A DNA stretch of 64,000 bases from Actinomycetota bacterium. Its GTDB lineage: Bacteria > Actinomycetota > Aquicultoria > Aquicultorales > Aquicultoraceae. The position numbers and the translations under genes are program-made. Below the pieces are notes generated by a model. The model was given only the letters and a program-made list of their open reading frames with translations, ran no database searches and was not told where the DNA came from. The DNA lies in NCBI GenBank assembly GCA_018333515.1, contig JAGXSZ010000036.1, forward strand, positions 1-64,000, read 5' to 3'. Each line of letters begins with the position of its first letter. Position 1 is the stretch's first letter. Below are positions 1 to 64,000 of this stretch, piece by piece.

Positions 1-1
1 C

Positions 2-160
2 GAGAAAGCCATCTGGTGCTGGCGCAGGATGCTCAGTAGCCGCAGTAGCAAGAGCTACATTACGTGGGATAAATTCCATAAGATTAAAGCGCTGTTTCCC
101 TTGTTGCGTCCAAAACTTGCAATTCCTTATGAGAAATTGAAAGTATACGCAATGCTGTGA
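2..160 (+). CDS. Group II intron reverse transcriptase/maturase, C-terminal end (partial)
   Basis: Only the last 52 codons are present, running in from the left edge and ending at TGA 158-160. The peptide contains WCWRRM, ITWDKFHKIK, FPLLRPKL and IPYEKLKVYAML, the usual end of LtrA-type intron-encoded proteins (X/DNA-binding region). In the family this protein splices its host intron RNA and reverse-transcribes it into a DNA target. Reverse transcriptase motifs and the start are outside the window, so integrity cannot be judged. The position just upstream of the domain V hairpin fits an ORF in intron domain IV. Confidence 0.85.
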   Translation, partial: EKAIWCWRRMLSSRSSKSYITWDKFHKIKALFPLLRPKLAIPYEKLKVYAML

Positions 161-173
161 ACCAATTTCTGAA

Positions 174-206
174 GAGCCCGGTGCGGGAAATCCGCACGCC
201 GGGTTC
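174..206 (+). ncRNA. Group II intron domain V
   Basis: The 33-nt segment starts GAGCCCGG and ends CCGGGTTC, folding as GAGCCCG/CGGGTTC with an inner GTGCGG/CCGCAC stem capped by a GAAA-type loop. It carries the AGC triad at its 5' side, the catalytic signature of domain V. It lies 13 bases after the maturase stop, the normal arrangement. Confidence 0.75.
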
Positions 207-284
207 TGTGGGGGTTGGGCCACCCAATTGGGTGGCCCTTCTACCCGGAGGTCGGCGGCTAAAAGCCGCCCCCTATCCCGATTC

Positions 285-584
285 AGGGTATTGTTATAAG
301 ACTCACATTGCTTTATTATACTAAGATTTTAGTGGCACCCTAGAAGGGGTACAGTCACTTATGAATAACGGTTTTAGTTGTCTTATAAAACCCAGCACTT
401 TTGATTTTCATTAACATCACAATCTAACTAGTTGTCGCTAAAGAGATACAATATGGCTCCCTTGCATAATCGACAAGATCTCTCTTTATGGCAAGTTTTA
501 AAGTTATTCAAGTAGGTCTTATATTGCTGGCTGATTATGGTAGATTTATATTGTAGTGTATTAGCAGATAATTACGAGGCGATT
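285..584. other. Non-coding stretch upstream of the nuclease cassette
   Basis: AT-rich spacer of about 300 bases. A 9-bp inverted repeat (TTATAAGAC at 294-302, GTCTTATAA at 380-388) is the only clear structure. No convincing -35/-10 pair stands out. An in-frame ATG at 537 exists but has no ribosome binding site. Confidence 0.4.
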
Positions 585-1181
585 ATGTTACCAGATTTTC
601 CTCAAGCAAAAAACGAGCTCATGCAGGTACTGACGGAGCGCATGAAACTAATTCAATCAGGGTTTATGCAGCCCTTCGGAGAGTTACCGAAGTTTGTCAT
701 GCATGAGGGAGATAGTTTCAGGATTATTCGAGCCGATGGTTCTATTGATGAAGTCCCAATGAAGGAAGCTAAGGTAAAAATTACTATTGAGCACTCAGAA
801 GTTGAAACCATGACGCCTGCAGAAATCATTCAAAGAGTGGATTCGATGGCCGAAGAGATGGCAAGGCAGCAATCACAAATCTTTTTCAAGAAAATCAACG
901 AGACAACAGCTGCGGTTGGTAATACCATCGATGTGGGTGGAGGAGAGCTTACCGTCGATGATTATTTAGATATGCTATCGAAAGTTCAATTCAATTTTGA
1001 TGAAAATGGAGAGCCTAAGCTACCCGTAGCTGTTACAGGCGAAAAGCTCCATGAGGCTATGGTTAAAATACAAGAACAGCTTAGAACCGATGCAGCCGCA
1101 AAAGCCCGTTTCGATGAAATCATTCGGCAAGAAAAGGAAGAGTGGCGTGTTAGAGAGAGTAATCGAAAATTGGTTGGATAG
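585..1181 (+). CDS. Unknown protein, first gene of a two-gene cassette
   Basis: A 198-residue protein I do not recognise. The start ATG 585 is chosen over ATG 537 because GAGG sits 6-7 bases before it. The protein is soluble and acidic, has no signal peptide or membrane segment, and its last ~45 residues (HEAMVKIQEQLRTDAAAKARFDEII) look helical and possibly coiled coil. A central segment has NETTAAVGNTIDVGGGELTVDDY. It overlaps the following nuclease-like gene by 35 bases, so the two are probably translated together and act together. Base composition is AT-richer than the housekeeping genes further on, in keeping with acquired DNA between a group II intron and an IS relic. Confidence 0.75.
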   Translation: MLPDFPQAKNELMQVLTERMKLIQSGFMQPFGELPKFVMHEGDSFRIIRADGSIDEVPMKEAKVKITIEHSEVETMTPAEIIQRVDSMAEEMARQQSQIFFKKINETTAAVGNTIDVGGGELTVDDYLDMLSKVQFNFDENGEPKLPVAVTGEKLHEAMVKIQEQLRTDAAAKARFDEIIRQEKEEWRVRESNRKLVG

Positions 1182-2781
1182 GGCGAGCGAAAAGTCCTTC
1201 CAGATTCCATTTTCTCATATGCTTATCAACGAAGGGTACAAAATAATACACGTATCGCGACATTGCGGTATGGAACTTGGGAAAGACATCATAGCTATCG
1301 ATGCAGACGGAACACCATGCGCTTTTCAGCTTAAAGGTGCAAAGAATGGTAAAATCTCTCTCTCACAGTGGCGAGAGGATAGTATTAGCGCACAATTGCA
1401 GGATTTGGTTATGACGGCTATCGACCACCCCTCGGTTGATGCCACTAAGCCCCACCGCTCATTTTTTGTTACGAACGGTAATCTTGAAGAAGAGGTAAGC
1501 CGAGCCATAAGCGATATGAACCGAACTTGGGAGAGGCAAGGTCAACCTTACGGCATAGAAACGATTGTTCGAGGAGAGTTCCTTGAAATGGCGCTTAACC
1601 TAGGAACCAATCTTCTCCCATCGGGCTTACCAGATACTACGCTTGAGCAAAGATTCCTCCAACTCTTTCAAGAAATGGGCAACGACGTTCTACCTAAGGA
1701 AAAACTCACTGCGCTCATAGAATCAGTCTTACCATTCGGTTACGTGAAAACGAACGATAGAAGCAGGAAGCCGTCGAAAGCGGCATGTAGTAGGGCAATA
1801 TCGGGCGCTGCTGTTCTATGCTCAATCAGCACTTCCAGTTTTGATGAGAAGAATAACCACGTGGCGGTCATAGAAGCATGGGTCATATTCTTATCTTATA
1901 CACTGGCGCTGGCAGAGAGATGGGACCTAGACCCAAAATATTGGAAAAATGAATTTGAAATGGCTAAACAAGCAATTTATAACAAGCTCGAAGACCTCTA
2001 TGACGAAGTCAAGGAAGCGCCTTACCTGACAGAAGGGAACGCATTGGCTGACCCGCCGTTCTACCGTGTAAGATTAACATGGTTAGTGGCCTATATGAGC
2101 ATCCTTGGCCTCTGGAGGCGTTTCGAGAACAAAAGAGCAGATGAAACCGATGTCTTTATCAAGGAATTCTGCTTAGAGAATCGTCGCAAACTTTATATGT
2201 GGGGTGAAGCTGCTGCACCCCAGTTCCTTGCGGCGATGTGGTATCAAAAAAAAGTTATCTCGACGCCTGAGCCAGACTTTTTGCTTAAGGCTCTTATCGA
2301 GGTAATTTGTCATGTCAACAAACCGAAAGGGGAGGAGCTATTAGCGAATCCGTATTATGATGCGAACAGTGTTATGCCCCACCTTTTGGGGATAGCGGAA
2401 AAGCCATTGGATGAAAGATTTCGCGGTAACTCATATGTCTTAGAAGGTCTAGTTCACCTCTTCGTGAGACGCAATTTTAAGCAACATACTTGGCCGCTTT
2501 GGCCTGATGTTACTAGGATCTCGGTTACAACATTTAAACCGAAGAAATTATGGCATCTATATAAATGGAATAACCGAGAAGGAGTTCTTGAGATAGCCTA
2601 TCCAAAGCATACCCAGGATTGGAGTGAGCTACGAACAATGGCTCAAGAATCTGGTGGCGCTTATGTTCCTAAACTTATTAAGACCGAACCAGTTCTGTTC
2701 CTACTATTCTTATGTGTTTATCCCCATCGAATGAATGCATCTATTATGCGATGGTTGGATTCAGAGCTAATGAGAATCTAA
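1147..2781 (+). CDS. Restriction-endonuclease-like (PD-(D/E)XK) protein with large helical C-terminal region
   Basis: 544 residues from GTG 1147, which has AAGGAAG 4-10 bases upstream; an ATG at 1051 in the same frame would overlap the previous gene far more. The first ~140 residues have a Mrr-like PD-(D/E)XK pattern: EGYKIIHV, then GMELGKDIIAIDADG, then FQLKG. That gives the metal-binding Asp (GKDI) and the QxK variant of the ExK motif. The remaining ~400 residues are helix-rich without a motif I can name, with LTWLVAYMSILGLWRR and a hydrophobic end (PVLFLLFLCVYPH). Families with this fold usually cut DNA; the target and the partner's role are inference. The gene pair resembles the layout of phage-defence cassettes. 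Confidence 0.7.
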   Translation: MLERVIENWLDRASEKSFQIPFSHMLINEGYKIIHVSRHCGMELGKDIIAIDADGTPCAFQLKGAKNGKISLSQWREDSISAQLQDLVMTAIDHPSVDATKPHRSFFVTNGNLEEEVSRAISDMNRTWERQGQPYGIETIVRGEFLEMALNLGTNLLPSGLPDTTLEQRFLQLFQEMGNDVLPKEKLTALIESVLPFGYVKTNDRSRKPSKAACSRAISGAAVLCSISTSSFDEKNNHVAVIEAWVIFLSYTLALAERWDLDPKYWKNEFEMAKQAIYNKLEDLYDEVKEAPYLTEGNALADPPFYRVRLTWLVAYMSILGLWRRFENKRADETDVFIKEFCLENRRKLYMWGEAAAPQFLAAMWYQKKVISTPEPDFLLKALIEVICHVNKPKGEELLANPYYDANSVMPHLLGIAEKPLDERFRGNSYVLEGLVHLFVRRNFKQHTWPLWPDVTRISVTTFKPKKLWHLYKWNNREGVLEIAYPKHTQDWSELRTMAQESGGAYVPKLIKTEPVLFLLFLCVYPHRMNASIMRWLDSELMRI

Positions 2782-2822
2782 AGGTTCATTTTTTGATAAG
2801 GTTCAATGATAAAAATGAACCT
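2782..2822. repeat. 12-bp perfect inverted repeat after the nuclease gene
   Basis: AGGTTCATTTTT (2782-2793) and AAAAATGAACCT (2811-2822) are perfect inverted copies around a 17-base loop, beginning directly after the stop codon of the nuclease gene and ending at the stop of the IS relic on the other strand. It may terminate transcription from both sides, although no T-run follows the second arm. Confidence 0.55.
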
Positions 2823-3175
2823 CACCCAAAAACTGGTCCATTTAAAACTAGAGAAAATTTAGTTTCTGGCGTTTCCTTACAGTCGTAATTCGCCGCATAT
2901 TCAGCGGGAGTCATGTTGCCGAGCGAGCTGTGCGGCGTAAAATTATTGCACTCAATTCTCCAGGCCGCGATCTTGGCCCGAGCGTCCTCTATGGAGAGGA
3001 ACTTGTTCGTATTTAAGCACTCATCTCCGAATCGTTCGACAACGCTTTCAAGCTTGTCATCGCCGGTTAAAAATTGACCCCCTGGTCTGAGAACCGTAAG
3101 ATTTCTGCTGTGAGATATGATTGACCCTCGCGATAATGGCTCGGCCAACCACATGCATATCTCTTTGACGTACAA
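2822..3175 (-). pseudogene. IS3-family transposase remnant (OrfB C-terminus)
   Basis: Read on the minus strand the peptide contains [18 protein letters not shown], then [16 protein letters not shown] and [10 protein letters not shown], the C-terminal end of the IS3-type (rve) transposase domain, including the final part of the catalytic region. Only about 85 residues are recognisable; the reading frame upstream ([21 protein letters not shown]) is not transposase-like, so the DDE core and OrfA are missing. The outer end (ACCCAAAAACTGGTCC, 2824-2839) resembles the terminal inverted repeat of such elements. It is therefore a dead relic next to the nuclease cassette. Confidence 0.8.
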
Positions 3176-3254
3176 TCACAGTAAGAGATATAATACAAAC
3201 AATCGTACGTCTAGTTTCAAGTGCGTATTTGCCAGCAGCAAAAAGGAGATATTG

Positions 3255-3461
3255 ATGCCAGAGACTAGCGGCGGCCCTTACCGTTGGCGAACTTGGTTAA
3301 GAACCCATCTGCCATGGTTCCTAATTAACTTTGGTATTGCGAGTAAAGGCAAAGATTGTGAAGCTGCTGGTGGTCGTCATGAGTGGTACAACAATGATGG
3401 CGAATCTAGCGGATGCTACCATTGCAAAATCATACGTCGTGGCGAGCTATGGGACCAATGA
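3255..3461 (+). CDS. Small conserved protein with a zinc-ribbon-like pattern
   Basis: 68 residues from ATG 3255, preceded by AAAAGGAG with 7-base spacing; the longer reading from 3117 overlaps the IS relic and is not supported. The N-terminus is aromatic and basic (GGPYRWRTWLRTHLPWFL), followed by C35, H42, C54 and C57 (GGRHEWYN and SGCYHC), a likely metal-binding knuckle. I know proteins of this appearance as an unnamed family of very small proteins but no function. It is followed 57 bases later by another small gene on the same strand. Confidence 0.65.
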   Translation: MPETSGGPYRWRTWLRTHLPWFLINFGIASKGKDCEAAGGRHEWYNNDGESSGCYHCKIIRRGELWDQ

Positions 3462-3518
3462 ATTTATTAGGTGCTGATTAAACCGATGAAATAACGTGCG
3501 AGGTTGTGGTAGGAATCG

Positions 3519-3818
3519 ATGGGAAAGAAACTAATCCCTAAAGACAGCGAGCTATATGGGCGTATAGATGAGGTTCTTCATTATATCTGGGATCCAATAG
3601 GAATCTCCGATGAGCCCTGGGCGCGCGACGAATATCACACTTATTTGCCCGAAGTATTCTCTTTAATTAAATCCAATAGCAGCATCGACAAAATTGTTGA
3701 CTATCTTGTAAGGATAGAGCACGAGCGCATGGGTCTTACTCCAAACAGAGAACACGCAAAGATAGTCGCAGAAATCTTAGTGGCTTGGCAACAAAGGGTA
3801 TCTGAGGAGAATCGCTGA
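3519..3818 (+). CDS. Conserved protein of unknown function (99 aa)
   Basis: The protein begins at ATG 3519 after a weak AGGAAT. The key stretch is RIDEVLHYIWDPIGISDEPW followed by ARDEYHTYLPEVFSLI, seen in a widespread unnamed family of about 100 residues. It is acidic, soluble and helical, without signal peptide or membrane segment. The size and composition would suit an immunity or antitoxin-like protein, but no toxin partner is visible beside it, so no role is assigned. Confidence 0.65.
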   Translation: MGKKLIPKDSELYGRIDEVLHYIWDPIGISDEPWARDEYHTYLPEVFSLIKSNSSIDKIVDYLVRIEHERMGLTPNREHAKIVAEILVAWQQRVSEENR

Positions 3819-3914
3819 GAAATGGCTATAGCGAACATCATCTTAGAGGGAGCCATCGACTTTCGCTTATCATCGGCTAGGAGTTTCCGCTTCCAAACGT
3901 AAAGGAACATCGCG

Positions 3915-5054
3915 ATGAAGGTGTTGGTAATATACGATTCGCTTTATGGCAACACGGAGCAAATAGTCCGAGCGATTGGCGCTGCTTGCGGCTCCGGCGA
4001 GGATGTCGCGGTGCTTCGCGTGGGCGATGTGAAACCTCAGCAACTGGCGGGATTGGATATGCTAGTCGTTGGTTCGCCTACGCAGGGATTCAGGCCGACC
4101 CCTGCAATCAAAAACTTGATAGACAGCGTCCCGGTGAGCGGCTTAAAAGGGGTCAAGGTGGCCGCGTTCGACACCAGGATGTCACCAGATGATTTCGATT
4201 CTACATTAGGGCGCACAGCGGGGCGCTTTTTTATGGGGACATTCGGTTATGCCGCTAAGCCTGTCGCGGAAGGGCTCGAGAAAAAGGCTGGAGAGCTGGC
4301 GGTTCCTCCTGAAGGGTTCTTTGTCGAGGGCAAGGAAGGGCCGCTGAGAGAAGGCGAACTCGAACGAGCTGCAGATTGGGCAAGGCAGCTCATGGGGGGC
4401 ACAACTGTGAAATTATTCTTCAAAAAAGGTTATATGATCGCTGCTCTCACAATAGTGGTTGCGGTAGCCTTTGCAGTAAATTTCTCGGTACTTGGAAATA
4501 ACCAAAACAATGATAAAGCCAATATCAAACCAGCTAGTAGTGAAACCGCGCCTCTAAATATCGGAGTATCGGGGTATGAGGTGCCATATACGGTTGAACA
4601 AGCTACCAAAAGCGCTAAAGATATTGCAATTGGCACTGTAGTCGACGTACAGCCAAGCGTTTGGAACACAAAAGACGGCAAAAGACCGGCGGGTTTGCAG
4701 CCGGATGATCCAAACTTGTTCCGCCCGGATAAAGACGGCAATATAGTCATGATTTACACGCCGGTTGTCGTCGAGGTAAAGAAAAAACTCAAAGGCTGTG
4801 ACAGCAATCGGATTGTCATCAAGATTTTGGGTGGAACAGTGGGCGACGACAAAGTCGTTCAAGCCGAGCAGGAAGCGCTTAGCCTCGGTGATGAGGTCGC
4901 GCTGTTTACCGATTATACGTTCACGGAAGCAAATGGAGATACGCTCGATGTGCCTCTACTCGTGAAAAAAGCCAAGGATGGGCAAGTAAAGTGGGGGCTT
5001 GAGAAGATAGCCCTCGATGACCTCGAGAAAAAGGTAACGGCTTTAAAGCAGTAG
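3915..5054 (+). CDS. Flavodoxin domain fused to a membrane-anchored extracytoplasmic domain
   Basis: 379 residues. Residues 1-160 are a flavodoxin: MKVLVIYDSLYGNTEQIV holds the FMN-phosphate loop, and the domain ends with ELERAADWARQLMG, where free flavodoxins of this type normally stop. In the same frame follows VKLFFKKGYMIAALTIVVAV, a transmembrane segment (about 172-194) with positive charges before it, then about 185 residues with no cysteine pairs or known motif, predicted outside the membrane. GTG at 4407 with GGGG upstream could be an independent start for the second part. This looks like two genes joined by loss of a stop codon, or a real fusion; the flavodoxin would remain cytoplasmic. 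Confidence 0.75.
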   Translation: MKVLVIYDSLYGNTEQIVRAIGAACGSGEDVAVLRVGDVKPQQLAGLDMLVVGSPTQGFRPTPAIKNLIDSVPVSGLKGVKVAAFDTRMSPDDFDSTLGRTAGRFFMGTFGYAAKPVAEGLEKKAGELAVPPEGFFVEGKEGPLREGELERAADWARQLMGGTTVKLFFKKGYMIAALTIVVAVAFAVNFSVLGNNQNNDKANIKPASSETAPLNIGVSGYEVPYTVEQATKSAKDIAIGTVVDVQPSVWNTKDGKRPAGLQPDDPNLFRPDKDGNIVMIYTPVVVEVKKKLKGCDSNRIVIKILGGTVGDDKVVQAEQEALSLGDEVALFTDYTFTEANGDTLDVPLLVKKAKDGQVKWGLEKIALDDLEKKVTALKQ

Positions 5055-5202
5055 ACTCGTAGATTAGCTAAGCAATTGATTGCCAATAGTCATCGGTCGA
5101 AAGCACGAGCATGTTGCCAATCCATACAGAGGACTTGATTGCTCTTTACACTAAATTTAGATATCCTTGAGGTATAGCATCGGGCTATAAAAGGAGGGTA
5201 AG

Positions 5203-5427
5203 ATGCTGGTAAACTGGCGAGACCATATTGTAAGCACCGCTGATGTACTTCACGGTAAGCCGCGCATCAAAGGCATGCGCATTCCCGTAAGTCTTATTCT
5301 CGGATACCTGGCTTCAGGTATGTCGGCCGGAGAGATAATCGAGGAGTTTCCAGACCTTACTAAAGAGCATATAGCCGTTTGTCTGGATTATGCCCGGGAT
5401 TTATCAGATTTCGAGGCTGCGGTGTAA
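5203..5427 (+). CDS. DUF433 antitoxin-like protein
   Basis: 74 residues from ATG 5203, with a strong AAAGGAGG 5-12 bases upstream. The sequence carries the DUF433 pattern: VNWRDHIVSTADVLHGKPRI, KGMRIPVSLILGYLASGMS, IIEEFPDLTKEHI and CLDYARD. This is a VapB-like winged-helix family that normally binds DNA and neutralises a DUF5615 PIN-type RNase encoded just downstream. Here the stop codon overlaps the ATG of that toxin (TAATG), but the toxin is truncated, leaving an orphan antitoxin. Confidence 0.85.
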   Translation: MLVNWRDHIVSTADVLHGKPRIKGMRIPVSLILGYLASGMSAGEIIEEFPDLTKEHIAVCLDYARDLSDFEAAV

Positions 5428-5555
5428 TGGGTCTGAGGCTGTTTGCTGATCATTGCACGCCAAGCTCCCCTCGTCTTTGTTCGCCTTGCTCTAACCAGAA
5501 CCCACACAAACACACCCCATCCCACCCCCAACCCACAACCCTCATGGACATATAA
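5427..5555 (+). pseudogene. Truncated DUF5615 PIN-like toxin
   Basis: ATG 5427 overlaps the DUF433 stop codon by one base. The first residues MGLRLFADHCTP match the N-terminus of DUF5615 PIN toxins (conserved Asp in LFADHC). After that the frame runs into Pro/His/Thr-rich noise (HKHTPSHPQP) and stops at 5553-5555, so the remaining ~90 residues with the other catalytic acids are absent. It is a deletion remnant, not a functional RNase. Confidence 0.65.
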
Positions 5556-5595
5556 AATCATCAGCCAATTGCCGGGCGACATACTTGACATTTAC

Positions 5596-5624
5596 TTGAC
5601 AAGTATTTGGAGCAATGCTACGCT
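5596..5624 (+). promoter_or_regulatory. Putative promoter of the rsbRD-dsrMKJOP operon
   Basis: TTGACA at 5596-5601 and TACGCT at 5619-5624 with a 17-base spacer. A second TTGACA lies 11 bases upstream (5585-5590). The site faces the operon across a leader of about 360 bases. Confidence 0.5.
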
Positions 5625-5996
5625 GATTGGAACAATTGTTACAAACTTTCTATGTTGCGCTTCTGATAAGGGCATGAGAGCCGCAATTGTTTTTGGTTAT
5701 CTTAAATCAAACTTGGTGTAAGACTTATGTCCCGCCCGCGGGCATAATCATGATATCTAATCTTAGTTTTTCGACGTAAACTTCGGTTTAGCATATACGA
5801 CAAAAGGCAACCTAAGGAGGTATTATGTGAAAACTGGTTCCCCCTCATGGTGGCGGCGAGTTAAAACCGCACCTACTTGAAGGCAACAAGCCGAATGATT
5901 CACGAACAAAGCAGATTGGAAAGGCTTTGTTGAGAGTAAACCGTTTCTAACGGTATCTTCCGGCCAATCCCAACTGCTCTCATGAACGGAGATGAT
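5625..5996 (+). other. Long leader of the dsr operon
   Basis: About 370 bases without a substantial gene. It contains a very strong ribosome binding site (TAAGGAGG, 5814-5821) followed by a 17-codon reading frame, and small potential hairpins (CCGTTTCTAACGG, 5940-5952). I could not match it to a known riboswitch class. A 92-residue reading frame across 5443-5721 is low complexity and not believed. Confidence 0.4.
5827..5880 (+). CDS. Possible 17-residue leader peptide upstream of the dsr operon
   Basis: GTG 5827 stands 5 bases after the near-perfect TAAGGAGG and opens a frame of 17 codons ending in TGA 5878-5880: VKTGSPSWWRRVKTAPT. Two adjacent Trp and two Arg codons lie in the middle. The same ribosome binding site also faces ATG 5825 followed at once by TGA, a start-stop. 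Either could regulate the operon by translation; no terminator or antiterminator was clear. Confidence 0.35.
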   Translation: MKTGSPSWWRRVKTAPT

Positions 5997-6566
5997 ATGG
6001 CGACTAAGCTTAATGACATCTTAAGAAAGAAGAAGTCCGCTATCTTAAAGCGATGGCTCGATGTGATATCGGCTACGTATTCCGGTGAAGCCGCAGCTTT
6101 CCTAAAGGGCCAAAAAAACAAGTTTACGGGTCCGGTAGGATATACCATCCACGAGGGATTAGAAGGGCTTGTCGATGGCCTCATCGACGAGGCGCCTTTC
6201 GTGGAGATTGCTCCTTATCTCGAGAGTATCATCAAAGTCAGAGCCGTGCAGGACTTTTCTCCCTCTCAAGCCGTAGCCTTCATCTTCCATCTGAAAAAGA
6301 TAATCAGTGAGGAATCACAGAATACGAGCGATACGCGGGGCGCTGTAGATGCTGCGGCATTGACTGCGTTCGAGTTAAAAATAGACACCCTTGCACTTAT
6401 ATCCTTTGATTTATACATGGAAGCACGCGATAAGATATATCAGCTCAAAACTAACGAGTCGAATGATATGGTCTTCAGATTGCTTCAGAAGGAACGCAGG
6501 TTATGTGAGATGCAAGAGCAGGGTCTAGGGCAAGGTCCGAATATTGAAACACCAATTTTAAAATAA
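5997..6566 (+). CDS. RsbRD N-terminal-domain protein linked to dsrMKJOP
   Basis: 189 residues from ATG 5997 with GGAG 7 bases upstream. The N-terminal half, LNDILRKKKSAILKRWLDVI followed by SATYSGEAAAFL and DPVG-like KFTGPVGYTI, matches the globin-like sensor domain of RsbRD/RsbT co-antagonist proteins. Members of this family are often encoded directly in front of dsrM in sulfate reducers and related bacteria. No STAS domain is present, so it is the sensor part alone. It lies 18 bases before dsrM and is very likely cotranscribed; it may sense redox or a ligand for the complex, which is inference. Confidence 0.8.
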   Translation: MATKLNDILRKKKSAILKRWLDVISATYSGEAAAFLKGQKNKFTGPVGYTIHEGLEGLVDGLIDEAPFVEIAPYLESIIKVRAVQDFSPSQAVAFIFHLKKIISEESQNTSDTRGAVDAAALTAFELKIDTLALISFDLYMEARDKIYQLKTNESNDMVFRLLQKERRLCEMQEQGLGQGPNIETPILK

Positions 6567-6584
6567 AGAAAAGAGGTGAATAGA

Positions 6585-7652
6585 ATGGGAGCCTTATTTT
6601 CCTTGGCTGTAGTTTTGTTACTTAGCTTGGTCGCCTATGTTGGGGTCGAGTTTGTCGGCATGCAGTCTTTCTTCGGAATCGTTATACCTTATGTTGCCGT
6701 TCTAACAATCATCGTTGGAGTTGTCTATCGCGTAGTAACGTGGGGAAAGTCGCCCGTACCCTTTGCTATCTCGACATCCTGCGGTCAGCAAAAATCTCTG
6801 CCGTGGATAAACCAGAGCAAACTCGACAACCCCTCCACCACCAGCGGTGTAATCGGCAGAATGGCGCTCGAGATACTTCTTTTCCGTTCGCTGTTTAGAA
6901 ACAACACCAGCGAATTGAGAGAAGGGCGGCTTGCCTATAGTTCCGGCAAGTGGCTGTGGTTGGCGGCGTTAGCGTTTCACTGGACGTTCTTGATTGTTCT
7001 AATTCGACACATGAGGTTTTTCGCGGAGCCCTCTCCCGTATATGTGAGCGCATTAGAGAGCCTCGATGGTTTTATGCAAATCGGCGCTCCAAGGCTATAT
7101 ATGACAGGTGCGATATTGTTGGTGGCGGTGGGCTACCTCCTATACCGGAGGCTTGCTGTACGCACAGTCCGCTATATCTCACTTGCAGCCGATTATTTTC
7201 CGCTCTTTTTGATAATATCGATTGCTACCACCGGTATCCTCATGAGGTATTTCTTCAAGGTGGATATTGTGAGCGTAAAAGAGCTGACAATGGGCTTGAT
7301 TGGCTTCAGCCCCGTCATCCCGGAGGGAATCGGCGTTATCTTCTATATCCACGTATTTCTTGTCAGCACCCTCTTTGTTTACTTCCCATTTAGCAAACTG
7401 GTCCATGCGGGCGGCGTGTTCCTCAGCCCAACAAGAAATCTGGCAAACGATAGCCGCATGAAAAGACATATCAACCCATGGAATTATCCCGTCAAGCTCC
7501 ATCCATACGAAGAGTATGAGGATGATTTCAGGGAGAAGATGGAGAACGCTGGAATACCAGTCGAAATCCCCTCAGCAAAAGCGCCCGCGGAGGCTGAGAG
7601 CGAATCCGGCAATGAAAAGAACGACGCTGAGATACCAGTGGGAGAGGAGTGA
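6585..7652 (+). CDS. dsrM: DsrM, membrane b-type cytochrome of the DsrMKJOP complex
   Basis: 355 residues from ATG 6585 (AGAGGTG 6 bases upstream); an earlier GTG 6576 overlaps that site. Two hydrophobic helices at the N-terminus are followed by a NarI-like cytochrome b region with several membrane spans (LWLAALAFHWTFLIVLIRHM, YISLAADYFPLFLIISIATT, IFYIHVFLVSTLFVYFPFSK) and His residues suited to heme b ligation. An acidic tail follows (EEYEDDFREKMENAG). DsrM takes part in menaquinol/menaquinone exchange and passes electrons with DsrK. It overlaps or abuts dsrK within two bases. Confidence 0.9.
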   Translation: MGALFSLAVVLLLSLVAYVGVEFVGMQSFFGIVIPYVAVLTIIVGVVYRVVTWGKSPVPFAISTSCGQQKSLPWINQSKLDNPSTTSGVIGRMALEILLFRSLFRNNTSELREGRLAYSSGKWLWLAALAFHWTFLIVLIRHMRFFAEPSPVYVSALESLDGFMQIGAPRLYMTGAILLVAVGYLLYRRLAVRTVRYISLAADYFPLFLIISIATTGILMRYFFKVDIVSVKELTMGLIGFSPVIPEGIGVIFYIHVFLVSTLFVYFPFSKLVHAGGVFLSPTRNLANDSRMKRHINPWNYPVKLHPYEEYEDDFREKMENAGIPVEIPSAKAPAEAESESGNEKNDAEIPVGEE

Positions 7653-7654
7653 TC

Positions 7655-9268
7655 ATGGCAAAGAAGAAACCAGAAGAGCTGTCAAAGATAAATTACAGCC
7701 TTCCCTATACGGGTTGGATGTATAACCCGGTTGAATTCCAAGACGGAATGTTTTGCAACGCGAGCAAGCCCGAAAGCCTCAATACCGTCGATTTCCCGAA
7801 TGCTCGGAAGTGGTCGGTAAAAGACGAGGACTGGAGCCTGCCCGAGAACTGGAAAGAGATAGTCCTAGAAGCCATGGAAGACAGGCTTAAGAAGTATCGT
7901 TCCTTCCGGCTTTTCATGGATATCTGTGTAAGATGCGGTGCATGCGCCGATAAGTGTCATTTCTTTCTCGGCACGGGAGACCCCAAGAATATGCCTGTTC
8001 TCAGGGCAGAGCTTATAAGGTCGGTCTACAGGAGATATTTCACCACATCCGGCAAGATGATGGGGAAACACGGAGGCGGCAGAGAGCTTACCTTAGATGT
8101 CCTCAAAGAGTGGTGGTATTATTTCTACCAATGCTCGGAATGCCGTCGCTGTTCGGTCTTTTGCCCGTACGGCATCGACCAGGCCGAGATTACAATGATA
8201 GGCAGGGAGATACTCAATCTTCTCGGCCTAAACATAGAGTGGATTGCGGGTCCCGTGGCAAACTGCTTTATGAAGGGTAACCACCTAGGTCTCGAGCCGC
8301 ACACGATAAAAAGCAACTTTGACTTCATGATAGACGACATAGAGGAGATAACGGGCGTCAAGGTTGACCCGAGCTTCAACCGCAAAGGTGCCGAAGTTCT
8401 CTTCGTTGCGCCATCCGGCGACATGTTCGGCGACCCCGGCACATATACGTGCATGGGTTACATGATGCTCTTCCATGAGATTGGCCTTGACTATACTTGG
8501 AGCACCTACGCGTCCGAAGGTGGAAACTTCGGTTTCTTTACCTCGAACGAGATGGCCAAGCGGCTCAACTCCAAGATTTACGCCGAGGCCCAAAGGTTGG
8601 GCGTAAAATGGATAATCGGCGGCGAATGCGGCCACATGTGGAGGGTCATGCATCAGTACATGGACACCTGGAACGGGCCCGCTGATTTTCTCGAGGTTCC
8701 GGTTTCGCCCATAACAGGCACCAAGTTTGAAAATGCCGGTTCCACAAAGATGATTCATATCGCTGAATTTACCGCCGACTTGATAAAGCACGGCAAGTTA
8801 AATCTTGACCCGTCCCGTAACGACCATCTAAAAGTAACCTTCCATGACTCCTGCAACACCTCGCGGGGCATGGGCATATTAGATGAGCCGAGATATGTCA
8901 TCAGGAATGTCTGCAACAATTTCTATGAGATGCCTGAGGACACCATCCGGGAGAAGACCTTCTGCTGCGGCAGCGGCTCCGGCCTCAATGCGTCGGAGAA
9001 CATGGAATTGAGATTGAGAGGCGGTTTCCCAAGAGCGAATGCGGTAAAGCATGTCCGGCAGCATCACGGCGTCAATATGCTGGCTAACATGTGCGCCATT
9101 GACAGGGCGGCCTTGCCGCCGTTGATGAATTATTGGGTTCCCGGCGTGGACGTGGCAGGTATGCACGAACTCGTGGCTAACGCCCTAGTGATGAAGGGAG
9201 AAAAGGAAAGGACGCAAGACATGCGCCTTGAAGATCTTCCCGAGAAAGAGGGTGCTGAAGATGTATAA
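7655..9268 (+). CDS. dsrK: DsrK, cytoplasmic HdrD-like iron-sulfur subunit
   Basis: 537 residues; ATG 7655 is preferred over GTG 7649 because GGAGAGGAG lies 5 bases before it. Two [4Fe-4S] motifs are visible at C91/C94/C97/C101 (CVRCGACADKC) and C160/C163/C166/C170 (CSECRRCSVFC). Two CCG-type regions follow: GGECGHMW, and HDSCNTSRG with CCGSGSG, the non-cubane cluster site of HdrB/HdrD proteins. In the family DsrK reduces the DsrC trisulfide or an equivalent disulfide with electrons from DsrM. The gene overlaps dsrJ by 8 bases. Confidence 0.92.
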   Translation: MAKKKPEELSKINYSLPYTGWMYNPVEFQDGMFCNASKPESLNTVDFPNARKWSVKDEDWSLPENWKEIVLEAMEDRLKKYRSFRLFMDICVRCGACADKCHFFLGTGDPKNMPVLRAELIRSVYRRYFTTSGKMMGKHGGGRELTLDVLKEWWYYFYQCSECRRCSVFCPYGIDQAEITMIGREILNLLGLNIEWIAGPVANCFMKGNHLGLEPHTIKSNFDFMIDDIEEITGVKVDPSFNRKGAEVLFVAPSGDMFGDPGTYTCMGYMMLFHEIGLDYTWSTYASEGGNFGFFTSNEMAKRLNSKIYAEAQRLGVKWIIGGECGHMWRVMHQYMDTWNGPADFLEVPVSPITGTKFENAGSTKMIHIAEFTADLIKHGKLNLDPSRNDHLKVTFHDSCNTSRGMGILDEPRYVIRNVCNNFYEMPEDTIREKTFCCGSGSGLNASENMELRLRGGFPRANAVKHVRQHHGVNMLANMCAIDRAALPPLMNYWVPGVDVAGMHELVANALVMKGEKERTQDMRLEDLPEKEGAEDV

Positions 9269-9656
9269 CGGCGGCAAAATTATTTTAGGAATCGTCATAT
9301 TCCTGGCTCTTGCGACATATCCGTTCTTTGGTGACATCGGGAAGGCCACTGTTACTCCCGAGCCAAATCTCGATACACCGGAAATACGGAAACTAGAGGA
9401 AAAGAAGTGCGTCGAGTCGGCGGAGTTTATGAAAGCCGAGCATATGAGCCTGCTCAATAAGTGGCGGGATATGTCGGTACGCGATGAGACCACGGTCTAT
9501 GTCGCGAGTGACGGCGATAGGCACACCGTCAGCCTTCAGAATACTTGCATGCGGTGCCATTCGAACAAGAAGGAATTTTGTGATAAATGTCATGAATACA
9601 CGGGTGTAAAGCCCTACTGCTGGGATTGTCATTTGGCGCCAAAGGAGGGGAAATAA
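9261..9656 (+). CDS. dsrJ: DsrJ, triheme cytochrome c
   Basis: 131 residues from ATG 9261, inside the end of dsrK. An uncleaved signal/anchor helix (ILGIVIFLALATYPFF) is followed by three heme motifs: CMRCH (C96-H100), CDKCH (C107-H111) and CWDCH (C120-H124). C50 in EKKCVESAEFMKAEHM occupies the place of the cysteine known as an unusual axial heme ligand in DsrJ. The protein acts on the outer face of the membrane and exchanges electrons with DsrO. Its stop codon overlaps the dsrO start (TAATG). Confidence 0.92.
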   Translation: MYNGGKIILGIVIFLALATYPFFGDIGKATVTPEPNLDTPEIRKLEEKKCVESAEFMKAEHMSLLNKWRDMSVRDETTVYVASDGDRHTVSLQNTCMRCHSNKKEFCDKCHEYTGVKPYCWDCHLAPKEGK

Positions 9657-10456
9657 TGGGAATCGATAGAAGAGACTTCCTGAAAATGGCCGGTGCCTCC
9701 GCAATCTTGGCGATCGGTGGACTGACGATAGTGGAAGATATTACAAAGGATATTGCTCAAGCGTCCGAGTTCACGCCGGAGTCAGGCGCCATTACGGCAG
9801 GCAAGTGGGCCATGGTTATCGATGTGGCCAAGTTCAAGACGGAGGACGATTACAAAAGGGTTATAAACGCTTGCAACAGTATCCATAACATCCCTGTTAT
9901 TGATGACCCGAAAAGCGAGGTCAAGTGGATATGGGCCGACAGCTTCGAGCATACTTTCCCCGAAGAACAAGAGGAGGTGCACATGAAGGAGTCTCTGAAA
10001 GAAATGCCTTTTCTCCTGCTGTGCAATCATTGCGAACATCCTCCCTGTGTAAGGGTATGCCCGACAAAGGCCACATTCAAGAGGTCAGACGGAATTGTTG
10101 TGCAGGATATGCACCGCTGTATCGGGTGCCGCTTCTGCATGGCCGGATGCCCCTACGGCTCGAGGAGCTTTAACTGGATCGACCCGAGGCCGCATATCAA
10201 GGACGAGAACCCCGATTATCCGGCGAGGATGAAGGGCGTCGTCGAGAAGTGCACATTCTGCACGGAGAGGCTCGCAGTGGGTCTTGAGCCCGCCTGCGTG
10301 GCGGCATCGAACGGTGCTATGGTATTCGGCGACATAAACGATGCTAACTCTGAAATCAGAAAGGTTCTCAGCGAAGCTTATACAATCAGAAGAAAACCCT
10401 TGCTTGGAACAGGTCCAAAAGTCTATTACGTGATAGGGGGTGCTGACAATGCTTGA
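9656..10456 (+). CDS. dsrO: DsrO, periplasm-facing ferredoxin-like subunit with Tat signal
   Basis: 266 residues from ATG 9656 with AGGAGGGG upstream. RRDFLK at residues 5-10 and a following hydrophobic stretch form a twin-arginine signal. The iron-sulfur region has CNHCEHPPCVRVCP, CIGCRFCMAGCPYG and CTFCTERL with a later Cys, the HybA/NrfC-type pattern. It links DsrJ and the membrane protein DsrP. Overlap with dsrP by 8 bases indicates translational coupling. Confidence 0.92.
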   Translation: MGIDRRDFLKMAGASAILAIGGLTIVEDITKDIAQASEFTPESGAITAGKWAMVIDVAKFKTEDDYKRVINACNSIHNIPVIDDPKSEVKWIWADSFEHTFPEEQEEVHMKESLKEMPFLLLCNHCEHPPCVRVCPTKATFKRSDGIVVQDMHRCIGCRFCMAGCPYGSRSFNWIDPRPHIKDENPDYPARMKGVVEKCTFCTERLAVGLEPACVAASNGAMVFGDINDANSEIRKVLSEAYTIRRKPLLGTGPKVYYVIGGADNA

Positions 10457-11621
10457 GAAAGCGCTATATGGAAGTAAAAACTACTGGATATGGGTATTGT
10501 CGCTACTCGCCGCTATTAGTGTGGGTTTCTTGTTCTACCTTCAGCAGTTTAACACCGGCCTAGGGATAACGGGCATGAGCAGAGATGTCTCATGGGGTAT
10601 CTACATAGGCCAGTTCACCTTCCTCGTGGGTGTTGCGGCCTCCGCTGTCATGCTTGTCATACCGTTCTATCTGCATAATTATAAGAAGTTCGGTAAGCTG
10701 CTTATCCTCGGAGAGTTTTTGGCCGTAGCGGCCGTCGCCATGTGTATGACATTTATTGTTGTAGATATGGGTCAGCCGATGAGGGTCGCGAATATGTTTC
10801 TCTACCCAACTCCCAATTCGGTAATGTTCTGGGATGCCACGGTCTTGCTCGGCTATCTGATTCTTAATATTACAATTGGTTGGACAGCTATGGGCGCCGA
10901 GCGGAAGGGAACTCCGCCGCCGAAATGGGTCAAGCCGCTAATTTATCTCTCGATACCGTGGGCGTTTAGCATTCACACCGTAACGGCTTTTCTCTACGCG
11001 GGTTTACCCGGAAGGCATTACTGGCTTACCGCAATCTTAGCGCCGCGATTTCTCGCTTCCGCGTTTGCCGCGGGGCCCGCATTGCTGATAATCCTGGCCC
11101 TGATAGTGAGAAAGGTCTCTAAATTCGACCCCGGAAAAGACGCTATTATGGCAGTCGGCAAGATTGTCGCCTATGCGATGGTGGCAAACGTCTTCTTCCT
11201 GCTGCTAGAAGTCTTTACCGCCTTCTACAGCAACATTCCGGGGCATATGCATGCCTTCGAATACCTCTTTGCCGGCATTTATGGGCAAGGGATGCTGGTC
11301 CCCTTGATGTGGACTAGCGTCATCCTGGCGGTGACAGCCCTGGTACTCTTAATCAACCCGCGGACACGCGGGTCGCAGAATACTTTGGTAGCGGCCTGTG
11401 TGGCACTATTTGCATCGTTGTGGATAGACAAAGGGCTTGGCCTGACGGTCGGCGGATTTGTGCCAAATCCCTTTGGCACAGTAACGGAATACTGGCCGAC
11501 TGTGCCCGAGTCATTTATAGTTCTTGGGATATGGGCGCTCGGTGCGCTTATACTAACCATTCTGTACAAGGTAGCCATAGGTGTCAGGGAGGAAACCGCC
11601 GGCGTAGAGGCAGAACATTAA
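10449..11621 (+). CDS. dsrP: DsrP, NrfD/PsrC-type membrane subunit
   Basis: 390 residues from ATG 10449, with AGGGGG about 9 bases upstream; GTG 10440 lies too close to that site. About ten hydrophobic helices are visible, for example IWVLSLLAAISVGFLFYL, FTFLVGVAASAVMLVIPFYL and LILALIVRKV, as expected of NrfD-like quinone-interacting proteins. No heme motif is seen. It is the last gene of the operon; an unusually long perfect hairpin terminator follows 100 bases later. No dsrAB, dsrC, apr or sat gene is present in the window. Confidence 0.9.
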   Translation: MLEKALYGSKNYWIWVLSLLAAISVGFLFYLQQFNTGLGITGMSRDVSWGIYIGQFTFLVGVAASAVMLVIPFYLHNYKKFGKLLILGEFLAVAAVAMCMTFIVVDMGQPMRVANMFLYPTPNSVMFWDATVLLGYLILNITIGWTAMGAERKGTPPPKWVKPLIYLSIPWAFSIHTVTAFLYAGLPGRHYWLTAILAPRFLASAFAAGPALLIILALIVRKVSKFDPGKDAIMAVGKIVAYAMVANVFFLLLEVFTAFYSNIPGHMHAFEYLFAGIYGQGMLVPLMWTSVILAVTALVLLINPRTRGSQNTLVAACVALFASLWIDKGLGLTVGGFVPNPFGTVTEYWPTVPESFIVLGIWALGALILTILYKVAIGVREETAGVEAEH

Positions 11622-11721
11622 CAATGATTCTGCGGAAATAGCGCAGAGAATACTTATCGATAACGTTAGGGACTGATAGGCTATCATCCCGAGCGGGACC
11701 GGATGAGTATATCGATACAAT

Positions 11722-11769
11722 AATAGAGAAAAGCAAGGTTGAGAAATCAAAACCTTGCTTTTCTCTATT
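11722..11769 (+). terminator. Terminator of the dsr operon
   Basis: Perfect 19-base arms (11722-11740 and 11751-11769, core AAGCAAGGTT/AACCTTGCTT) around a 10-base loop; the descending arm contains TTTTCTCTATT. The symmetrical A/T ends would also serve the opposite strand. Confidence 0.8.
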
Positions 11770-11918
11770 GGGTACAAATTTCAAACTATGAATACCGAGC
11801 GCGCAATCAACCTTTCACGAACTTGCAAAAAGGGTTCTTGGTTTCAACAATAGAAACAAACGCTGAAGCGATTATTTGACGTAGTAATTAATTCGGAATC
11901 GTCGAATGGGAGAATCGA

Positions 11919-12338
11919 ATGAACGTAATCGAGACGCATAAGCTGACAAAAAGCTATGGCGCGGCAAGGGGAATCATCGATGTGGATCTCGTCGTCGAAG
12001 AGGGCGAACTCTTTGGTTTTATCGGACCCAACGGTGCCGGCAAATCGACTACGATTCGTACCCTCCTTTCATTAATCTACCAGACCAGCGGCAGCGCCAA
12101 GATATTTGGAAAAGACGTCGTTGAATTCGGAGCTGAAATCAAGCAGGAAATCGGGTATTTGCCGTCCGAGGTCTATTACTACGACAATATGAAGGTCAAG
12201 GATTTGCTCGATTATTCCGCGAGCTTCTATAAGAAGGACTGCTTTTGTAGATATTTCCCGCATTCGCTACAGAAACGGACACTTTACGCAAAACGCTCGA
12301 GGGCTTTCCGCCGGCCTTCAGGAAAGCGTTCGGAGTGA
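11919..12338 (+). pseudogene. Truncated ABC exporter ATPase
   Basis: From ATG 11919 the product matches an ABC-2 type exporter ATPase up to about residue 107: THKLTKSYGAARGIIDVDL, Walker A GPNGAGKSTT and a Q-loop region IGYLPSEVYYYDN. After YSASFYKKD the frame changes to an unrelated basic tail. The signature motif, Walker B and H-loop are all missing, so it cannot hydrolyse ATP normally. It is the first piece of a collapsed ATPase-permease operon. Confidence 0.8.
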
Positions 12339-12480
12339 CGCTGGAAAGCTTCTCGACGATGTCCGTTTAAAGAACAGCTCGTACGAGCTTCAGTTCGTCT
12401 TAATCGAAGCGGTTGTTGTGATACTAGCCATTGTTGCCAGCTATTACGTCTATGTTAAGCGAGATATTCGCTCGACTTGA
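12245..12480 (+). pseudogene. ABC-2 permease fragments
   Basis: Two pieces in different frames follow the ATPase stump. One frame reads LEGFPPAFRKAFGVTLESF, a periplasmic-loop phrase of ABC-2 permeases; another reads ELQFVLIEAVVVILAIVASY and ends YVYVKRDIRST at TGA 12478-12480, the last membrane helix of such a permease. No continuous reading frame joins them. Confidence 0.5.
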
Positions 12481-12500
12481 TTGCGCTTGAGAGGCGTTAT

Positions 12501-12929
12501 ATGAATATCGTTTTAAGAGAACTCAAAGCCCATAGGAAGTCGCTGATTGCGTGGTCGTTCGGGATGTTTTTCTTGATTCTGACCGGCATAACCAAGTTTT
12601 CGGGCTTTGCCAATTCGGATCAGTCGGCAAACGACCTCTTTAAGGGGTTGCCCGGCCTGGCCGCCGCCGGAATCTCGAAGAAGCCCAAGCGCGCGGCTCC
12701 CGTGGCAACCGGGCTATTGCTCGCCGCATTCTTTCTTTCATTGTGGCTGGATATCACGAAAAAGTATCCCGGCCTGAAGTATCTGACACCGTTCAAATAC
12801 TTCGAAGGCAGGGTCATCATCAACCATGCCTCGCTAGACCCGCTCTATATCGCTATTTCTCTGGGTATTGTCGCCGTGATGTTGTTGGCTGCGTATCTCC
12901 GCTACAGCAGCAGGGATTTGAGCGTGTGA
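12501..12929 (+). pseudogene. Internally deleted ABC-2 permease
   Basis: From ATG 12501 (GAGAGG upstream) the 142-residue product starts like an exporter permease (MNIVLRELKAHRKSLIAWSF, GMFFLILTGITKFSG) but after about 45 residues jumps to the C-terminal end (LLLAAFFLSLWLDITKKYPG, YFEGRVIINHASLDPLYI and a final helix). The central membrane spans, roughly half of the normal length, are missing. With the two preceding pieces it represents one decayed exporter operon. Confidence 0.7.
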
Positions 12930-12985
12930 TTCGAGGGGAAGGAGTTGCCATCGAAAGCAGTAAGCCGGCTGACGTCACCGAACTT

Positions 12986-14209
12986 CTATCGAATGACCAT
13001 CAGATAATACGCGAGCAAGAATACCTCGGTCCACCAACCGAGAAACGAAAGCACAAAACTTAACGCTATTTTCGCTTGCATGGAGCTGGGAAGAAGTTCC
13101 TGAGCGCTGCCTTCGCGTTCTCTGGCGAGCAATCGCGGGCTTATATAGAAAGACAGAAACGCGCCATTAAGCACGAGTGGGATAGCGACTATTAGTTGCA
13201 GGGCGGCCGTCGCCGACAGACCGATGTCTCGATACAAAATGTAGCCGCCTATGAAGCACAAAACAAAGCCAATCCAGATAAGAGGCTTAGTCACTTTGTG
13301 CGCTCGTATCGTTGTCTCGGCCCAATACGGCGAAGTCCGTCCGAGAAATCCATGAAGGTCGATAACGGTGACTGCCCCGAGGCCCACGATAAAGCCTGCC
13401 ATAAAGATAAACAGCCCGATTAGTTCGCCCCACGGTATGCTTCTACCACCATAGAGGCCTAATTTGATGAAAAGCACTTCTTTGAGGAGTCCCACAAAGG
13501 AAACATCAGAAAAATCCTCCACATCGCCGAGGCCAATGACATAATCGCCGGTGTAGTTTCGCGGCTCGAAGACTAGGAGGTAGTATCTAACGCCTTCTTC
13601 AAGCAGAATATCTTGTTCGTTGCCGTGATAGAGGTATTCCAGGCTAAATGGCTCAAAGAAGGCTTCTCGCGCGCCGCGCCGCGTTTCAAAGACCGAAAGC
13701 TCGAGCGTGTCCGGGAGTGAGCGGAGAAAGCTCCCACCGGGAGTGGTCTTGTTTTCTGTAGCGCCTGCAGGGTCAGGCGAGTCCAAATCCGTCGCTTGAG
13801 TAATCATCGTTGGAGGCTTCATTGATTTGGCGGTAGCTGTGGATTCATGGGCCAGAACGAGGGTCGGGAACATATCGGAGCTGGAACCCCGTTTCGGAAC
13901 CAACAACTCTAACGGTATGGCAACACTTCTCTTCGGAATGAAATAGTATGCATAGATTTCTCCAGGCTTCAAGAGCGTGCCGTAGACAGCGAGTGAGTTG
14001 TCGGTAGGGTCGGTTAATGCCACAGCATCTTCAAGCAAATCCGTGCTTGATTGCGAATCAACAGAAGATGCGATTATGGAGCCGCGCGCGGGTTCTAGAA
14101 CGGGCCCGTGAGCGAAAGCGCTGGAGCTAAGAAGCAACAGAAAGCCGGATAATATTATCAAGGACAGAAAGAATTGGATTGTTGGTTTGGCCCGGTTGCT
14201 TGCCCACAT
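12986..14209 (-). CDS. Secreted/membrane protein of unknown function with four C-terminal helices
   Basis: 407 residues; ATG 14209 is chosen because CAGGAGG lies 5-6 bases upstream on this strand. A signal peptide ends near SSSAFA-HGP. The following ~230 residues are extracytoplasmic and carry YGTLLKPGEIYAYYFIPK and VRYYLLVFEPRNYTGDYVIG, beta-sheet-like. Four hydrophobic helices close the protein (IGLFIFMAGFIVGLGAV, LIWIGFVLCFIGGYILY, LIVAIPLVLNGAFLSFYI, LSFLGWWTEVFLLAYYL). I do not recognise the family. It converges on the broken ABC genes and is divergent from the next membrane protein. Confidence 0.75.
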   Translation of the reverse strand: MWASNRAKPTIQFFLSLIILSGFLLLLSSSAFAHGPVLEPARGSIIASSVDSQSSTDLLEDAVALTDPTDNSLAVYGTLLKPGEIYAYYFIPKRSVAIPLELLVPKRGSSSDMFPTLVLAHESTATAKSMKPPTMITQATDLDSPDPAGATENKTTPGGSFLRSLPDTLELSVFETRRGAREAFFEPFSLEYLYHGNEQDILLEEGVRYYLLVFEPRNYTGDYVIGLGDVEDFSDVSFVGLLKEVLFIKLGLYGGRSIPWGELIGLFIFMAGFIVGLGAVTVIDLHGFLGRTSPYWAETTIRAHKVTKPLIWIGFVLCFIGGYILYRDIGLSATAALQLIVAIPLVLNGAFLSFYISPRLLAREREGSAQELLPSSMQAKIALSFVLSFLGWWTEVFLLAYYLMVIR

Positions 14210-14395
14210 GGCGCCTCCTGTTTCAAAGCTCATCTCTTTGCAATCTTTTCCCAGAATGCGAGATGTATAACCTGAGCATGAGATTGAACCGTTTTCTTGG
14301 ATAGGAGGTCGTATTTAACAATCCGCGCATTATGCTGGATTCTACCCGCTTTTGATGCCTCGCGAGAACGGGGTAGATACATTTCAGGTGATGAT

Positions 14396-14941
14396 ATGGA
14401 GCAGGGAAGAATGGGCGATGAGCAACGCGAGCCGGACGAGGAGTATCGTGAGAAACCGGTTAAGCAGGCTGATGAGCGCAGCGTCCTAAAAAAGGAACGT
14501 TGGACGAGGCCTAAAGAGCGTTCGAGAGGGCAGAAAAGGTTCGGCTACGCAGTCGCCATCATCGTAAACTTGATTCTGCTTTATGTGGCGAACAACCTTC
14601 TGGCCTGGCGCGTACCTTTCATTACCAGCGATTTTGTTGTGCCGCTGCGGTATTTGAATATCTCCTTGATTGCAACGGCAGTGGCCAATCTCCTCTTCTT
14701 TTTCTATGACCCGGATTGGTTTCTGGGCTTTACGCGCATAGGGCTTAATATCGTAGGCATCATTGTGTCCTTAAGCCTATATGTCACGTTCCCCTTCGAT
14801 TTATCTTCGCTTGCGAGCGAGGGAATCCTCACCCTTCTCGTAAGATTCGCCCTGATTCTCGGCATAGTCGGCTCGACCATAGGTGTCATCGCGGAGTTTG
14901 TTAAGTTCATAAAAGCCATATCTGAGGCGACCTTGGATTGA
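14396..14941 (+). CDS. Small membrane protein of unknown function
   Basis: About 181 residues if ATG 14396 is used; ATG 14411 with AGGGAAG upstream is an alternative. A highly charged N-terminal 60 residues (Glu, Arg, Lys) precede four hydrophobic helices: AVAIIVNLILLYVANNLL, ISLIATAVANLLFFFY, IVGIIVSLSLYVTFPF and LILGIVGSTIGVIAEFV. No motif identifies a function. It ends 54 bases before a DUF3795 gene. Confidence 0.65.
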   Translation: MEQGRMGDEQREPDEEYREKPVKQADERSVLKKERWTRPKERSRGQKRFGYAVAIIVNLILLYVANNLLAWRVPFITSDFVVPLRYLNISLIATAVANLLFFFYDPDWFLGFTRIGLNIVGIIVSLSLYVTFPFDLSSLASEGILTLLVRFALILGIVGSTIGVIAEFVKFIKAISEATLD

Positions 14942-14994
14942 GTGGCGGGTGCCCGGCGTTTGTCAGCCACAACGACAATGTTAGAATAAAGGTA

Positions 14995-15570
14995 ATGGCA
15001 GATAAGCAAGTCTTCGCGTCAATAACATATCCGGCTATCGGGGTCTGTGGGCTTTCTTGCATTTTGTGCCCGAACTACAACCGGGAGACCAAAAGCAGGT
15101 GTCCCGGTTGCAAAACGGAATTTCGTTTTGCAGCCCCATGTTCTATCCTTTGTTGCGCTTTAAAGAAGAAAGGCGTCGAGTTTTGTTGGGACTGCCCGGA
15201 AGGTGAAACCTGCGAGAAATGGCAGCACCACAGGGAGTTCAGCAGAGCCAATGATACGTTCATCTGTTATCAGATGCTGGAAGACAATATCTCTGTTGTT
15301 AATCAGCACGGAATAAGCGCTTTTGAGAAGGCACAAAATGAGCGGGCGCGGCTTCTTAAGGAGCTATTAAATGAATTCAATGAAGGCCGCTCGAAAAGCT
15401 ATTATTGCATAGCGGCGACCATTTTCGATATCGATGAGCTGAAAGGAGCCATCGATACGGCAAGAAATAAATCAGCAGACCTCGATATTAAAAGCAAAGC
15501 GAAATTAATGCATGCGATTCTCGATGATATAGCTGAACGACAGGGATATATTCTGAAGCTACGGAAGTGA
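14995..15570 (+). CDS. DUF3795-type cysteine-rich protein
   Basis: 191 residues from ATG 14995 (AAAGG upstream). The first 90 residues hold clustered cysteines: GVCGLSCILCPNY, RCPGCKTEF, CSILCCALKKKG and FCWDCPEGETCEKW, the pattern of DUF3795 proteins, probably a metal or Fe-S site. The C-terminal half is helical and charged. Such proteins occur mostly in anaerobes; the function is unknown. Confidence 0.8.
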   Translation: MADKQVFASITYPAIGVCGLSCILCPNYNRETKSRCPGCKTEFRFAAPCSILCCALKKKGVEFCWDCPEGETCEKWQHHREFSRANDTFICYQMLEDNISVVNQHGISAFEKAQNERARLLKELLNEFNEGRSKSYYCIAATIFDIDELKGAIDTARNKSADLDIKSKAKLMHAILDDIAERQGYILKLRK

Positions 15571-15656
15571 GATACCGCGCGCATGGTTCTAGGCCATGCC
15601 TATCGCTGCCTCATATCCCCAAAAGTCCCTCAACACTTGAAGAACGTATGCTTGCG

Positions 15657-15707
15657 TTTTCATATATAACATGTTATGTATAATATAGTGTATATTAACA
15701 GCTGTTA
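15657..15707 (+). promoter_or_regulatory. padR promoter with two palindromic operators
   Basis: A perfect -10 TATAAT (15679-15684) has a weak TTTTCA -35. ATAACATGTTAT (15666-15677) and TAACAGCTGTTA (15696-15707) are perfect 12-bp palindromes built from TAACA/TGTTA half sites, with centres exactly 30 bp apart, flanking the -10 and start region. Autoregulation by the PadR protein encoded 12 bases on is the simplest reading. Confidence 0.6.
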
Positions 15708-15718
15708 GGGGATAGATT

Positions 15719-16285
15719 ATGTCGTTACGTCATGCGATGCTCGGGCTTCTGACGTTTAAGCCGATGACGGGGTATGAGCTGAAGTCGGTCTTCGACAATT
15801 CCATAAACCACTTCTGGAATGCCCAGCTCAGCCAAATCTATCGTGAACTCGGTGGCCTGGAGGACAAGGGTCACATAGTCTCGCGCGTCGAGCTGCAGCA
15901 TGGCAAACCGGATAAGAAGATATACAGTATAACGGAAGAAGGCGACAGTGAGCTGCAGCGCTGGCTGGAGTCGTCCCCGAAAACCCTTTCCATGCCGATG
16001 CGCGACGAACTCACCCTGCGGGTTTTCTTCGGTTCGCGAGTCGCGGCCAAGGAACTCATATACATCCTGCAGGGATTTATTCGAGAGCGACAAGAGGCCC
16101 TGGCGGCCCTGCGTTTCATCGGCGAATGCCTCGATGGCTTTATGTGCGAGGGTACCCATGCCCAGGATGCGTTTTATCAAAAGCTTACTCTGGTCCGTGG
16201 ACTGAAGTTTTTCGCGGCAGATATAGAGTGGGCCGAGGAGTCTATTGAGCAACTCGAGCGGCGGGAGAGACAAAGCGAGGATTAG
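15719..16285 (+). CDS. PadR-family transcriptional regulator
   Basis: 188 residues from ATG 15719. The N-terminal winged helix is typical: LRHAMLGLLTFKPMTGYELK, FWNAQLSQIYRELGGLEDKG and DKKIYSITEEGDSELQRWL; the C-terminal Vir-like region is helical and gives dimerisation (ELIYILQGFIRERQEAL). These repressors answer to phenolics, drugs or redox signals. The gene shares a promoter region with two palindromes and is 45 bases before the double flavodoxin gene, which it probably controls. Confidence 0.9.
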   Translation: MSLRHAMLGLLTFKPMTGYELKSVFDNSINHFWNAQLSQIYRELGGLEDKGHIVSRVELQHGKPDKKIYSITEEGDSELQRWLESSPKTLSMPMRDELTLRVFFGSRVAAKELIYILQGFIRERQEALAALRFIGECLDGFMCEGTHAQDAFYQKLTLVRGLKFFAADIEWAEESIEQLERRERQSED

Positions 16286-16330
16286 ACGGGCCAACCGCCC
16301 GCCTTCATTCTATTATTTAGGGGGAATATC

Positions 16331-17701
16331 ATGAGGATAACCGTTCTTAACGGCAGCCCGAAAGGGAGCGTCAGTGTTACCATGCAGTACGTGAAGTATA
16401 TTCAGAAACATCTGCCGCAGCACGATTTCACTGTCATCGACATATCGCATAATATAAAGGGCGTCGAGCGCGAAGCCGAGAGGTTTGATGATATCGTCTC
16501 CCAGATAAGGGCGAGCGATGGCGTCTTGTGGGCGTTTCCGGTCTATTACCTGCTGGTACCCTCGCAATACAAACGCTTTATAGAGCTTATCTTCGAGCGC
16601 GGGGCCGGGGAGGCGTTTGCGGGCAAGCACGCCGCCGTTCTCACGACCTCCATCCATTACTACGATACGGTCGCGCGCGATTACATGCGCGCGGTCTGCG
16701 ACGACCTCAACATGAACTACGTCGACGACTTCCTCGCCGACATGAACGACCTTGAGCGTCCCGAACACCGTAAGAACCTCGTAGTTTTTGCGGAGCGCCT
16801 CATCCATGCCATCGAAGAGCGCAGAGTTGCGCGCCGACGGTATGAGCCTGTAGTACACAGGCCGGTCAAGTACGAGCCGGGAGCAGTGGACGAAGTTACG
16901 AAGACGAACCCGCGCCGGGTCGTGGTCATGGTCGATGGGCTGGATAGCAATTCGAACCTCGCCGGGATGGTGGATGTATTTAGAAAATCGGTTGCCGCGC
17001 AGGTCGATATCGTGGATATCGGTGCTACTAAACTTAAGGGTGGTTGTTTGGGTTGCCTCAACTGTGCGTATGATAATCAATGCGTCTATAAGGACGACAT
17101 GCGCGCTACTTACGAAGGACGTGTCCTGACAGCGGATGCCGTTATCCTTGCCGGCACCATACACGATCGCCATCTCTCCTCGCGATGGAAACTCTTCTTC
17201 GATCGGTCATTCTACCGGGGTCATATACCTTTCTTCGGCGGGAAGTTGGACGGCGCCATCATTTCGGGGCCGCTCAGGCAGAACGCCACATTAAATCAGT
17301 GGCTCGATATGTTCTTGGAGAGCTATAAAAACACGCAGGTCGGCGTCGTGACCGACGAATATGACAGTTCCGCCGAGATTACCGGGCGGTTGCAAGGTTT
17401 TGCCGTCGAGCTGGAGTGGGTGCTCACCAATGCCTACGAGAAACCACAGACTTTCTACGGCATGAGTTCACGTCTGATATTCAGGGATTTCGTCTACTTG
17501 TCGAAGGGTGTCTTCCTCGCAGACCATAAACATTACAAGAGCCAAGGATTTTACGATTTTCCGCAAAAGAAGCTCAAGATGCGGGCGAACAGCCTGATGC
17601 TCGGCTCTATGTTCCGCATAAAGCCGGTGCGCACCCAGATTCAGCGCGAGATGAAGCACCACATGGTCTCCGGGTTAGAAAGGGTCGTGCGGGAGAGCTA
17701 G
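16331..17701 (+). CDS. Double flavodoxin-fold NAD(P)H-dependent FMN reductase-like protein
   Basis: 456 residues from ATG 16331 (AGGGGGAA upstream). Two flavodoxin-like domains follow each other: residues 1-165 with ITVLNGSPKGSVSVTMQYV and AFPVYYLLVPSQYKRFIE, and about 195-390 with VVVMVDGLDSNSNLAGMVD and CLGCLNCAYDNQC, the cysteine pattern of iron-sulfur flavoproteins. The phosphate loop of the second domain is degenerate. The last 60 residues are basic (KKLKMRANSLMLGSMFRIKP). It probably reduces a quinone, drug or metal with FMN; the substrate is unknown. Confidence 0.8.
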   Translation: MRITVLNGSPKGSVSVTMQYVKYIQKHLPQHDFTVIDISHNIKGVEREAERFDDIVSQIRASDGVLWAFPVYYLLVPSQYKRFIELIFERGAGEAFAGKHAAVLTTSIHYYDTVARDYMRAVCDDLNMNYVDDFLADMNDLERPEHRKNLVVFAERLIHAIEERRVARRRYEPVVHRPVKYEPGAVDEVTKTNPRRVVVMVDGLDSNSNLAGMVDVFRKSVAAQVDIVDIGATKLKGGCLGCLNCAYDNQCVYKDDMRATYEGRVLTADAVILAGTIHDRHLSSRWKLFFDRSFYRGHIPFFGGKLDGAIISGPLRQNATLNQWLDMFLESYKNTQVGVVTDEYDSSAEITGRLQGFAVELEWVLTNAYEKPQTFYGMSSRLIFRDFVYLSKGVFLADHKHYKSQGFYDFPQKKLKMRANSLMLGSMFRIKPVRTQIQREMKHHMVSGLERVVRES

Positions 17702-17859
17702 CCTGTTTCAGCGGGCGGAGTGAGGCCGGCCGTTTCTAAAAGGCAGGGAAATGTGGCTGGTAGCGCCGCGATATGGATGTTGGATAGATTTAAAGGGCAT
17801 TTGGCATGTTATATGGAAAATCATAAATAATACTGGGCGGTACAACGAGAAAGAATACT

Positions 17860-18582
17860 ATGACTGAAATCTTCGGTTTCGATGCTTTTTCGCCCAAAGA
17901 AATCGCCGCGCGGGTCGAAACAGTCGGCGTGGCTAAGGCGCGCTTGCCGCTCCTCTCCGTGCTGATGCTGAGCGTGATGGCCGGAGCCTTCATCGGCTTG
18001 GGTGCGCTCTATTTTGTACTTATCAAATCCGACCCTTCGATGGGCTTTGCCGTGATACAGGTGCTCGGCGGCGTAGCTTTCTCTTTAGGGTTGATTCTCG
18101 TGGTCGTCGCCGGCGCGGAGCTATTTACCGGCAACAACCTGCTCGCGATGGCCTGGGCCGACAGGAAGATCACCACGCTCGATTTGCTCAGAAACTGGGC
18201 GGTCGTCTGTGTCGGCAAGTTCATCGGCGCAGTCGGTTTAGCGCTGCTCGTTTTTCTCTCCCGTCATCCTGAAATGAACAACGGCGCTATCGCGCAGGAA
18301 TATGTCAGGATTGCCGCAGCCAAGGTCGCGCTGCCGTTCTGGACGGCCTTTTTCAAAGGCGTCTTCTGTAACGTTCTAGTGTGCATGGCGGTGTGGATGG
18401 CGTTTGCCGGACGAAGCGTTATCGACAAGGCTGTCGCGATTGTCTTTCCCGTATCCGCGTTTGTAGTTGCCGGCTTCGAACACTCCGTCGCCAACATGTA
18501 CATTATCCCGCTCGCGATGCTGCTGTAGACCTTCGAAAATATCGGCGTGACCGCTAACTCCATTACTTGGGCCGGTTTCTTT
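17860..18582 (+). pseudogene. Formate/nitrite transporter (FNT), amber-interrupted and truncated
   Basis: The frame from ATG 17860 gives 222 residues of an FNT channel: FSPKEIAARVETVGVAK, GAFIGLGALYFVLI, GAELFTGNNLLAMAW and VGKFIGAVGLALLVF, and the half-helix region FEHSVANMYIIPLAML. It stops at TAG 18526-18528, but the same frame continues with recognisable FNT sequence (VTANSITWAGFF) for 18 codons before a second TAG. The last membrane helix (normally LNNLIPVTLGN-like) is absent, replaced by an AlkD fragment on the other strand. A pentameric channel lacking this helix is unlikely to work. Confidence 0.75.
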
Positions 18583-18708
18583 TAGCATCCACCCATAGCC
18601 TTTTTGCACCAAATCGTCACTATCGTTGAGCAACAGGTCCGCTATCTCAAGGACATCGTCGAGAAGCCGGCCTTTTCTAGCGGGTAGAACCAAGGTCACA
18701 ACGAAACT
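18574..18708 (-). pseudogene. DNA alkylation repair (AlkD-like) enzyme fragment
   Basis: On the minus strand 45 codons read VVTLVLPARKGRLLDDVLEI, ADLLLNDSDDLVQKGYGWML and KETG, the conserved C-terminal helix pair of AlkD-type HEAT-repeat glycosylases. Nothing upstream or downstream extends it, so it is a 15-20 percent remnant of the gene. Its end meets the truncated FNT gene at about 18575-18585, marking a deletion junction. Confidence 0.7.
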
Positions 18709-18743
18709 AAATATAGGAATTGAATACCGGAACTGATTAAAAA

Positions 18744-18784
18744 GAAGCATATCCACAAGTGTATATCCTGCGGATATGCTTTTG
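18744..18784 (+). terminator. Hairpin terminator between convergent units
   Basis: AGCATATCC (18746-18754) pairs with GGATATGCT (18772-18780), followed by TTTG and preceded by AAAAAG, so it can act in both directions, ending the FNT remnant and the minus-strand YkgJ-type gene. Confidence 0.6.
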
Positions 18785-18829
18785 CGTGTTAAGTATTAGC
18801 CTTAACGCCACCCTGAGATGTCTGTGTTG

Positions 18830-19420
18830 CTATGAGGCTGTATCTCTAGAGAATACGGCCTTGGCTATCTCATGGTGGATGAGGCGCATCTCATTTAATG
18901 GCTTCTCCAGGCAATCGAGGCTGCTCGGGTCCATTCCAAAGATATATTTAGGGCAAAACCACGATACGCAGAGCATTGGCCTTTGCTGGTGCGTGAGGGT
19001 ACAGCCGGATTTACTTAAATAGCGGCAGGGTTTAGGCTCGGCGAGGTCTTTGCCGATCATCCGTTGAACCGTCCGCTTTGCGCTCGTCGTAATCATCAAG
19101 GGAAGGTTGAGTATCTTCTTATCGAAGTGATGGAGGGGTTGGCCGATACCGGCGTGAATAAACTGGTCAAAATCGGTGTGCCGTTCGACTCTTTCCAGGC
19201 AACACCGGCCGCATGAGCCGCAGAGATGCCCGTGATCTCTGGTCGCGTCTAGAATTTCTCGATGCGCCGCCAGGCGTCTATCGTTAAGAGATTGGGCCAG
19301 TTGCTCGTCGGGATGTTCGGACCATTTCGGCATCTTCGATTGCAGGTAGAATAACTCGACGTTATAGCGCAGAAACCGGCGTAAGAAAAATGATAGGTGT
19401 TTCATAGTCAACTTCGGCAT
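18830..19420 (-). CDS. YkgJ-family cysteine cluster protein
   Basis: 196 residues from ATG 19420 (GAGG about 10 bases upstream). The centre has HLCGSCGRCCLERVERH and the second cluster is CRYLSKSGCTLTHQQRPMLC followed by SWFCPKY: the CxxCxxCC...C...C pattern of the YkgJ/UPF0153 family, a predicted Fe-S or zinc cluster. The N-terminal 60 residues are basic and helical. No enzymatic role is established for the family. The gene stands alone. Confidence 0.8.
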   Translation of the reverse strand: MPKLTMKHLSFFLRRFLRYNVELFYLQSKMPKWSEHPDEQLAQSLNDRRLAAHREILDATRDHGHLCGSCGRCCLERVERHTDFDQFIHAGIGQPLHHFDKKILNLPLMITTSAKRTVQRMIGKDLAEPKPCRYLSKSGCTLTHQQRPMLCVSWFCPKYIFGMDPSSLDCLEKPLNEMRLIHHEIAKAVFSRDTAS

Positions 19421-19623
19421 TTAATGAACCTCGCATATGATTATGAATGGGGCATCAATCTGATTTTGCGGCACACCGATAATCCTGGATTTGGAGTATC
19501 CGGTGACCGCACAAACTTCAACTTGAACAAAGACTATCGCTGCAGCCTCAGCAATCATTTTCTCATACCCGATTGGACTTTGAAATCCCAACGCCGCCGT
19601 GCTCCGGGGCCTTGGCAGCTAGC

Positions 19624-20439
19624 TTACGGCTTCGTCCCGACGGTAAAGAGGACGCCCACCTCGAGCCAAATCCCATCTGTGGTTTTTAGCGAGTCCACCT
19701 CTTGCAAGTGTTCGCGCTTAAAGCGCTCAAGGCCGCCGGGCGTCAGTTGGCTTACCAGCCTACGGAAGCCGGCGTTCCATATCACATCCCACCATTTCTC
19801 CGCGCTATCGACGTAGTAGCCCATGTTTTTCTCATCCACCCGGATATCTTCAAGTCCCGCCCGTTCAAAAAGCTTCTTACACTCTTTCTCGTCCGCGATT
19901 CGTTTCCAGTCATGTAACCGTTGTTTAACCCCGTACGCCGCAAGCCGGTCGAACAGGAGATTCGCCAGGGGGCAAAAGATGTTTTCCTGGAACTCGGAGA
20001 TGGCGACCTGGCCACCGGGCTTAACTGTGGACGTGATGTGTGAAAGCTGGGCGTCCATATCGCAGGCGAAGAAGACGCCGAATGCGGAGACGGCGGCATC
20101 GAAATAATCGGGTGGAAACCCCAGGGTTTGCATATCACGTTCGAGGAAGAGAACGTTGCTCAAATCAAGCGCCGCCGCTTTTTTCCGCGCCTGCGCGAGC
20201 ATGCCCGGCGAGAAATCCACACCCGTAACCTGCCCCCGAGGCAGACGCGAGGCGATGGCCAGAGCCGCATGGCCGGTCCCGGTGGCCACATCGAGCACGC
20301 GCTCGCCGCCGCTTAGTTCAAGACAGGCGCCCAGATGTTTGGCGCTATCGCGAAAGAACCGCAACGCTTCACAATCGAATACTCCTGAGACGGAATCAAA
20401 CGTCTCTCTCAGTAGTGCCTTGCCCTGCTCTTTGCCCAT
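19624..20439 (-). CDS. Class I SAM-dependent methyltransferase
   Basis: 271 residues from ATG 20439 (GAAGGA about 10 bases upstream); an ATG at 20460 has no ribosome binding site on this strand. The Rossmann motifs are clear: ERVLDVATGTGHAALAIA (motif I), VTGVDFSPGMLAQARKKA, FDAAVSAFGVFF and VKPGGQVAISEF. It resembles UbiE/Coq5-like enzymes acting on small lipophilic substrates, but the substrate cannot be told. It is divergent from the DrrAB-like exporter operon. Confidence 0.85.
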   Translation of the reverse strand: MGKEQGKALLRETFDSVSGVFDCEALRFFRDSAKHLGACLELSGGERVLDVATGTGHAALAIASRLPRGQVTGVDFSPGMLAQARKKAAALDLSNVLFLERDMQTLGFPPDYFDAAVSAFGVFFACDMDAQLSHITSTVKPGGQVAISEFQENIFCPLANLLFDRLAAYGVKQRLHDWKRIADEKECKKLFERAGLEDIRVDEKNMGYYVDSAEKWWDVIWNAGFRRLVSQLTPGGLERFKREHLQEVDSLKTTDGIWLEVGVLFTVGTKP

Positions 20440-20677
20440 TCTGTCGTGTCCTTCTGTCATAAGGAGGCCGGCGCTCGTGTCCTGATTGTCTCCGTTTGAA
20501 GCGATGTGGTGAAGTTACAACAAAAGAGCGGGCTTGGCAAGGAGGTGTTTTGTGCCGGCAATCATCCCCGCCCAACAAATCCCTTGTGTTATGGAATATA
20601 ATAAGGGTTGCGGCTGTGATAGCGGCTATGCAAGAATAGCGTGATTTCTTTGAAAGAGACGGAGATAAAGACCAAAG

Positions 20678-21505
20678 ATGAATGAAGCGTATTCGAAAAA
20701 CGATAACATAATACAGGTTAGAAATCTTACCAAGAAATTCAAAGACTTTGCCGCCGTCGATGATGTCTCGTTCGATGTGCAAAGGGGCGAGATATTCGCG
20801 TTTCTCGGCCCGAACGGGGCGGGCAAGACGACGACGATAAAGATGTTGACGACGCTGCTCAATCCGACCAGCGGCGAGATGCTCCTCGACGGGTTCGACC
20901 CGGCGCGGGAGCAACACGATGTCAGGCGCTCGTTCGGCATCGTCTTCCAGGACGCGAGCCTCGACGACGAGCTGACAGCCTATGAGAATATGTATTTCCA
21001 CGCGGTCATTTACAAGATTCCCAAAGCCACCCGCAAAGCGAGAATCGAGGAGATGCTCAAGTTCGTCCAGCTTTGGGAGCGCCGGGGCGACCAGGTCAAG
21101 TTCTTCTCCGGCGGCATGAAGCGCCGCCTCGAGATTGCGCGCGGGCTTTTACACCTGCCGAAGATACTCTTTTTGGACGAACCAACCCTCGGGCTCGACC
21201 CGCAGACGCGAAATCTCATCTGGGAGCATATAAAGGATTTAAACAAACATGAGCGGATCACGGTCTTTTTAACAACGCACATCATGGAAGAGGCCGACCG
21301 GGTAGCCGACAAGGTGGCCATCATCGACCATGGCCGGATAGTCGCGCAAGGCACCCCGCGCGAGCTTAAAGACCGGACCGGGTCCGCAACGCTCGAAGAG
21401 GCGTTTCTTGTCTATACCGGCAAAACTATCCGTGAAGAAGAGGCGACCGGCCTCGACAACATGAGGATGGCAAGCAAGATGTGGACCAGGAGGGCTGGAC
21501 GATGA
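20678..21505 (+). CDS. DrrA-type ABC exporter ATPase
   Basis: 275 residues with complete motifs: Walker A GPNGAGKTTT, Q-loop FGIVFQDASLDDELTAYENM, signature FSGGMKRRLEIARG, Walker B LFLDEPTLGLDP and H-loop TTHIMEEADRVAD. The C-terminal tail (ATLEEAFLVYTGKTIREEE) is typical of the daunorubicin-resistance (DrrA) group. It powers the permease encoded by the next gene, with which it overlaps by ATGA. The exported compound is unknown. Confidence 0.92.
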   Translation: MNEAYSKNDNIIQVRNLTKKFKDFAAVDDVSFDVQRGEIFAFLGPNGAGKTTTIKMLTTLLNPTSGEMLLDGFDPAREQHDVRRSFGIVFQDASLDDELTAYENMYFHAVIYKIPKATRKARIEEMLKFVQLWERRGDQVKFFSGGMKRRLEIARGLLHLPKILFLDEPTLGLDPQTRNLIWEHIKDLNKHERITVFLTTHIMEEADRVADKVAIIDHGRIVAQGTPRELKDRTGSATLEEAFLVYTGKTIREEEATGLDNMRMASKMWTRRAGR

Positions 21506-22248
21506 GCGCGGTATATATTCTTTGGCTCAGGCAGCTCAAGCGCTACTTCCGCTCGAAATCGCGGATAGTCGGCGCGCTGGGTCAGCCGCTCTTGTTCTTG
21601 TTCGCGCTCGGTTTCGGGTTTGGCCCGATATACCAACAGGCGGGGCAGGGCGACTACATCCAGTTTCTCGTTCCCGGCATCATGGCGATGACGATACTTT
21701 TTACCTCGATGTTTACCGGCATCGAGATAATCTGGGACAGGCAATTCGGTTTCCTGAAAGAGACGCTGGTGGCGCCGGTCTCACGCTATCACATCATGCT
21801 CGGCCGGAGCCTGGGCGGCGCGACAATCGCCATCTTCCAGGGTCTTGTTGTTTTTTCGATATCGCTCTTCGCGGGCTTCAAGGTCGAAAACTGGCTGATG
21901 GCTCCGGTCGCGATAGTCTTCATGTTCTTAACGGCGATGCTCTTCACCGCGCTCGGCACCGCTATCGCCTCGCTCTTAGAGGACATGCAGGGCTTCCAGC
22001 TAATTATGAACTTTCTTATCATGCCGACCTTCTTTCTCTCGGGCGCGCTATTTCCGCTCGATGGGCTGCCGGGCGTTTTGACCTACATAACCATGTTCAA
22101 CCCGCTCTCGTACGGCGTCGACGCCCTGCGCGGCGCGCTTATAGGCGCGACCCATTTCGGTTTCCTCGTCGATTTCGCGGTGCTCGGCATCAGCGGTACT
22201 ATTTTGCTTTTCATCGGCGGGTACCTCTTTTCGAAGGTGCAGGTTTAG
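21502..22248 (+). CDS. DrrB-type ABC-2 permease
   Basis: 248 residues from ATG 21502, AGGAGGG 8 bases upstream, overlapping the ATPase stop. Six membrane spans are expected; visible ones include FLVPGIMAMTILFTSMFTG, IFQGLVVFSISLFAG, VAIVFMFLTAMLFTALGTAI and ISGTILLFIGGYLFS. The phrase FLSGALFPLDGLPGVLTYIT and LSYGVDALRGALIG is the ABC-2 signature near the C-terminus. It is the membrane partner of the preceding ATPase. Confidence 0.92.
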   Translation: MSAVYILWLRQLKRYFRSKSRIVGALGQPLLFLFALGFGFGPIYQQAGQGDYIQFLVPGIMAMTILFTSMFTGIEIIWDRQFGFLKETLVAPVSRYHIMLGRSLGGATIAIFQGLVVFSISLFAGFKVENWLMAPVAIVFMFLTAMLFTALGTAIASLLEDMQGFQLIMNFLIMPTFFLSGALFPLDGLPGVLTYITMFNPLSYGVDALRGALIGATHFGFLVDFAVLGISGTILLFIGGYLFSKVQV

Positions 22249-22421
22249 TGAATGTGTGTATTGGGGACGCGGAGGTGGAAGCGTCGATGGCGGCGTTCTC
22301 AGTGCGCACATAAGTTTGGATGCAGCCCATCCCCGGCTCTAACAATTGCTTTCCGAGAGGTTGCATAGTAAAGTTTTGAGCTTAGGTATGTGCTTAGATA
22401 TGCGAACAAGGAGGAGGATAA

Positions 22422-23399
22422 ATGTCCAGAGGTCCGATTAGCCGGTTTATAGAGCATAATTACCGCCATTTCAACGCCGCGACATTGGTCGACGCGTCAA
22501 AAGCGTATATGGAGCACCTTGAGAAAGGCGGCAAGATGATGGTGACGCTTGCCGGCGCGATGAGCACGGCCGAAATCGGCCTCTCGCTCGCGGAGATGAT
22601 TCGCCGGGACAAGGTCCATATTATCTCTTGCACCGGCGCTAACCTCGAGGAAGACGTCTATAATCTTGTCGCGCACGATTATTACGAGCGCATCCCGCAC
22701 TATCGCGATTTGACCCCGGCCGATGAGCAAGTGCTTCTGGAGCGCCATCTCAACCGCGTAACCGATACCTGTATCCCCGAAGAGGAAGCGATGCGCCGGA
22801 TAGAGCGCGCCATGTTCGAGCTTTGGGACGAGTGCGCTGAGCGGGGCAAGCGGCTCTTTCCGCACGAGTACTTCTACGAACTGCTCCGGCGCGACACGCT
22901 AAAGGAGTATTACCAGATAGACCCCGAAGACAGTTGGCTCTACGCCGCGATGGAGAAGAACCTCCCCATGGTCGTCCCCGGCTGGGAGGACTCCACCCTC
23001 GGCAATATGTTTGCCGCGAAGATTATGACGGGCGAACGCAAAGACGTTCATATCGTCAAGACCGGCATCGAGTATATGATGGAACTAGCGGACTGGTATG
23101 CGGAGACCTCGCAAGAGGCATCTATCGGGTTTTACCAGATTGGCGGCGGCATCGCCGGCGACTTCCCGATTTGCGTCGTGCCTATGCTTGTCCAAGACCT
23201 TAAGAAACCGGATACGCCGGTATGGGGGTATTTTTGCCAGATAAGCGACTCCACCACAAGTTACGGTTCGTACTCGGGCGCGGTCCCGAATGAGAAGATA
23301 ACCTGGGGCAAACTCGAAGCCGATACGCCGAAGTTTATCGTCGAGTCGGATGCGAGTATCGTGGCGCCGCTGATGTTCGCGTACATTCTCGGGTGGTAA
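22422..23399 (+). CDS. Deoxyhypusine synthase-like protein
   Basis: 325 residues from ATG 22422 with AGGAGGAT upstream. The NAD-binding fold of deoxyhypusine synthase runs through it: VTLAGAMSTAEIGLSLAEMI, ISCTGANLEEDVYNL, GIEYMMELADWY, IGGGIAGDFP and the catalytic lysine in EKITWGKL. Bacteria have no eIF5A; bacterial homologues are thought to make homospermidine or to modify another target. The C-terminus ESDASIVAPLMFAYILGW is followed by a second, orphan copy of itself (see 23421). Confidence 0.85.
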   Translation: MSRGPISRFIEHNYRHFNAATLVDASKAYMEHLEKGGKMMVTLAGAMSTAEIGLSLAEMIRRDKVHIISCTGANLEEDVYNLVAHDYYERIPHYRDLTPADEQVLLERHLNRVTDTCIPEEEAMRRIERAMFELWDECAERGKRLFPHEYFYELLRRDTLKEYYQIDPEDSWLYAAMEKNLPMVVPGWEDSTLGNMFAAKIMTGERKDVHIVKTGIEYMMELADWYAETSQEASIGFYQIGGGIAGDFPICVVPMLVQDLKKPDTPVWGYFCQISDSTTSYGSYSGAVPNEKITWGKLEADTPKFIVESDASIVAPLMFAYILGW

Positions 23400-23420
23400 T
23401 AGTCATCGCGCTGGCTCGGT

Positions 23421-23471
23421 TCTGATGCGTCGACAAGCCTTGTACGGTTCGCGCACATTCTCGGGTGGTAG
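23421..23471 (+). pseudogene. Duplicated 3' end of the deoxyhypusine-synthase-like gene
   Basis: Frame SDASTSLVRFAHILGW followed by TAG repeats the C-terminus SDASIVAPLMFAYILGW of the gene just upstream. At the DNA level 23447-23470 matches 23375-23398 at 23 of 24 positions. Nothing else of a second gene remains, so a tandem copy was probably deleted or only the tail was duplicated. Confidence 0.7.
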
Positions 23472-23535
23472 CGAAAGGTGTCAGACACCAGGTCTGAGAC
23501 TGACAGCCCCGCACGGGGCGTCTGTATTTCTACCG

Positions 23536-25047
23536 TCAGCCGGCGGACTCTTTTATCTTCCGCGGCCTCTGCGTCTGCGAATAGGTAAATATTTTTGTGT
23601 GCTCCGAGGCTTTGGCGTCATGGAGCGCCTCGGTCGCACATAGGACGATGCAGTCAGCCGAGGACGCGTCGAGCGGATAGACCGCAATGCCGATAGCGAT
23701 GTCGAGTTTCTCGTTCCAATCATGCTTCTTGAGCAAATCGCTTACCGCTATTTCGTCGACAAGATGCTGGGCGAACTCGTAGGCGTCTAACTCGTCGGTC
23801 GATGATAAGAGAACGCTTATCTCATCGCTATCGAAACGGTAGGCGGAATCGGTGTCGCGCAGGTTATTGCGGATGATATCCGCCATGCCTATGAGCACCT
23901 CGTTGCCGTATTCGTAGGCCACGCCTTGTTTCATCTCGCGCAGCCCCCGCACGTCCACGAGTAAGAGCGCCATGGATTGCATGTTGTGCTTGGCGCGAGC
24001 TATGTCTTGCTCCAGGTCGTGGTTGAATTTGAGGAAGCTGCCGAGCGACGTCAGCGGGTCGGTCATGCTGAGGCGCCGCGCCGCCTTGTAGCGTTTGTCG
24101 ACGTCACGACCGATCAAAACCCATCCGAAAAGCGCTACGAGAAGCAGCGGCACAAAGAGCGTGAGTTCTTTGAGGAGGTTGTTCACCGCCAAGTTCCTGA
24201 TGGAGGACTCGTTGAAACACACGGTCACAACCCAGGGTGTCGTCTCGGTTTTCTGGAAGGTCATAAGCCGGACGATGCCATCGGGGCCGGGCGCGGTGAT
24301 ATTTTTCTCGCCGCCCGTCGCCGCCGTGAAGATATCGCTCGATTTGAAGCATTTGCCGACCCACTGGCTGGGGTTGAGGGTTCGCGCGATGACCGTGCCG
24401 TTTTGGTCGAAGACGGTTATCTCAGAGCCTTCGGTGATGTTCGATGTTACGATGCGCTCCTGCAGGCGCGCCAAGTCGAACGCGATCGCGACGAACGCTA
24501 TCTTCTCGCCTTCGCGCTCGACCGGATAGGTAATGTGGATGACCGGCTTATTACTCAAGATGCCGAGCATGAAGTCACCGTAGGCGAGTCCTTCGGCGGT
24601 AAGGGATCGTTTGTAATACGCGGTATTGCCGACGTTCGCGATTATCTTCCCGTCTTTCTTTGTGAAGGTAGAGGCGGCCGCCCGGATGTTCCCGTCGAGG
24701 TCGACATAGATGATGTTTTTGTAGTACGGGTACTCCTTGGCCACGGCGCCGAACCACTGCTTGAGTTCTCCGAAGTTTTGCTCTTGCGCGGGTCGGCTGC
24801 TCGATATGGCCACGAGGAGGTCGGCGGTCGATTGAATCAACTCGTCTATGTTGTTGCCCACCTCTTTAGCGTCGCGAGCGTTGTCGGTGAGAATTTGTTT
24901 TGTGAGCTGCTCGTAACTGAGGTACGCCTGGTAGACCGAGAACAGTATCAACGGGAGAAGCATTACCACCAGCAATAACAGCAGGCGCGAGCGCAAGCTG
25001 TACGTGAAGGGGGCGGGCTTCGACGTATCGTTATTCAGTTGAAACAT
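23536..25047 (-). CDS. Membrane sensor with dCache and degenerate GGDEF domain
   Basis: 503 residues from ATG 25047, chosen because the only strong -10 box ends 6 bases upstream, leaving a leaderless transcript. Two membrane helices (LLLLLVVMLLPLILFSVYQA and LFVPLLLVALFGWVLIG) enclose a ~270-residue extracytoplasmic Cache-type sensor (YYKNIIYVDLDGNIRAAAST, FDQNGTVIAR). The cytoplasmic GGDEF domain starts at SMTDPLTSLGSFLKF, but the active loop reads RFDSDEI instead of GGDEF and LLLVDVRG replaces the usual metal-binding LDIDxF. Cyclase activity is therefore doubtful; it may bind GTP or c-di-GMP, or act by protein contact. Confidence 0.85.
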   Translation of the reverse strand: MFQLNNDTSKPAPFTYSLRSRLLLLLVVMLLPLILFSVYQAYLSYEQLTKQILTDNARDAKEVGNNIDELIQSTADLLVAISSSRPAQEQNFGELKQWFGAVAKEYPYYKNIIYVDLDGNIRAAASTFTKKDGKIIANVGNTAYYKRSLTAEGLAYGDFMLGILSNKPVIHITYPVEREGEKIAFVAIAFDLARLQERIVTSNITEGSEITVFDQNGTVIARTLNPSQWVGKCFKSSDIFTAATGGEKNITAPGPDGIVRLMTFQKTETTPWVVTVCFNESSIRNLAVNNLLKELTLFVPLLLVALFGWVLIGRDVDKRYKAARRLSMTDPLTSLGSFLKFNHDLEQDIARAKHNMQSMALLLVDVRGLREMKQGVAYEYGNEVLIGMADIIRNNLRDTDSAYRFDSDEISVLLSSTDELDAYEFAQHLVDEIAVSDLLKKHDWNEKLDIAIGIAVYPLDASSADCIVLCATEALHDAKASEHTKIFTYSQTQRPRKIKESAG

Positions 25048-25059
25048 GTCTTTATTATA
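25048..25059 (-). promoter_or_regulatory. -10 box giving a leaderless sensor transcript
   Basis: On the minus strand TATAAT (25059-25054) is followed by AAAGAC and then the ATG at 25047, exactly where transcription would begin. No clear -35 is seen. Confidence 0.5.
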
Positions 25060-25226
25060 ATACAGGCGCACGCGATTTCCTAAACATTATTTGGATGTAG
25101 CAGGCTCTTTTGTCGGCGCATTTGCGCTGGGTTGTTATGGTGGCGCAATGTTTGAGGAGAGCTTTAAAGCGCGACTGTGGAGCTTTTACGCTCTCCCGTA
25201 TCTTCAAAGACGCGCATGAAGCGCCC

Positions 25227-25254
25227 TTGCCGCCTTCGCATACTGGGGTATAAT
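25227..25254 (+). promoter_or_regulatory. Putative dnaE promoter
   Basis: TTGCCG (25227-25232) and TATAAT (25249-25254), spacer 16, 40 bases upstream of the dnaE start. Confidence 0.55.
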
Positions 25255-25293
25255 TGACTCAAACTTCAACACCGGGTTAGCGCAAGGAGCGGC

Positions 25294-28200
25294 ATGGCGG
25301 AATTCGTCCACCTACATACGCACTCAGAGTTTTCACTGCTCGATGGGGCAGCTCGCTTAAAAGAGCTGGTCGGCAAGGCCAAGGAGCTTGGCATGAGCGC
25401 GATTGCGCTCACCGACCACGGGGTCATGTACGGTATTATCGAGTTTTTCGAGGAAGCCCGGAAACAGGGGATAAAACCGATTATCGGCTGCGAGGTCTAT
25501 GTAGCGCCCGGTAGCCGTTTCGAGAAGACGAAGAACACCGAGTCGTATACCCATCTGCTTTTGCTCGCCGAAAACGAGCAGGGCTATCGCAACCTCATGA
25601 AGCTCGTAGCCTTAAGCTTTTTCGAGGGCTTCTACTATAAGCCGCGTGTCGACAAGGAACTCCTCGAGCAGTACCATGACGGCCTGATAGCCGCGTCGGC
25701 GTGCCTGGCCGGGCAGGTCGCGCGCCATCTCAACCAGGACAATTACGAGGCCGCCAAAGAAGAGGCGCTCTACTTCAATCAACTCTTCGGCGAGGGCAAC
25801 TTCTTTCTCGAAGTCCAGGATCACGGCATTGCCGAGCAGAAAAAGGTAAATGTCGGTATGTTTAAGCTCTCAGACGAGCTGGGCTTGCCGGTAATCGCGA
25901 CAAACGATATTCATTACACTAAGCGGGCGGATGCGCGGGCCCACGATGTCTTACTCTGCATTCAGACCGGCTCGACGCTGGCCGAGCCGGGTCGGATGAA
26001 ATTCGACACCGACGAGTTTTACCTGAAAAGCGGCGCCGAGATGGCGGCGCTATTTTCGGAGCGGCCCGATGCCATAGCCAACACCTGCCGCATCGCGGAG
26101 CGCTGCAACGTCGAGATAAAGTTCGGCGAGTACCTGCTGCCCAACTACGAGATTCCCGAGGGCTACACGGCTGACGAGTATTTCGAGAAGTTATGCCGCG
26201 AAGGGTTTGCAAAGCGCTATCCGAACCCGACTGAGGCGCACAGCGAGCGCCTCGAATACGAGATGGGAGTCATCGAGCAGATGGGATTCCCCGGCTACTT
26301 TCTCGTCGTCCATGATTTCGTAGATTACGCAAAATCAAACGATATCAAGGTCGGTCCGGGGCGCGGCTCCGCCGCCGGCAGTATCGTCGCCTACAGCCTG
26401 AAGATTACCAATATCGACCCGATGGAATATAATCTTCTTTTCGAGCGATTTTTGAACCCCGAGCGAATAAGCCTACCCGATATCGATATCGATTTTTGTT
26501 TCGAGCGGCGCCCGGAAGTAATAGATTACGTGACCAAGAAATACGGCGAGGACAAGGTCGCCCAGATAATCACCTTCGGCACGATGGCGGCGAAGGCCGC
26601 GATTCGCGACGCGGGGCGAGTATTCGATATCCCTTACGGGCGAGTCGACAAAATAGCGAAACTAATTCCCGACGGGTTGCACGAGGGCAGGCAGTGGACG
26701 ATAGACGCCGCGCTTAAAACGTCGCAGGAGATGCGCGATGCCTATGAGAACGACGAAATCACGCGGCGCGTCATCGACATGGCCAGGAACCTCGAAGGCC
26801 TGGTGCGCCAGGACTCGATACATGCCGCCGGTGTCGTCATCGCCGACCAGGAGCTGACGAACCGCACTCCCATCCAGCGCAAAGGCGACGCGGAGATCGT
26901 TACGCAATACAGCATGGGCTGTATCGAGAAAATCGGCCTCCTGAAGATGGATTTTCTCGGGCTGAGGACACTGACGGTCATAGACAACGCCGTCAAGAAC
27001 ATAAAGATGAAACATGGTATCGATATCGATATCGATACGTTGCCGCTGAGCGACGAGGAGACCTATGAGCTGCTCAGGCGCGGCGAGAGCACCGGTCTCT
27101 TTCAGCTTGAGAGTTCGGGGATGCGCGCGCTCCTGCGCGACCTCCAACCGACCGCGTTCACCGATATTATCGCGCTTCTGGCGCTCTACCGGCCGGGCCC
27201 GCTCGGCTCCGGAATGGTCAAAGACTTCGTCGACCGCAAGCACGGTCGCAAACCGATAAGCCACCTCCATCCGATGCTCGAACCTATTCTAAAAGAGACC
27301 TACGGGGTTATGGTCTACCAGGAACAAGTCATGCTCATAGCGTCGACTATGGCGGGTTTTTCGATGGGCGAGGGCGATACCCTGCGCAAAGCGATGGGCA
27401 AGAAACTCCCCGAGGTCTTGGCTAAGTTTCGCGAGAAATTCATCAGCGGCTCGGTCGACAACGGTGTCGATGCCAACCTGGCCGGCAAGATATTCGACCT
27501 CATCGTCCACTTTGCCGGTTATGGCTTTAATAAATGCGTAATTGGCTCAACTGAGATTGTCGATGCCGATTCAGGACGGCCTATCACTGTTGAACACCTA
27601 TATCAAACAGGGAAGCGTATCAACACCCTAAGCTGCGACGGAAGTTACAGGATTGTAAAGCGCCCCGTTATCGACTGTGTAGCCAATGGTCGTAAGCGAG
27701 TCTATCGGGTAAGAACCAGGTTGGGCTGTGAGATAACGGTCACCGATAACCACCCGTTTCTTACACTGGATGGATGGAAAGAACTAAAGGATTTAGCTGA
27801 AGGCAGTAGAATCGCCACGCCGCGAGTTGTACCGTCCGTTGGCAAAACTAGCTGGCCGAAACACAGATTGGTAGTTTTGGCAGGTGTGCTATCTGAGGGC
27901 AATACATGTCACCCAAGCGGCTTTTACTACTACAGCCAGAACAACTTACAGGTCGATGATTTTGTGGCCGGCGTTGAGCAGTTCGATAACACGAAAGCGA
28001 CCGTGCGGCATCGCCGCAATATTTTTGAGGTGTATGCCGGTACCGGTCAGGACACAACCTTCAAGAAGGGGCAAACTCCTTGGAACAAACGCGAAAAAGA
28101 ATCCGGACAAGCGATAAACGGCGGGAACCCGCGCTCCGGTGCGAGGTTATGGTTGGAAGAGTTAAATCTCATCGACAAGGATGCAACCGAAAAGTTCATT

Positions 28201-30207
28201 CCGGCGGACGTGTTTTCGCTTGATCGAGAGTCACTGGCCATATTCATTGGTCGGTTGTGGTCGGGCGATGGGTTCTTGATATCAACGGGAACAAACAAAA
28301 TCCCCTACTACGCAACCTCCTCTAAACGCATGGCAAGCCAGCTTCAGAAACTACTTCTGCGATTTGGTATTGTGAGTAGTCTCATAGAGAAAGTCTTTAA
28401 ATATCGGGGTCAAGAGCGGCTCGGATATACGCTTTACTTGCAGGGACGCGACAGCATATTGAGTTTTATAGAAAATATTGGGCGGCATATCATCGGCAGA
28501 GATGAAGGATTGACCAGGCTAGAGTCTTACTACGGCTCCCTGGGTGAGAAGTTCTGCCGCGATACCATCCCGTGCGACATTAAGACAATCGTGCAGCAAG
28601 AAAAAGCTCGGGCCGGTTTGACCTGGCATCAAATCGAGCGCGAAAGCGGCGTCTGCATGAAAGAATTCGTTGGCGGGGTGCATACCCGGAAGAAAGGGTT
28701 TGGGCGCGGTACGGTGCAAAGGGTTGCCGCATATTTCGATTCTGATGAGTTGATGAAACATGCGGCTTCAGATATTTATTGGGACACCATTGCGGAGATC
28801 GAATTTATAGGTGTTCAGCAAACCTATGATCTTGAGATTGAGGACACGCATAACTTCATCGCCGATGGCATAATCGTTCACAATTCCCATTCGACGGCCT
28901 ACGCGGCTATTTCCTGGCAGACGGCGTGGCTCAAGGCCAATTACCCGGTCGAGTTCATGGCGGCGCTGCTCACCAGTATCATGGGCAACAAGGACAAGGT
29001 CGCGCAGTATATCAACGAGTGCCGGCGCATGGGAATCGAAATTCTGCCGCCGGATGTCAACGAAAGCTACCGCGACTTCACCGTGGTGGGCAAGGCCATT
29101 CGCTTCGGGCTTTCCGCCGTGCGAAATGTCGGCGAGGGCGTTATCGAAGCCATCATTCGCGAGCGTGAAGAGAACGGGCTATTCCGCTCGATTTATGACT
29201 ATTGCCGGCGCGTCGATATGAACGCGCTCAACAAGCGCACCATAGAGAGCCTGATTAAGGGCGGGGCGTTCGACTCATGCAAGGTAAGCCGCAGGCAGCT
29301 CCTGCTCACGTTCGAGAAAGCGGTCGAGATCGGCGCGCGCAGCCAAAAAGACAAGGCGGCGGGGCAGTTTACCATTTTCGACCTGGGGGACGGCGGCGAT
29401 TCCGGAACCGCCGGAGCGGTCAACGACCCAATCGACGATATTGTCCCCGAGTTCGACAAACCCGAGCTGCTCCTGTACGAAAAAGAGATGCTCGGGCTAT
29501 ACGTCTCCGACCACCCGCTACTCGGTGTCGCCGACGAGTTCTTGAACCAGACCGAGTATTCCACGTCCGAGCTGAAAGAGCAGAAGGACGGGACCGTCGC
29601 CTGGGTCGGCGGAATCATCGCAAAAATAACGAAGCTGACCACCAAGAAGGGCGACCTGATGCTCTTTTTGAACGTGGAGGATTTGGATGGGTCGGTAGAA
29701 GTAATAGTCTTTCCCGCTGTCTATGACAAGTTCAAAGACATTCTAGCCGAAGACAAAATCGTGCTGATAAAAGGGCGTCTCGACATAAAAGAGGACGAGA
29801 TTAAGGTCATCTCGCTGGAGATACGCGAATTCGACGCGAAGACCGGCGGAAAAGCCGCCAATCGCCGCAGGGCAAAACCAAACGGCAACGGCGACAGTAG
29901 CGGTAACGGCTATAACAATGGCACAAGTAACGGGATAAGTAACGGCACAAGTAATGGTAAGAGACTGAACGGAAACTCGGCGCTCGTGCTGACGGTATCG
30001 AAATCGATGATGACGGCCCAATTCGCGGGGCGCCTGAAAGAGATTTTGCGCGCACAGCCCGGCCCTGTGCCGGTCTTTTTGAAGCTGCAAAACGGCGGCG
30101 AGCCGACGATTCTCGCTCTCGCGCCGGAATACAACATCTCACCTCAAAACGGCCTCTTCGCCGAACTCAAAGAACTCTGCGGCGAGAGCGCGGTTCACAT
30201 TGAGTAG
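25294..30207 (+). CDS. dnaE: DNA polymerase III alpha subunit precursor containing an intein
   Basis: 1637 residues from ATG 25294 (AAGGAG upstream); about 1187 after removal of the intein at 748-1197. The PHP domain starts at VHLHTHSEFSLLDG. The polymerase active site has PDIDIDF with D396 and D398, and GPGRGSAAGSIVAYSL precedes it; LFQLESSGMR follows. After the intein come SHSTAYAAISWQTAWLKANY, the (HhH)2 and OB-fold regions (VAWVGGIIAKITKLTTKKG) and the C-terminal domain. A Gly/Asn/Ser-rich linker near 29880-29970 (NGTSNGISNGTSNG) sits before the last domain. It replicates the chromosome. The gene stands upstream of the his operon. Confidence 0.95.
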   Translation: MAEFVHLHTHSEFSLLDGAARLKELVGKAKELGMSAIALTDHGVMYGIIEFFEEARKQGIKPIIGCEVYVAPGSRFEKTKNTESYTHLLLLAENEQGYRNLMKLVALSFFEGFYYKPRVDKELLEQYHDGLIAASACLAGQVARHLNQDNYEAAKEEALYFNQLFGEGNFFLEVQDHGIAEQKKVNVGMFKLSDELGLPVIATNDIHYTKRADARAHDVLLCIQTGSTLAEPGRMKFDTDEFYLKSGAEMAALFSERPDAIANTCRIAERCNVEIKFGEYLLPNYEIPEGYTADEYFEKLCREGFAKRYPNPTEAHSERLEYEMGVIEQMGFPGYFLVVHDFVDYAKSNDIKVGPGRGSAAGSIVAYSLKITNIDPMEYNLLFERFLNPERISLPDIDIDFCFERRPEVIDYVTKKYGEDKVAQIITFGTMAAKAAIRDAGRVFDIPYGRVDKIAKLIPDGLHEGRQWTIDAALKTSQEMRDAYENDEITRRVIDMARNLEGLVRQDSIHAAGVVIADQELTNRTPIQRKGDAEIVTQYSMGCIEKIGLLKMDFLGLRTLTVIDNAVKNIKMKHGIDIDIDTLPLSDEETYELLRRGESTGLFQLESSGMRALLRDLQPTAFTDIIALLALYRPGPLGSGMVKDFVDRKHGRKPISHLHPMLEPILKETYGVMVYQEQVMLIASTMAGFSMGEGDTLRKAMGKKLPEVLAKFREKFISGSVDNGVDANLAGKIFDLIVHFAGYGFNKCVIGSTEIVDADSGRPITVEHLYQTGKRINTLSCDGSYRIVKRPVIDCVANGRKRVYRVRTRLGCEITVTDNHPFLTLDGWKELKDLAEGSRIATPRVVPSVGKTSWPKHRLVVLAGVLSEGNTCHPSGFYYYSQNNLQVDDFVAGVEQFDNTKATVRHRRNIFEVYAGTGQDTTFKKGQTPWNKREKESGQAINGGNPRSGARLWLEELNLIDKDATEKFIPADVFSLDRESLAIFIGRLWSGDGFLISTGTNKIPYYATSSKRMASQLQKLLLRFGIVSSLIEKVFKYRGQERLGYTLYLQGRDSILSFIENIGRHIIGRDEGLTRLESYYGSLGEKFCRDTIPCDIKTIVQQEKARAGLTWHQIERESGVCMKEFVGGVHTRKKGFGRGTVQRVAAYFDSDELMKHAASDIYWDTIAEIEFIGVQQTYDLEIEDTHNFIADGIIVHNSHSTAYAAISWQTAWLKANYPVEFMAALLTSIMGNKDKVAQYINECRRMGIEILPPDVNESYRDFTVVGKAIRFGLSAVRNVGEGVIEAIIREREENGLFRSIYDYCRRVDMNALNKRTIESLIKGGAFDSCKVSRRQLLLTFEKAVEIGARSQKDKAAGQFTIFDLGDGGDSGTAGAVNDPIDDIVPEFDKPELLLYEKEMLGLYVSDHPLLGVADEFLNQTEYSTSELKEQKDGTVAWVGGIIAKITKLTTKKGDLMLFLNVEDLDGSVEVIVFPAVYDKFKDILAEDKIVLIKGRLDIKEDEIKVISLEIREFDAKTGGKAANRRRAKPNGNGDSSGNGYNNGTSNGISNGTSNGKRLNGNSALVLTVSKSMMTAQFAGRLKEILRAQPGPVPVFLKLQNGGEPTILALAPEYNISPQNGLFAELKELCGESAVHIE
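27535..28884 (+). other. Intein in DnaE with LAGLIDADG endonuclease and extra HTH-like region
   Basis: 450 in-frame residues, C748 to N1197. Splicing blocks: CVIGSTEIVD (block A, Cys1), TVTDNHPFLTLDGW (block B with TxxH-like TDNH), TYDLEIEDTHNFIADGIIVH (block F) and final HN, followed by Ser+1. The insertion is FNK/SHSTAYA, three residues downstream of the classic cyanobacterial split DnaE site (CFNK). The endonuclease motifs are LAGVLSEGN (862-870) and IGRLWSGDG (985-993), both retaining acidic residues. Between it and block F a region at about 1105-1148 (GLTWHQIERESGVCMKEFVG) resembles a helix-turn-helix. Confidence 0.93.
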
Positions 30208-30236
30208 GTGGACTTGTCCATACTTTAATGCTTTAC

Positions 30237-30265
30237 TGTACTAAAGTGATTTCATATAGTATAAT
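30237..30265 (+). promoter_or_regulatory. Putative his operon promoter
   Basis: A perfect TATAAT at 30260-30265 lies 81 bases before hisD. The -35 (TGTACT, 30237-30242) is poor and overlaps a small imperfect palindrome CTTTACTGTACTAAAG (30231-30246) that could be an operator. Confidence 0.35.
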
Positions 30266-30346
30266 GATATGCGTCTAGCGGGGGCTTGCCGGATGTATTA
30301 AACTGTCGGTTATGGCCCGAACCCCGGACCTGGGAACGGTGATCGA

Positions 30347-31627
30347 ATGATTGAGCAAATCGAATTAAAAATTGGGTTCGACGAAGACGGCGCGCGCGAG
30401 TCGCTCGCGAAGCCGCTTTTTGAACGGCCGGAAGTCGAAGCGGCCGTTCGCGACATCATCGAAACCGTCGCTCGTGACGGCGACAGAGCGCTCTTCGCGT
30501 ATACCGAGAAGTTCGACAAGATAGCGCTGACAACGGAGACGGTCCGTGTGAGCGCCGAGGAGTTCGACGCGGCATACTCTTTAGTCGAGAGCGAGTTTCT
30601 CGGCGCCATAAAGGAAGCCAAAGAGCGCATCACGGCTTTTCATAAGAGGCAAAAGCAAAACTCCTGGTTTACCGTTGAGAACGGGACGTTCTTGGGCCAG
30701 TTGGTCAGGCCGGTCGAGCGCGCCGGCATCTATGTGCCCGGTGGGCGGGCGGCTTACCCGTCATCGGTACTGATGAACGCGATTCCGGCCAAGGTAGCCG
30801 GTGTCGACGAGATAGCGATGGTCGTGCCCGGCGCCATCCGCGCCGAAGTGCTCGTAGCCGCCGCCGAGGTCGGCGTCGACGAGGTCTATAAAGTAGGCGG
30901 CGCCCAGGCGATTGCGGCGCTCGCGTTCGGCACGGAATCTATCAAAAAGGTCGATGTCATCGCGGGCCCGGGCAACATCTACGTAACACTCGCCAAGAAG
31001 ATGGTCGTGGGCTCGGTAAATATCGATATGCTGGCCGGCCCGAGCGAGGTCGTAGTCGTAGCCGACGCGAACGCGAAACCGTCCTATATCGCCGCCGACC
31101 TCCTCGCCCAAGCCGAGCACGACCCGGACGCATCCGCAATCCTCATAACAGATTCAAAGGCGTTGGCGCAAAAAGTCGTCGAGGCGCTGACAATACAGCT
31201 CGCGCGGCTAGAGCGCAAGGACATCGCCGAGAAATCGCTCGCCGAGAACGGCCGGATATTCTTGGTCGCCTCGCGCGAAGAGGCGATTCGTCTCTCCAAC
31301 ATCATCGCGCCCGAGCACCTCGAGTTGATGATAGATAACCCGCTGGAGGCTCTGGGCCTGGTCAGAAACGCCGGAGCGATATTTTTGGGCGCGTACACAC
31401 CCGAAGCCGTCGGCGATTATGTCGCCGGCCCGAACCACGTCCTGCCGACCGGGGGAACCGCGAGGTTTTACTCGCCGCTGAGCGTGGATACATTTATAAA
31501 GAAATCGAGCGTGCTGAGCTTTTCGAGGCAATCTCTCGGGATGGTCGCCGACGCGGCCGTTACCATCGCCAACGGCGAAGGCCTGGGGGCGCACGCGAAA
31601 TCCATAGAATATCGCATGGAGGGATAA
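30347..31627 (+). CDS. hisD: Histidinol dehydrogenase
   Basis: 426 residues, usual family length, starting at ATG 30347. Family landmarks are PGGRAAYPSSVLMNAIPAKV, GAQAIAALAFGTESI, IDMLAGPSEVVVVAD, AQAEHDPDASAIL (zinc ligands) and APEHLELM. It oxidises L-histidinol to histidine in two NAD-dependent steps in the cytoplasm. It opens the his cluster and ends one base before hisC. hisG, hisZ and hisE, often at the head of such operons, are not here. Confidence 0.96.
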   Translation: MIEQIELKIGFDEDGARESLAKPLFERPEVEAAVRDIIETVARDGDRALFAYTEKFDKIALTTETVRVSAEEFDAAYSLVESEFLGAIKEAKERITAFHKRQKQNSWFTVENGTFLGQLVRPVERAGIYVPGGRAAYPSSVLMNAIPAKVAGVDEIAMVVPGAIRAEVLVAAAEVGVDEVYKVGGAQAIAALAFGTESIKKVDVIAGPGNIYVTLAKKMVVGSVNIDMLAGPSEVVVVADANAKPSYIAADLLAQAEHDPDASAILITDSKALAQKVVEALTIQLARLERKDIAEKSLAENGRIFLVASREEAIRLSNIIAPEHLELMIDNPLEALGLVRNAGAIFLGAYTPEAVGDYVAGPNHVLPTGGTARFYSPLSVDTFIKKSSVLSFSRQSLGMVADAAVTIANGEGLGAHAKSIEYRMEG

Positions 31628-31628
31628 G

Positions 31629-32678
31629 ATGATCGGTCCCCGCACACACATCGCGGCCATCGAGCCATACCACTTGCCAAAGGTAGAGGCCGACATAGTG
31701 CTCGCGGCGAACGAGAGCCCATATAATCTGCCGCAGTCGGTTATCGATGAGATAAAAGACGAGTTCGACCGGATAGCATATAACCGCTATCCCGACCCGT
31801 TCTCGACTGAGCTGCGCGGCCTTATCGCCGCCCGTTACGGGCTCGGCCTAGAAAATGTCTTCGTGGGAAACGGCGGGGATGAGGTCATCCAAAATCTCTT
31901 TCTCGCGTACGGCGGGCCGGGCCGCAAAGCGGTCACCTTCGACCCGATGTTCGAGATATATGGGATTACCGGTCGCATCACCGAGACCGAGATGGTGTCT
32001 TTGCTGCGAGACCCTGAGACGCTCCGTGCGGACTCGGCCATTGGGCAGGCGTACGATGTCGACGCGGCGCTCATCTTTCTTTGCTCTCCGAACAATCCGA
32101 CCGGCGATTCGGTCTCGCTTGAGAAGATAGAAGAGCTTTTGAAAAACACCGACGCGCTGGTCGTCATCGACGAGGCGTACGCCGAGTTCAGCGGACGGAC
32201 GGCGCTGCCGCTTATGGCCAAATATGAAAACCTCGCGATATTGCGGACGTTTTCAAAAGCGTATTCGCTGGCGGGTTTGCGCGCGGGATATCTATTGGCC
32301 AATAATGAAGTCATCGGGAGTTTGTTGAAAGTAAAACTCTTCTTTAATTTCAGCAAACTCTCGCAGGCGATTGCGCGAATCGCGTTTTCGCATCGTGATA
32401 TATTCGAGAAGAAGTTAGAGACGATTCTTAGCGAGCGTGACCGGCTCTTCGCCGAGCTTTCGAAGATGGAGCGCGTGAAGCCATATCCGAGCGAGGCGAA
32501 TTACATTATGTTCAGGACGGAGAAGCCCGCCGCCGAGGTATGGCAGGGCCTTCTCGACAAGCGCATATTGATTCGAAACTGCGGCAATCAAGTGCTGCTC
32601 GAAGATTGCCTGCGGGTGACAGTGGGTTCGCCGGAGGAAAACGAGGCGTTTCTGAAAGCGCTGCGAGAACTGGTGTGA
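31629..32678 (+). CDS. hisC: Histidinol-phosphate aminotransferase
   Basis: 349 residues from ATG 31629 (GGAGGG upstream), one base after hisD. Class I/II PLP aminotransferase features are ANESPYNLPQSV, FVGNGGDEVIQNL, CSPNNPTGDSVS, VIDEAYAEFSG and the PLP lysine in RTFSKAYSLAGLRAGYL. It converts imidazole-acetol phosphate to histidinol phosphate. A palindromic repeat element follows before hisB. Confidence 0.95.
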   Translation: MIGPRTHIAAIEPYHLPKVEADIVLAANESPYNLPQSVIDEIKDEFDRIAYNRYPDPFSTELRGLIAARYGLGLENVFVGNGGDEVIQNLFLAYGGPGRKAVTFDPMFEIYGITGRITETEMVSLLRDPETLRADSAIGQAYDVDAALIFLCSPNNPTGDSVSLEKIEELLKNTDALVVIDEAYAEFSGRTALPLMAKYENLAILRTFSKAYSLAGLRAGYLLANNEVIGSLLKVKLFFNFSKLSQAIARIAFSHRDIFEKKLETILSERDRLFAELSKMERVKPYPSEANYIMFRTEKPAAEVWQGLLDKRILIRNCGNQVLLEDCLRVTVGSPEENEAFLKALRELV

Positions 32679-32719
32679 TATAAAGGTCAACTGATTAGAT
32701 CCCGGGGTCTGGCGCGTAC

Positions 32720-32810
32720 GCGTAGCTCAGCCCTTTAGGGCTGACAATCAGAGACGAATCGTTAGCTATACACGGTTTTTCAGGGCTTAAGCCCTGAGCT
32801 ACGAGGGCTA
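32720..32810. repeat. REP-like palindromic element between hisC and hisB
   Basis: CGTAGCTCAGCCCTTTAGGG begins the element and the reverse motif CAGGGCTTAAGCCCTGAGCT, then ACG, ends it, so the whole is bounded by CGTAGCTCAG/CTGAGCTACG inverted ends. Each end also folds on its own (CAGCCCTTTAGGGCTG and CAGGGCTTAAGCCCTG). Related units lie after hisF. Confidence 0.65.
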
Positions 32811-32860
32811 GTGCCGAGGCGTTTAGATACATTTAACAGGGATAAACTAGAGGGGTCGCT

Positions 32861-33454
32861 ATGGGCGCAAGAAAATCTGAAATAAAAAGAACGACGAAAG
32901 AGACCGATATCGAGCTGGTCCTAAACTTGGACGGCGCCGGCGAGGTCGAAATCGACACCGGAATCCCCTTCTTCGACCACATGCTTACGATGGTCGGCAA
33001 GCACGGTCTTATGGATTTGAAGGTCACGGCTAAAGGCGACTTGGAGGTCGACGGGCACCACACCGTCGAAGATATCGGGATTTGCCTGGGACAGGCGCTC
33101 AACGAGGCGGTCGGCGATAAAAAGGGAATCCGGCGCTACGGGAGCTGTATGATGCCGATGGATGAGGCGCTGGCGCTGGTGGCGCTCGATATCAGCGGGC
33201 GTCCGTATCTCGTATACGATGTCGAGTTGCCGGCCGAGATAATCGGCAGCTACGACACGCTTTTGACCGTAGAGTTCCTGCGGGCGTTTGCGAATACCGC
33301 GGCGATAACGCTCCACGTCAGGATGCTCTCCGGGAGAAACGCCCACCATATGGTAGAGGCGGTCTTCAAAGGCCTGGCGCGCGCGCTCGGCGAGGCGGTC
33401 GAGATAGACCCGAGAAATGCGGGGCAGGTTCCGAGCACTAAGGGCCGGATATAG
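32861..33454 (+). CDS. hisB: Imidazoleglycerol-phosphate dehydratase
   Basis: 197 residues from ATG 32861, a stand-alone dehydratase without the phosphatase domain found in enteric HisB. Metal-binding and repeat motifs: FFDHMLTMVGKHG, DGHHTVEDIGICLGQAL, and in the second half FANTAAITLHV and NAHHMVEAVFKGLARAL. The reaction is dehydration of IGP to imidazole-acetol phosphate, the substrate of HisC. A 125-base spacer separates it from hisH. Confidence 0.95.
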   Translation: MGARKSEIKRTTKETDIELVLNLDGAGEVEIDTGIPFFDHMLTMVGKHGLMDLKVTAKGDLEVDGHHTVEDIGICLGQALNEAVGDKKGIRRYGSCMMPMDEALALVALDISGRPYLVYDVELPAEIIGSYDTLLTVEFLRAFANTAAITLHVRMLSGRNAHHMVEAVFKGLARALGEAVEIDPRNAGQVPSTKGRI

Positions 33455-33579
33455 CGGTTTCGCTCGGCGGCGTGCTCGCTCGGCGGCTCACAGACTTGGC
33501 GCGCGGGCGGAAGGGCTGGTCGATGGCGACAGATAGACAGAGTTTGCGACAGTCAAATGCGATGCGATAGATAAAGTGA

Positions 33580-34194
33580 GTGATAGGTTTGATAGCGATA
33601 ATCGATTACGGGATGGGCAACCTAAGGAGCGTTGAGAAAGCGTTCGAGAAGCTCGGTTTCGAAGTAACCGTCTCGGGCGACCCGATCGTCATAAGGCGAG
33701 CCGAAGGCGTAGTCTTGCCGGGGGTCGGCGCGTTTGCCGACTGCATGGCGAACTTGCGGGCGGCCGGCTTAGAGGGCGCGGTGCGCGATAGCATCGCGAG
33801 AAAGAAGCCGTTTCTCGGTATATGCCTCGGGCTCCAATTGCTCTTCAAGCAAAGCGAAGAAGACGGCATCCACGAGGGGCTGGGGATTTTCGACGGCACC
33901 GTACGGCGGCTGCCCGAAGACAAAAAGATTCCCCACATGGGATGGAATCAGGTGCACTATGTCAACAAGGCGCCGATATTTAAGGGCGTTCCCAGGGAGT
34001 CGAACTTCTATTTCGTCCACTCCTACTATGTCGACCCGGTGGATACGGGAATAATCTCGACAACGACCGACTATGGGTTGGAGTTTACCTCCGGCATCTG
34101 GTCCGGAAATGTCTACGCCGTCCAGTTCCACCCGGAGAAGAGCGGCGACGTCGGCTTAAAAGTGCTGGAGAATTTTGGGGGGTTATGTAAGTGA
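33580..34194 (+). CDS. hisH: Imidazole glycerol phosphate synthase, glutaminase subunit
   Basis: 204 residues from GTG 33580; TTG 33589 would give the family-typical N-terminus IAIIDYGMGNLRSVEKA but has no well-spaced ribosome binding site. The class I glutaminase triad is visible: Cys in FLGICLGLQLLF, and His and Glu in QFHPEKSGDVG. It passes ammonia to HisF, encoded two genes on. The stop codon overlaps the GTG of hisA. Confidence 0.94.
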   Translation: MIGLIAIIDYGMGNLRSVEKAFEKLGFEVTVSGDPIVIRRAEGVVLPGVGAFADCMANLRAAGLEGAVRDSIARKKPFLGICLGLQLLFKQSEEDGIHEGLGIFDGTVRRLPEDKKIPHMGWNQVHYVNKAPIFKGVPRESNFYFVHSYYVDPVDTGIISTTTDYGLEFTSGIWSGNVYAVQFHPEKSGDVGLKVLENFGGLCK

Positions 34195-34931
34195 TAATAT
34201 ATCCGGCCATAGATATAATGGGCGGCAAGTGCGTCCGCCTATACCAGGGCCGAGCCGATGCCGTGACCGTCTACGCCGACATCCCGGCCGACATGGCCGA
34301 GAAGTGGCAGGGCGAGGGCGCCGAGTTTTTGCACGTCGTCGACTTAGACGGCGCTTTTACGGGGTCGTCTCAAAACCTCGGCGCAATCGAAGAGATTATA
34401 AAACGGGTCGATGTGCCGGTTCAGCTCGGCGGCGGTTTACGCACCATCGAAGACCTGGACCGTGTTTTCAGCGTCGGTGTCGCCCGCGCCATCCTGGGAA
34501 CCTCGGTTATAAGCGATCCCGAATTGGTCAAAGAGGCTTGCGCCAAATATCCCGGCAAGATAGTCGCGGGGCTCGATGCCAGGGAGGGCAAGGTAGCGAT
34601 AAAAGGGTGGGTCGAAGAGACCGATATCTTCGCCGTCGATATCGCCATGCAGCTCGAAGTCTACGGCGTCAGCCGCATCGTCTACACCGATATCATGATG
34701 GACGGCGCGCAGACCGGTATTAACTTATTTGAAACGGAAGAATTCGCTGAGAGCATCTTTATCCCGGTGATAGCTTCGGGGGGCGTGGCGACGCTCAGCG
34801 ATATCAGGCAGATTAAGCCGCTCCAGTTTTCAGGCGTCGAGGGTGTTATCATCGGGCGCGCCCTATATGAAAACAACTTCACGCTCGCGGAAGCGATAGC
34901 GGTTGCGAGGTGGGATAATGTTAACCGTTAG
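34191..34931 (+). CDS. hisA: ProFAR isomerase
   Basis: 246 residues from GTG 34191, overlapping hisH by four bases. A (beta/alpha)8 barrel with [15 protein letters not shown] (catalytic Asp), [38 protein letters not shown] and [14 protein letters not shown], the phosphate-binding loops. Converts ProFAR to PRFAR. The actinobacterial PriA enzyme, which also serves as TrpF, is related, but this genome has a separate trpF. Confidence 0.95.
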
Positions 34932-35676
34932 AATCATCCCCTGCCTCGACGTCCATGAAGGGCGGGTCGTCAAGGGTGTAAACTTCGTCAATCTGCGCGA
35001 CGCCGGCGACCCGGTCGAGTTGGCCGAGGTATACGATAAAGCCGGCGCGGACGAGCTTGTTTTTTTGGATATAACCGCGTCCCACGAGGGGCGCGATACT
35101 ATCTTCGACGTCGCGTCGCGCACCGCCGAGCAGGTCTTTATCCCATATACCGTCGGCGGCGGGATAAAGTCGAGCGACGACATCCGCCGGATGCTCAGCA
35201 CCGGCGCCGATAAAATCGGCATGAACTCCGCGGCGGTGAAGAATCCCGACATTATACGGGAGACATCGCGCCGCTACGGCTCGCAATGTATCGTCGTCGC
35301 CATAGACGCGCGGCTCATCGGACCGGATAAGTGGGAGGTCTACGTAAACGGCGGGCGCGTGCCTACCGGCATCGACGCCGTCGAGTGGGCCGGGCGCGTT
35401 GAATCGCTCGGCGCGGGAGAAATTCTCCTCACCAGCATGAACCGGGACGGCACCAAAGACGGTTATGACCTGCCGCTCACCAAAGCGATTTGCGACGCAG
35501 TTAATATCCCCGTAATCGCCTCGGGCGGAGCGGGCAAACTCGAGCACTTTGCAGAGGTCGTCGTCGAGACCGGCGCCGACGCGGTGCTGGCCGCTTCCCT
35601 CTTCCACTACGGCGAACTCTCCATTCGAGAGGTAAAAGAGTACATGGCCGGCCAGGGGATACCGGTTAGGCTGTAG
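34918..35676 (+). CDS. hisF: Imidazole glycerol phosphate synthase, cyclase subunit
   Basis: 252 residues from ATG 34918 (GAGGTGGG upstream), overlapping hisA. Motifs [58 protein letters not shown] and [15 protein letters not shown] define HisF. It forms IGP and AICAR from PRFAR with ammonia from HisH. Two REP-like units follow. Confidence 0.96.
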
Positions 35677-35686
35677 CGTTTAGGGC

Positions 35687-35760
35687 TCGTAGCTCAGGGC
35701 TTTAGCCCTGATAATCAGCTCTCCTATCGGGCTCGTAGCTCAGGGCTCTAGCCCTGACAA
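35687..35760. repeat. Two REP-like palindromic units after hisF
   Basis: CGTAGCTCAGGGCTTTAGCC (from 35688) and CGTAGCTCAGGGCTCTAGCC (from 35733) are direct copies 45 bases apart; each continues CTGA(T/C)AA and folds on its CAGGGCT/AGCCCTG arms. Same family as the element between hisC and hisB. Confidence 0.65.
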
Positions 35761-35905
35761 ACGCCAACAACAAAGCGCCAAGCCGTAGTCACGAGATAGA
35801 ACTCGCCGATATGGGTATCATCATAGTATTAAGGTTGCTCGCGTAAGTCGCGATTTAGCCGGTAAACCCCAAGGATGGAGATATGGCAAGGGGAGATGAT
35901 AGCTG

Positions 35906-36100
35906 ATGTTAGAGAGTGAAGTCGGGCGGGTCCATATTAAAAGTATTATAGACAAACACCTGGTAGAGGCGGACTTCAACCCGTACGAGGGGGAGATGGC
36001 CAAGATTGTCGACGCCGTCAGCAGGGCCGTCCAGGAGATTCTCAAAGAGTACACGAAGTCGGTTATCGGCGTGCAGAGGCTGAGTGAGCCCGGTATGTAA
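35906..36100 (+). CDS. Small protein of unknown function in the his operon
   Basis: 64 residues from ATG 35906 (GGGGAGA about 10 bases upstream). Acidic and helical, with DKHLVEADFNPYEGEMAKIV and AVSRAVQEILKEYTKSVIG; no cysteine, membrane segment or known motif. It lies in the same direction between hisF and hisI, with 31 bases to hisI, so it is probably transcribed with them. I do not recognise it. Confidence 0.6.
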   Translation: MLESEVGRVHIKSIIDKHLVEADFNPYEGEMAKIVDAVSRAVQEILKEYTKSVIGVQRLSEPGM

Positions 36101-36131
36101 GACAAACAAACGCTGTGGAGGTAATAGGTAA

Positions 36132-36521
36132 GTGCGGATTCTTGAGGACTTAAAATTTGACGCGAACGGTTTGATTCCGGCGATAATCCAAGAGCAGGGG
36201 ACAAACGAGGTGCTGATGGTCGCCTATATGAACAAAGAATCGGTCAAGAAGACCGTCGAGACGGGGCGAACCTGGTTCTGGAGCAGAAGCCGGCAACAGT
36301 ACTGGTGCAAGGGGGATACCTCCGGCCACGTCCAACGCGTTAAAGAGCTGCGCTACGATTGCGACGCCGACGCGCTCCTTATTCTCGTCGAGCAAACAGG
36401 CGTTGCCTGCCACACCGGCCACAAGTCGTGTTTCTATAGGGCGGTCGATTTCTCAACCGGTGATAGTATCAAAATCGCCGAGCCCGAAGTAGAGATGGGG
36501 GAGGCAGCTAAATTTGATTGA
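36132..36521 (+). CDS. hisI: Phosphoribosyl-AMP cyclohydrolase
   Basis: 129 residues from GTG 36132 (GGAGGTAATAGG upstream). Monofunctional HisI without a HisE part: [46 protein letters not shown] and the zinc cysteines of [11 protein letters not shown]. It opens the adenine ring of PR-AMP to give ProFAR. Last gene of the his cluster; a palindrome begins at its stop codon. Confidence 0.95.
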
Positions 36522-36548
36522 ATAATTCAAGAATATCTTGAATTATTC
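36520..36548 (+). promoter_or_regulatory. 29-bp palindromic operator with overlapping promoter
   Basis: Perfect 13-base arms GAATAATTCAAGA and TCTTGAATTATTC around ATA. TTGAAT in the right arm (36538-36543) and TAAATT (36561-36566) form a promoter with a 17-base spacer, 40 bases before the XRE gene. It is a likely autoregulatory site of that regulator; it could also weakly terminate hisI but has no T-run. Confidence 0.6.
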
Positions 36549-36605
36549 CGATAAATTGGGTAAATTCTAATTAGATGCCTAGGTAACACGAGGGGAGCGC
36601 TATTT

Positions 36606-37739
36606 ATGAACGAACCCGACCTCAAGAAAATCCTTGCCGCCAAAATAAAACAAGCTAGAAAACGCATTGGTTACACTCAAGAAGATTTAGCAAATGTAGC
36701 CTCTTTGCCACACCCGCAAACAGTTTCCGATATAGAAAAAGGTGAGCGTGAAGTAAAGGTTTGGGAGTTGGCAAATATAGCTAAAGCGCTTCATGTAGAT
36801 ATTATGGATTTCATGACCACTAGTGATTTGCCGGCACTTAGCCATGTCGCTTGGCGGGTGCAGCCGCAAAAGTGTAAAGAAGATATCGAGGCAGGTTTTT
36901 TGGAAAAATGCACTATTTATGCAGAACTTGAGAGCTTGCTAGGCTTCTACAATCAAAAACCGCTTCCTCAATATGAGGTAGGTCCGCAGCAGCCGGACTT
37001 TGCCAAAGTTGAACAGATCGCTGCTGAGATGAACCAAATACTCGATTTAGGATCGAAACCAGCGCTCTCACTAACGAGGGTCTTAGAGGATAATTTTGGC
37101 GTAAAGATTTGGTATTACGATATAGAGAATGGGTCGGCCGCATCAGCAAGGGGTGAATTTGGAGCGGCCATCCTAATGAATTTCAAAGAAGCACCATGGC
37201 GGCGAAATTATAACTTTGCCCATGAACTCTTCCATCTAATAACCTGGGATGCGACGAGAATGGGCGAATTAAAGCCTGAGCTTTGGTCTAACCTTGAAAA
37301 GATGGCTGATGCTTTTGCCTCTTACCTGTTAATGCCTAAACATGCGATTAGAGATGCTTTTGAAAATAGAATTCAAGACGAGGTTATACATTATAGCGAC
37401 CTTGTCGAGGTCGCTCGCGAGTTTGAAGTGTCGACGGCAGCTTTGCTTTGGCGACTCTACCGTCTAAATAAGATTAGTCAGGATAAAGTTCAAGCGCTCC
37501 TTGATGACCCTGCATTTCAAGCTGTAGATAAGACTACAATGTATAGGAACTGGCGGCACCCTTTGCCATTACCTGATCGTTTTGTGCGATTAGCGTTTCT
37601 CGCTTATCAAAAAGGAAAGTTATCACGCATGCAGCTATCTAAGTACCTTGATACGAGTTTAATAGATCTTTCTAATATTCTATCGCAGTACGGTTTTGAT
37701 GAGTGGGAGAACTACGAACTTGAAATTACTGCTTCTTGA
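36606..37739 (+). CDS. XRE-family regulator fused to ImmA/IrrE metallopeptidase
   Basis: 377 residues from ATG 36606 (AGGGGAG upstream). Residues 10-70 are a Cro/C1-type helix-turn-helix (IKQARKRIGYTQEDLANVAS, VSDIEKGEREVKVWEL). Residues about 150-290 are an ImmA/IrrE zinc peptidase with FAHELFHLI (HExxH) and EKMADAFASYLLMPK as the third ligand region. Family members repress a promoter and relieve repression by proteolysis, often in mobile elements, toxin-antitoxin or stress systems. The gene overlaps the PIN-like gene by 20 bases. Confidence 0.88.
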   Translation: MNEPDLKKILAAKIKQARKRIGYTQEDLANVASLPHPQTVSDIEKGEREVKVWELANIAKALHVDIMDFMTTSDLPALSHVAWRVQPQKCKEDIEAGFLEKCTIYAELESLLGFYNQKPLPQYEVGPQQPDFAKVEQIAAEMNQILDLGSKPALSLTRVLEDNFGVKIWYYDIENGSAASARGEFGAAILMNFKEAPWRRNYNFAHELFHLITWDATRMGELKPELWSNLEKMADAFASYLLMPKHAIRDAFENRIQDEVIHYSDLVEVAREFEVSTAALLWRLYRLNKISQDKVQALLDDPAFQAVDKTTMYRNWRHPLPLPDRFVRLAFLAYQKGKLSRMQLSKYLDTSLIDLSNILSQYGFDEWENYELEITAS

Positions 37740-38247
37740 TGCAAATGTGATTATTAAGGCTCATAAGCTTGGTATTTGGCAGCTACTTATTGAGAGAGCT
37801 GAGATTGTTGTTCCATCTATCATAGCCAGAGACGAAGCGCTATATTATTCACTCGAAGAAGGCCAAATTCCAACTTCTATAAACGTTCCGTTACTTATTG
37901 ATGCTGGTAAAATAAAAGAATTTTCGGCATCCCTTGAAGAGCTAGATGAGCTTCAGAGTAAGTTTGACCGCGAATTCGTTGAGCATATTCACCCAGGTGA
38001 GAGAGAGGCGCTTGCGCTATTATTTGCTGGGCGACTGCCGGATTATTATTTCTGTTCCGGGGACGCCAAGGCGATCCAGACTGCTGCTATGCTTCGCTTG
38101 GGTGAGCAAATAGTATCTTTGGAAAAAACCCTTAAGTCTTTGGGCTTGGAGAAGAAATTGGAATTCTGGTTCTCCGAAGACTTCTGCAAAAAGCAGTTAG
38201 ACATAGGCCATCAAAATCTTATTCAAGGCAGAGGTATAGCGAAATGA
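37720..38247 (+). CDS. PIN-like domain protein, partner of the XRE/ImmA-IrrE gene
   Basis: 175 residues from TTG 37720 (GTGGGAG upstream), inside the end of the previous gene; upstream codons in this frame are not family-like. The PIN fold acids are visible: LLLLDANVIIKAHKLGIW, HPGEREALALLFAGRLP and YFCSGDAKAIQTAAML. It is probably a metal-dependent ribonuclease. The overlap with a repressor/protease gene suggests a toxin-antitoxin-like pair, where the ImmA/IrrE protein controls it. AT-rich composition contrasts with the flanking his and trp genes. Confidence 0.75.
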   Translation: MKLLLLDANVIIKAHKLGIWQLLIERAEIVVPSIIARDEALYYSLEEGQIPTSINVPLLIDAGKIKEFSASLEELDELQSKFDREFVEHIHPGEREALALLFAGRLPDYYFCSGDAKAIQTAAMLRLGEQIVSLEKTLKSLGLEKKLEFWFSEDFCKKQLDIGHQNLIQGRGIAK

Positions 38248-38580
38248 TAAGTGAAATCCACGTTAGGATAAGTGAGTAGTAAGGAGAATCTGGCTAGCGG
38301 GACGCGCTTTACTTGATAAACTTACACTTTACCTTGTCTTCTCAACATGATATTGTTTATCCCATTTCGCTTTCCGCATCGATTATCGGCAAGGTCTTAG
38401 GGGCCGCGGCAACAACTATTTGCCGGCATCAATAATTCCTAAATAATCGAGCATGCCTTATATTAACAGCGTCCTTTCTTAAAAATATTTGGCTTATATC
38501 TTTTCTGAACGGTAAAAAAACTGCGCGAGGGTAAATAAGAACATGGAAAAGTTGCGCATCTAAATTTTGGAGGGATTTAT
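38248..38580. other. Non-coding spacer of 333 bases
   Basis: AT-rich in its second half, no gene, tRNA or terminator recognised. A clear ribosome binding site (GGAGGG) at the end serves the DJ-1-like gene. Confidence 0.4.
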
Positions 38581-39126
38581 ATGGCCGACATGATAGACAA
38601 GACAGTTCTGTTTTTGGCGACTGATGGGCTTGACGCGAGGGCGTTCGAGATAATATGGGATTGCTTTGGCGATTTCGACGCATCGACGCGCATAGCGAGT
38701 TCATCGGCGGATGAAGAGGTCTGCGACTCGACCAGCTTGCTCAGCACGCATAGCGATATGTCGTTCGCGGACGCGGCCGGGCAAAATTTTGACGTTGTCG
38801 TTATCGCCGATGGCGCCACCGCGAACGCTGTCGCGGATAGCCTTGCGGGCAAGACGGTTATTTTGCGCGCGTTTGAGCAGAATGCCGCTATCGTTTCGGT
38901 AGGTGAGGGCGCGCTTGCTCTCATCGCAGCGGATGTCGTAAGCGGATTGGCGGTTGCCGCTCCACCATCCTTTAAGGAACCACTCGCCAATGCCGGCGCG
39001 ACGCTGTCGAACGAGCCTCTGGCGGCGAGCGAAAATATTTTTTCAGCGCGCGATTCCGAAGCCGACCTTAAGGAACTATGCACGATGGTCTCTAAATACA
39101 TAACCAGCAAGCGCGAAGCCGCGTAG
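38581..39126 (+). CDS. DJ-1/PfpI-like protein lacking the nucleophilic cysteine
   Basis: 181 residues from ATG 38581 (TTGGAGGG upstream). The layout follows DJ-1/PfpI: TVLFLATDGLDARAFEIIWD, NFDVVVIADGATANAVAD, and the elbow region AAIVSVGEGALALIAADVVS, where the family has a Cys followed by His or Gly. Here it reads SVGEG, so the catalytic or redox Cys is missing. The only cysteines are elsewhere. It may be a non-catalytic binding or regulatory protein. It is alone, upstream of the trpE leader. Confidence 0.65.
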   Translation: MADMIDKTVLFLATDGLDARAFEIIWDCFGDFDASTRIASSSADEEVCDSTSLLSTHSDMSFADAAGQNFDVVVIADGATANAVADSLAGKTVILRAFEQNAAIVSVGEGALALIAADVVSGLAVAAPPSFKEPLANAGATLSNEPLAASENIFSARDSEADLKELCTMVSKYITSKREAA

Positions 39127-39181
39127 CCGCCGGCTATGCGCCACACGGTGCCATAAATCCCTTACATAAAAGCCGTCCGCA

Positions 39182-39210
39182 TTGACAGCGTATTTCGGCT
39201 GTGTTACCTT
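39182..39210 (+). promoter_or_regulatory. trpE promoter
   Basis: TTGACA (39182-39187), 17-base spacer, TACCTT (39205-39210). The identical boxes and spacing occur before trpG. Confidence 0.75.
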
Positions 39211-39216
39211 CACCTT

Positions 39217-39598
39217 AACTAAATATCTGCCTATGACGGGGAAAGTAGGCTGGAAGAACGGGTAAGAAGCGAGCCGGGTTTGGTGAAAGCCGGCACCGAG
39301 TTACTAGTCGAGTGGGCCCCTGAGGCGTAGACGCGAAAGGATTTTATCCCTAGTAGCGTCGCCGGAGCCTCCACCGTTAAAAGGAAGGGCGGTATAAGAT
39401 AGTTTAAAGTTTGCGGTCCAAGACTCACACTCAAAAGCTCACAGTAAAAAGAGCAGACCGAGAAGCGAAGTATCCGTATCGTACACATGAGGCAGAACCT
39501 AGAGTCCATAAGACGTTAATACTGGGAACTGCGAAATTGGGTGGCACCACGAGACTTTTGACCCTCGTCCCATAGCGGGATTGAGGGTATTTTTATTT
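39217..39598 (+). ncRNA. Tryptophan T-box leader of trpE
   Basis: Stem I contains AAGAAGCGAGCCGGG and GGTGAAAGCCGG; the specifier is TGG (39313-39315, Trp) in CGAGTGGGCC. The T-box GGGTGGCACCACG is at 39539-39551 and the terminator ACCCTCGTCCC/GGGATTGAGGGT with its T-run at 39561-39598. Uncharged tRNA-Trp should stabilise the antiterminator and let trpE be transcribed. Confidence 0.92.
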
Positions 39599-39611
39599 AT
39601 GGAGGATAAAA

Positions 39612-41102
39612 ATGTATACACCATCTCGAAGCGATTTTAAGAAATTGGCCCAGGACTACAACGTAATCCCGGTCTACAGGGAAATCATCGCCGACATGGA
39701 CACGCCGGTCTCGGCTTTTCTGAAGCTCGGCAACGAGACCAACTCGTTCCTGCTCGAAAGCGTCGTCGGCGGCGAGCAACAAGGCAGGTATTCGTTTCTC
39801 GGGAGCAATCCCTACCTCGTCATCACCGCGCATGGAAATCGCGTTACGATAGAAGGCGAGGAGGACGCCGTTCTGGAGGGTGTCGATGACCCGCTCAGTG
39901 TGCTAGAGGAGAAGATGGGCGCGTATCGCCCGGCGGACATCGAAGGGCTTCCGCCGTTCTATGGCGGAGCCGTCGGATACCTCGGCTACGACGCCGTTCG
40001 CTACTTCGAGCAGATACCGCGGAACGCGACCGACGACCTCGACATCCCGGAGATGGTCTTTATGCTGACCGATACGGTAGTCATCTTCGACCACTTGAAG
40101 CATAAGATAAAAGTCGTTGTAAACGCCCGCGCAAACGGTGGCGACCTCAACGAACTCTACAGCGGCGCGGTCGAGAAGATCGACGGGTTAATTAAGAAAC
40201 TGCGCGCGTCCATCGCCCACACTCAACTCGTTGAGCTGGCCCGTTTCAAGACGCGTGAATTCTCCTCGAATGTTACCGAGAGCAGGTTTACCGAGATGGT
40301 CGAGCAGGCCAAAAAATATATCTACGACGGCGATATCTTTCAAGTCGTCCTTTCGCAGAGATTTTCGACGCCCGTTACCATCGAGCCGTTCGATATCTAC
40401 CGCGTGCTGCGCACCATCAATCCATCCCCCTACATGATATATCTCAAGACCGGGGATTGCGTGATAGCCGGGTCTTCCCCCGAGCCGCTCATTCAAGTTC
40501 AGGACGGAGCCGTTCTCACCCGGCCGATAGCGGGGACCAGGCCGAGAGGGGCGAGTGCGGACGAAGAGCGTATGCTCGAGGACGACCTCATGGGGGACGA
40601 AAAAGAGCGCGCCGAGCATGTCATGCTCGTCGATTTAGGCAGAAACGATATCGGACGGGTCTGCGGGCCCGGAACGGTCAAAGTCGATGATTTGATGTAT
40701 GTCGAGAGGTATTCGCATGTCATGCATATCGTTTCGACGGTCACCGGCGAGCTGGCGGTAGGCAGAAGCGCGTACGATGCGCTGCGGGCCGCGTTTCCGG
40801 CGGGAACGGTCTCGGGAGCCCCGAAGATTCGGGCGATGGAGATCATCGATGAGTTGGAGCCGACGCTTCGAGGGCCGTATGCCGGCGTATACGGGTATTT
40901 CGGGTTTAACGGCAACCTCGATTGCGGTATAACCATCCGTACCATCGTTATAAAAGAGGGCCAGGCTTATGTTCAAGCCGGCGCAGGCATTGTCGCGGAT
41001 TCGGTCCCGCAGAAGGAATATATCGAAACCAAGAATAAAGCGCGGGCGCTCTTCGCGGCGATAGACCAGGCCGGCTACGCAGGCACCGCTTTGCGGGCAT
41101 AG
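39612..41102 (+). CDS. trpE: Anthranilate synthase component I
   Basis: 496 residues from ATG 39612 (TGGAGG upstream), just after the T-box terminator. The feedback site LLES is intact (NSFLLESVVGGEQQGRYSFL). Chorismate-binding landmarks are GDIFQVVLSQRFSTPV, TRPIAGTRPRGAS, DLGRNDIGRVC, FPAGTVSGAPKIRAMEIIDE and GAGIVADSVPQKEY. It forms anthranilate from chorismate with TrpG. The rest of the pathway lies 5.7 kb downstream with its own T-box. Confidence 0.96.
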   Translation: MYTPSRSDFKKLAQDYNVIPVYREIIADMDTPVSAFLKLGNETNSFLLESVVGGEQQGRYSFLGSNPYLVITAHGNRVTIEGEEDAVLEGVDDPLSVLEEKMGAYRPADIEGLPPFYGGAVGYLGYDAVRYFEQIPRNATDDLDIPEMVFMLTDTVVIFDHLKHKIKVVVNARANGGDLNELYSGAVEKIDGLIKKLRASIAHTQLVELARFKTREFSSNVTESRFTEMVEQAKKYIYDGDIFQVVLSQRFSTPVTIEPFDIYRVLRTINPSPYMIYLKTGDCVIAGSSPEPLIQVQDGAVLTRPIAGTRPRGASADEERMLEDDLMGDEKERAEHVMLVDLGRNDIGRVCGPGTVKVDDLMYVERYSHVMHIVSTVTGELAVGRSAYDALRAAFPAGTVSGAPKIRAMEIIDELEPTLRGPYAGVYGYFGFNGNLDCGITIRTIVIKEGQAYVQAGAGIVADSVPQKEYIETKNKARALFAAIDQAGYAGTALRA

Positions 41103-41354
41103 AGGTAGGGGGATTGCTTGGCTGTTATGCAACCGGTTTGTTGTTGACGCTTGTAATATAGAGGCTTAAAATTAGATTAAGCATTAGTAAGTCCGGTCCG
41201 CGGAATACGTCGACGGGCATGGGAGCGTTTAGCCGGAGATGATGCTCTGTGTTGATTACAGTCATAGGCGTCCACAGGAATAGGTCGATGTTGTCGGGAT
41301 TCTAAGCGTATGTTTTTACCCTGATTGTCAAGTGGTCGGCTGTAAAGGATATGA

Positions 41355-41849
41355 TTGTTTTTGTGCTCACGTAAGAATGATCGCTCGATGTACAGGTGTA
41401 AACGGTGCGTTCTCCACAATTCCGTAGATGAGTTTACTATAGGGAGCGAATCATCGAACCTTGCCCGCATTCGCGACCATATAGATTTCATCGGCAATCA
41501 CTGTGACCTCGATGAAAAGCAACTCTTCGATCTCCAAGTCGCCGTCGGTGAAGCCGCGGCCAATGCTATTGAACACGGCTCGCCGTTAGGACGTGACAAT
41601 ATCGTGCGCCTCAAAGCGACTTGCGATAGCGAGTATTTGACCGTTACTATAAAAGACGAGGGTCGATTTAGGCGCTGTGTGCGTGGGCCCAACGGCGAAG
41701 AGGTCGATTTCAGGGGGCGTGGTATCCCGCTCATGTTGGCGCTTATGGAAAAAGTCGCCATCGACGAGGCAAAAGACGGAACCTGCGTTATGCTCGTTAC
41801 CCAAGTCGCGCGAAGCTATCATGTCAGCGAAGAGTTGGCCGGCTCATAA
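41355..41849 (+). CDS. RsbW-like anti-sigma factor / serine kinase (HATPase_c_2)
   Basis: 164 residues from TTG 41355 (AAAGGAT upstream); ATG 41388 is an alternative without a good ribosome binding site. The GHKL ATPase N-box is VGEAAANAIEHGSP, and the G1/G2 boxes are VTIKDEGRFRR and FRGRGIPLMLALMEKV, as in RsbW/SpoIIAB and related ATP-binding regulators. It would phosphorylate an anti-anti-sigma STAS protein, none of which is encoded next to it. Confidence 0.85.
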   Translation: MFLCSRKNDRSMYRCKRCVLHNSVDEFTIGSESSNLARIRDHIDFIGNHCDLDEKQLFDLQVAVGEAAANAIEHGSPLGRDNIVRLKATCDSEYLTVTIKDEGRFRRCVRGPNGEEVDFRGRGIPLMLALMEKVAIDEAKDGTCVMLVTQVARSYHVSEELAGS

Positions 41850-41884
41850 ATCACTAGGGCGGCTCATAAAGATTTAGAGAATAG

Positions 41885-41911
41885 AAAAAGCCCGCTCATG
41901 AGCGGGCTTAA
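41885..41911 (-). terminator. Terminator of the charged secreted-protein gene
   Basis: AAGCCCGCTCATGAGCGGGCTT, a perfect palindrome; on the minus strand it runs into TTTTTCTATT. It lies between convergent genes. Confidence 0.8.
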
Positions 41912-41930
41912 GCCATAGTCTCGGATGATG

Positions 41931-42710
41931 CTAGCTTCCTGCCGTGCCTGAGGTCTCAGTATCCTCGTTGCTTCCCAGACCATTACCGGGATGTTTCTTC
42001 CCACCCGCGAGAATAAGCTCTATCCAGGTGTTGAATTTCTTAAGGACTCTCGTCAGGCTTGCCTGGGCGTTCTTGGTGCCGTCACCGAACGGTGCTAGGT
42101 TAAACTTTGCGATCATTCTTTCGATATTCGCCGTGATGACGGCTGCCGCCCTTTGCAGGCCCCGCGCAGTCCCTGTGTTTTCAATTGTACCGCTATTATC
42201 GATAGTACGGCTATTATCGATAGTACGGCTGCTGTCGATACTCCCCAGCCCGCGCTCTTCCCGCAACGCCCTCTTTTCAGCTTTGCGCTCTTCCCGCAAC
42301 GCCCTCTGCGCCGCTTTGTCCGCTTCTTTCTCGGCCCTTCTTAAGGCCCTGGTAGCGGTGTCTTCTCTACCCTCGTTGACATCGATATCTTTGAGGCGTT
42401 TTTCAGGCTTTCTCGGTTTTACATTCCTCGGGGTTGAATTCGCGTCATCGTCGTCATTCTCTGTCGTAGTGACGATATTTGCCTTGTCGGCGCCGGCCCT
42501 CCCGGCCCTCCCGCCTTCTTCGCGCTTGTCTTTCTTGGCCACATCGCCGTCTTCGCTTTCGTCGTCCGCGGCCGCTGCTTCCGGATATTGTCTCTCCTGG
42601 CTCTTGCCGGTCGCCTTGCCCGCGGCGGTATCGGATTTGCCGGATGCCGGTGCGGCGGCGGGCACTACGAGCATTGCCGCTAAGAATAGGGCTAATAGTC
42701 TTTTGAACAT
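41931..42710 (-). CDS. Secreted, highly charged repeat-containing protein
   Basis: 259 residues from ATG 42710 with GAGGAGG upstream. A signal peptide (LLALFLAAMLVVPAAAPASG) precedes a Lys/Glu/Arg-rich middle with duplicated RALREERKAEKRALREER and RTIDNSRTIDNSGTIENTGT. The 18-bp DNA unit coding TIDNSR is a perfect tandem copy (42193-42228). The final ~90 residues (RMIAKFNLAPFGDGTKNAQA, LTRVLKKFNTWIELIL) are a helical domain. The function is unknown; it is probably an extracellular or envelope protein. Divergent from the ECF sigma gene. Confidence 0.75.
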   Translation of the reverse strand: MFKRLLALFLAAMLVVPAAAPASGKSDTAAGKATGKSQERQYPEAAAADDESEDGDVAKKDKREEGGRAGRAGADKANIVTTTENDDDDANSTPRNVKPRKPEKRLKDIDVNEGREDTATRALRRAEKEADKAAQRALREERKAEKRALREERGLGSIDSSRTIDNSRTIDNSGTIENTGTARGLQRAAAVITANIERMIAKFNLAPFGDGTKNAQASLTRVLKKFNTWIELILAGGKKHPGNGLGSNEDTETSGTAGS

Positions 42711-43133
42711 TTTTTCCTCCTCGATAATCCTCTGCTTAAAAGCGGTTTATAGATTTGGCGAGCGCTCTATAAAATGGCGCTTGGTGTGGCAGTATTCAAC
42801 CACTTAAACGGAGCTAAAGCCACAAGGTTACGGCCTAAATTAAAAATACGTGAGAGTTTTTAGATACTAATACATCGTAGCCGGAAAACGTGAGTATACA
42901 TTTATTATGTTGTTGACGATAGAATGGTGGGGAGCGTTATGCGTGGCCGGTATCGGCGCTTAAGGGCCTAAGCCGCGATCAATCGCAATCCCTGGTCGCA
43001 GGGTCGCTATTTTGAACCGCAAAATCCCTGAGACATGAATTAGGATGGGCGAAGGCTTGTTGTCCTAAAATTATTCGTTTACCCGTAACTAAATGGTCGA
43101 ATAGCCGTTAAAACAAGTGAAAGCTATGGCAAT
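42711..43133. other. 423-base divergent intergenic region
   Basis: Between the secreted-protein gene and the ECF sigma gene. ACGTGAG occurs twice 40 bp apart (42848 and 42888), and TTGACG at 42913 has a TTATGC 18 bases later. No strong promoter, RNA or repeat is recognised. Confidence 0.35.
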
Positions 43134-43682
43134 ATGGATACACTAACGGACATCAAAGAACTAGTAGAAAGAGCTAAAAACTACGACACCGAAGCTTTCG
43201 GTCGAATTTACGACCTGTACTTTGATAAGATTTTTAACTACGCCTACTATAAGGTAGGCAACCGCCATGAAGCTGAAGACATTGCCGAACAGGTGTTTTT
43301 AAAAGCCCTCGAGAAGATATCGGGTTTCGAATGGCGGGGAGCGCCGTTTTCGTCCTGGTTATTCAGAATCGCCTCCAACCTGGTCATCGATTTTTATCGC
43401 GCAGGCAAGTATGAGATGGTCGACATCTCGTGCGAGGAGGATTCTCTCTATGTCGGCGGGTGCGGACCGGAAGAGTCCGCGATGCGCGAGCACGATAGGG
43501 CAAGCCTGGTCGATGCGATAAAGACGCTCACCGAGGAGCAGCAGCAGGTGATAATATTCCGCTTCATCTTGGGGATGAGCAACGAGGAAGTCGCCGAGGT
43601 AATAGGTAAGAATGTAGGTGCGGTCAAGGCATTGCGGCACCGAGCTATAAACGCTCTAGGCAAGACTTTAGGGAGAGAGTAA
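43134..43682 (+). CDS. ECF-type RNA polymerase sigma factor
   Basis: 182 residues from ATG 43134. Sigma region 2 is DTEAFGRIYDLYFDKIFNYA, VGNRHEAEDIAEQVFLKALE and WRGAPFSSWLFRIASNLVID; region 4 is LTEEQQQVIIFRFILGMSNE and EVAEVIGKNVGAVKALRHRA. It directs RNA polymerase to its own regulon. The next gene starts one base after its stop, encoding a DUF5667 membrane protein that probably acts as its anti-sigma factor, as in actinobacterial SigM/BldN-like pairs. Confidence 0.92.
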   Translation: MDTLTDIKELVERAKNYDTEAFGRIYDLYFDKIFNYAYYKVGNRHEAEDIAEQVFLKALEKISGFEWRGAPFSSWLFRIASNLVIDFYRAGKYEMVDISCEEDSLYVGGCGPEESAMREHDRASLVDAIKTLTEEQQQVIIFRFILGMSNEEVAEVIGKNVGAVKALRHRAINALGKTLGRE

Positions 43683-44792
43683 GTGAAAAGGGATATCATC
43701 GACGTACTAGACGAGTGTGTCGAAGCAATCATAAAGGATGAGAAGACGTTGCGAGAGTGCCTCGACGCATACAATGAGGAGCGCTTCGCGCTTGAGCCGC
43801 TGCTCGTTTTAGCGCTGCGATTGAGAGAGGCCGCGACAATCGAGCCCGACTATGAGAAAAAACGCGCGGCGAGAGAGAGGTTGCTCGCAGCGGTCGAGCA
43901 TAAAGCATGGGAGACGGGTGTCGAGCGTCAAAGTATGTCGCGGAGATCGAGGCGGAATTTGAAGACGTCGTTTCTGAGCAGGCCGTTCGCGAAGCTGGGC
44001 ATTGTGACACTGGTCTTCGCGATGTTGAGCGGCGGCACTATTGTCATGGCCAAAGAGAGCTTGCCCGGCACCCCGCTCTATCCGGTAAAGCTTGCCGTAG
44101 AGAAAGTGAGAGTCGGGGTGGCCGGCAGCGATGAGAAAAAAGCCGTCCTATATTTGGATTTTGCGGCAGAGCGAGTCGATGAGCTGGAGGCTCTGGAAAA
44201 AGATAATAAAAATAACCCGGCCTTAGTAGAGGCGGTTGCCAAGAATATCGAGGCGGCCCAGACCGCGGCGGGAGATAACGAGAAGTTTAAGTCATCCATG
44301 GACGTTCTTGCCAAGAAGAACAGGGTTGTTCTCGAAGCGGTTTTGAAGAAAGTTCCGGAGACCGCGAAGCCTGCGATAGAGCGGGCGCTCAGTAACAGCG
44401 GGGCGCTCAGTAACAGCGGGGAGGTCGACGCCGGCGATGGAAGCAAAAACGATGTCGAGGCCGGGATCGATAAGAAAGGCTCCGGTGACGGGGTGAGGCG
44501 TGATAAAGAGTTAAACATGCGTGATGAAAGGCGGGCGGCGCCCGAGCCTGAGCAGCCACGAACTAAAAAGCCTAAGCAGTTTAGGGAGAGTACTCCGGTT
44601 AACGGTGAGAACATAAGCAGTGACGTTCAAGATGGCGGCGAGGAATCATCGCAAAGTACCGACACGACAACTACCGGGGCAGAAGCTAAAGATAAGAATG
44701 CTCCCGCATTTGGCGAATCCCGCGGTTTCGGAGCGAAAAGCGGAAAGTCCGGAAGCGATGACCTCCGAGGGGGCGCAACAAGGGAAAGATAG
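43683..44792 (+). CDS. DUF5667 membrane protein, putative anti-sigma factor
   Basis: 369 residues from GTG 43683, immediately after the sigma gene. The cytoplasmic N-terminus has CLDAYNEERFALEPLLVLAL and a basic stretch; one membrane helix (KLGIVTLVFAMLSGGTIVMA) follows. The DUF5667 mark is ESLPGTPLYPVKLAVEKVRV. The extracytoplasmic part is helical, then a ~130-residue low-complexity, Ser/Gly/Glu/Lys-rich tail. A perfect 18-bp tandem copy at 44385-44420 encodes ALSNSG twice. An anti-sigma role is inferred from gene order. Confidence 0.8.
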   Translation: MKRDIIDVLDECVEAIIKDEKTLRECLDAYNEERFALEPLLVLALRLREAATIEPDYEKKRAARERLLAAVEHKAWETGVERQSMSRRSRRNLKTSFLSRPFAKLGIVTLVFAMLSGGTIVMAKESLPGTPLYPVKLAVEKVRVGVAGSDEKKAVLYLDFAAERVDELEALEKDNKNNPALVEAVAKNIEAAQTAAGDNEKFKSSMDVLAKKNRVVLEAVLKKVPETAKPAIERALSNSGALSNSGEVDAGDGSKNDVEAGIDKKGSGDGVRRDKELNMRDERRAAPEPEQPRTKKPKQFRESTPVNGENISSDVQDGGEESSQSTDTTTTGAEAKDKNAPAFGESRGFGAKSGKSGSDDLRGGATRER

Positions 44793-44824
44793 TTATAGGA
44801 CGCAAATACTAAACACCAAGCCAC

Positions 44825-44855
44825 AGCCCGCCACCCGCGGGCTCTTTGTTTTCTT
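44825..44855 (+). terminator. Terminator after the sigma/DUF5667 pair
   Basis: AGCCCGC (44825-44831) pairs with GCGGGCT (44837-44843), then CTTTGTTTTCTTT. Confidence 0.8.
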
Positions 44856-45046
44856 TAAAATCAACGACGCGGATAGGCGAATGCCCGGCCTTTTTGAAGA
44901 TAGTTGCATTTTTCACAAACTTCCAATAAAATAGGGCTACTAAATAGTTTGACGGCATGGTTGCAATACGATCCGATGCCTGGCCATACGACATGTAAAA
45001 TAACGGCGCTCGTCAATCAAGCAGGAATTCGCAGAGGTGGATTGGA

Positions 45047-46333
45047 ATGGATAACAGGCTTAAGACCGGGATAGATATGTTAGACCGCATGCTCGGCGGC
45101 GGGCTTTACGAGGGCGCTTCCTGCATGGTCAAGGGCGCTCCGGGTACCGGTAAAACGACGCTGGCCCTCCAATTTCTCGCGAACGGAATCGAGAACGGAG
45201 AAGCCGGCCTTTATGTAACATTCGAAGAGTTCTCAGCCTCCCTTTACCGGGACGCCGGCTCCATCGGCATCGACCTAGAAAAGTACGAAAAAGAAGGCAA
45301 GCTCAAGATGATTTTCACCACACCCGAGGTCTTTTTGAGCATAGCGCGCAAACCGGGTGGCGAGTTCGATGACGCTATCTTAAAATACGACGTCAAGCGC
45401 GCGGTGGTCGATGCGTTTAATCATCTCGAGAGCATCGGTGAGGAGCCTAAGCGTATGAGAAGTCTCGCTTATTCGATGGTAAATTCGTTCCGCAGGCATA
45501 AAGTCACGAGCATGCTCCTACAGGAAGACAGCCTTTTTCTCGGGGATGTCGGCGGGTTGGAATTCGGGCTTCCTTACATCGTAGAGACGATTATACAACT
45601 GAAGTACGTCGAGCTGGAGTCGAGGGTGCGCAAGGCGTTGCTCGTCTTAAAACACCGGGCGAGCGAGCACAGCAACGAGATATTGGAGTATAAAATAACG
45701 AATAAGGGTTACGAAATCGGCAGCCAATACGAGGCCGACCACGTGATTTCGGGCTCCGCCGTCAGGAGGGCACCCGTCGAAGGGCTGGTCAACTATCTCA
45801 AAGATTTTGGATCCTCGATGGATGTTTCGATACGCTTGATAGAGGATACGTTGATAAAAATGGGACAATCGTTACCGGAAGAGCGGTATCCCTCGAAGGA
45901 AGCTTTTTTCGAGGCGATAAAAAACGGCGAAGCGGCTATCTCGAAGCTGGAGTCACAGCCCATCCCGCTCGGCGCCGATATCTACGGCACCGCGAGTTGT
46001 CCGTTCAGGGATACCGTAAAGCAACTTAGTGATGAAAACAATGAAGCGTTTGTCGCTCTTACCGAAAAACATAGGATGTTGCATCCGGATGCGGCGGTGG
46101 TTCACCCATTTTGTGTCTGCCATCAAAACGTGCGAAAAATAATTCTCGATAAGACTCTTATAAACGGAAGCCGCATAAAGAGCCAGACTATTCTCTGCAG
46201 GAGCAGCGCCTTGGATAAAACGGCGTTCGATTCGCAAGCGCTCGATGATATCGGGCTCGATCAGGATGAGGCGCTCAAACTGTTGCGGGCGAACACATGC
46301 CTGTATAGGCTCGAGATAGATAAAGAACGATAA
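45047..46333 (+). CDS. KaiC/RAD55-like ATPase with cysteine-bearing C-terminal domain
   Basis: 428 residues from ATG 45047 (AGAGGTGG upstream). Residues 1-225 are one KaiC-type RecA fold: GIDMLDRMLGGGLYEGASCM, Walker A GAPGTGKTTLALQFLANG, VTFEEFSASLYRD and a Walker B-like region AVVDAFNHLE. The remaining 200 residues form another domain with CPFRD and HPFCVCHQNVRK, and CRSSAL, a possible metal site I cannot name. Such ATPases act in archaeal and bacterial signalling. The gene sits alone between a terminator and the second Trp T-box. Confidence 0.8.
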   Translation: MDNRLKTGIDMLDRMLGGGLYEGASCMVKGAPGTGKTTLALQFLANGIENGEAGLYVTFEEFSASLYRDAGSIGIDLEKYEKEGKLKMIFTTPEVFLSIARKPGGEFDDAILKYDVKRAVVDAFNHLESIGEEPKRMRSLAYSMVNSFRRHKVTSMLLQEDSLFLGDVGGLEFGLPYIVETIIQLKYVELESRVRKALLVLKHRASEHSNEILEYKITNKGYEIGSQYEADHVISGSAVRRAPVEGLVNYLKDFGSSMDVSIRLIEDTLIKMGQSLPEERYPSKEAFFEAIKNGEAAISKLESQPIPLGADIYGTASCPFRDTVKQLSDENNEAFVALTEKHRMLHPDAAVVHPFCVCHQNVRKIILDKTLINGSRIKSQTILCRSSALDKTAFDSQALDDIGLDQDEALKLLRANTCLYRLEIDKER

Positions 46334-46348
46334 GAAACGGCGGAACAA

Positions 46349-46377
46349 TTGACATGCTGTCGAGCATGTGTTACCTT
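46349..46377 (+). promoter_or_regulatory. trpG operon promoter
   Basis: TTGACA (46349-46354), 17-base spacer, TACCTT (46372-46377), the same boxes as before trpE; the homology with the first copy begins within the spacer. Confidence 0.75.
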
Positions 46378-46383
46378 CACCTT

Positions 46384-46750
46384 AACTAAATATCTGCCTA
46401 TGACGGGGAAAGTAGGCTGGAAGAACGGGTAAGAAGCGAGCCGGGTTTGGTGAAAGCCGGCACCGAGTTACTAGTCGAGTGGGCCCCCGAGGCGTAGACG
46501 CGAAAGGAATATATCCAAGTAGCGTCACCGGAGCCTCCACCGTTAAAAGGAAGGGCGGTATAAGATAGTTTAAAGTTTGCGGTCCAAAGCTCACAGAGAC
46601 AAGAGCGGGGCCATAGCCGAAGTATCCGTACCGTACACAAGAGGCGGAACCCGGAGAGCGCACGACACAAACATCCGGGAACCGTGAAATTGGGTGGCAC
46701 CACGAGACTTTTGACCCTCGTCCCATACGGGATTGAGGGTTTTTTATTTG
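46384..46750 (+). ncRNA. Tryptophan T-box leader of trpGDCBFBA
   Basis: Near-identical copy of the trpE leader: stem I, TGG specifier at 46480-46482, T-box GGGTGGCACCACG (46692-46704) and terminator ACCCTCGTCCC/GGGATTGAGGGT with TTTTTT (46714-46750). Differences from the first copy cluster in the variable region before the T-box. Confidence 0.92.
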
Positions 46751-46797
46751 GGCAAGAATAGCCGCCGACAGGCCGCGGGCAGAGCGCCCGCTGCGAG

Positions 46798-46835
46798 CCG
46801 TCGAGTAGTTTGGAGGCCGTCGAGTAGTTTGGAGG
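46798..46835 (+). repeat. 19-bp tandem duplication including the trpG ribosome binding site
   Basis: CCGTCGAGTAGTTTGGAGG occurs twice without a gap (46798-46816 and 46817-46835). The second GGAGG serves trpG; the first is a spare copy. Confidence 0.85.
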
Positions 46836-46841
46836 ACAATG

Positions 46842-47432
46842 ATGATTGTAATGATCGACAACTACGATTCATTCACTTTCAATTTGGTGCAATATTTGGC
46901 CGAGATGGGTCAAGAACTCGTTGTTTATAGAAACGACGAGGTAAGTGTCGACGATGTCCTGGCGGACAAACCCGACAAAATCGTCATATCGCCCGGCCCG
47001 GGGAGGCCGGAGGAGGCCGGCATATCTATCGACCTCATAAAGGCGGCGGCGGGCAAGATACCGGTACTCGGTGTGTGCTTGGGACATCAGGCTATCGGCG
47101 CCGCATTCGGCGGCAAGGTCGTCCACGCGGGCGTTCTGGTCCACGGCAAGACCTCGAAGATAAGCCACGACGGAAAGACGATATTTGAGGGCTTGCCGAA
47201 TCCGTTTATCGCGACGCGGTATCACTCGCTCGTCGTGGAGCGCGAATCGCTCCCGCCGGAGCTTGAAATATCGGCCGAGACCGAGGACGGGCTTATCATG
47301 GCGCTTCGCCGGCGCGACTTCCCCATCGAAGGCGTGCAGTTCCATCCCGAATCGATTTTGACAAGCGAGGGAAAGGCGCTCTTAAGGAACTTCGTCGCGG
47401 CAGGCGACACCAGCCGCGCCGCCGCGGTTTAG
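46842..47432 (+). CDS. trpG: Anthranilate synthase component II (glutamine amidotransferase)
   Basis: 196 residues from ATG 46842, six bases after GGAGG; ATG 46839 is an adjacent alternative. Class I amidotransferase: [32 protein letters not shown], Cys in [12 protein letters not shown], and [12 protein letters not shown] with His and Glu. It supplies ammonia to TrpE, and could also serve as PabA. It opens the second trp operon after its own T-box. Confidence 0.95.
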
Positions 47433-47459
47433 ATAAGTGTTTGGGTTAAGGAGGGCAAG

Positions 47460-48485
47460 ATGATCGTTCAGGCGATAAAGACAGTCATAGACCGCGACGA
47501 CCTCACAAGAGACGAGGCCGAGCAGGTCATGGAGATTATGATGAGCGGCGAGGCAACACCGGCGCAGATTGCATCGCTTATTACCGCTCTGCGCATGAAG
47601 GGCGAGACGGTCGATGAGATATCCGGCTTCGCCAAGGTAATGCGGGATAAAGCGAGCCGCATCCAACCCAAGGTCGTCGAGATAGTCGATACCTGCGGTA
47701 CCGGCGGCGACCAGCAAAATACTTTTAACATTTCGACGACGGTCGCGTTCGTAGTGGCGGGTGCGGGCGTCCCGGTCGCCAAGCATGGAAACCGGTCGGT
47801 GTCGAGCAAGAGCGGCAGCGCCGATGTTTTGGAGGCGCTCGGGATACGGATAGATTTGACCCCCGCCGAGGTCGAAAAAGCGATTGAGGATATCGGCATC
47901 GGTTTCATGTTCGCGCCTAACTTTCACGGCGCGATGAAGCACGCGCTCGGCCCGCGCCGCGAGATAGGCGTCCGGACCGTCTTTAATATCCTCGGCCCGC
48001 TGACCAACCCGGCAGGCGCGACCGCGCAGGCGCTCGGGGTCTATGACCCGGATTTGACCGAGGTCATGGCTCACGTGCTGGGCAACCTGGGCATCAAGCA
48101 CGCGCTCGTCGTCCACGGCCATGACGGCCTTGACGAGCTGTCCAACACCGGTGAGAGCAAAGTCTCCGAACTCAAGGGAGGCACGGTCACGACCTACACG
48201 GTCATCCCGGAGGAGTGCGGGCTCAAGCGGACGAGTATCGATACGCTAAAAGGAGGAAACGCCGAGGATAATGCCAAAATAACACTTGAAGTGCTAGGCG
48301 GCGCAAAGTCGCCCAGGCGCGATATCGTGTTGATGAACGCCGCCGCCGCGCTGATCGCCGCCGATAGGGCTGAATCCTTCGAAGAAGGTGTCAAACTGGC
48401 GGCGAAATCGATAGACAGCGGAAACGCATTGGCTAAACTCGAAGCGCTCCGTGAATTTAGCCAACGAGCCGGCAGGGAGGGTTAA
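47460..48485 (+). CDS. trpD: Anthranilate phosphoribosyltransferase
   Basis: 341 residues from ATG 47460 (GGAGGGC upstream). Landmarks: [20 protein letters not shown], the PRPP loop [40 protein letters not shown] and [20 protein letters not shown]. It attaches phosphoribose to anthranilate. The reading frame ends 2 bases before the trpC start. Confidence 0.96.
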
Positions 48486-48487
48486 AA

Positions 48488-49267
48488 TTGATACTCGATA
48501 GAATCGTGGCCGACACGAGGCTCTATGTCGAAGCGGCAAAAAAACGGCGCCCCATCGGTGAACTCATGTCGAGCAACGGCCAAGCAAGGCGCAGCCTTAT
48601 AGGCGCCCTGCAATCGCGCCCCGTGGCGGTTATCGCGGAGATAAAGCGTCGCTCACCCTCGGGCGGCGAGATGAACACGGCATACGGGCTCGAAGAGCTT
48701 GCCGGGATTTATGAGCGCGGCGGCGCGGTAGCCATCTCCGTTTTGACCGACGAGAAATACTTTGGCGGCTCGCCGGAAGACCTGCGTCTAGTCAAAGGCG
48801 CGAGCGCCCTTCCGGTGCTGCGCAAAGATTTTATCGTCGACGCCTACCAGGTCTTCGAGGCGGGGTATTTCGAAGCCGACGCCATCTTGCTCATCGCCGC
48901 CATACTCGACGACGACGAGCTGGCCGCGCTGATGGATTTGGCGCACCAATTGGGTCTTGAGGTATTGCTCGAAGTTCACACAGAAGGCGAACTCGAGCGG
49001 GCAATCGAAAGCGGCGCGAGGCTCATCGGGATAAACAACCGCAATCTCGATACGCTCAAAACCGACTTGGCCACGTCTTTTGACTTGCTAGAGACGGTTC
49101 CCGGTGATAGGGTTGTCATAAGCGAAAGCGGCATTTCGACCGGCTCGGATATCGGCAAATTATTAGAGGCGGGCGCGAACGGTTTTCTCATCGGCGAAGC
49201 GCTTTTAAAGAGCGGCGACCCCGCGGCAAAATTGACCGAGCTGTTGAGCGCCCGGGCCGGCCGGTGA
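48488..49267 (+). CDS. trpC: Indole-3-glycerol phosphate synthase
   Basis: 259 residues from TTG 48488 with GGGAGGG 8 bases upstream. The barrel motifs are AVIAEIKRRSPSGGEM (catalytic Lys), VLTDEKYFGGSPEDL, VLRKDFIVDAYQVFEA, LLEVHTEGELERA, GINNRNLDTLKTD and VISESGISTGSDI. It closes the indole ring from CdRP. A monofunctional enzyme, with trpF separate downstream. Confidence 0.95.
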   Translation: MILDRIVADTRLYVEAAKKRRPIGELMSSNGQARRSLIGALQSRPVAVIAEIKRRSPSGGEMNTAYGLEELAGIYERGGAVAISVLTDEKYFGGSPEDLRLVKGASALPVLRKDFIVDAYQVFEAGYFEADAILLIAAILDDDELAALMDLAHQLGLEVLLEVHTEGELERAIESGARLIGINNRNLDTLKTDLATSFDLLETVPGDRVVISESGISTGSDIGKLLEAGANGFLIGEALLKSGDPAAKLTELLSARAGR

Positions 49268-49375
49268 TGAACTTAGCAATAGCCGGGTTCGAGGGACTTC
49301 GACTCAGTAGAGGCGTATTCAATCACGCATAGCGCGGTTTAAAGACATATGCAAATAAGCTAAGGAGTGAGTTAT

Positions 49376-50707
49376 TTGAAGACAACGAAATTTTTAATGA
49401 GCGAAAAAGAGATGCCGACCGCATGGTATAACATTTTGGCGGACCTCCCCTTCCAGCTGGAGCCGTATCTCCATCCCGCCACAAAAGAGCCGATCGGTCC
49501 CGCGGACCTCGCACCGCTCTTCGCTATGGAGCTTATCAAGCAAGAGGTAAGCACCGAGCGGTGGATAGAGATACCCGACGAAGTCCGCGAGGTTTATAAT
49601 CTCTACAGGCCGGGAGTGCTCTTCAGGGCGCACCGGCTCGAGAAAGCGCTCGATACCCCGGCCAAAATCTACTATAAGTATGAAGGCGGGAATGCGACCG
49701 GCAGCCACAAGCCCAACACCGCCATCGCGCAAGCCTATTACAATAAACAAGAAGGCATCATGAGGCTGTCGACCGAGACCGGCGCCGGCCAGTGGGGAAG
49801 CGCGCTCTCCATGGCGTGCAGCTTCTTCGGTATGGAGTGCGTCGTCTACATGGTAAGGGTCAGCTATGACCAGAAGCCATACCGGCGCTCGCTGATGCAG
49901 GTCTATGGGGCTACCGTCTATGCGAGTCCGAGCACGAATACCCAGACCGGCATGAAAATTCTTGAAGTCAGCCCGGATTCCAGCGGCAGCCTAGGCATCG
50001 CTATCAGCGAGGCGGTAGAGGATGCAGCCATGCGTGAAGATACCCATTATTCACTCGGGAGTGTTCTCAACCATGTTTTGTTGCACCAGACCGTTATAGG
50101 GCTGGAAGCCAAGGAGCAGATGGAGATGGCGGGCGACTACCCGGATATCGTCATCGGCTGTTGCGGCGGCGGCAGCAACTTCGCGGGCTTGAGCTTCCCT
50201 TTCATCCAAGATAAGCTAACCGGCAAAGAGATGCGGGTCGTGGCGGTCGAGCCCAAAGCATGCCCGACCCTTACCGAAGGCGAATATCGTTATGACTTCG
50301 GCGACACCGCCGGCTTGACGCCGCTTACCAAAATGTACACGCTCGGCCATGATTTTATCCCGGCCGGAATACACGCCGGCGGTTTGAGATACCACGGTGA
50401 TTCGGCAATCGTCAGCGCGCTTTACGACAAGGGCATCATCGAGGCGGTCGCCTACCACCAGACCGAGGTCTTCGACGCCGCGCTGCAGTTCGCGCGCACC
50501 GAGGGAATAGTACCGGCTCCGGAGAGTTCGCACGCGATTCGCTCCGCTATCGATGAGGCGCTCAAGGCCAAGGAGGCCGGCGAAGAGAAGGTCATCCTCT
50601 TCGGTCTAAGCGGCAACGGCTACTTCGATATGACCGCTTACGATAGCTACTTGAAGGAAGGCCTGAAGGACTACGATTTTATGCTAGCCTGCAACGATAA
50701 GGAATAG
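49376..50707 (+). CDS. trpB: TrpB2-type tryptophan synthase beta chain
   Basis: 443 residues from TTG 49376, 8 bases after AAGGAG; GTG 49367 would overlap that site, and [19 protein letters not shown] is the usual TrpB2 start. PLP lysine in [19 protein letters not shown], then [20 protein letters not shown] and the phosphate loop [15 protein letters not shown]. TrpB2 enzymes make Trp from indole and serine and usually do not form the classic complex with TrpA. Placed between trpC and trpF, in one operon with a second trpB. Confidence 0.92.
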
Positions 50708-50759
50708 CGGGGATATACCCGAAAACAAGAGTCGACACAAGGAACGATTGGCCGGGACA

Positions 50760-51416
50760 ATGACGCGTGTGAAAATCTGCGGGATAACCAATAAAGAGGA
50801 TGCGCTCCTGGCGGTGGAGTTCGGAGCGCATGCTCTCGGGTTTGTCTTCGCGGACAGCCCGCGCCGCATCGAGCCGGATCAGGCGCTGGGAGTCATAGAC
50901 GAGGTATCGCCGTTTGTGGCGACAGTCGGTGTGTTTGTAAATACGCCCGTCGATGATGTCCAACGCGTAGCCGATTATTGCAATCTCGATGCGGTCCAGC
51001 TCCACGGTGACGAGACGCCCGAATACTGCGGGCAGCTGCGGGTCAAAGCCATCAAAGCGTTCAGGATGAGAAACTATACGGAGATCGAGGAGTGGCTTTT
51101 CAGGGAAGACGAGTTCGAGGCCGAGACGCTCCTTGAGCCGTCCAAGAATGTGAAGGCCTTTCTCGTCGACGCTTACGCCAAAGGCCGGCGCGGAGGAACC
51201 GGAATCCATCTAAACTGGGAACTCGTGCGCAACCTGGAGTCGCGAAAACCGCTCATTTTAGCGGGCGGTCTCGACCCGAAAAACGTCGCCCTCGCGATTA
51301 AAGTCGTCAAGCCGTACGCGGTCGATGTAAGCAGCGGCGTCGAATTCAAACCGGGGAAGAAAGATAAGCACAAGCTCCGTGAGTTTATGAGAGCGGTCTG
51401 CGAATGCGACCACTAA
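50760..51416 (+). CDS. trpF: Phosphoribosylanthranilate isomerase
   Basis: About 218 residues if ATG 50760 is used, giving the family N-terminus MTRVKICGITNKEDALLAV; TTG 50748, with AAGGAA upstream, is an alternative start. Catalytic Cys in KICGIT and Asp in FLVDAYAKGRRGGTG; LAGGLDPKNVALAI and VDVSSGVEFKPGKKD close the barrel. A charged insertion around residues 110-135 (EEWLFREDEFEAETLLEPSK) is moderately long for the family. Confidence 0.92.
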   Translation: MTRVKICGITNKEDALLAVEFGAHALGFVFADSPRRIEPDQALGVIDEVSPFVATVGVFVNTPVDDVQRVADYCNLDAVQLHGDETPEYCGQLRVKAIKAFRMRNYTEIEEWLFREDEFEAETLLEPSKNVKAFLVDAYAKGRRGGTGIHLNWELVRNLESRKPLILAGGLDPKNVALAIKVVKPYAVDVSSGVEFKPGKKDKHKLREFMRAVCECDH

Positions 51417-51432
51417 GACGAATCGGCGCGGG

Positions 51433-51472
51433 CGATTCGAAATGACAACGCGCGATTCGAAATGACAACGCG
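51433..51472 (+). repeat. 20-bp perfect tandem duplication between trpF and trpB
   Basis: CGATTCGAAATGACAACGCG twice in a row (51433-51452, 51453-51472). Confidence 0.85.
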
Positions 51473-51574
51473 CGTTGAAGCGATAGCGTTTGGCAAAGCG
51501 AAAGCGTACCGAATATCGTCCCGTCGAGAGCATTTATCGATGCCGGTTGAGTTCCGGCAAAAGGAGTTAGTTTC

Positions 51575-52768
51575 ATGCAATGCTTATTACCAGATGAGCG
51601 AGGTCATTTCGACGAATTTGGGGGGCAATTCGTCCCCGAGACGTTGATGACCGCGCTCGAAGCGCTCGTCGAAGCATATGAAAAGTATCGTGACGACGCG
51701 GCTTTCAAAGACGAACTCGCGTTTTATCAGCGAGAATATATTAGCAGGCCGACCGGGCTATACTTCGCCAAAAAGCTGACCGAGCATTACGGCGGGGCGA
51801 AGATATATTTGAAGCGCGAAGACCTCTGCCACACCGGTTCGCATAAGCTCAACAACACGATTGGCCAGGCGCTTCTGGCTAAGAGGATGGGCAAGAAGCG
51901 GATAATCGCCGAGACCGGCGCAGGCCAGCACGGAGTGGCGAGCGCCACCGCCGCCGCGCTCTTCGGCCTGGAGTGCGAGGTTTACATGGGCGAAGAAGAT
52001 ACCCGGCGCCAATCGCTCAATGTCTTCAGGATGAACTTGCTTGGCTCGGACGTGATTCCGGTTACCAGCGGGACAAAAACCCTGAAAGACGCGATGAACG
52101 AGGCGATTCGCGACTGGGTGACAAATGTCGAGACCACCTATTACCTGCTGGGTTCGGTCGGCGGACCTCACCCGTATCCAATGATGGTCAGGGATTTTCA
52201 AACCATTATCGGCCGGGAGACCAAAGAGCAAATCGAGCGGGCCGAGGGACGTGCCCCTGATTTCGTAATCGCGTGCGTCGGGGGAGGGAGCAATGCGATA
52301 GGTATTTTCTATCCCTTTATCGGGACGGAGACGAGACTTATCGGTGTCGAGCCCGCGGGCCACGGTCTTGAAAGCGGGCGGCACGGTGCGCCGCTCTCAA
52401 AAGGAGCCAGAGGAATCCTACACGGTTCGCTCAGTTATCTCCTGCAAGACGAATACGGCCAGGTTCTGCCGGCGCACTCCATCTCGGCCGGTTTGGACTA
52501 CCCCGGTGTGGGGCCCGAGCACAGCTATCTCAAAGACAACGCGCTCGCCGAGTATGTCTCCATCACCGACGATGAGGCGCTCGAAGCCTTCAAGCTGCTC
52601 TCGCAGACCGAGGGCATACTACCGGCTCTGGAGAGTTCGCACGCTGTCGCCTATATCGATAAAATGATCGGGAGCACCGGCAAAGACGATATCATAGTCG
52701 TAAACCTATCGGGACGGGGCGACAAAGATGTCCAGGTTGTGGCAGCGGCGTTGGGGGTGAACCTCTAA
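51575..52768 (+). CDS. trpB: Tryptophan synthase beta chain (TrpB1 type)
   Basis: 397 residues from ATG 51575 (AAAGGAG upstream). Typical TrpB1: [23 protein letters not shown] lysine in [55 protein letters not shown] and [19 protein letters not shown]. It receives indole from TrpA through the channel of the alpha2beta2 complex. The gene ends two bases before trpA. Confidence 0.96.
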
Positions 52769-52770
52769 TC

Positions 52771-53577
52771 ATGGCTATTACAAGCGTTAACAGAATCGAC
52801 GCGGTCTTCGATGAGTTGGGGGCGGAAAGCCGAACGGCACTGATGCCGTATCTTATGGCCGGGTATCCCGACGTCGAAACCTCGCTTGAGCTGCTTGTCG
52901 CGGTCGCAAAGGCGGGCGCCGACCTAATAGAGTTCGGTGTGCCCTATTCCGACCCGCTGGCGGACGGCCCGACCATCCAGGCGGCAGGAGAAGCCGCGCT
53001 AAGAAACGGTGTAAACACCGACACGGTCTTTGATTTGGTCAGGCAGGCACGGGAGAGCGTAGATATCCCGGTCGTTATGATGACCTATTACAACACGATA
53101 TACCGCTACGGTCTCGAGCGGTTCGCCGAAAAAGCCGCGCAAAGCGGCGTCGATGGCGTTATAGCTCCGGACCTTCCGCCGGAAGAGGCCGGCCCGTGGG
53201 CGGAGGCGGCATCCAAATTCGGCATCGCAACGGTCATGCTGGTCGCCCCGACCAGCACGGACAGGCGGATTGAAAGGATATCTGAACTCTCTAAGGGATT
53301 CGTATATTGCGTGTCTTTAACAGGCGTAACCGGTGCCAGGGCTAATCTGCCGTCAAATCTGACCGATTTTATACATAGGGTACGAGCGCTCACGGATAAG
53401 CCCCTCGCGGTAGGGTTTGGAATAAGCGAGCCCGAACAGGCGAAAGAGGTATCCGCGATAGCCGATGGCGTGATTATCGGAAGTGCCCTGGTCGGCCTGG
53501 TAGGAAAGGCCGGCGCCGGTTGTGTCGAAGCAGCCCGTGCCTATATGTCGAGCATACGAGAGGCGATAGACACGTAG
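52771..53577 (+). CDS. trpA: Tryptophan synthase alpha chain
   Basis: 268 residues from ATG 52771. Landmarks are LMPYLMAGYPDVETSLELLV, EFGVPYSDPLADGPTIQAAG (catalytic Glu and Asp), ADLPPEE-like APDLPPEEAGPW and SLTGVTGARANLP. It cleaves indole-3-glycerol phosphate to indole. Last gene of the trp operon; accD follows 159 bases later in the same direction. Confidence 0.96.
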   Translation: MAITSVNRIDAVFDELGAESRTALMPYLMAGYPDVETSLELLVAVAKAGADLIEFGVPYSDPLADGPTIQAAGEAALRNGVNTDTVFDLVRQARESVDIPVVMMTYYNTIYRYGLERFAEKAAQSGVDGVIAPDLPPEEAGPWAEAASKFGIATVMLVAPTSTDRRIERISELSKGFVYCVSLTGVTGARANLPSNLTDFIHRVRALTDKPLAVGFGISEPEQAKEVSAIADGVIIGSALVGLVGKAGAGCVEAARAYMSSIREAIDT

Positions 53578-53694
53578 GATTTTAATAGCTATACTAGCTA
53601 GAGACCGGCGTTGGAGCCTAGATGCTAGATAAAAGCACTGGTTAAGCTGGGTGATTTCCTTGAGTGTACGCGTGCGGATTTATCTAGATTAAAG

Positions 53695-53712
53695 ATTAAA
53701 GACCTGACCCCT
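53695..53712 (+). repeat. 18-bp dispersed repeat, copy 1
   Basis: ATTAAAGACCTGACCCCT, found again exactly at 59570-59587. Confidence 0.6.
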
Positions 53713-53736
53713 ATTCTCGAAAAGCGCTGGTACTAT

Positions 53737-54591
53737 ATGCCGATTGGCGACTGGTTTAAGAAAGAGCAAAAAGACGACGCGCAAAGCGCTGAGAAACGCG
53801 CCGTTCCCGATGGCGTCTGGGAGAAGTGCCCCGGTTGCAACGAGGCGTTGTTTATCAAAGAACTCGAGCGAAACCATATGGTGTGCCCGAAATGCGACTA
53901 CCACTTTTCTATCTCCGCGCAGCTGAGAATCGAGGATTTGACGGATCCCGGTAGCTTTGAAGAGCTGTGGGCCGAGATGTATTCCGAAGACCCGCTTCAC
54001 TTTATGGGCGCTAAGGCCTATACCGTATCCCTCGATAAGGCTAAAAAGACGACCGGCCTCAAAGACGCGGCGGTCTGCGGCAGAGCGCTCATCGATGGGC
54101 GACGTGTCGCCCTTGGCGTCATGGACTTCAAATTCATCGGCGGCAGCATGGGAGCGGTCGTCGGGGAGAAAGTAACCCGCACTATAGAGTTGGCTACCGC
54201 TGAGAAAATTCCAGTTATTACGGTTAGCAGTTCGGGTGGCGCGCGCATGCAGGAAGGAATGATATCCCTTATGCAAATGGCGAAGACGAGCGCGGCGGTC
54301 GCCAGACACAGCGCGGCGGGCCTCCCGTACATCTCTGTGCTGGCCAATCCTACGACGGGTGGCGTTACCGCAAGTTTCGCGACACTCGCGGATATCATAA
54401 TCGCGGAACCCAGGGCATTGATAGGCTTCGCGGGGCCGCGCGTTATAGAGCAGACCATCAAACAGAAACTGCCAAAAGATTTCCAAACGGCGGAGTTTAA
54501 TTTACAGCACGGACAGATCGATATGATAGTCGACCGCGCTAATATGAAGCGTACGATATCCAGGCTCATCGACTACATGGGGTCACGATGA
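53737..54591 (+). CDS. accD: Acetyl-CoA carboxylase carboxyltransferase, beta subunit
   Basis: 284 residues from ATG 53737. N-terminal zinc ribbon CPGCNEALF and CPKCDYHFSI, then the crotonase-fold carboxyltransferase: SLDKAKKTTGLKDAAVCGRA, GVMDFKFIGGSMGAVVGEKV, SSSGGARMQEGMISLMQMAK and NPTTGGVTASFATLADI. With AccA it transfers CO2 from carboxybiotin to acetyl-CoA for fatty acid synthesis. Its stop overlaps the accA ATG. accB and accC are not in the window. Confidence 0.95.
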   Translation: MPIGDWFKKEQKDDAQSAEKRAVPDGVWEKCPGCNEALFIKELERNHMVCPKCDYHFSISAQLRIEDLTDPGSFEELWAEMYSEDPLHFMGAKAYTVSLDKAKKTTGLKDAAVCGRALIDGRRVALGVMDFKFIGGSMGAVVGEKVTRTIELATAEKIPVITVSSSGGARMQEGMISLMQMAKTSAAVARHSAAGLPYISVLANPTTGGVTASFATLADIIIAEPRALIGFAGPRVIEQTIKQKLPKDFQTAEFNLQHGQIDMIVDRANMKRTISRLIDYMGSR

Positions 54592-55565
54592 AACGTTTTG
54601 CATACGATTTCGAGCGGCCCCTGGTACAGCTCGAGACGAAATTAGAAGAGATGAAGAAGCTGGAATCGGCGGAAAAAGAAGACATTGCGGCGGAGATCCG
54701 TTACCTTGAAGAGCAGATTCAGAAGCTGCGTGTAAGGACTTATTCGAAGTTGACGGCCTGGCGGAAGGTCCAACTCGCGCGCCATCCCAACCGGCCAAAA
54801 ATGGTCGACTATATCGAGGCCGTCTTTACGGACTTCATAGAAATCCACGGGGACCGCGCCTTTAAGGACGACCCTTCTATCACCGGTGGTTTTGCCCGCT
54901 TGGACGACGAGAAGGTCATGATACTCGGCCATCAGAAAGGCCGCAACACAAAAGAGAACATCGCCTGGAATTTCGGCATGCCCAATCCCGAGGGCTACCG
55001 CAAAGCGATTCGCGTAATGAAACTGGCCGACAAGTTCGGTTTGCCGCTGATTACTTTTGTCGACACACCCGGCGCCCATCCCGGCATAGGCGCTGAAGAG
55101 AGAGGCCAGGCCGTGGCGATAGCCGAAAGCATTATGGAATTGAGCGGGCTAAAAGTGCCCGTTATCGTGAGCGTGATTGGCGAAGGCGGCAGCGGCGGGG
55201 CGCTGGCTATCGGTTTCGGAGACCGGGTCATCATGCTCGAGAACTCATATTACTCGGTAATCACGCCCGAAGGGTGCGCCGGCATTCTTTGGAAAGGTGA
55301 GGTCGGCGCCGAGCACGCCGCGGAGGCTCTGGGATTGACCGCTGATAGGCTGCTTGAGTTAGGCATCGTCGATACCATCGTGAAAGAGCCGCTGGGAGGG
55401 GCGCACCACGCCCCGGCACTGGTGGCTCGGAATCTTAAGAAAGAGATTGTCGCGGCTTTGGGTGAACTCAAGGCAGCGGGGCAAGATTCGCTTGCGGACA
55501 AGCGATACGAGAAACTCAGGAGCATCGGGCATTACGCCGAGCGCTCGAATACGCCGGCTAAATAG
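54588..55565 (+). CDS. accA: Acetyl-CoA carboxylase carboxyltransferase, alpha subunit
   Basis: 325 residues from ATG 54588, overlapping accD by four bases. N-terminal coiled coil (PLVQLETKLEEMKKLESAEK), then WRKVQLARHPNRPKMVDYIE, GHQKGRNTKENIAWNFGMPN, VDTPGAHPGIGAEERGQAVA and VIGEGGSGGALAIGFGD, which form the oxyanion and CoA sites. Forms the alpha2beta2 carboxyltransferase with AccD. Confidence 0.96.
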   Translation: MKRFAYDFERPLVQLETKLEEMKKLESAEKEDIAAEIRYLEEQIQKLRVRTYSKLTAWRKVQLARHPNRPKMVDYIEAVFTDFIEIHGDRAFKDDPSITGGFARLDDEKVMILGHQKGRNTKENIAWNFGMPNPEGYRKAIRVMKLADKFGLPLITFVDTPGAHPGIGAEERGQAVAIAESIMELSGLKVPVIVSVIGEGGSGGALAIGFGDRVIMLENSYYSVITPEGCAGILWKGEVGAEHAAEALGLTADRLLELGIVDTIVKEPLGGAHHAPALVARNLKKEIVAALGELKAAGQDSLADKRYEKLRSIGHYAERSNTPAK

Positions 55566-55727
55566 TCGGCCACTCTTCTCGACCGACCACATCCCGACCG
55601 GTAGCTTCCCATAATATGCCTAAAGTCACTGTCAAATTTTGTCGATAAAGTAATTGTCAGGCAAGACGAAAAAAGCAGAAGTCATGGCGAGGCTTCTGGG
55701 TCGTGGCAGACGGCTTGACTGACAATC

Positions 55728-55780
55728 AAGTCCCGTTCCGAGGAGCGGGACTTTCTCATTGTGCGCCCGGCGGGGCGCAC
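55728..55780 (+). terminator. Terminator after accA
   Basis: AAGTCCCG (55729-55736) pairs with CGGGACTT (55746-55753), followed by TCTCATT. A second perfect hairpin GTGCGCCC/GGGCGCAC follows at 55761-55780. Confidence 0.75.
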
Positions 55781-55838
55781 GCACTCAAACCACCCGGTAT
55801 TCTTTGACTTAATCGTAAAAGCTTAAGATAATGGATAT

Positions 55839-58700
55839 ATGGGGATTCGCGATACTGTCGACAAGAATAAAGGGATACGACGAAAACTTCTCTTAAGTTA
55901 CTTAGCAATCATAATTCCCTTAGTCGCAATTAGTATAGTCTCATACTACGGGCGCTACATCGAACGCCGGCAAGATGTTTTGACGGCGCGCCATGTCGTC
56001 GCGCAAGTCGTTGCCGCGAACTTCGAGCACCTTCTCAAGGACGTGGTTACAACTGAGCGGGCGCTTGGTATAGCTATCGAGGAGAACGATTATTCGCGGC
56101 GCGGCGCGAGTTCATTTTTATCGCGCGTATCCGGTAGTTATCCGGTGTTTAGCCTCGATTATGTGAAGAGAAACGGCGAAATATTCGCGTCTTCCAACCC
56201 GAAATTAGTCGGTCGCAAAATCAACCCAGACCTTATCGACCTGGACGGCTTAATCGACGGCAAAGATTGGCTGGTCACCCCGATGTACATCCATGAAAAC
56301 GGCGAGATGGGTTTTGATGTGGTTGCGGGGATATGGGATGGCCCCGACTTCGCGGCCGCGGTAGTAGCATCGGTAGACGCTACCAAGCTCGACCAATACT
56401 TTACGTTTAAAGTACCGGGCGGCGGATATAACATAGTCGACAATAATGGGATAGTCGTCTATCAAAGCCAAAATCCCAAGCTTGCGTTCGACCGGCGAGA
56501 TTGGAAGTCGCATGAGTTCATAGAAACGACACTTGCCGGGCGCGAATACCTATCTTATGGGATGGTCTTTCCTGTCGACGATAGCTTTCGCATGGGGGCG
56601 CAAGTCCCGATCGGGAGTATCGGGTGGAGCGCGGGCTCCTTTGTCCCGGTCGACCAGGTCATATCTCCCATCTTCGGCGCCTTGTTGCGCGGGCTCCTGC
56701 TTGCGTCGATCATCGCTTTACTCGCGGTAATCCTCGGCCTGGGGCTTGGGGGAAGGATAGTCAGGCCTATCACCAGTCTTGCCGAGAAGGCCCGGTTGAT
56801 TGCCGGGGGTGATTTTAGCGTCGATGTCAGCGGCATCAAGACCGGTGACGAGATAGAAGAGCTGGCGCTGAGTTTTAATTCGATGCGGGAAAATCTCCGC
56901 GATTATGTCGGTGAACTCAAAGGAATCGTCGAAGCCGGTGAGAAGATGAACCTCGCGCTAAACATCCCGGTCGTTACCCATGCCGTCGTCAACGTGTTGC
57001 GCGGCTATTTCGGCGCCGAGGCGGTCTGGTTTGCCTTCTACCACGAGGCTGAAAAGAAGTTGGTAATCGAGTACTTTTGGAGCGATAAAGATATCAATTT
57101 AACCGGCCGCTCGATGGCGCCCGGCGAGGGAATCGCGGGAAAGGTCTTGATGACGGCAAAGCCTGTCGTTACCCGGGACTTGGCATCGTCTGAGTTTATG
57201 TTCAAAGAAGAGGCGCTCAAAGCCGGTTTCGATGCGGCCATCACACTCCCCCTCATATCCGGCGGCGGCGCTCTCGGGGTCGTTGGCCTCTACATGTCGC
57301 AAATCAGAATGGGCGGGGTGACCGAGAAACAAATGAGCTTGTTGATGGCGCTGGCCAACCAGGCGGCGGTCGCCATCGAAAACGCGCGCCTCTATGAGGA
57401 GACGCGCAAATCGGAGCTGATGCTTAGAGCCTCGAATGAGGATTTGCGGATTCTCAACAGAGTCGCCCTCGATATGTCTTCCGGCCTGGACATGGAGGAA
57501 CTGCTCGACAAGATCATCAAGAATGCCATGGACCTCGTTGCGGCCGATATAGGGTCGCTCGGTCTCTACGATGAAGAGCGAGGGAAGATATCGTACCGTT
57601 ATCGCTCGGGCGTTCCCGAGCTACACGCGCCTGATATGATACCCGCGGATTTGGGGCTTACCGCAACGGTGCTCGACAGCCGCGCGCCGGTGGCGACGAA
57701 CGATTATCGCAATGACCCCCGGGCCGTAAAAGAAGCCCTGGCGCTCGGGGTAAACGCGGTAGTGACGGTTCCGCTTCTCGTCGGCGAACACCTGTTCGGG
57801 ATAGTACAGGTCGCCGCGGTCTCGGAGAAGGTTTTCAGGGACGGTGACGCCGCCTTGCTGGAAGCGGTCGGGCGTCAAGCGGCGGTCGCGATTGAGAACG
57901 CGACGCTCTACGAAAAAGAACGCGATATCGCCGAGGTGCTGCAAAACGCGTTGCTTTCCGCCCCCGATGAGCTACCCGGGCTTAGCTTCGGCCTAAAGTA
58001 TAGAGCCGCGACGGAAAAGGCGCGAGTAGGCGGTGACTTCTACGACTTCATAGACCTGCCCGACGGCAAGATAGGTATCGTCATTGGCGATGTGTCGGGT
58101 AAAGGGCTTCAGGCGGCGACCGCGACGGCGCTCGCCAAGATGACGATACGGGCGTTTGCCCATGAGCACGATTCGCCTGCCGACGTTTTAGCCCACGCGA
58201 ACAGCGTCATCGAATCGCAGATGACGCACGGCCAGTTTATCACCATCACATACCTCATCGTCAATCCGGCGACCGGGCGATTTTCTTACGCGATAGCGGG
58301 CCATCCGCCGGCAGCCGTTCTCAACCGCGCGACATCGACCGTGCGTTTCCTGGAATTGGGCTCGACACCATTGGGAGCGCTCGACGGAGTCACATACGAG
58401 CGCTTCGATGATGAGATAGCCGTCGATGACGTCGTTCTTCTGTATACCGATGGCTTGCTCGAAGCGCGGAGCAACGGACAACTCTTCGGCGAACCCGGCA
58501 TCTCGAAAGCGCTCATCGATATTGCGTCGATAGACGTCGCGGACATGCCGAGCGCGATCTTGGAGGCCGCGGCGAGCTTTGCCGACGACGAACTCGATGA
58601 CGATGTGGCGGTCGTAGCGTTTTCATTGGCGGAACCCGCACCCGGGTTTTCGGAACCCGCCGAAGACGTCGAAGATACCGAAGATGCCGATTACGCTTAA
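55839..58700 (+). CDS. Membrane sensor with Cache, HAMP, two GAF and SpoIIE-type PP2C phosphatase domains
   Basis: 953 residues from ATG 55839. TM1 (LLLSYLAIIIPLVAISIVSY), an extracytoplasmic Cache region (FSLDYVKRNGEIFASSNP), TM2 (LLLASIIALLAVILGLGLGG), HAMP (RPITSLAEKARLIAGGDFSV), GAF at about 375-520 and 540-690, and PP2C from about 715. Phosphatase motifs: VGGDFYDF, IGDVSGKGLQAA, LYTDGLLEAR and DDVAVVAF hold the metal-binding Asp residues. It would dephosphorylate an anti-anti-sigma (STAS) protein in response to an outside signal, opposing RsbW-like kinases such as the one at 41355. Confidence 0.92.
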   Translation: MGIRDTVDKNKGIRRKLLLSYLAIIIPLVAISIVSYYGRYIERRQDVLTARHVVAQVVAANFEHLLKDVVTTERALGIAIEENDYSRRGASSFLSRVSGSYPVFSLDYVKRNGEIFASSNPKLVGRKINPDLIDLDGLIDGKDWLVTPMYIHENGEMGFDVVAGIWDGPDFAAAVVASVDATKLDQYFTFKVPGGGYNIVDNNGIVVYQSQNPKLAFDRRDWKSHEFIETTLAGREYLSYGMVFPVDDSFRMGAQVPIGSIGWSAGSFVPVDQVISPIFGALLRGLLLASIIALLAVILGLGLGGRIVRPITSLAEKARLIAGGDFSVDVSGIKTGDEIEELALSFNSMRENLRDYVGELKGIVEAGEKMNLALNIPVVTHAVVNVLRGYFGAEAVWFAFYHEAEKKLVIEYFWSDKDINLTGRSMAPGEGIAGKVLMTAKPVVTRDLASSEFMFKEEALKAGFDAAITLPLISGGGALGVVGLYMSQIRMGGVTEKQMSLLMALANQAAVAIENARLYEETRKSELMLRASNEDLRILNRVALDMSSGLDMEELLDKIIKNAMDLVAADIGSLGLYDEERGKISYRYRSGVPELHAPDMIPADLGLTATVLDSRAPVATNDYRNDPRAVKEALALGVNAVVTVPLLVGEHLFGIVQVAAVSEKVFRDGDAALLEAVGRQAAVAIENATLYEKERDIAEVLQNALLSAPDELPGLSFGLKYRAATEKARVGGDFYDFIDLPDGKIGIVIGDVSGKGLQAATATALAKMTIRAFAHEHDSPADVLAHANSVIESQMTHGQFITITYLIVNPATGRFSYAIAGHPPAAVLNRATSTVRFLELGSTPLGALDGVTYERFDDEIAVDDVVLLYTDGLLEARSNGQLFGEPGISKALIDIASIDVADMPSAILEAAASFADDELDDDVAVVAFSLAEPAPGFSEPAEDVEDTEDADYA

Positions 58701-58766
58701 GACGAGATGGTATCGTAAGATGAATCTGTGGTCGGGTTTGTGCGCGGCCTGGGTTAAAGCGCCCGC

Positions 58767-59348
58767 TTAATCGGTGGAAAGCTGGGCTATTATCGAATCC
58801 AAGAGTTCCTTATTGTCTAGCTGCGCCCTGATTTCCGGGTCGATGTAGACCTCGGCGGCTTCCGCTATCAGGCCCGCGCGGTTCGTAGAATTGACGGTAT
58901 TCCAGTCGATTTCTTTCACTTTTTCTCTCGTCAGCGTGACGGCGGCGGAAATCTCCACACTGCTTTCGCCGGCCCGGTTTATAAACGTCCCGAACTGGAC
59001 CATTTTCACCCGTTCGACGCCGGTCATCTCGAAGAGCAAGGGCATGACCTTGGTCGAATCGTTGGCTATGTCGAAGAGGACCTCATCGTCGTCCTCGACG
59101 TCGTCGTTGAAGTAAGAGACTGTAATCAGGTTCTTAGCGGGGTCTTTCTCAACATCGGTGATTTCGAGGTCTGTGTTGTCTAACAGGTAGTCCTTGACCT
59201 GTTTAACATCTATAGTCGCGAGCGGAACTCCATCCGAAGAGTTGCCCCGAGGGAATAGCGTCACGCCGACTACTGCCAGCACGACCAGTATGACGACGCC
59301 CAGCAAGGTTTTCTCGAGCCAACTCGAAGCAGACTTCTCTTCCATCAT
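58767..59348 (-). CDS. Membrane-anchored protein of unknown function
   Basis: 193 residues from ATG 59348 with GAGAGGAAG upstream. A short cytoplasmic N-terminus and one helix (TLLGVVILVVLAVVGVTLF) anchor about 155 extracytoplasmic residues, acidic, with repeated beta-type stretches (NLITVSYFNDDVEDDDEVLF, SSVEISAAVTLTREKVKEID). No Cys and no enzyme motif. I do not recognise it. It lies convergent to the SpoIIE sensor. Confidence 0.7.
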   Translation of the reverse strand: MMEEKSASSWLEKTLLGVVILVVLAVVGVTLFPRGNSSDGVPLATIDVKQVKDYLLDNTDLEITDVEKDPAKNLITVSYFNDDVEDDDEVLFDIANDSTKVMPLLFEMTGVERVKMVQFGTFINRAGESSVEISAAVTLTREKVKEIDWNTVNSTNRAGLIAEAAEVYIDPEIRAQLDNKELLDSIIAQLSTD

Positions 59349-59569
59349 GTGTGACTTCCTCTCCAGGAAGTTTGCGCCCGCCCCCTAGACTTTACGACTC
59401 TCTCGATAGCGTCTTGTAGTGTGTCGAGGTTTCGTGGTCTCGTCTGTCTAGGTAGGCTATAGTATTTGTTTTCCTTTATGGCACCAGTATACCACTGTAC
59501 CGGGGACGTTGTTACGGTTGTTACGGATATTATGCAACCGGCGCGCGCGTGGTGACGGCTAGACTAAAA

Positions 59570-59587
59570 ATTAAAGACCTGACCCCT
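59570..59587 (+). repeat. 18-bp dispersed repeat, copy 2
   Basis: ATTAAAGACCTGACCCCT, identical to 53695-53712. Confidence 0.6.
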
Positions 59588-59601
59588 GATTATTCGGTCG
59601 G

Positions 59602-59634
59602 CTAAAAAGAATAAGACCCGGAAAACCGGGTCTT
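59602..59634 (-). terminator. Terminator of tRNA-Leu
   Basis: On the minus strand AAGACCCGG-TTTT-CCGGGTCTT followed by ATTCTTTTTAG, four bases after the tRNA end. Confidence 0.85.
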
Positions 59635-59637
59635 AAG

Positions 59638-59721
59638 TGCCGAAGGCCGGGATCGAACCGGCATGAGGTTGCCCTCACTGGTGTTTGAGACCAGCGCGTC
59701 TGCCTATTCCGCCACTTCGGC
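59638..59721 (-). tRNA. tRNA-Leu (CAA)
   Basis: 84 nt on the minus strand: acceptor GCCGAAG/CTTCGGC, anticodon stem CTGGT/ACCAG with loop CTCAAAC giving anticodon CAA, a long class II variable arm (TGAGGGCAACCTCA) and GGTTCGATCC T-loop. Discriminator A; CCA is not encoded. A terminator follows directly. Confidence 0.93.
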
Positions 59722-59907
59722 CGAACCGGCTCCAGACCGCTACCTCACAATTATATTTTACGACATACGGCGGGTCAAGGACGATAATCACGAAGACGGC
59801 GCGGGGAGCGGCGGGCACGAACGGTTTGCAAGTCATTCATACCTCGCGGAAAAATGTTACAATCAGGTTGAGATTCCAATAAAGAGTATCTCAGGGGGAG
59901 TCTTAGA

Positions 59908-61317
59908 TTGCGGACATCAGATGTTTTAAGCGGGGTTCCCGGTTTGACTGTGGAGCAGAAGGAGAAGATAGCGGCGGTATCCAAGAACATCCAGCTTTTG
60001 GCTGATTTAGGCTACTCGGATATCGTCGTTTACTGCAGAGTCGAAGGCGGTGTGCTGGTAGTCGCTGCGGCGCGCCCTAATACGGCTAGTTCTTTTCATC
60101 CCGAGGGCATCGTCGGACAAATCTTTAAGGAAGCTCCGCTCGCCGTTACGAAGGCGTTTAAGAACGGAGCTTTTTCAACAAAAAAGAGCATCGGCGGCGA
60201 TGGTGAAGAAATCGAGGTAGCGGCCATTCCCATAAGGCTGGACGACGTGGTAATAGCGGTGATGGCCAAAGAATGGCGGCTCCGCGAGAATTGGCGTCCG
60301 AGCGAGATGGAGCAGATGTATATCGAGGCGGCGGATGACTTGATGGCGATGATAGGGGCGGGTGTCGATATGGGAATCGGCTTCCCTTCATCGAAAGAGG
60401 CCGGGGATGGGTTGATTAGGATAGACCCGAACGGAATCATCACCTACGCGAGCCCGAACGCTGTCACCATCTACCGCCGGTTGGGGGTCGAGGGCACATT
60501 GCCCGGCCAATCAATCTATATGATAGGGCTGAATGAGAGCCCGGTTTCGAGCGCGATGGAAGACCGCATAGCGGTCAGCAGCGAAATCACTGAAAAGGGT
60601 ATGACTGTGGCGAAACGGGCGATTTCCTTGATAGAAAACGATCGCCTCAAAGGCGTCGTCGCCATCGTCGGCGATGTGACCGATGTGCGCGCGCGCGAGC
60701 AGCAGCTTAAAATCAAAGAAGCCACTATTAGGGAGATACATCACCGGGTCAAAAATAATCTGCAGACGATTGCCAGCCTGCTGAGGCTCCAATCGCGCCG
60801 GATGACCACTCCCGAGGCGCAGCAAGCGCTGATGGAGAGCGTCGGCAGAATATCGAGTATCGCGGTCATCCACGAGATTTTATCACAGACGGGCAGCGGC
60901 ACTCTCGATTTTAAGGAGATAGCGACCAATATCAATAAAATGATACAGACGGGACTCGTACAGCCGGACAAGTTGATTACGATTGCCACACGCGGCAGCG
61001 CGGGCAAAATTCCGTCTCCGATGGCGACGGCGCTGGCTTTGATCTTGACGGAGCTGGTGCAAAACGCGGTGGAGCACGCGTTTGAAGAGAGAACAACCGG
61101 TAAGATAGTTATCACGCTTAAGAGGCGCGGCAATATGCTTACGATGGAAGTAAGCGATAACGGTAGCGGCTTGCCGGAGAACTTCGAGCTTAACAACTAC
61201 GGCAATTTGGGCATGAAGATAGTTCACACCCTGGTCTCGGATGAGCTGGGCGGTAGCTGGGAGATAGCGGGCGGCAACGGAACAAAGGTCGTTGTGCGGG
61301 TGCCGGTCGTCCAGTAG
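59908..61317 (+). CDS. pdtaS: PdtaS-like sensor histidine kinase
   Basis: 469 residues from TTG 59908, about 8 bases after GGGGGAG. N-terminal GAF-like histidine_kinase_N domain, a PAS domain near 165-265 (GLIRIDPNGIITYASPNAVT), then HisKA_2 with the phosphoacceptor in EIHHRVKNNLQTIASLLRLQ (His about 278) and HATPase: LTELVQNAVEHAFEE, SDNGSGLPENF and NLGMKIVHTLV. It is cytosolic, with no membrane helix. Its partner is the ANTAR regulator 41 bases downstream. Confidence 0.9.
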   Translation: MRTSDVLSGVPGLTVEQKEKIAAVSKNIQLLADLGYSDIVVYCRVEGGVLVVAAARPNTASSFHPEGIVGQIFKEAPLAVTKAFKNGAFSTKKSIGGDGEEIEVAAIPIRLDDVVIAVMAKEWRLRENWRPSEMEQMYIEAADDLMAMIGAGVDMGIGFPSSKEAGDGLIRIDPNGIITYASPNAVTIYRRLGVEGTLPGQSIYMIGLNESPVSSAMEDRIAVSSEITEKGMTVAKRAISLIENDRLKGVVAIVGDVTDVRAREQQLKIKEATIREIHHRVKNNLQTIASLLRLQSRRMTTPEAQQALMESVGRISSIAVIHEILSQTGSGTLDFKEIATNINKMIQTGLVQPDKLITIATRGSAGKIPSPMATALALILTELVQNAVEHAFEERTTGKIVITLKRRGNMLTMEVSDNGSGLPENFELNNYGNLGMKIVHTLVSDELGGSWEIAGGNGTKVVVRVPVVQ

Positions 61318-61358
61318 CGGATAGAGTAGTGGGATTCTTTCAATACTAAGGAGTATGG

Positions 61359-61937
61359 ATGTCGCGGTTGCGGATATTGATTGCGGAAGACGAAGCGATT
61401 ATACGGCTCGACTTAAAAGAGATGCTCACAGAACTCGGGCATGAGGTCGTAGGGGAGGCGTGGGATGGCGAGATGGCGCTGGAGCTGGCCGAGGAACTCG
61501 CGCCGGACCTCGCAATTCTAGATATCAAGATGCCCAAAATGAACGGCATAGAGGCGGCCAAGGCAATCGCGAACAAAGGCATCTGCCCCGTCATAATGCT
61601 TACGGCGTACAGCCAAAAAGCGCTCGTCGATGAAGCGATAAAGGCTGGCGCCATGGCCTATCTCGTTAAACCTTTCGATAAATCGGATATCCTTCCGGCG
61701 ATAGAGGTTGCGCGCGGTCGTTTCCAAGAGATGAGGCAGCTCGAAGTACAGGTAAAGAACCTGGAGGAGCGCCTCGAGGTTCGCAGGATGGTGGAGCGCG
61801 CCAAGGGTATGCTCATGGAAGAGCGAGGCCTGGATGAGGCGAGCGCGTTCCGGCAGCTTCAGAAGTGGAGCATGGACAAGCAGCTTACGCTCAAGGCGGT
61901 CGCCCAGGAGATTTTAGATGCGGGCGGCTTTAAGTAA
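61359..61937 (+). CDS. pdtaR: PdtaR-like response regulator with ANTAR RNA-binding domain
   Basis: 192 residues from ATG 61359 (AAGGAG upstream). Receiver domain: LIAEDEAIIRLDLKEML, phosphoacceptor Asp in LAILDIKMPKMNG, Thr/Lys in MLTAYSQ and LVKPFDKSD. A coiled linker leads to ANTAR: VERAKGMLMEERGLDEASAF, RQLQKWSMDKQ. ANTAR dimers bind two-hexaloop RNA hairpins and block termination; the target transcripts are unknown here. Confidence 0.93.
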   Translation: MSRLRILIAEDEAIIRLDLKEMLTELGHEVVGEAWDGEMALELAEELAPDLAILDIKMPKMNGIEAAKAIANKGICPVIMLTAYSQKALVDEAIKAGAMAYLVKPFDKSDILPAIEVARGRFQEMRQLEVQVKNLEERLEVRRMVERAKGMLMEERGLDEASAFRQLQKWSMDKQLTLKAVAQEILDAGGFK

Positions 61938-61966
61938 GGGTCAAGCAAGGGTAGGGTTTACTAGGG

Positions 61967-62135
61967 AAGGCGGCTAAACCGAGAAAGGCGGCTAGACCGA
62001 TAGAGTCACGCGTCGCGCACAAGCGCCGAACCCCTCCGCCGAACCCCTGTTTCATTTCCGACGTTCTTGGAATATTATTTACAGGGGAAACGAAACCTAA
62101 AACAGGAAATCAAAGCCTAAAACAGGAAATCAAAG
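61967..62135 (+). repeat. Three successive short tandem duplications upstream of lepB
   Basis: 61967-62002: AAGGCGGCTAAACCGAGA and AAGGCGGCTAGACCGATA (16 of 18 identical). 62024-62049: CGCCGAACCCCTC and CGCCGAACCCCTG. 62096-62135: CCTAAAACAGGAAATCAAAG twice, perfect. Confidence 0.85.
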
Positions 62136-62151
62136 CATTCGAGGTGTTAGT

Positions 62152-62682
62152 GTGAGAGAGCGTTTTTGGGACGCGCTAAGCGAATTCATTATCTTACTCA
62201 TCATCGCATTCGTTCTCGCTCTTGGAATCCGCACCGCGGTGGCTGAGGTTCGGTGGGTGCCGACGGGTTCGATGGAGCCGACGATCATAGCGGGCGACCG
62301 TCTGTTTACCGTCAAATTGTTGTATTATTTTAAAGAACCCGCGCGCGGTGATATCGTCGTCTTTCACGTTCCGGAAAGGGCGCGGCAAGAGCCGGATATG
62401 CCTCCTTTCGTAAAGCGCGTGATAGGATTGCCGGGCGATACGGTAGAGATAAGAGACGGCAAGGTATATATCGACGGCGAGGAATACAAGGTGAAGAAAG
62501 CCCGCGTGCCGCAATATGCCTACGGCCCGGTCGAGGTTGAAAAAGGGCAACTCTTCGTTCTCGGCGACAACCGTAACGCGAGTTACGATAGTCACGAATG
62601 GGGATTGCTGCCCGAAGAAAACGTCATCGCCAAGGCGGTCTACGTAATATGGCCGCTCGACCACATCGGCGTGCTCGACTAG
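62152..62682 (+). CDS. lepB: Signal peptidase I
   Basis: 176 residues from GTG 62152 (GAGGTG upstream). One N-terminal membrane anchor (FIILLIIAFVLALGIRTAV), catalytic Ser in VPTGSMEPTI, Lys in PPFVKRVIGLPGDTVEIRDG, and box E VLGDNRNASYDSHEWG. It removes signal peptides from exported proteins on the outer membrane face. A single-anchor Gram-positive/actinobacterial type, shorter than enteric LepB. Confidence 0.95.
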   Translation: MRERFWDALSEFIILLIIAFVLALGIRTAVAEVRWVPTGSMEPTIIAGDRLFTVKLLYYFKEPARGDIVVFHVPERARQEPDMPPFVKRVIGLPGDTVEIRDGKVYIDGEEYKVKKARVPQYAYGPVEVEKGQLFVLGDNRNASYDSHEWGLLPEENVIAKAVYVIWPLDHIGVLD

Positions 62683-62737
62683 TGCTTGCGGTATGGCGTC
62701 GAAAAGAGTTTCTTTCTGCTCGATATCAGGGCAACCG

Positions 62738-64000
62738 ATGAGACAAAGACCGCGAGAAGAAAAAGTCGATGCGAAGATCGTTCTAGACAGCATAGTCGCC
62801 GTTGATATTGGTGTCTCCGGTGTCGTTCAGGGCGTCGGGTTTCGTCCCCATGTCTATAGGCTCGCCCAGTTGCTTGGTTTGCGTGGCTGGGTGTTGAACA
62901 CGGCGGGCGGTGTCGCGATAAGGCTGGAGGGACCCGAGGAAACGATAGAGCGTTTTTCTCAAGAGCTGCTCGGGGCGCCGCCGCCGCTCGCGAGCATCGA
63001 GCGATATACTGTGGCGCGGGCACAGCCTGAAGGATTCAGTACTTTTTCAATACAGGAAAGCGCCGCCGACGGCGTGACGGATATTGCGATTCCGCCGGAT
63101 ATCGGGAGCTGCGACGATTGTCTTCGCGAGTTTAATAGTGAAAGCGACCGCAGGTACGGTTACGCCTTTACCAATTGCGTCAATTGCGGGCCTCGATTCT
63201 CCATCACCCGCGCCGCTCCCTATGACCGGCGAAACACATCGATGGACGCTTTCGCGATGTGCGAGCGGTGCGCCGCCGAATACGGCGACCCCGGTAACCG
63301 ACGTTTTCACGCCGAGCCGAACGCCTGCCCGGTTTGCGGGCCAAAGCTTTTGCTCGCTGACGCGCAGGGGCGAAGCCTCTCTGAAGATGAATTGTCCCTT
63401 ACCTATTCGCAAGGGCGAGCCCTGACCGAAGACGATTTGCCGTTCTTTGAGGATGAGGGCGAACGCAGGCCAAACCATGATACACGGTTCGCGGCGCGGC
63501 TACGCGCGCTTTTAAAGAAAGGCTATTTGCCGGCGATAAAGGGCATCGGCGGATATCATCTCTGCTGCGACGCGCAAAACGCGGGCGCGGTGCGCCGGAT
63601 GCGCGAGCGCAAGCGGCGCGAGACAAAGCCATTCGCGCTTCTCTTTCGCGACCTCGAGGCCGTCCGCGAGCATTGTGTGGTCTCGGCGGACGAAGAGAAG
63701 GCGCTGACCTCTCCCGCCCGTCCCATAGTCTTGCTTAGACGTGGGGAGAGGAGCGCGCTTTGCGACGAGATAGCGCCGGGGCTCGACACGCTCGGGGTTA
63801 TGCTCCCCTACACGCCGCTCCAGTACGGTCTTTTCGATGACGACCTGAGTGTTCTTGTCATGACCAGCGCCAATATAAGCGGCGACCCGCTGATTCTTAC
63901 CGAGGACGAAGCGTACGCCGAACTTGGTGAGATTGCCGATTACTTTGTAACGCACGGGCGCGCAATCGTAAACCGCGCGGATGATTCGGTCGTCATGTTT
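62738..64000 (+). CDS. hypF: Carbamoyltransferase HypF, N-terminal part (cut by window end)
   Basis: 421 codons are open from ATG 62738 to the right edge; the last domain is missing. Acylphosphatase domain SGVVQGVGFRPHVYRLAQ, two zinc-finger pairs (CDDC with CVNCGPRFSI, and CERC with CPVCGPK), then the YrdC-like domain (LPAIKGIGGYHLCCDAQNAG, ETKPFALLFRD, TSANISGDPL). HypF makes the cyano ligands of NiFe hydrogenases from carbamoyl phosphate, so a hydrogenase is likely elsewhere. Between finger and YrdC lies an extra ~35 residues with an internal repeat (QGRSLSEDEL, QGRALTEDDL). Confidence 0.92.
   Translation, partial: MRQRPREEKVDAKIVLDSIVAVDIGVSGVVQGVGFRPHVYRLAQLLGLRGWVLNTAGGVAIRLEGPEETIERFSQELLGAPPPLASIERYTVARAQPEGFSTFSIQESAADGVTDIAIPPDIGSCDDCLREFNSESDRRYGYAFTNCVNCGPRFSITRAAPYDRRNTSMDAFAMCERCAAEYGDPGNRRFHAEPNACPVCGPKLLLADAQGRSLSEDELSLTYSQGRALTEDDLPFFEDEGERRPNHDTRFAARLRALLKKGYLPAIKGIGGYHLCCDAQNAGAVRRMRERKRRETKPFALLFRDLEAVREHCVVSADEEKALTSPARPIVLLRRGERSALCDEIAPGLDTLGVMLPYTPLQYGLFDDDLSVLVMTSANISGDPLILTEDEAYAELGEIADYFVTHGRAIVNRADDSVVMF

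Follow-up and report, generated by a model that had tools for sequence, protein, structure and literature searches.

The 64,000-nt window, the whole stretch of DNA that was analyzed, carries a pair of overlapping genes, here called A and B, where contig C36 begins; the genome measures 2.33 Mb. The pair is probably a two-gene immune cassette of the abortive-infection type, in which A gates B and B combines a nuclease warhead with a helical C-terminal domain. The candidate bacterial immune systems thereby gain a gene pair that crosses phyla, has apparently not been named and has a link to Olokun.

Gene A (585-1181, plus strand) is an open reading frame (ORF) with an ATG start and encodes a helical protein of 198 aa whose family has no name. 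The start at 585 is favored over one at 537, since the nearest relatives begin with MLPNW.. (L032) and MMMLPSF.. (L050). Gene B (1147-2781, plus strand) has a GTG start and encodes 544 aa, with a predicted PD-(D/E)XK (Mrr-like) nuclease domain followed by a helical C-terminal region. The original prediction of two overlapping genes is confirmed; over 35 nt (1147-1181, plus strand) the last codons of A overlap the first codons of B, and both reading frames are open in the window. A Shine-Dalgarno-like AAAAGGAAGAG is located directly 5' of the GTG of B, and translational coupling of A and B via the overlap is likely. A perfect 12-nt inverted repeat (2782-2822; arms AGGTTCATTTTT/AAAAATGAACCT) directly follows the stop codon of B and is a possible transcript end of the cassette. 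Promoter and terminator scans returned matches at chance level only.

The pair was also described as AT-rich and as lying between a group II intron and an IS3 relic, and both descriptions hold. The GC content of A-B is 44.2%, compared to 53.0% for the whole window, and when the rest of the window is cut into segments of 2,197 nt (mean 53.4%, sd 3.2), only 0.8% of them are as low. The 3' end of a group II intron (domain V/VI) is located upstream of the cassette at 172-228 on the plus strand and scores 49.9 bits against a cut-off of 40 (Rfam RF00029). An ORF at about 2822-3061 on the minus strand is a probable remnant of the C-terminus of an IS3-type transposase. It was recognized by a short pairwise similarity of 42% across 26 aa (E 1e-4), and there is no second copy of the relic in the genome. 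B was not found in any of the 147 other genomes searched as relatives of the window genome, so the cassette looks acquired. Its AT-richness and the adjoining mobile elements fit a cassette that looks patchy in distribution and horizontally acquired. Further downstream on the plus strand are an ORF that presumably has a flavodoxin-like domain and a membrane-anchored second domain (3915-5054), a lone ORF that is taken to resemble DUF433 antitoxin-type proteins and has no obvious toxin partner (5203-5427), and genes assumed to be like the DsrM/DsrK (Hdr-type) components of a membrane redox complex (6576-9268).

Relatives of the pair are widely spread. A tblastn search of plasmids returned one relative, on the Rhodococcus qingshengii plasmid pdjl-6-4, which has both genes, again with an overlap of 35 nt. 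A two-sequence profile found another in G267, an Actinomycetes metagenome-assembled genome from the phylum of the window genome. The resulting three-sequence profile was scanned against the contigs of about 85,000 genomes and found 24 relatives, which span seven phyla or more (Actinomycetota, Acidobacteriota, Bacillota, Chloroflexota, Bacteroidota and Ignavibacteria, Desulfobacterota, and Alphaproteobacteria). The closest relative of the window B is alphaproteobacterial (L032, 30% identity). A second alphaproteobacterial locus (G1345/L050) looks, by eye, to belong to the same subfamily as these two. Viral contigs were scanned with profiles and yielded no relatives; therefore, the pair is not typically phage-borne.

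A is directly upstream of B in all 24 genome loci, on the Rhodococcus plasmid and in G1345/L050. Intact pairs overlap by 32-50 nt, a length that is 2 mod 3 in every case and so keeps B in one fixed frame relative to A. Since the relatives keep the gene order, the frame and the overlap, the pattern is well beyond chance. The distances among A proteins follow those among B proteins (Mantel r = 0.85, p = 0.0001, 20 loci), which shows coevolution of the two genes. A is single-copy in nearly all of these genomes; the extra matches, in one genome each, are a second fragment of a split A and a marginal match (6.9e-4). Profile searches for A without B covered 1,125 genomes: 250 from the class of L015, 350 from the phylum of L019, 392 from the phylum of the window genome and 133 from the class of L032. 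Beyond the genomes on which the searches were centered, A matched three (G267, G460 and G1345) and was followed by B in each, with a truncated B in G460. No orphan A was found among the 1,125 genomes. The conserved co-occurrence proposed as a check on the original prediction is seen, as A adjoins B in every B-bearing locus. No A stood alone in the material searched, so the refuting condition, homologues of A that are never next to the nuclease, does not overturn the prediction.

Some copies are damaged. A is disrupted by a frameshift in L010, L012 and L018, in all of which B stays open, and B has a frameshift in L016 and a truncation in L030. These could be cases of true breakage or of sequencing error. 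The L018 copy (L018:9408-10032), with its frameshifted A and open B, comes from Paenibacillus baekrokdamisoli, whose genome is complete.

A small upstream partner that is translated first and overlaps the next gene is the classic toxin-antitoxin layout, and the copies broken in one gene (A in three, B in two) could be read the same way. In that case A would serve only to neutralize the toxicity of the nuclease (or of the caspase), and the pair would maintain itself or its mobile element without sensing phage. This is unlikely. B is large and has a 370-aa helical domain probably in common with the defense protein OloB, whereas the toxins of such modules are usually small. Copies are also located in defense islands. 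In addition, an open B next to a disrupted A is barred for a strict antitoxin; sequencing error may account for these cases, but L018 is a complete genome.

The nuclease signature of B (1270-1335, plus strand) reads E43-L-G-K-D47 ... Q61-L-K63. The Mrr-like motifs named in the original prediction, GKDI (residues 45-48) and QLK (residues 61-63), are both present, and D47 and the lysine at the QxK site occur in 23 of the 23 sequences in the B family alignment. Residues E15, E43, G45, K46, D47, I49, A50, Q83, H94 and P95 are invariant in this alignment, and the Q of QxK is replaced only in L029. The Pfam family Mrr_cat (PF04471) is matched by 11 of the 23 members (E up to 0.01), and the Rhodococcus relative passes the curated cut-off (22.8 vs 21 bits). 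The Pfam search gave no Mrr_cat match for the window B itself. The AF2 model of B (pLDDT 75.6, pTM 0.71) has an N-terminal alpha/beta domain with a helix-strand core, followed by helices. A Foldseek search of the PDB with this model returned nothing below E 0.001. The better matches, individually non-significant, include EndoMS (5gke, prob 0.96, E 0.2), chain E of an RNA polymerase II complex and many TPR-type helical repeats. EndoMS is a PD-(D/E)XK nuclease, and chain E is presumably RPB5, which is assumed to have an N-terminal domain of nuclease-like fold. The family matches, the motifs and the EndoMS match support the prediction that B is nuclease-like, which suggests that it may cut DNA.

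Gene A encodes a protein that is mostly helical in its AF2 model (pLDDT 77, pTM 0.48). Its C-terminal tail is basic, is conserved in the family and is encoded within the overlap. The window A matches the profile of its own family (21 aligned sequences) with an E of 3.1e-58. Neither the window A nor the window B passes a curated cut-off of any Pfam or NCBIfam family, and searches of both against Pfam, NCBIfam, PHROGs, PADLOC and the PDB gave no usable direct match. A fold search of the PDB with the model of A returned only noise. A PHROG match of A to 'major head protein' (E 0.0033) was dropped, as it came without any phage-structural evidence. The PADLOC candidate PDC-M53A weakly matches residues 55-139 of the window A (E 5.9e-4), and this identity was also dropped. 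Within the A family the likeness is confined to the window A, and the model also matches 3 of 14 control genomes (E up to 1). The match is probably due to chance. The proposed role of A is that of a sensor/adaptor or an inhibitor of the effector B.

The resemblance of B to Mrr_cat and the conserved basic tail of A would also suit a type IV-like restriction system, in which B is an Mrr-type nuclease acting on modified or foreign DNA and A is its DNA-binding specificity subunit. However, family look-ups and the fold search recognized no DNA-binding domain in A, and homologues of A also partner caspase-like proteases, where a DNA-specificity subunit makes less sense. It is quite improbable that the pair is a restriction system of this kind.

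The caspase-type partners were found through A. A search with a Bacteroidetes A protein returned MT835554.1, in which an A homologue (profile E 3.3e-26) is followed, with a 4-nt overlap, by a 636-aa caspase-like protein. A search with the A of MT835554.1 then returned the Sulfitobacter pontiacus plasmid CP144550.1, which has a like arrangement. In both loci (L044:2863-5390 and L047:7986-10513) the A homologue has a 4-nt overlap with a caspase-like protein that has a long C-terminal half, and both records are unannotated there. A His motif (FAGHG) and a Cys motif (IIDAC) are retained in both caspase-like proteins, and the caspase (peptidase C14-like) label is given by these motifs. Compared with the profile of the A family, the two caspase-linked A homologues match with a probability of 99.4 (E 2.6e-21). 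The sequences thus indicate an exchange of effectors, nuclease or caspase, behind A. The caspase variant is known from two loci only, one of which is in an unannotated record labeled as phage.

The C-terminal helical domain of B (1645-2781, plus strand; approximately residues 167-544) may connect these effectors. In hhalign profile comparison it scores 41.2 against the C-terminal halves of the caspase-like proteins (24.5 and 37.0 for the single sequences) and 45.6 against an OloB-like set. The best of 93 decoys scores 21.8, the reversed OloB-like set 13.9 and the reversed caspase set 20.6. Direct profile comparison of the OloB-like proteins with the caspase C-termini found no match, and it is therefore only by way of B that the three are linked. 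A relationship among the C-terminal halves of B, OloB and the caspase-like proteins is probable. The original prediction described some 400 residues of B as unfamiliar. The window B has no family match, but B has some likeness to known systems: its relatives weakly match OloB, though with another partner gene. The pair may tentatively be assigned to an undescribed modular immune family. The constant units of this family would be the small protein A and a helical effector domain, the warhead would be either an Mrr-like nuclease or a caspase-like protease, and Olokun would be a cousin with a different partner. If true, a single sensing unit could trigger either DNA cutting or proteolysis. The nuclease and the caspase behind A would then be a natural swap that separates sensing from killing.

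Known defense genes are clearly present in the neighborhood of three loci out of about 22, a raw count uncorrected for background. In a Bacteroidetes locus (L028), a type III methyltransferase (2.4e-197) and a type III restriction enzyme (1e-188) are located upstream of A, along with an ORF that reads as TIR-like. A Bacillus locus (L017) has Drt3a of DRT3 (1.3e-73) just downstream. A Rhodococcus locus (L003) has a HamB-like (Hachiman-like) helicase downstream (3.8e-55) and a GajA-like fragment upstream. Most other loci have no clear, placeable defense neighbor; the neighbor in L032 reads as uvrB. The original prediction of an anti-phage system is upheld as regards a conserved pair with a nuclease-like B. 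The anti-phage function itself is suggested purely by neighborhood and homology.

The immune cassette might work as follows. A would be made first from a message common to A and B, and B would be translationally coupled to it. This coupling would probably supply the two proteins in a fixed ratio, and they may bind each other. A and the helical half of B would restrain the nuclease and sense infection. Upon infection the nuclease would be released and would cut DNA of the phage or the host. The outcome may be phage exclusion or cell death.

Olokun has already been named, as a system of E. coli and Pseudomonas (PMC10121019, PMC12629846). No mechanism for it was found in the open literature consulted. 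PADLOC OloB is weakly matched by 14 of the 23 B family members (best 1.1e-12). This and the C-terminal profile score, more than any decoy reached, would suit a divergent form of Olokun. However, the window B has no match to PADLOC OloB, no A family member matches OloA in PADLOC, and the A family alignment compared to an OloA-like alignment gives an E of 0.12. A search for the OloB family over 294 Bacteroidia genomes gave four Olokun-like loci (L035-L038), which have OloA-like and OloB-like genes and no A homologue. A divergent Olokun is very unlikely, and the A-B cassette is not classed as Olokun since that system requires OloA. Two of the Olokun-like loci have an extra ORF of 239 or 228 aa between the OloA-like and OloB-like genes (L035:593-1312 and L036:622-1308). 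This ORF has a GKD...IIKxG nuclease-like motif and resembles the N-terminal domain of B (prob 51, E 1.5e-4).

The A-B cassette resembles three kinds of known proteins in part. B has the N-terminal E-x-G-K-D...Q-x-K core in common with the Mrr and type IV restriction nucleases, but differs from them by its large fused helical domain and its obligate pairing with A. Like B, the caspase-effector proteins in L044 and L047 follow an A partner and end in a probably related C-terminal half, but they differ by their caspase-like protease warhead and the 4-nt overlap. The relatives of B are like OloB of Olokun (PDLC03925/PDLC03926) in having a nuclease-like N-terminus and a helical C-terminal half, but the cassette differs from Olokun in its 198-aa partner A, which is unrelated to OloA by profile.
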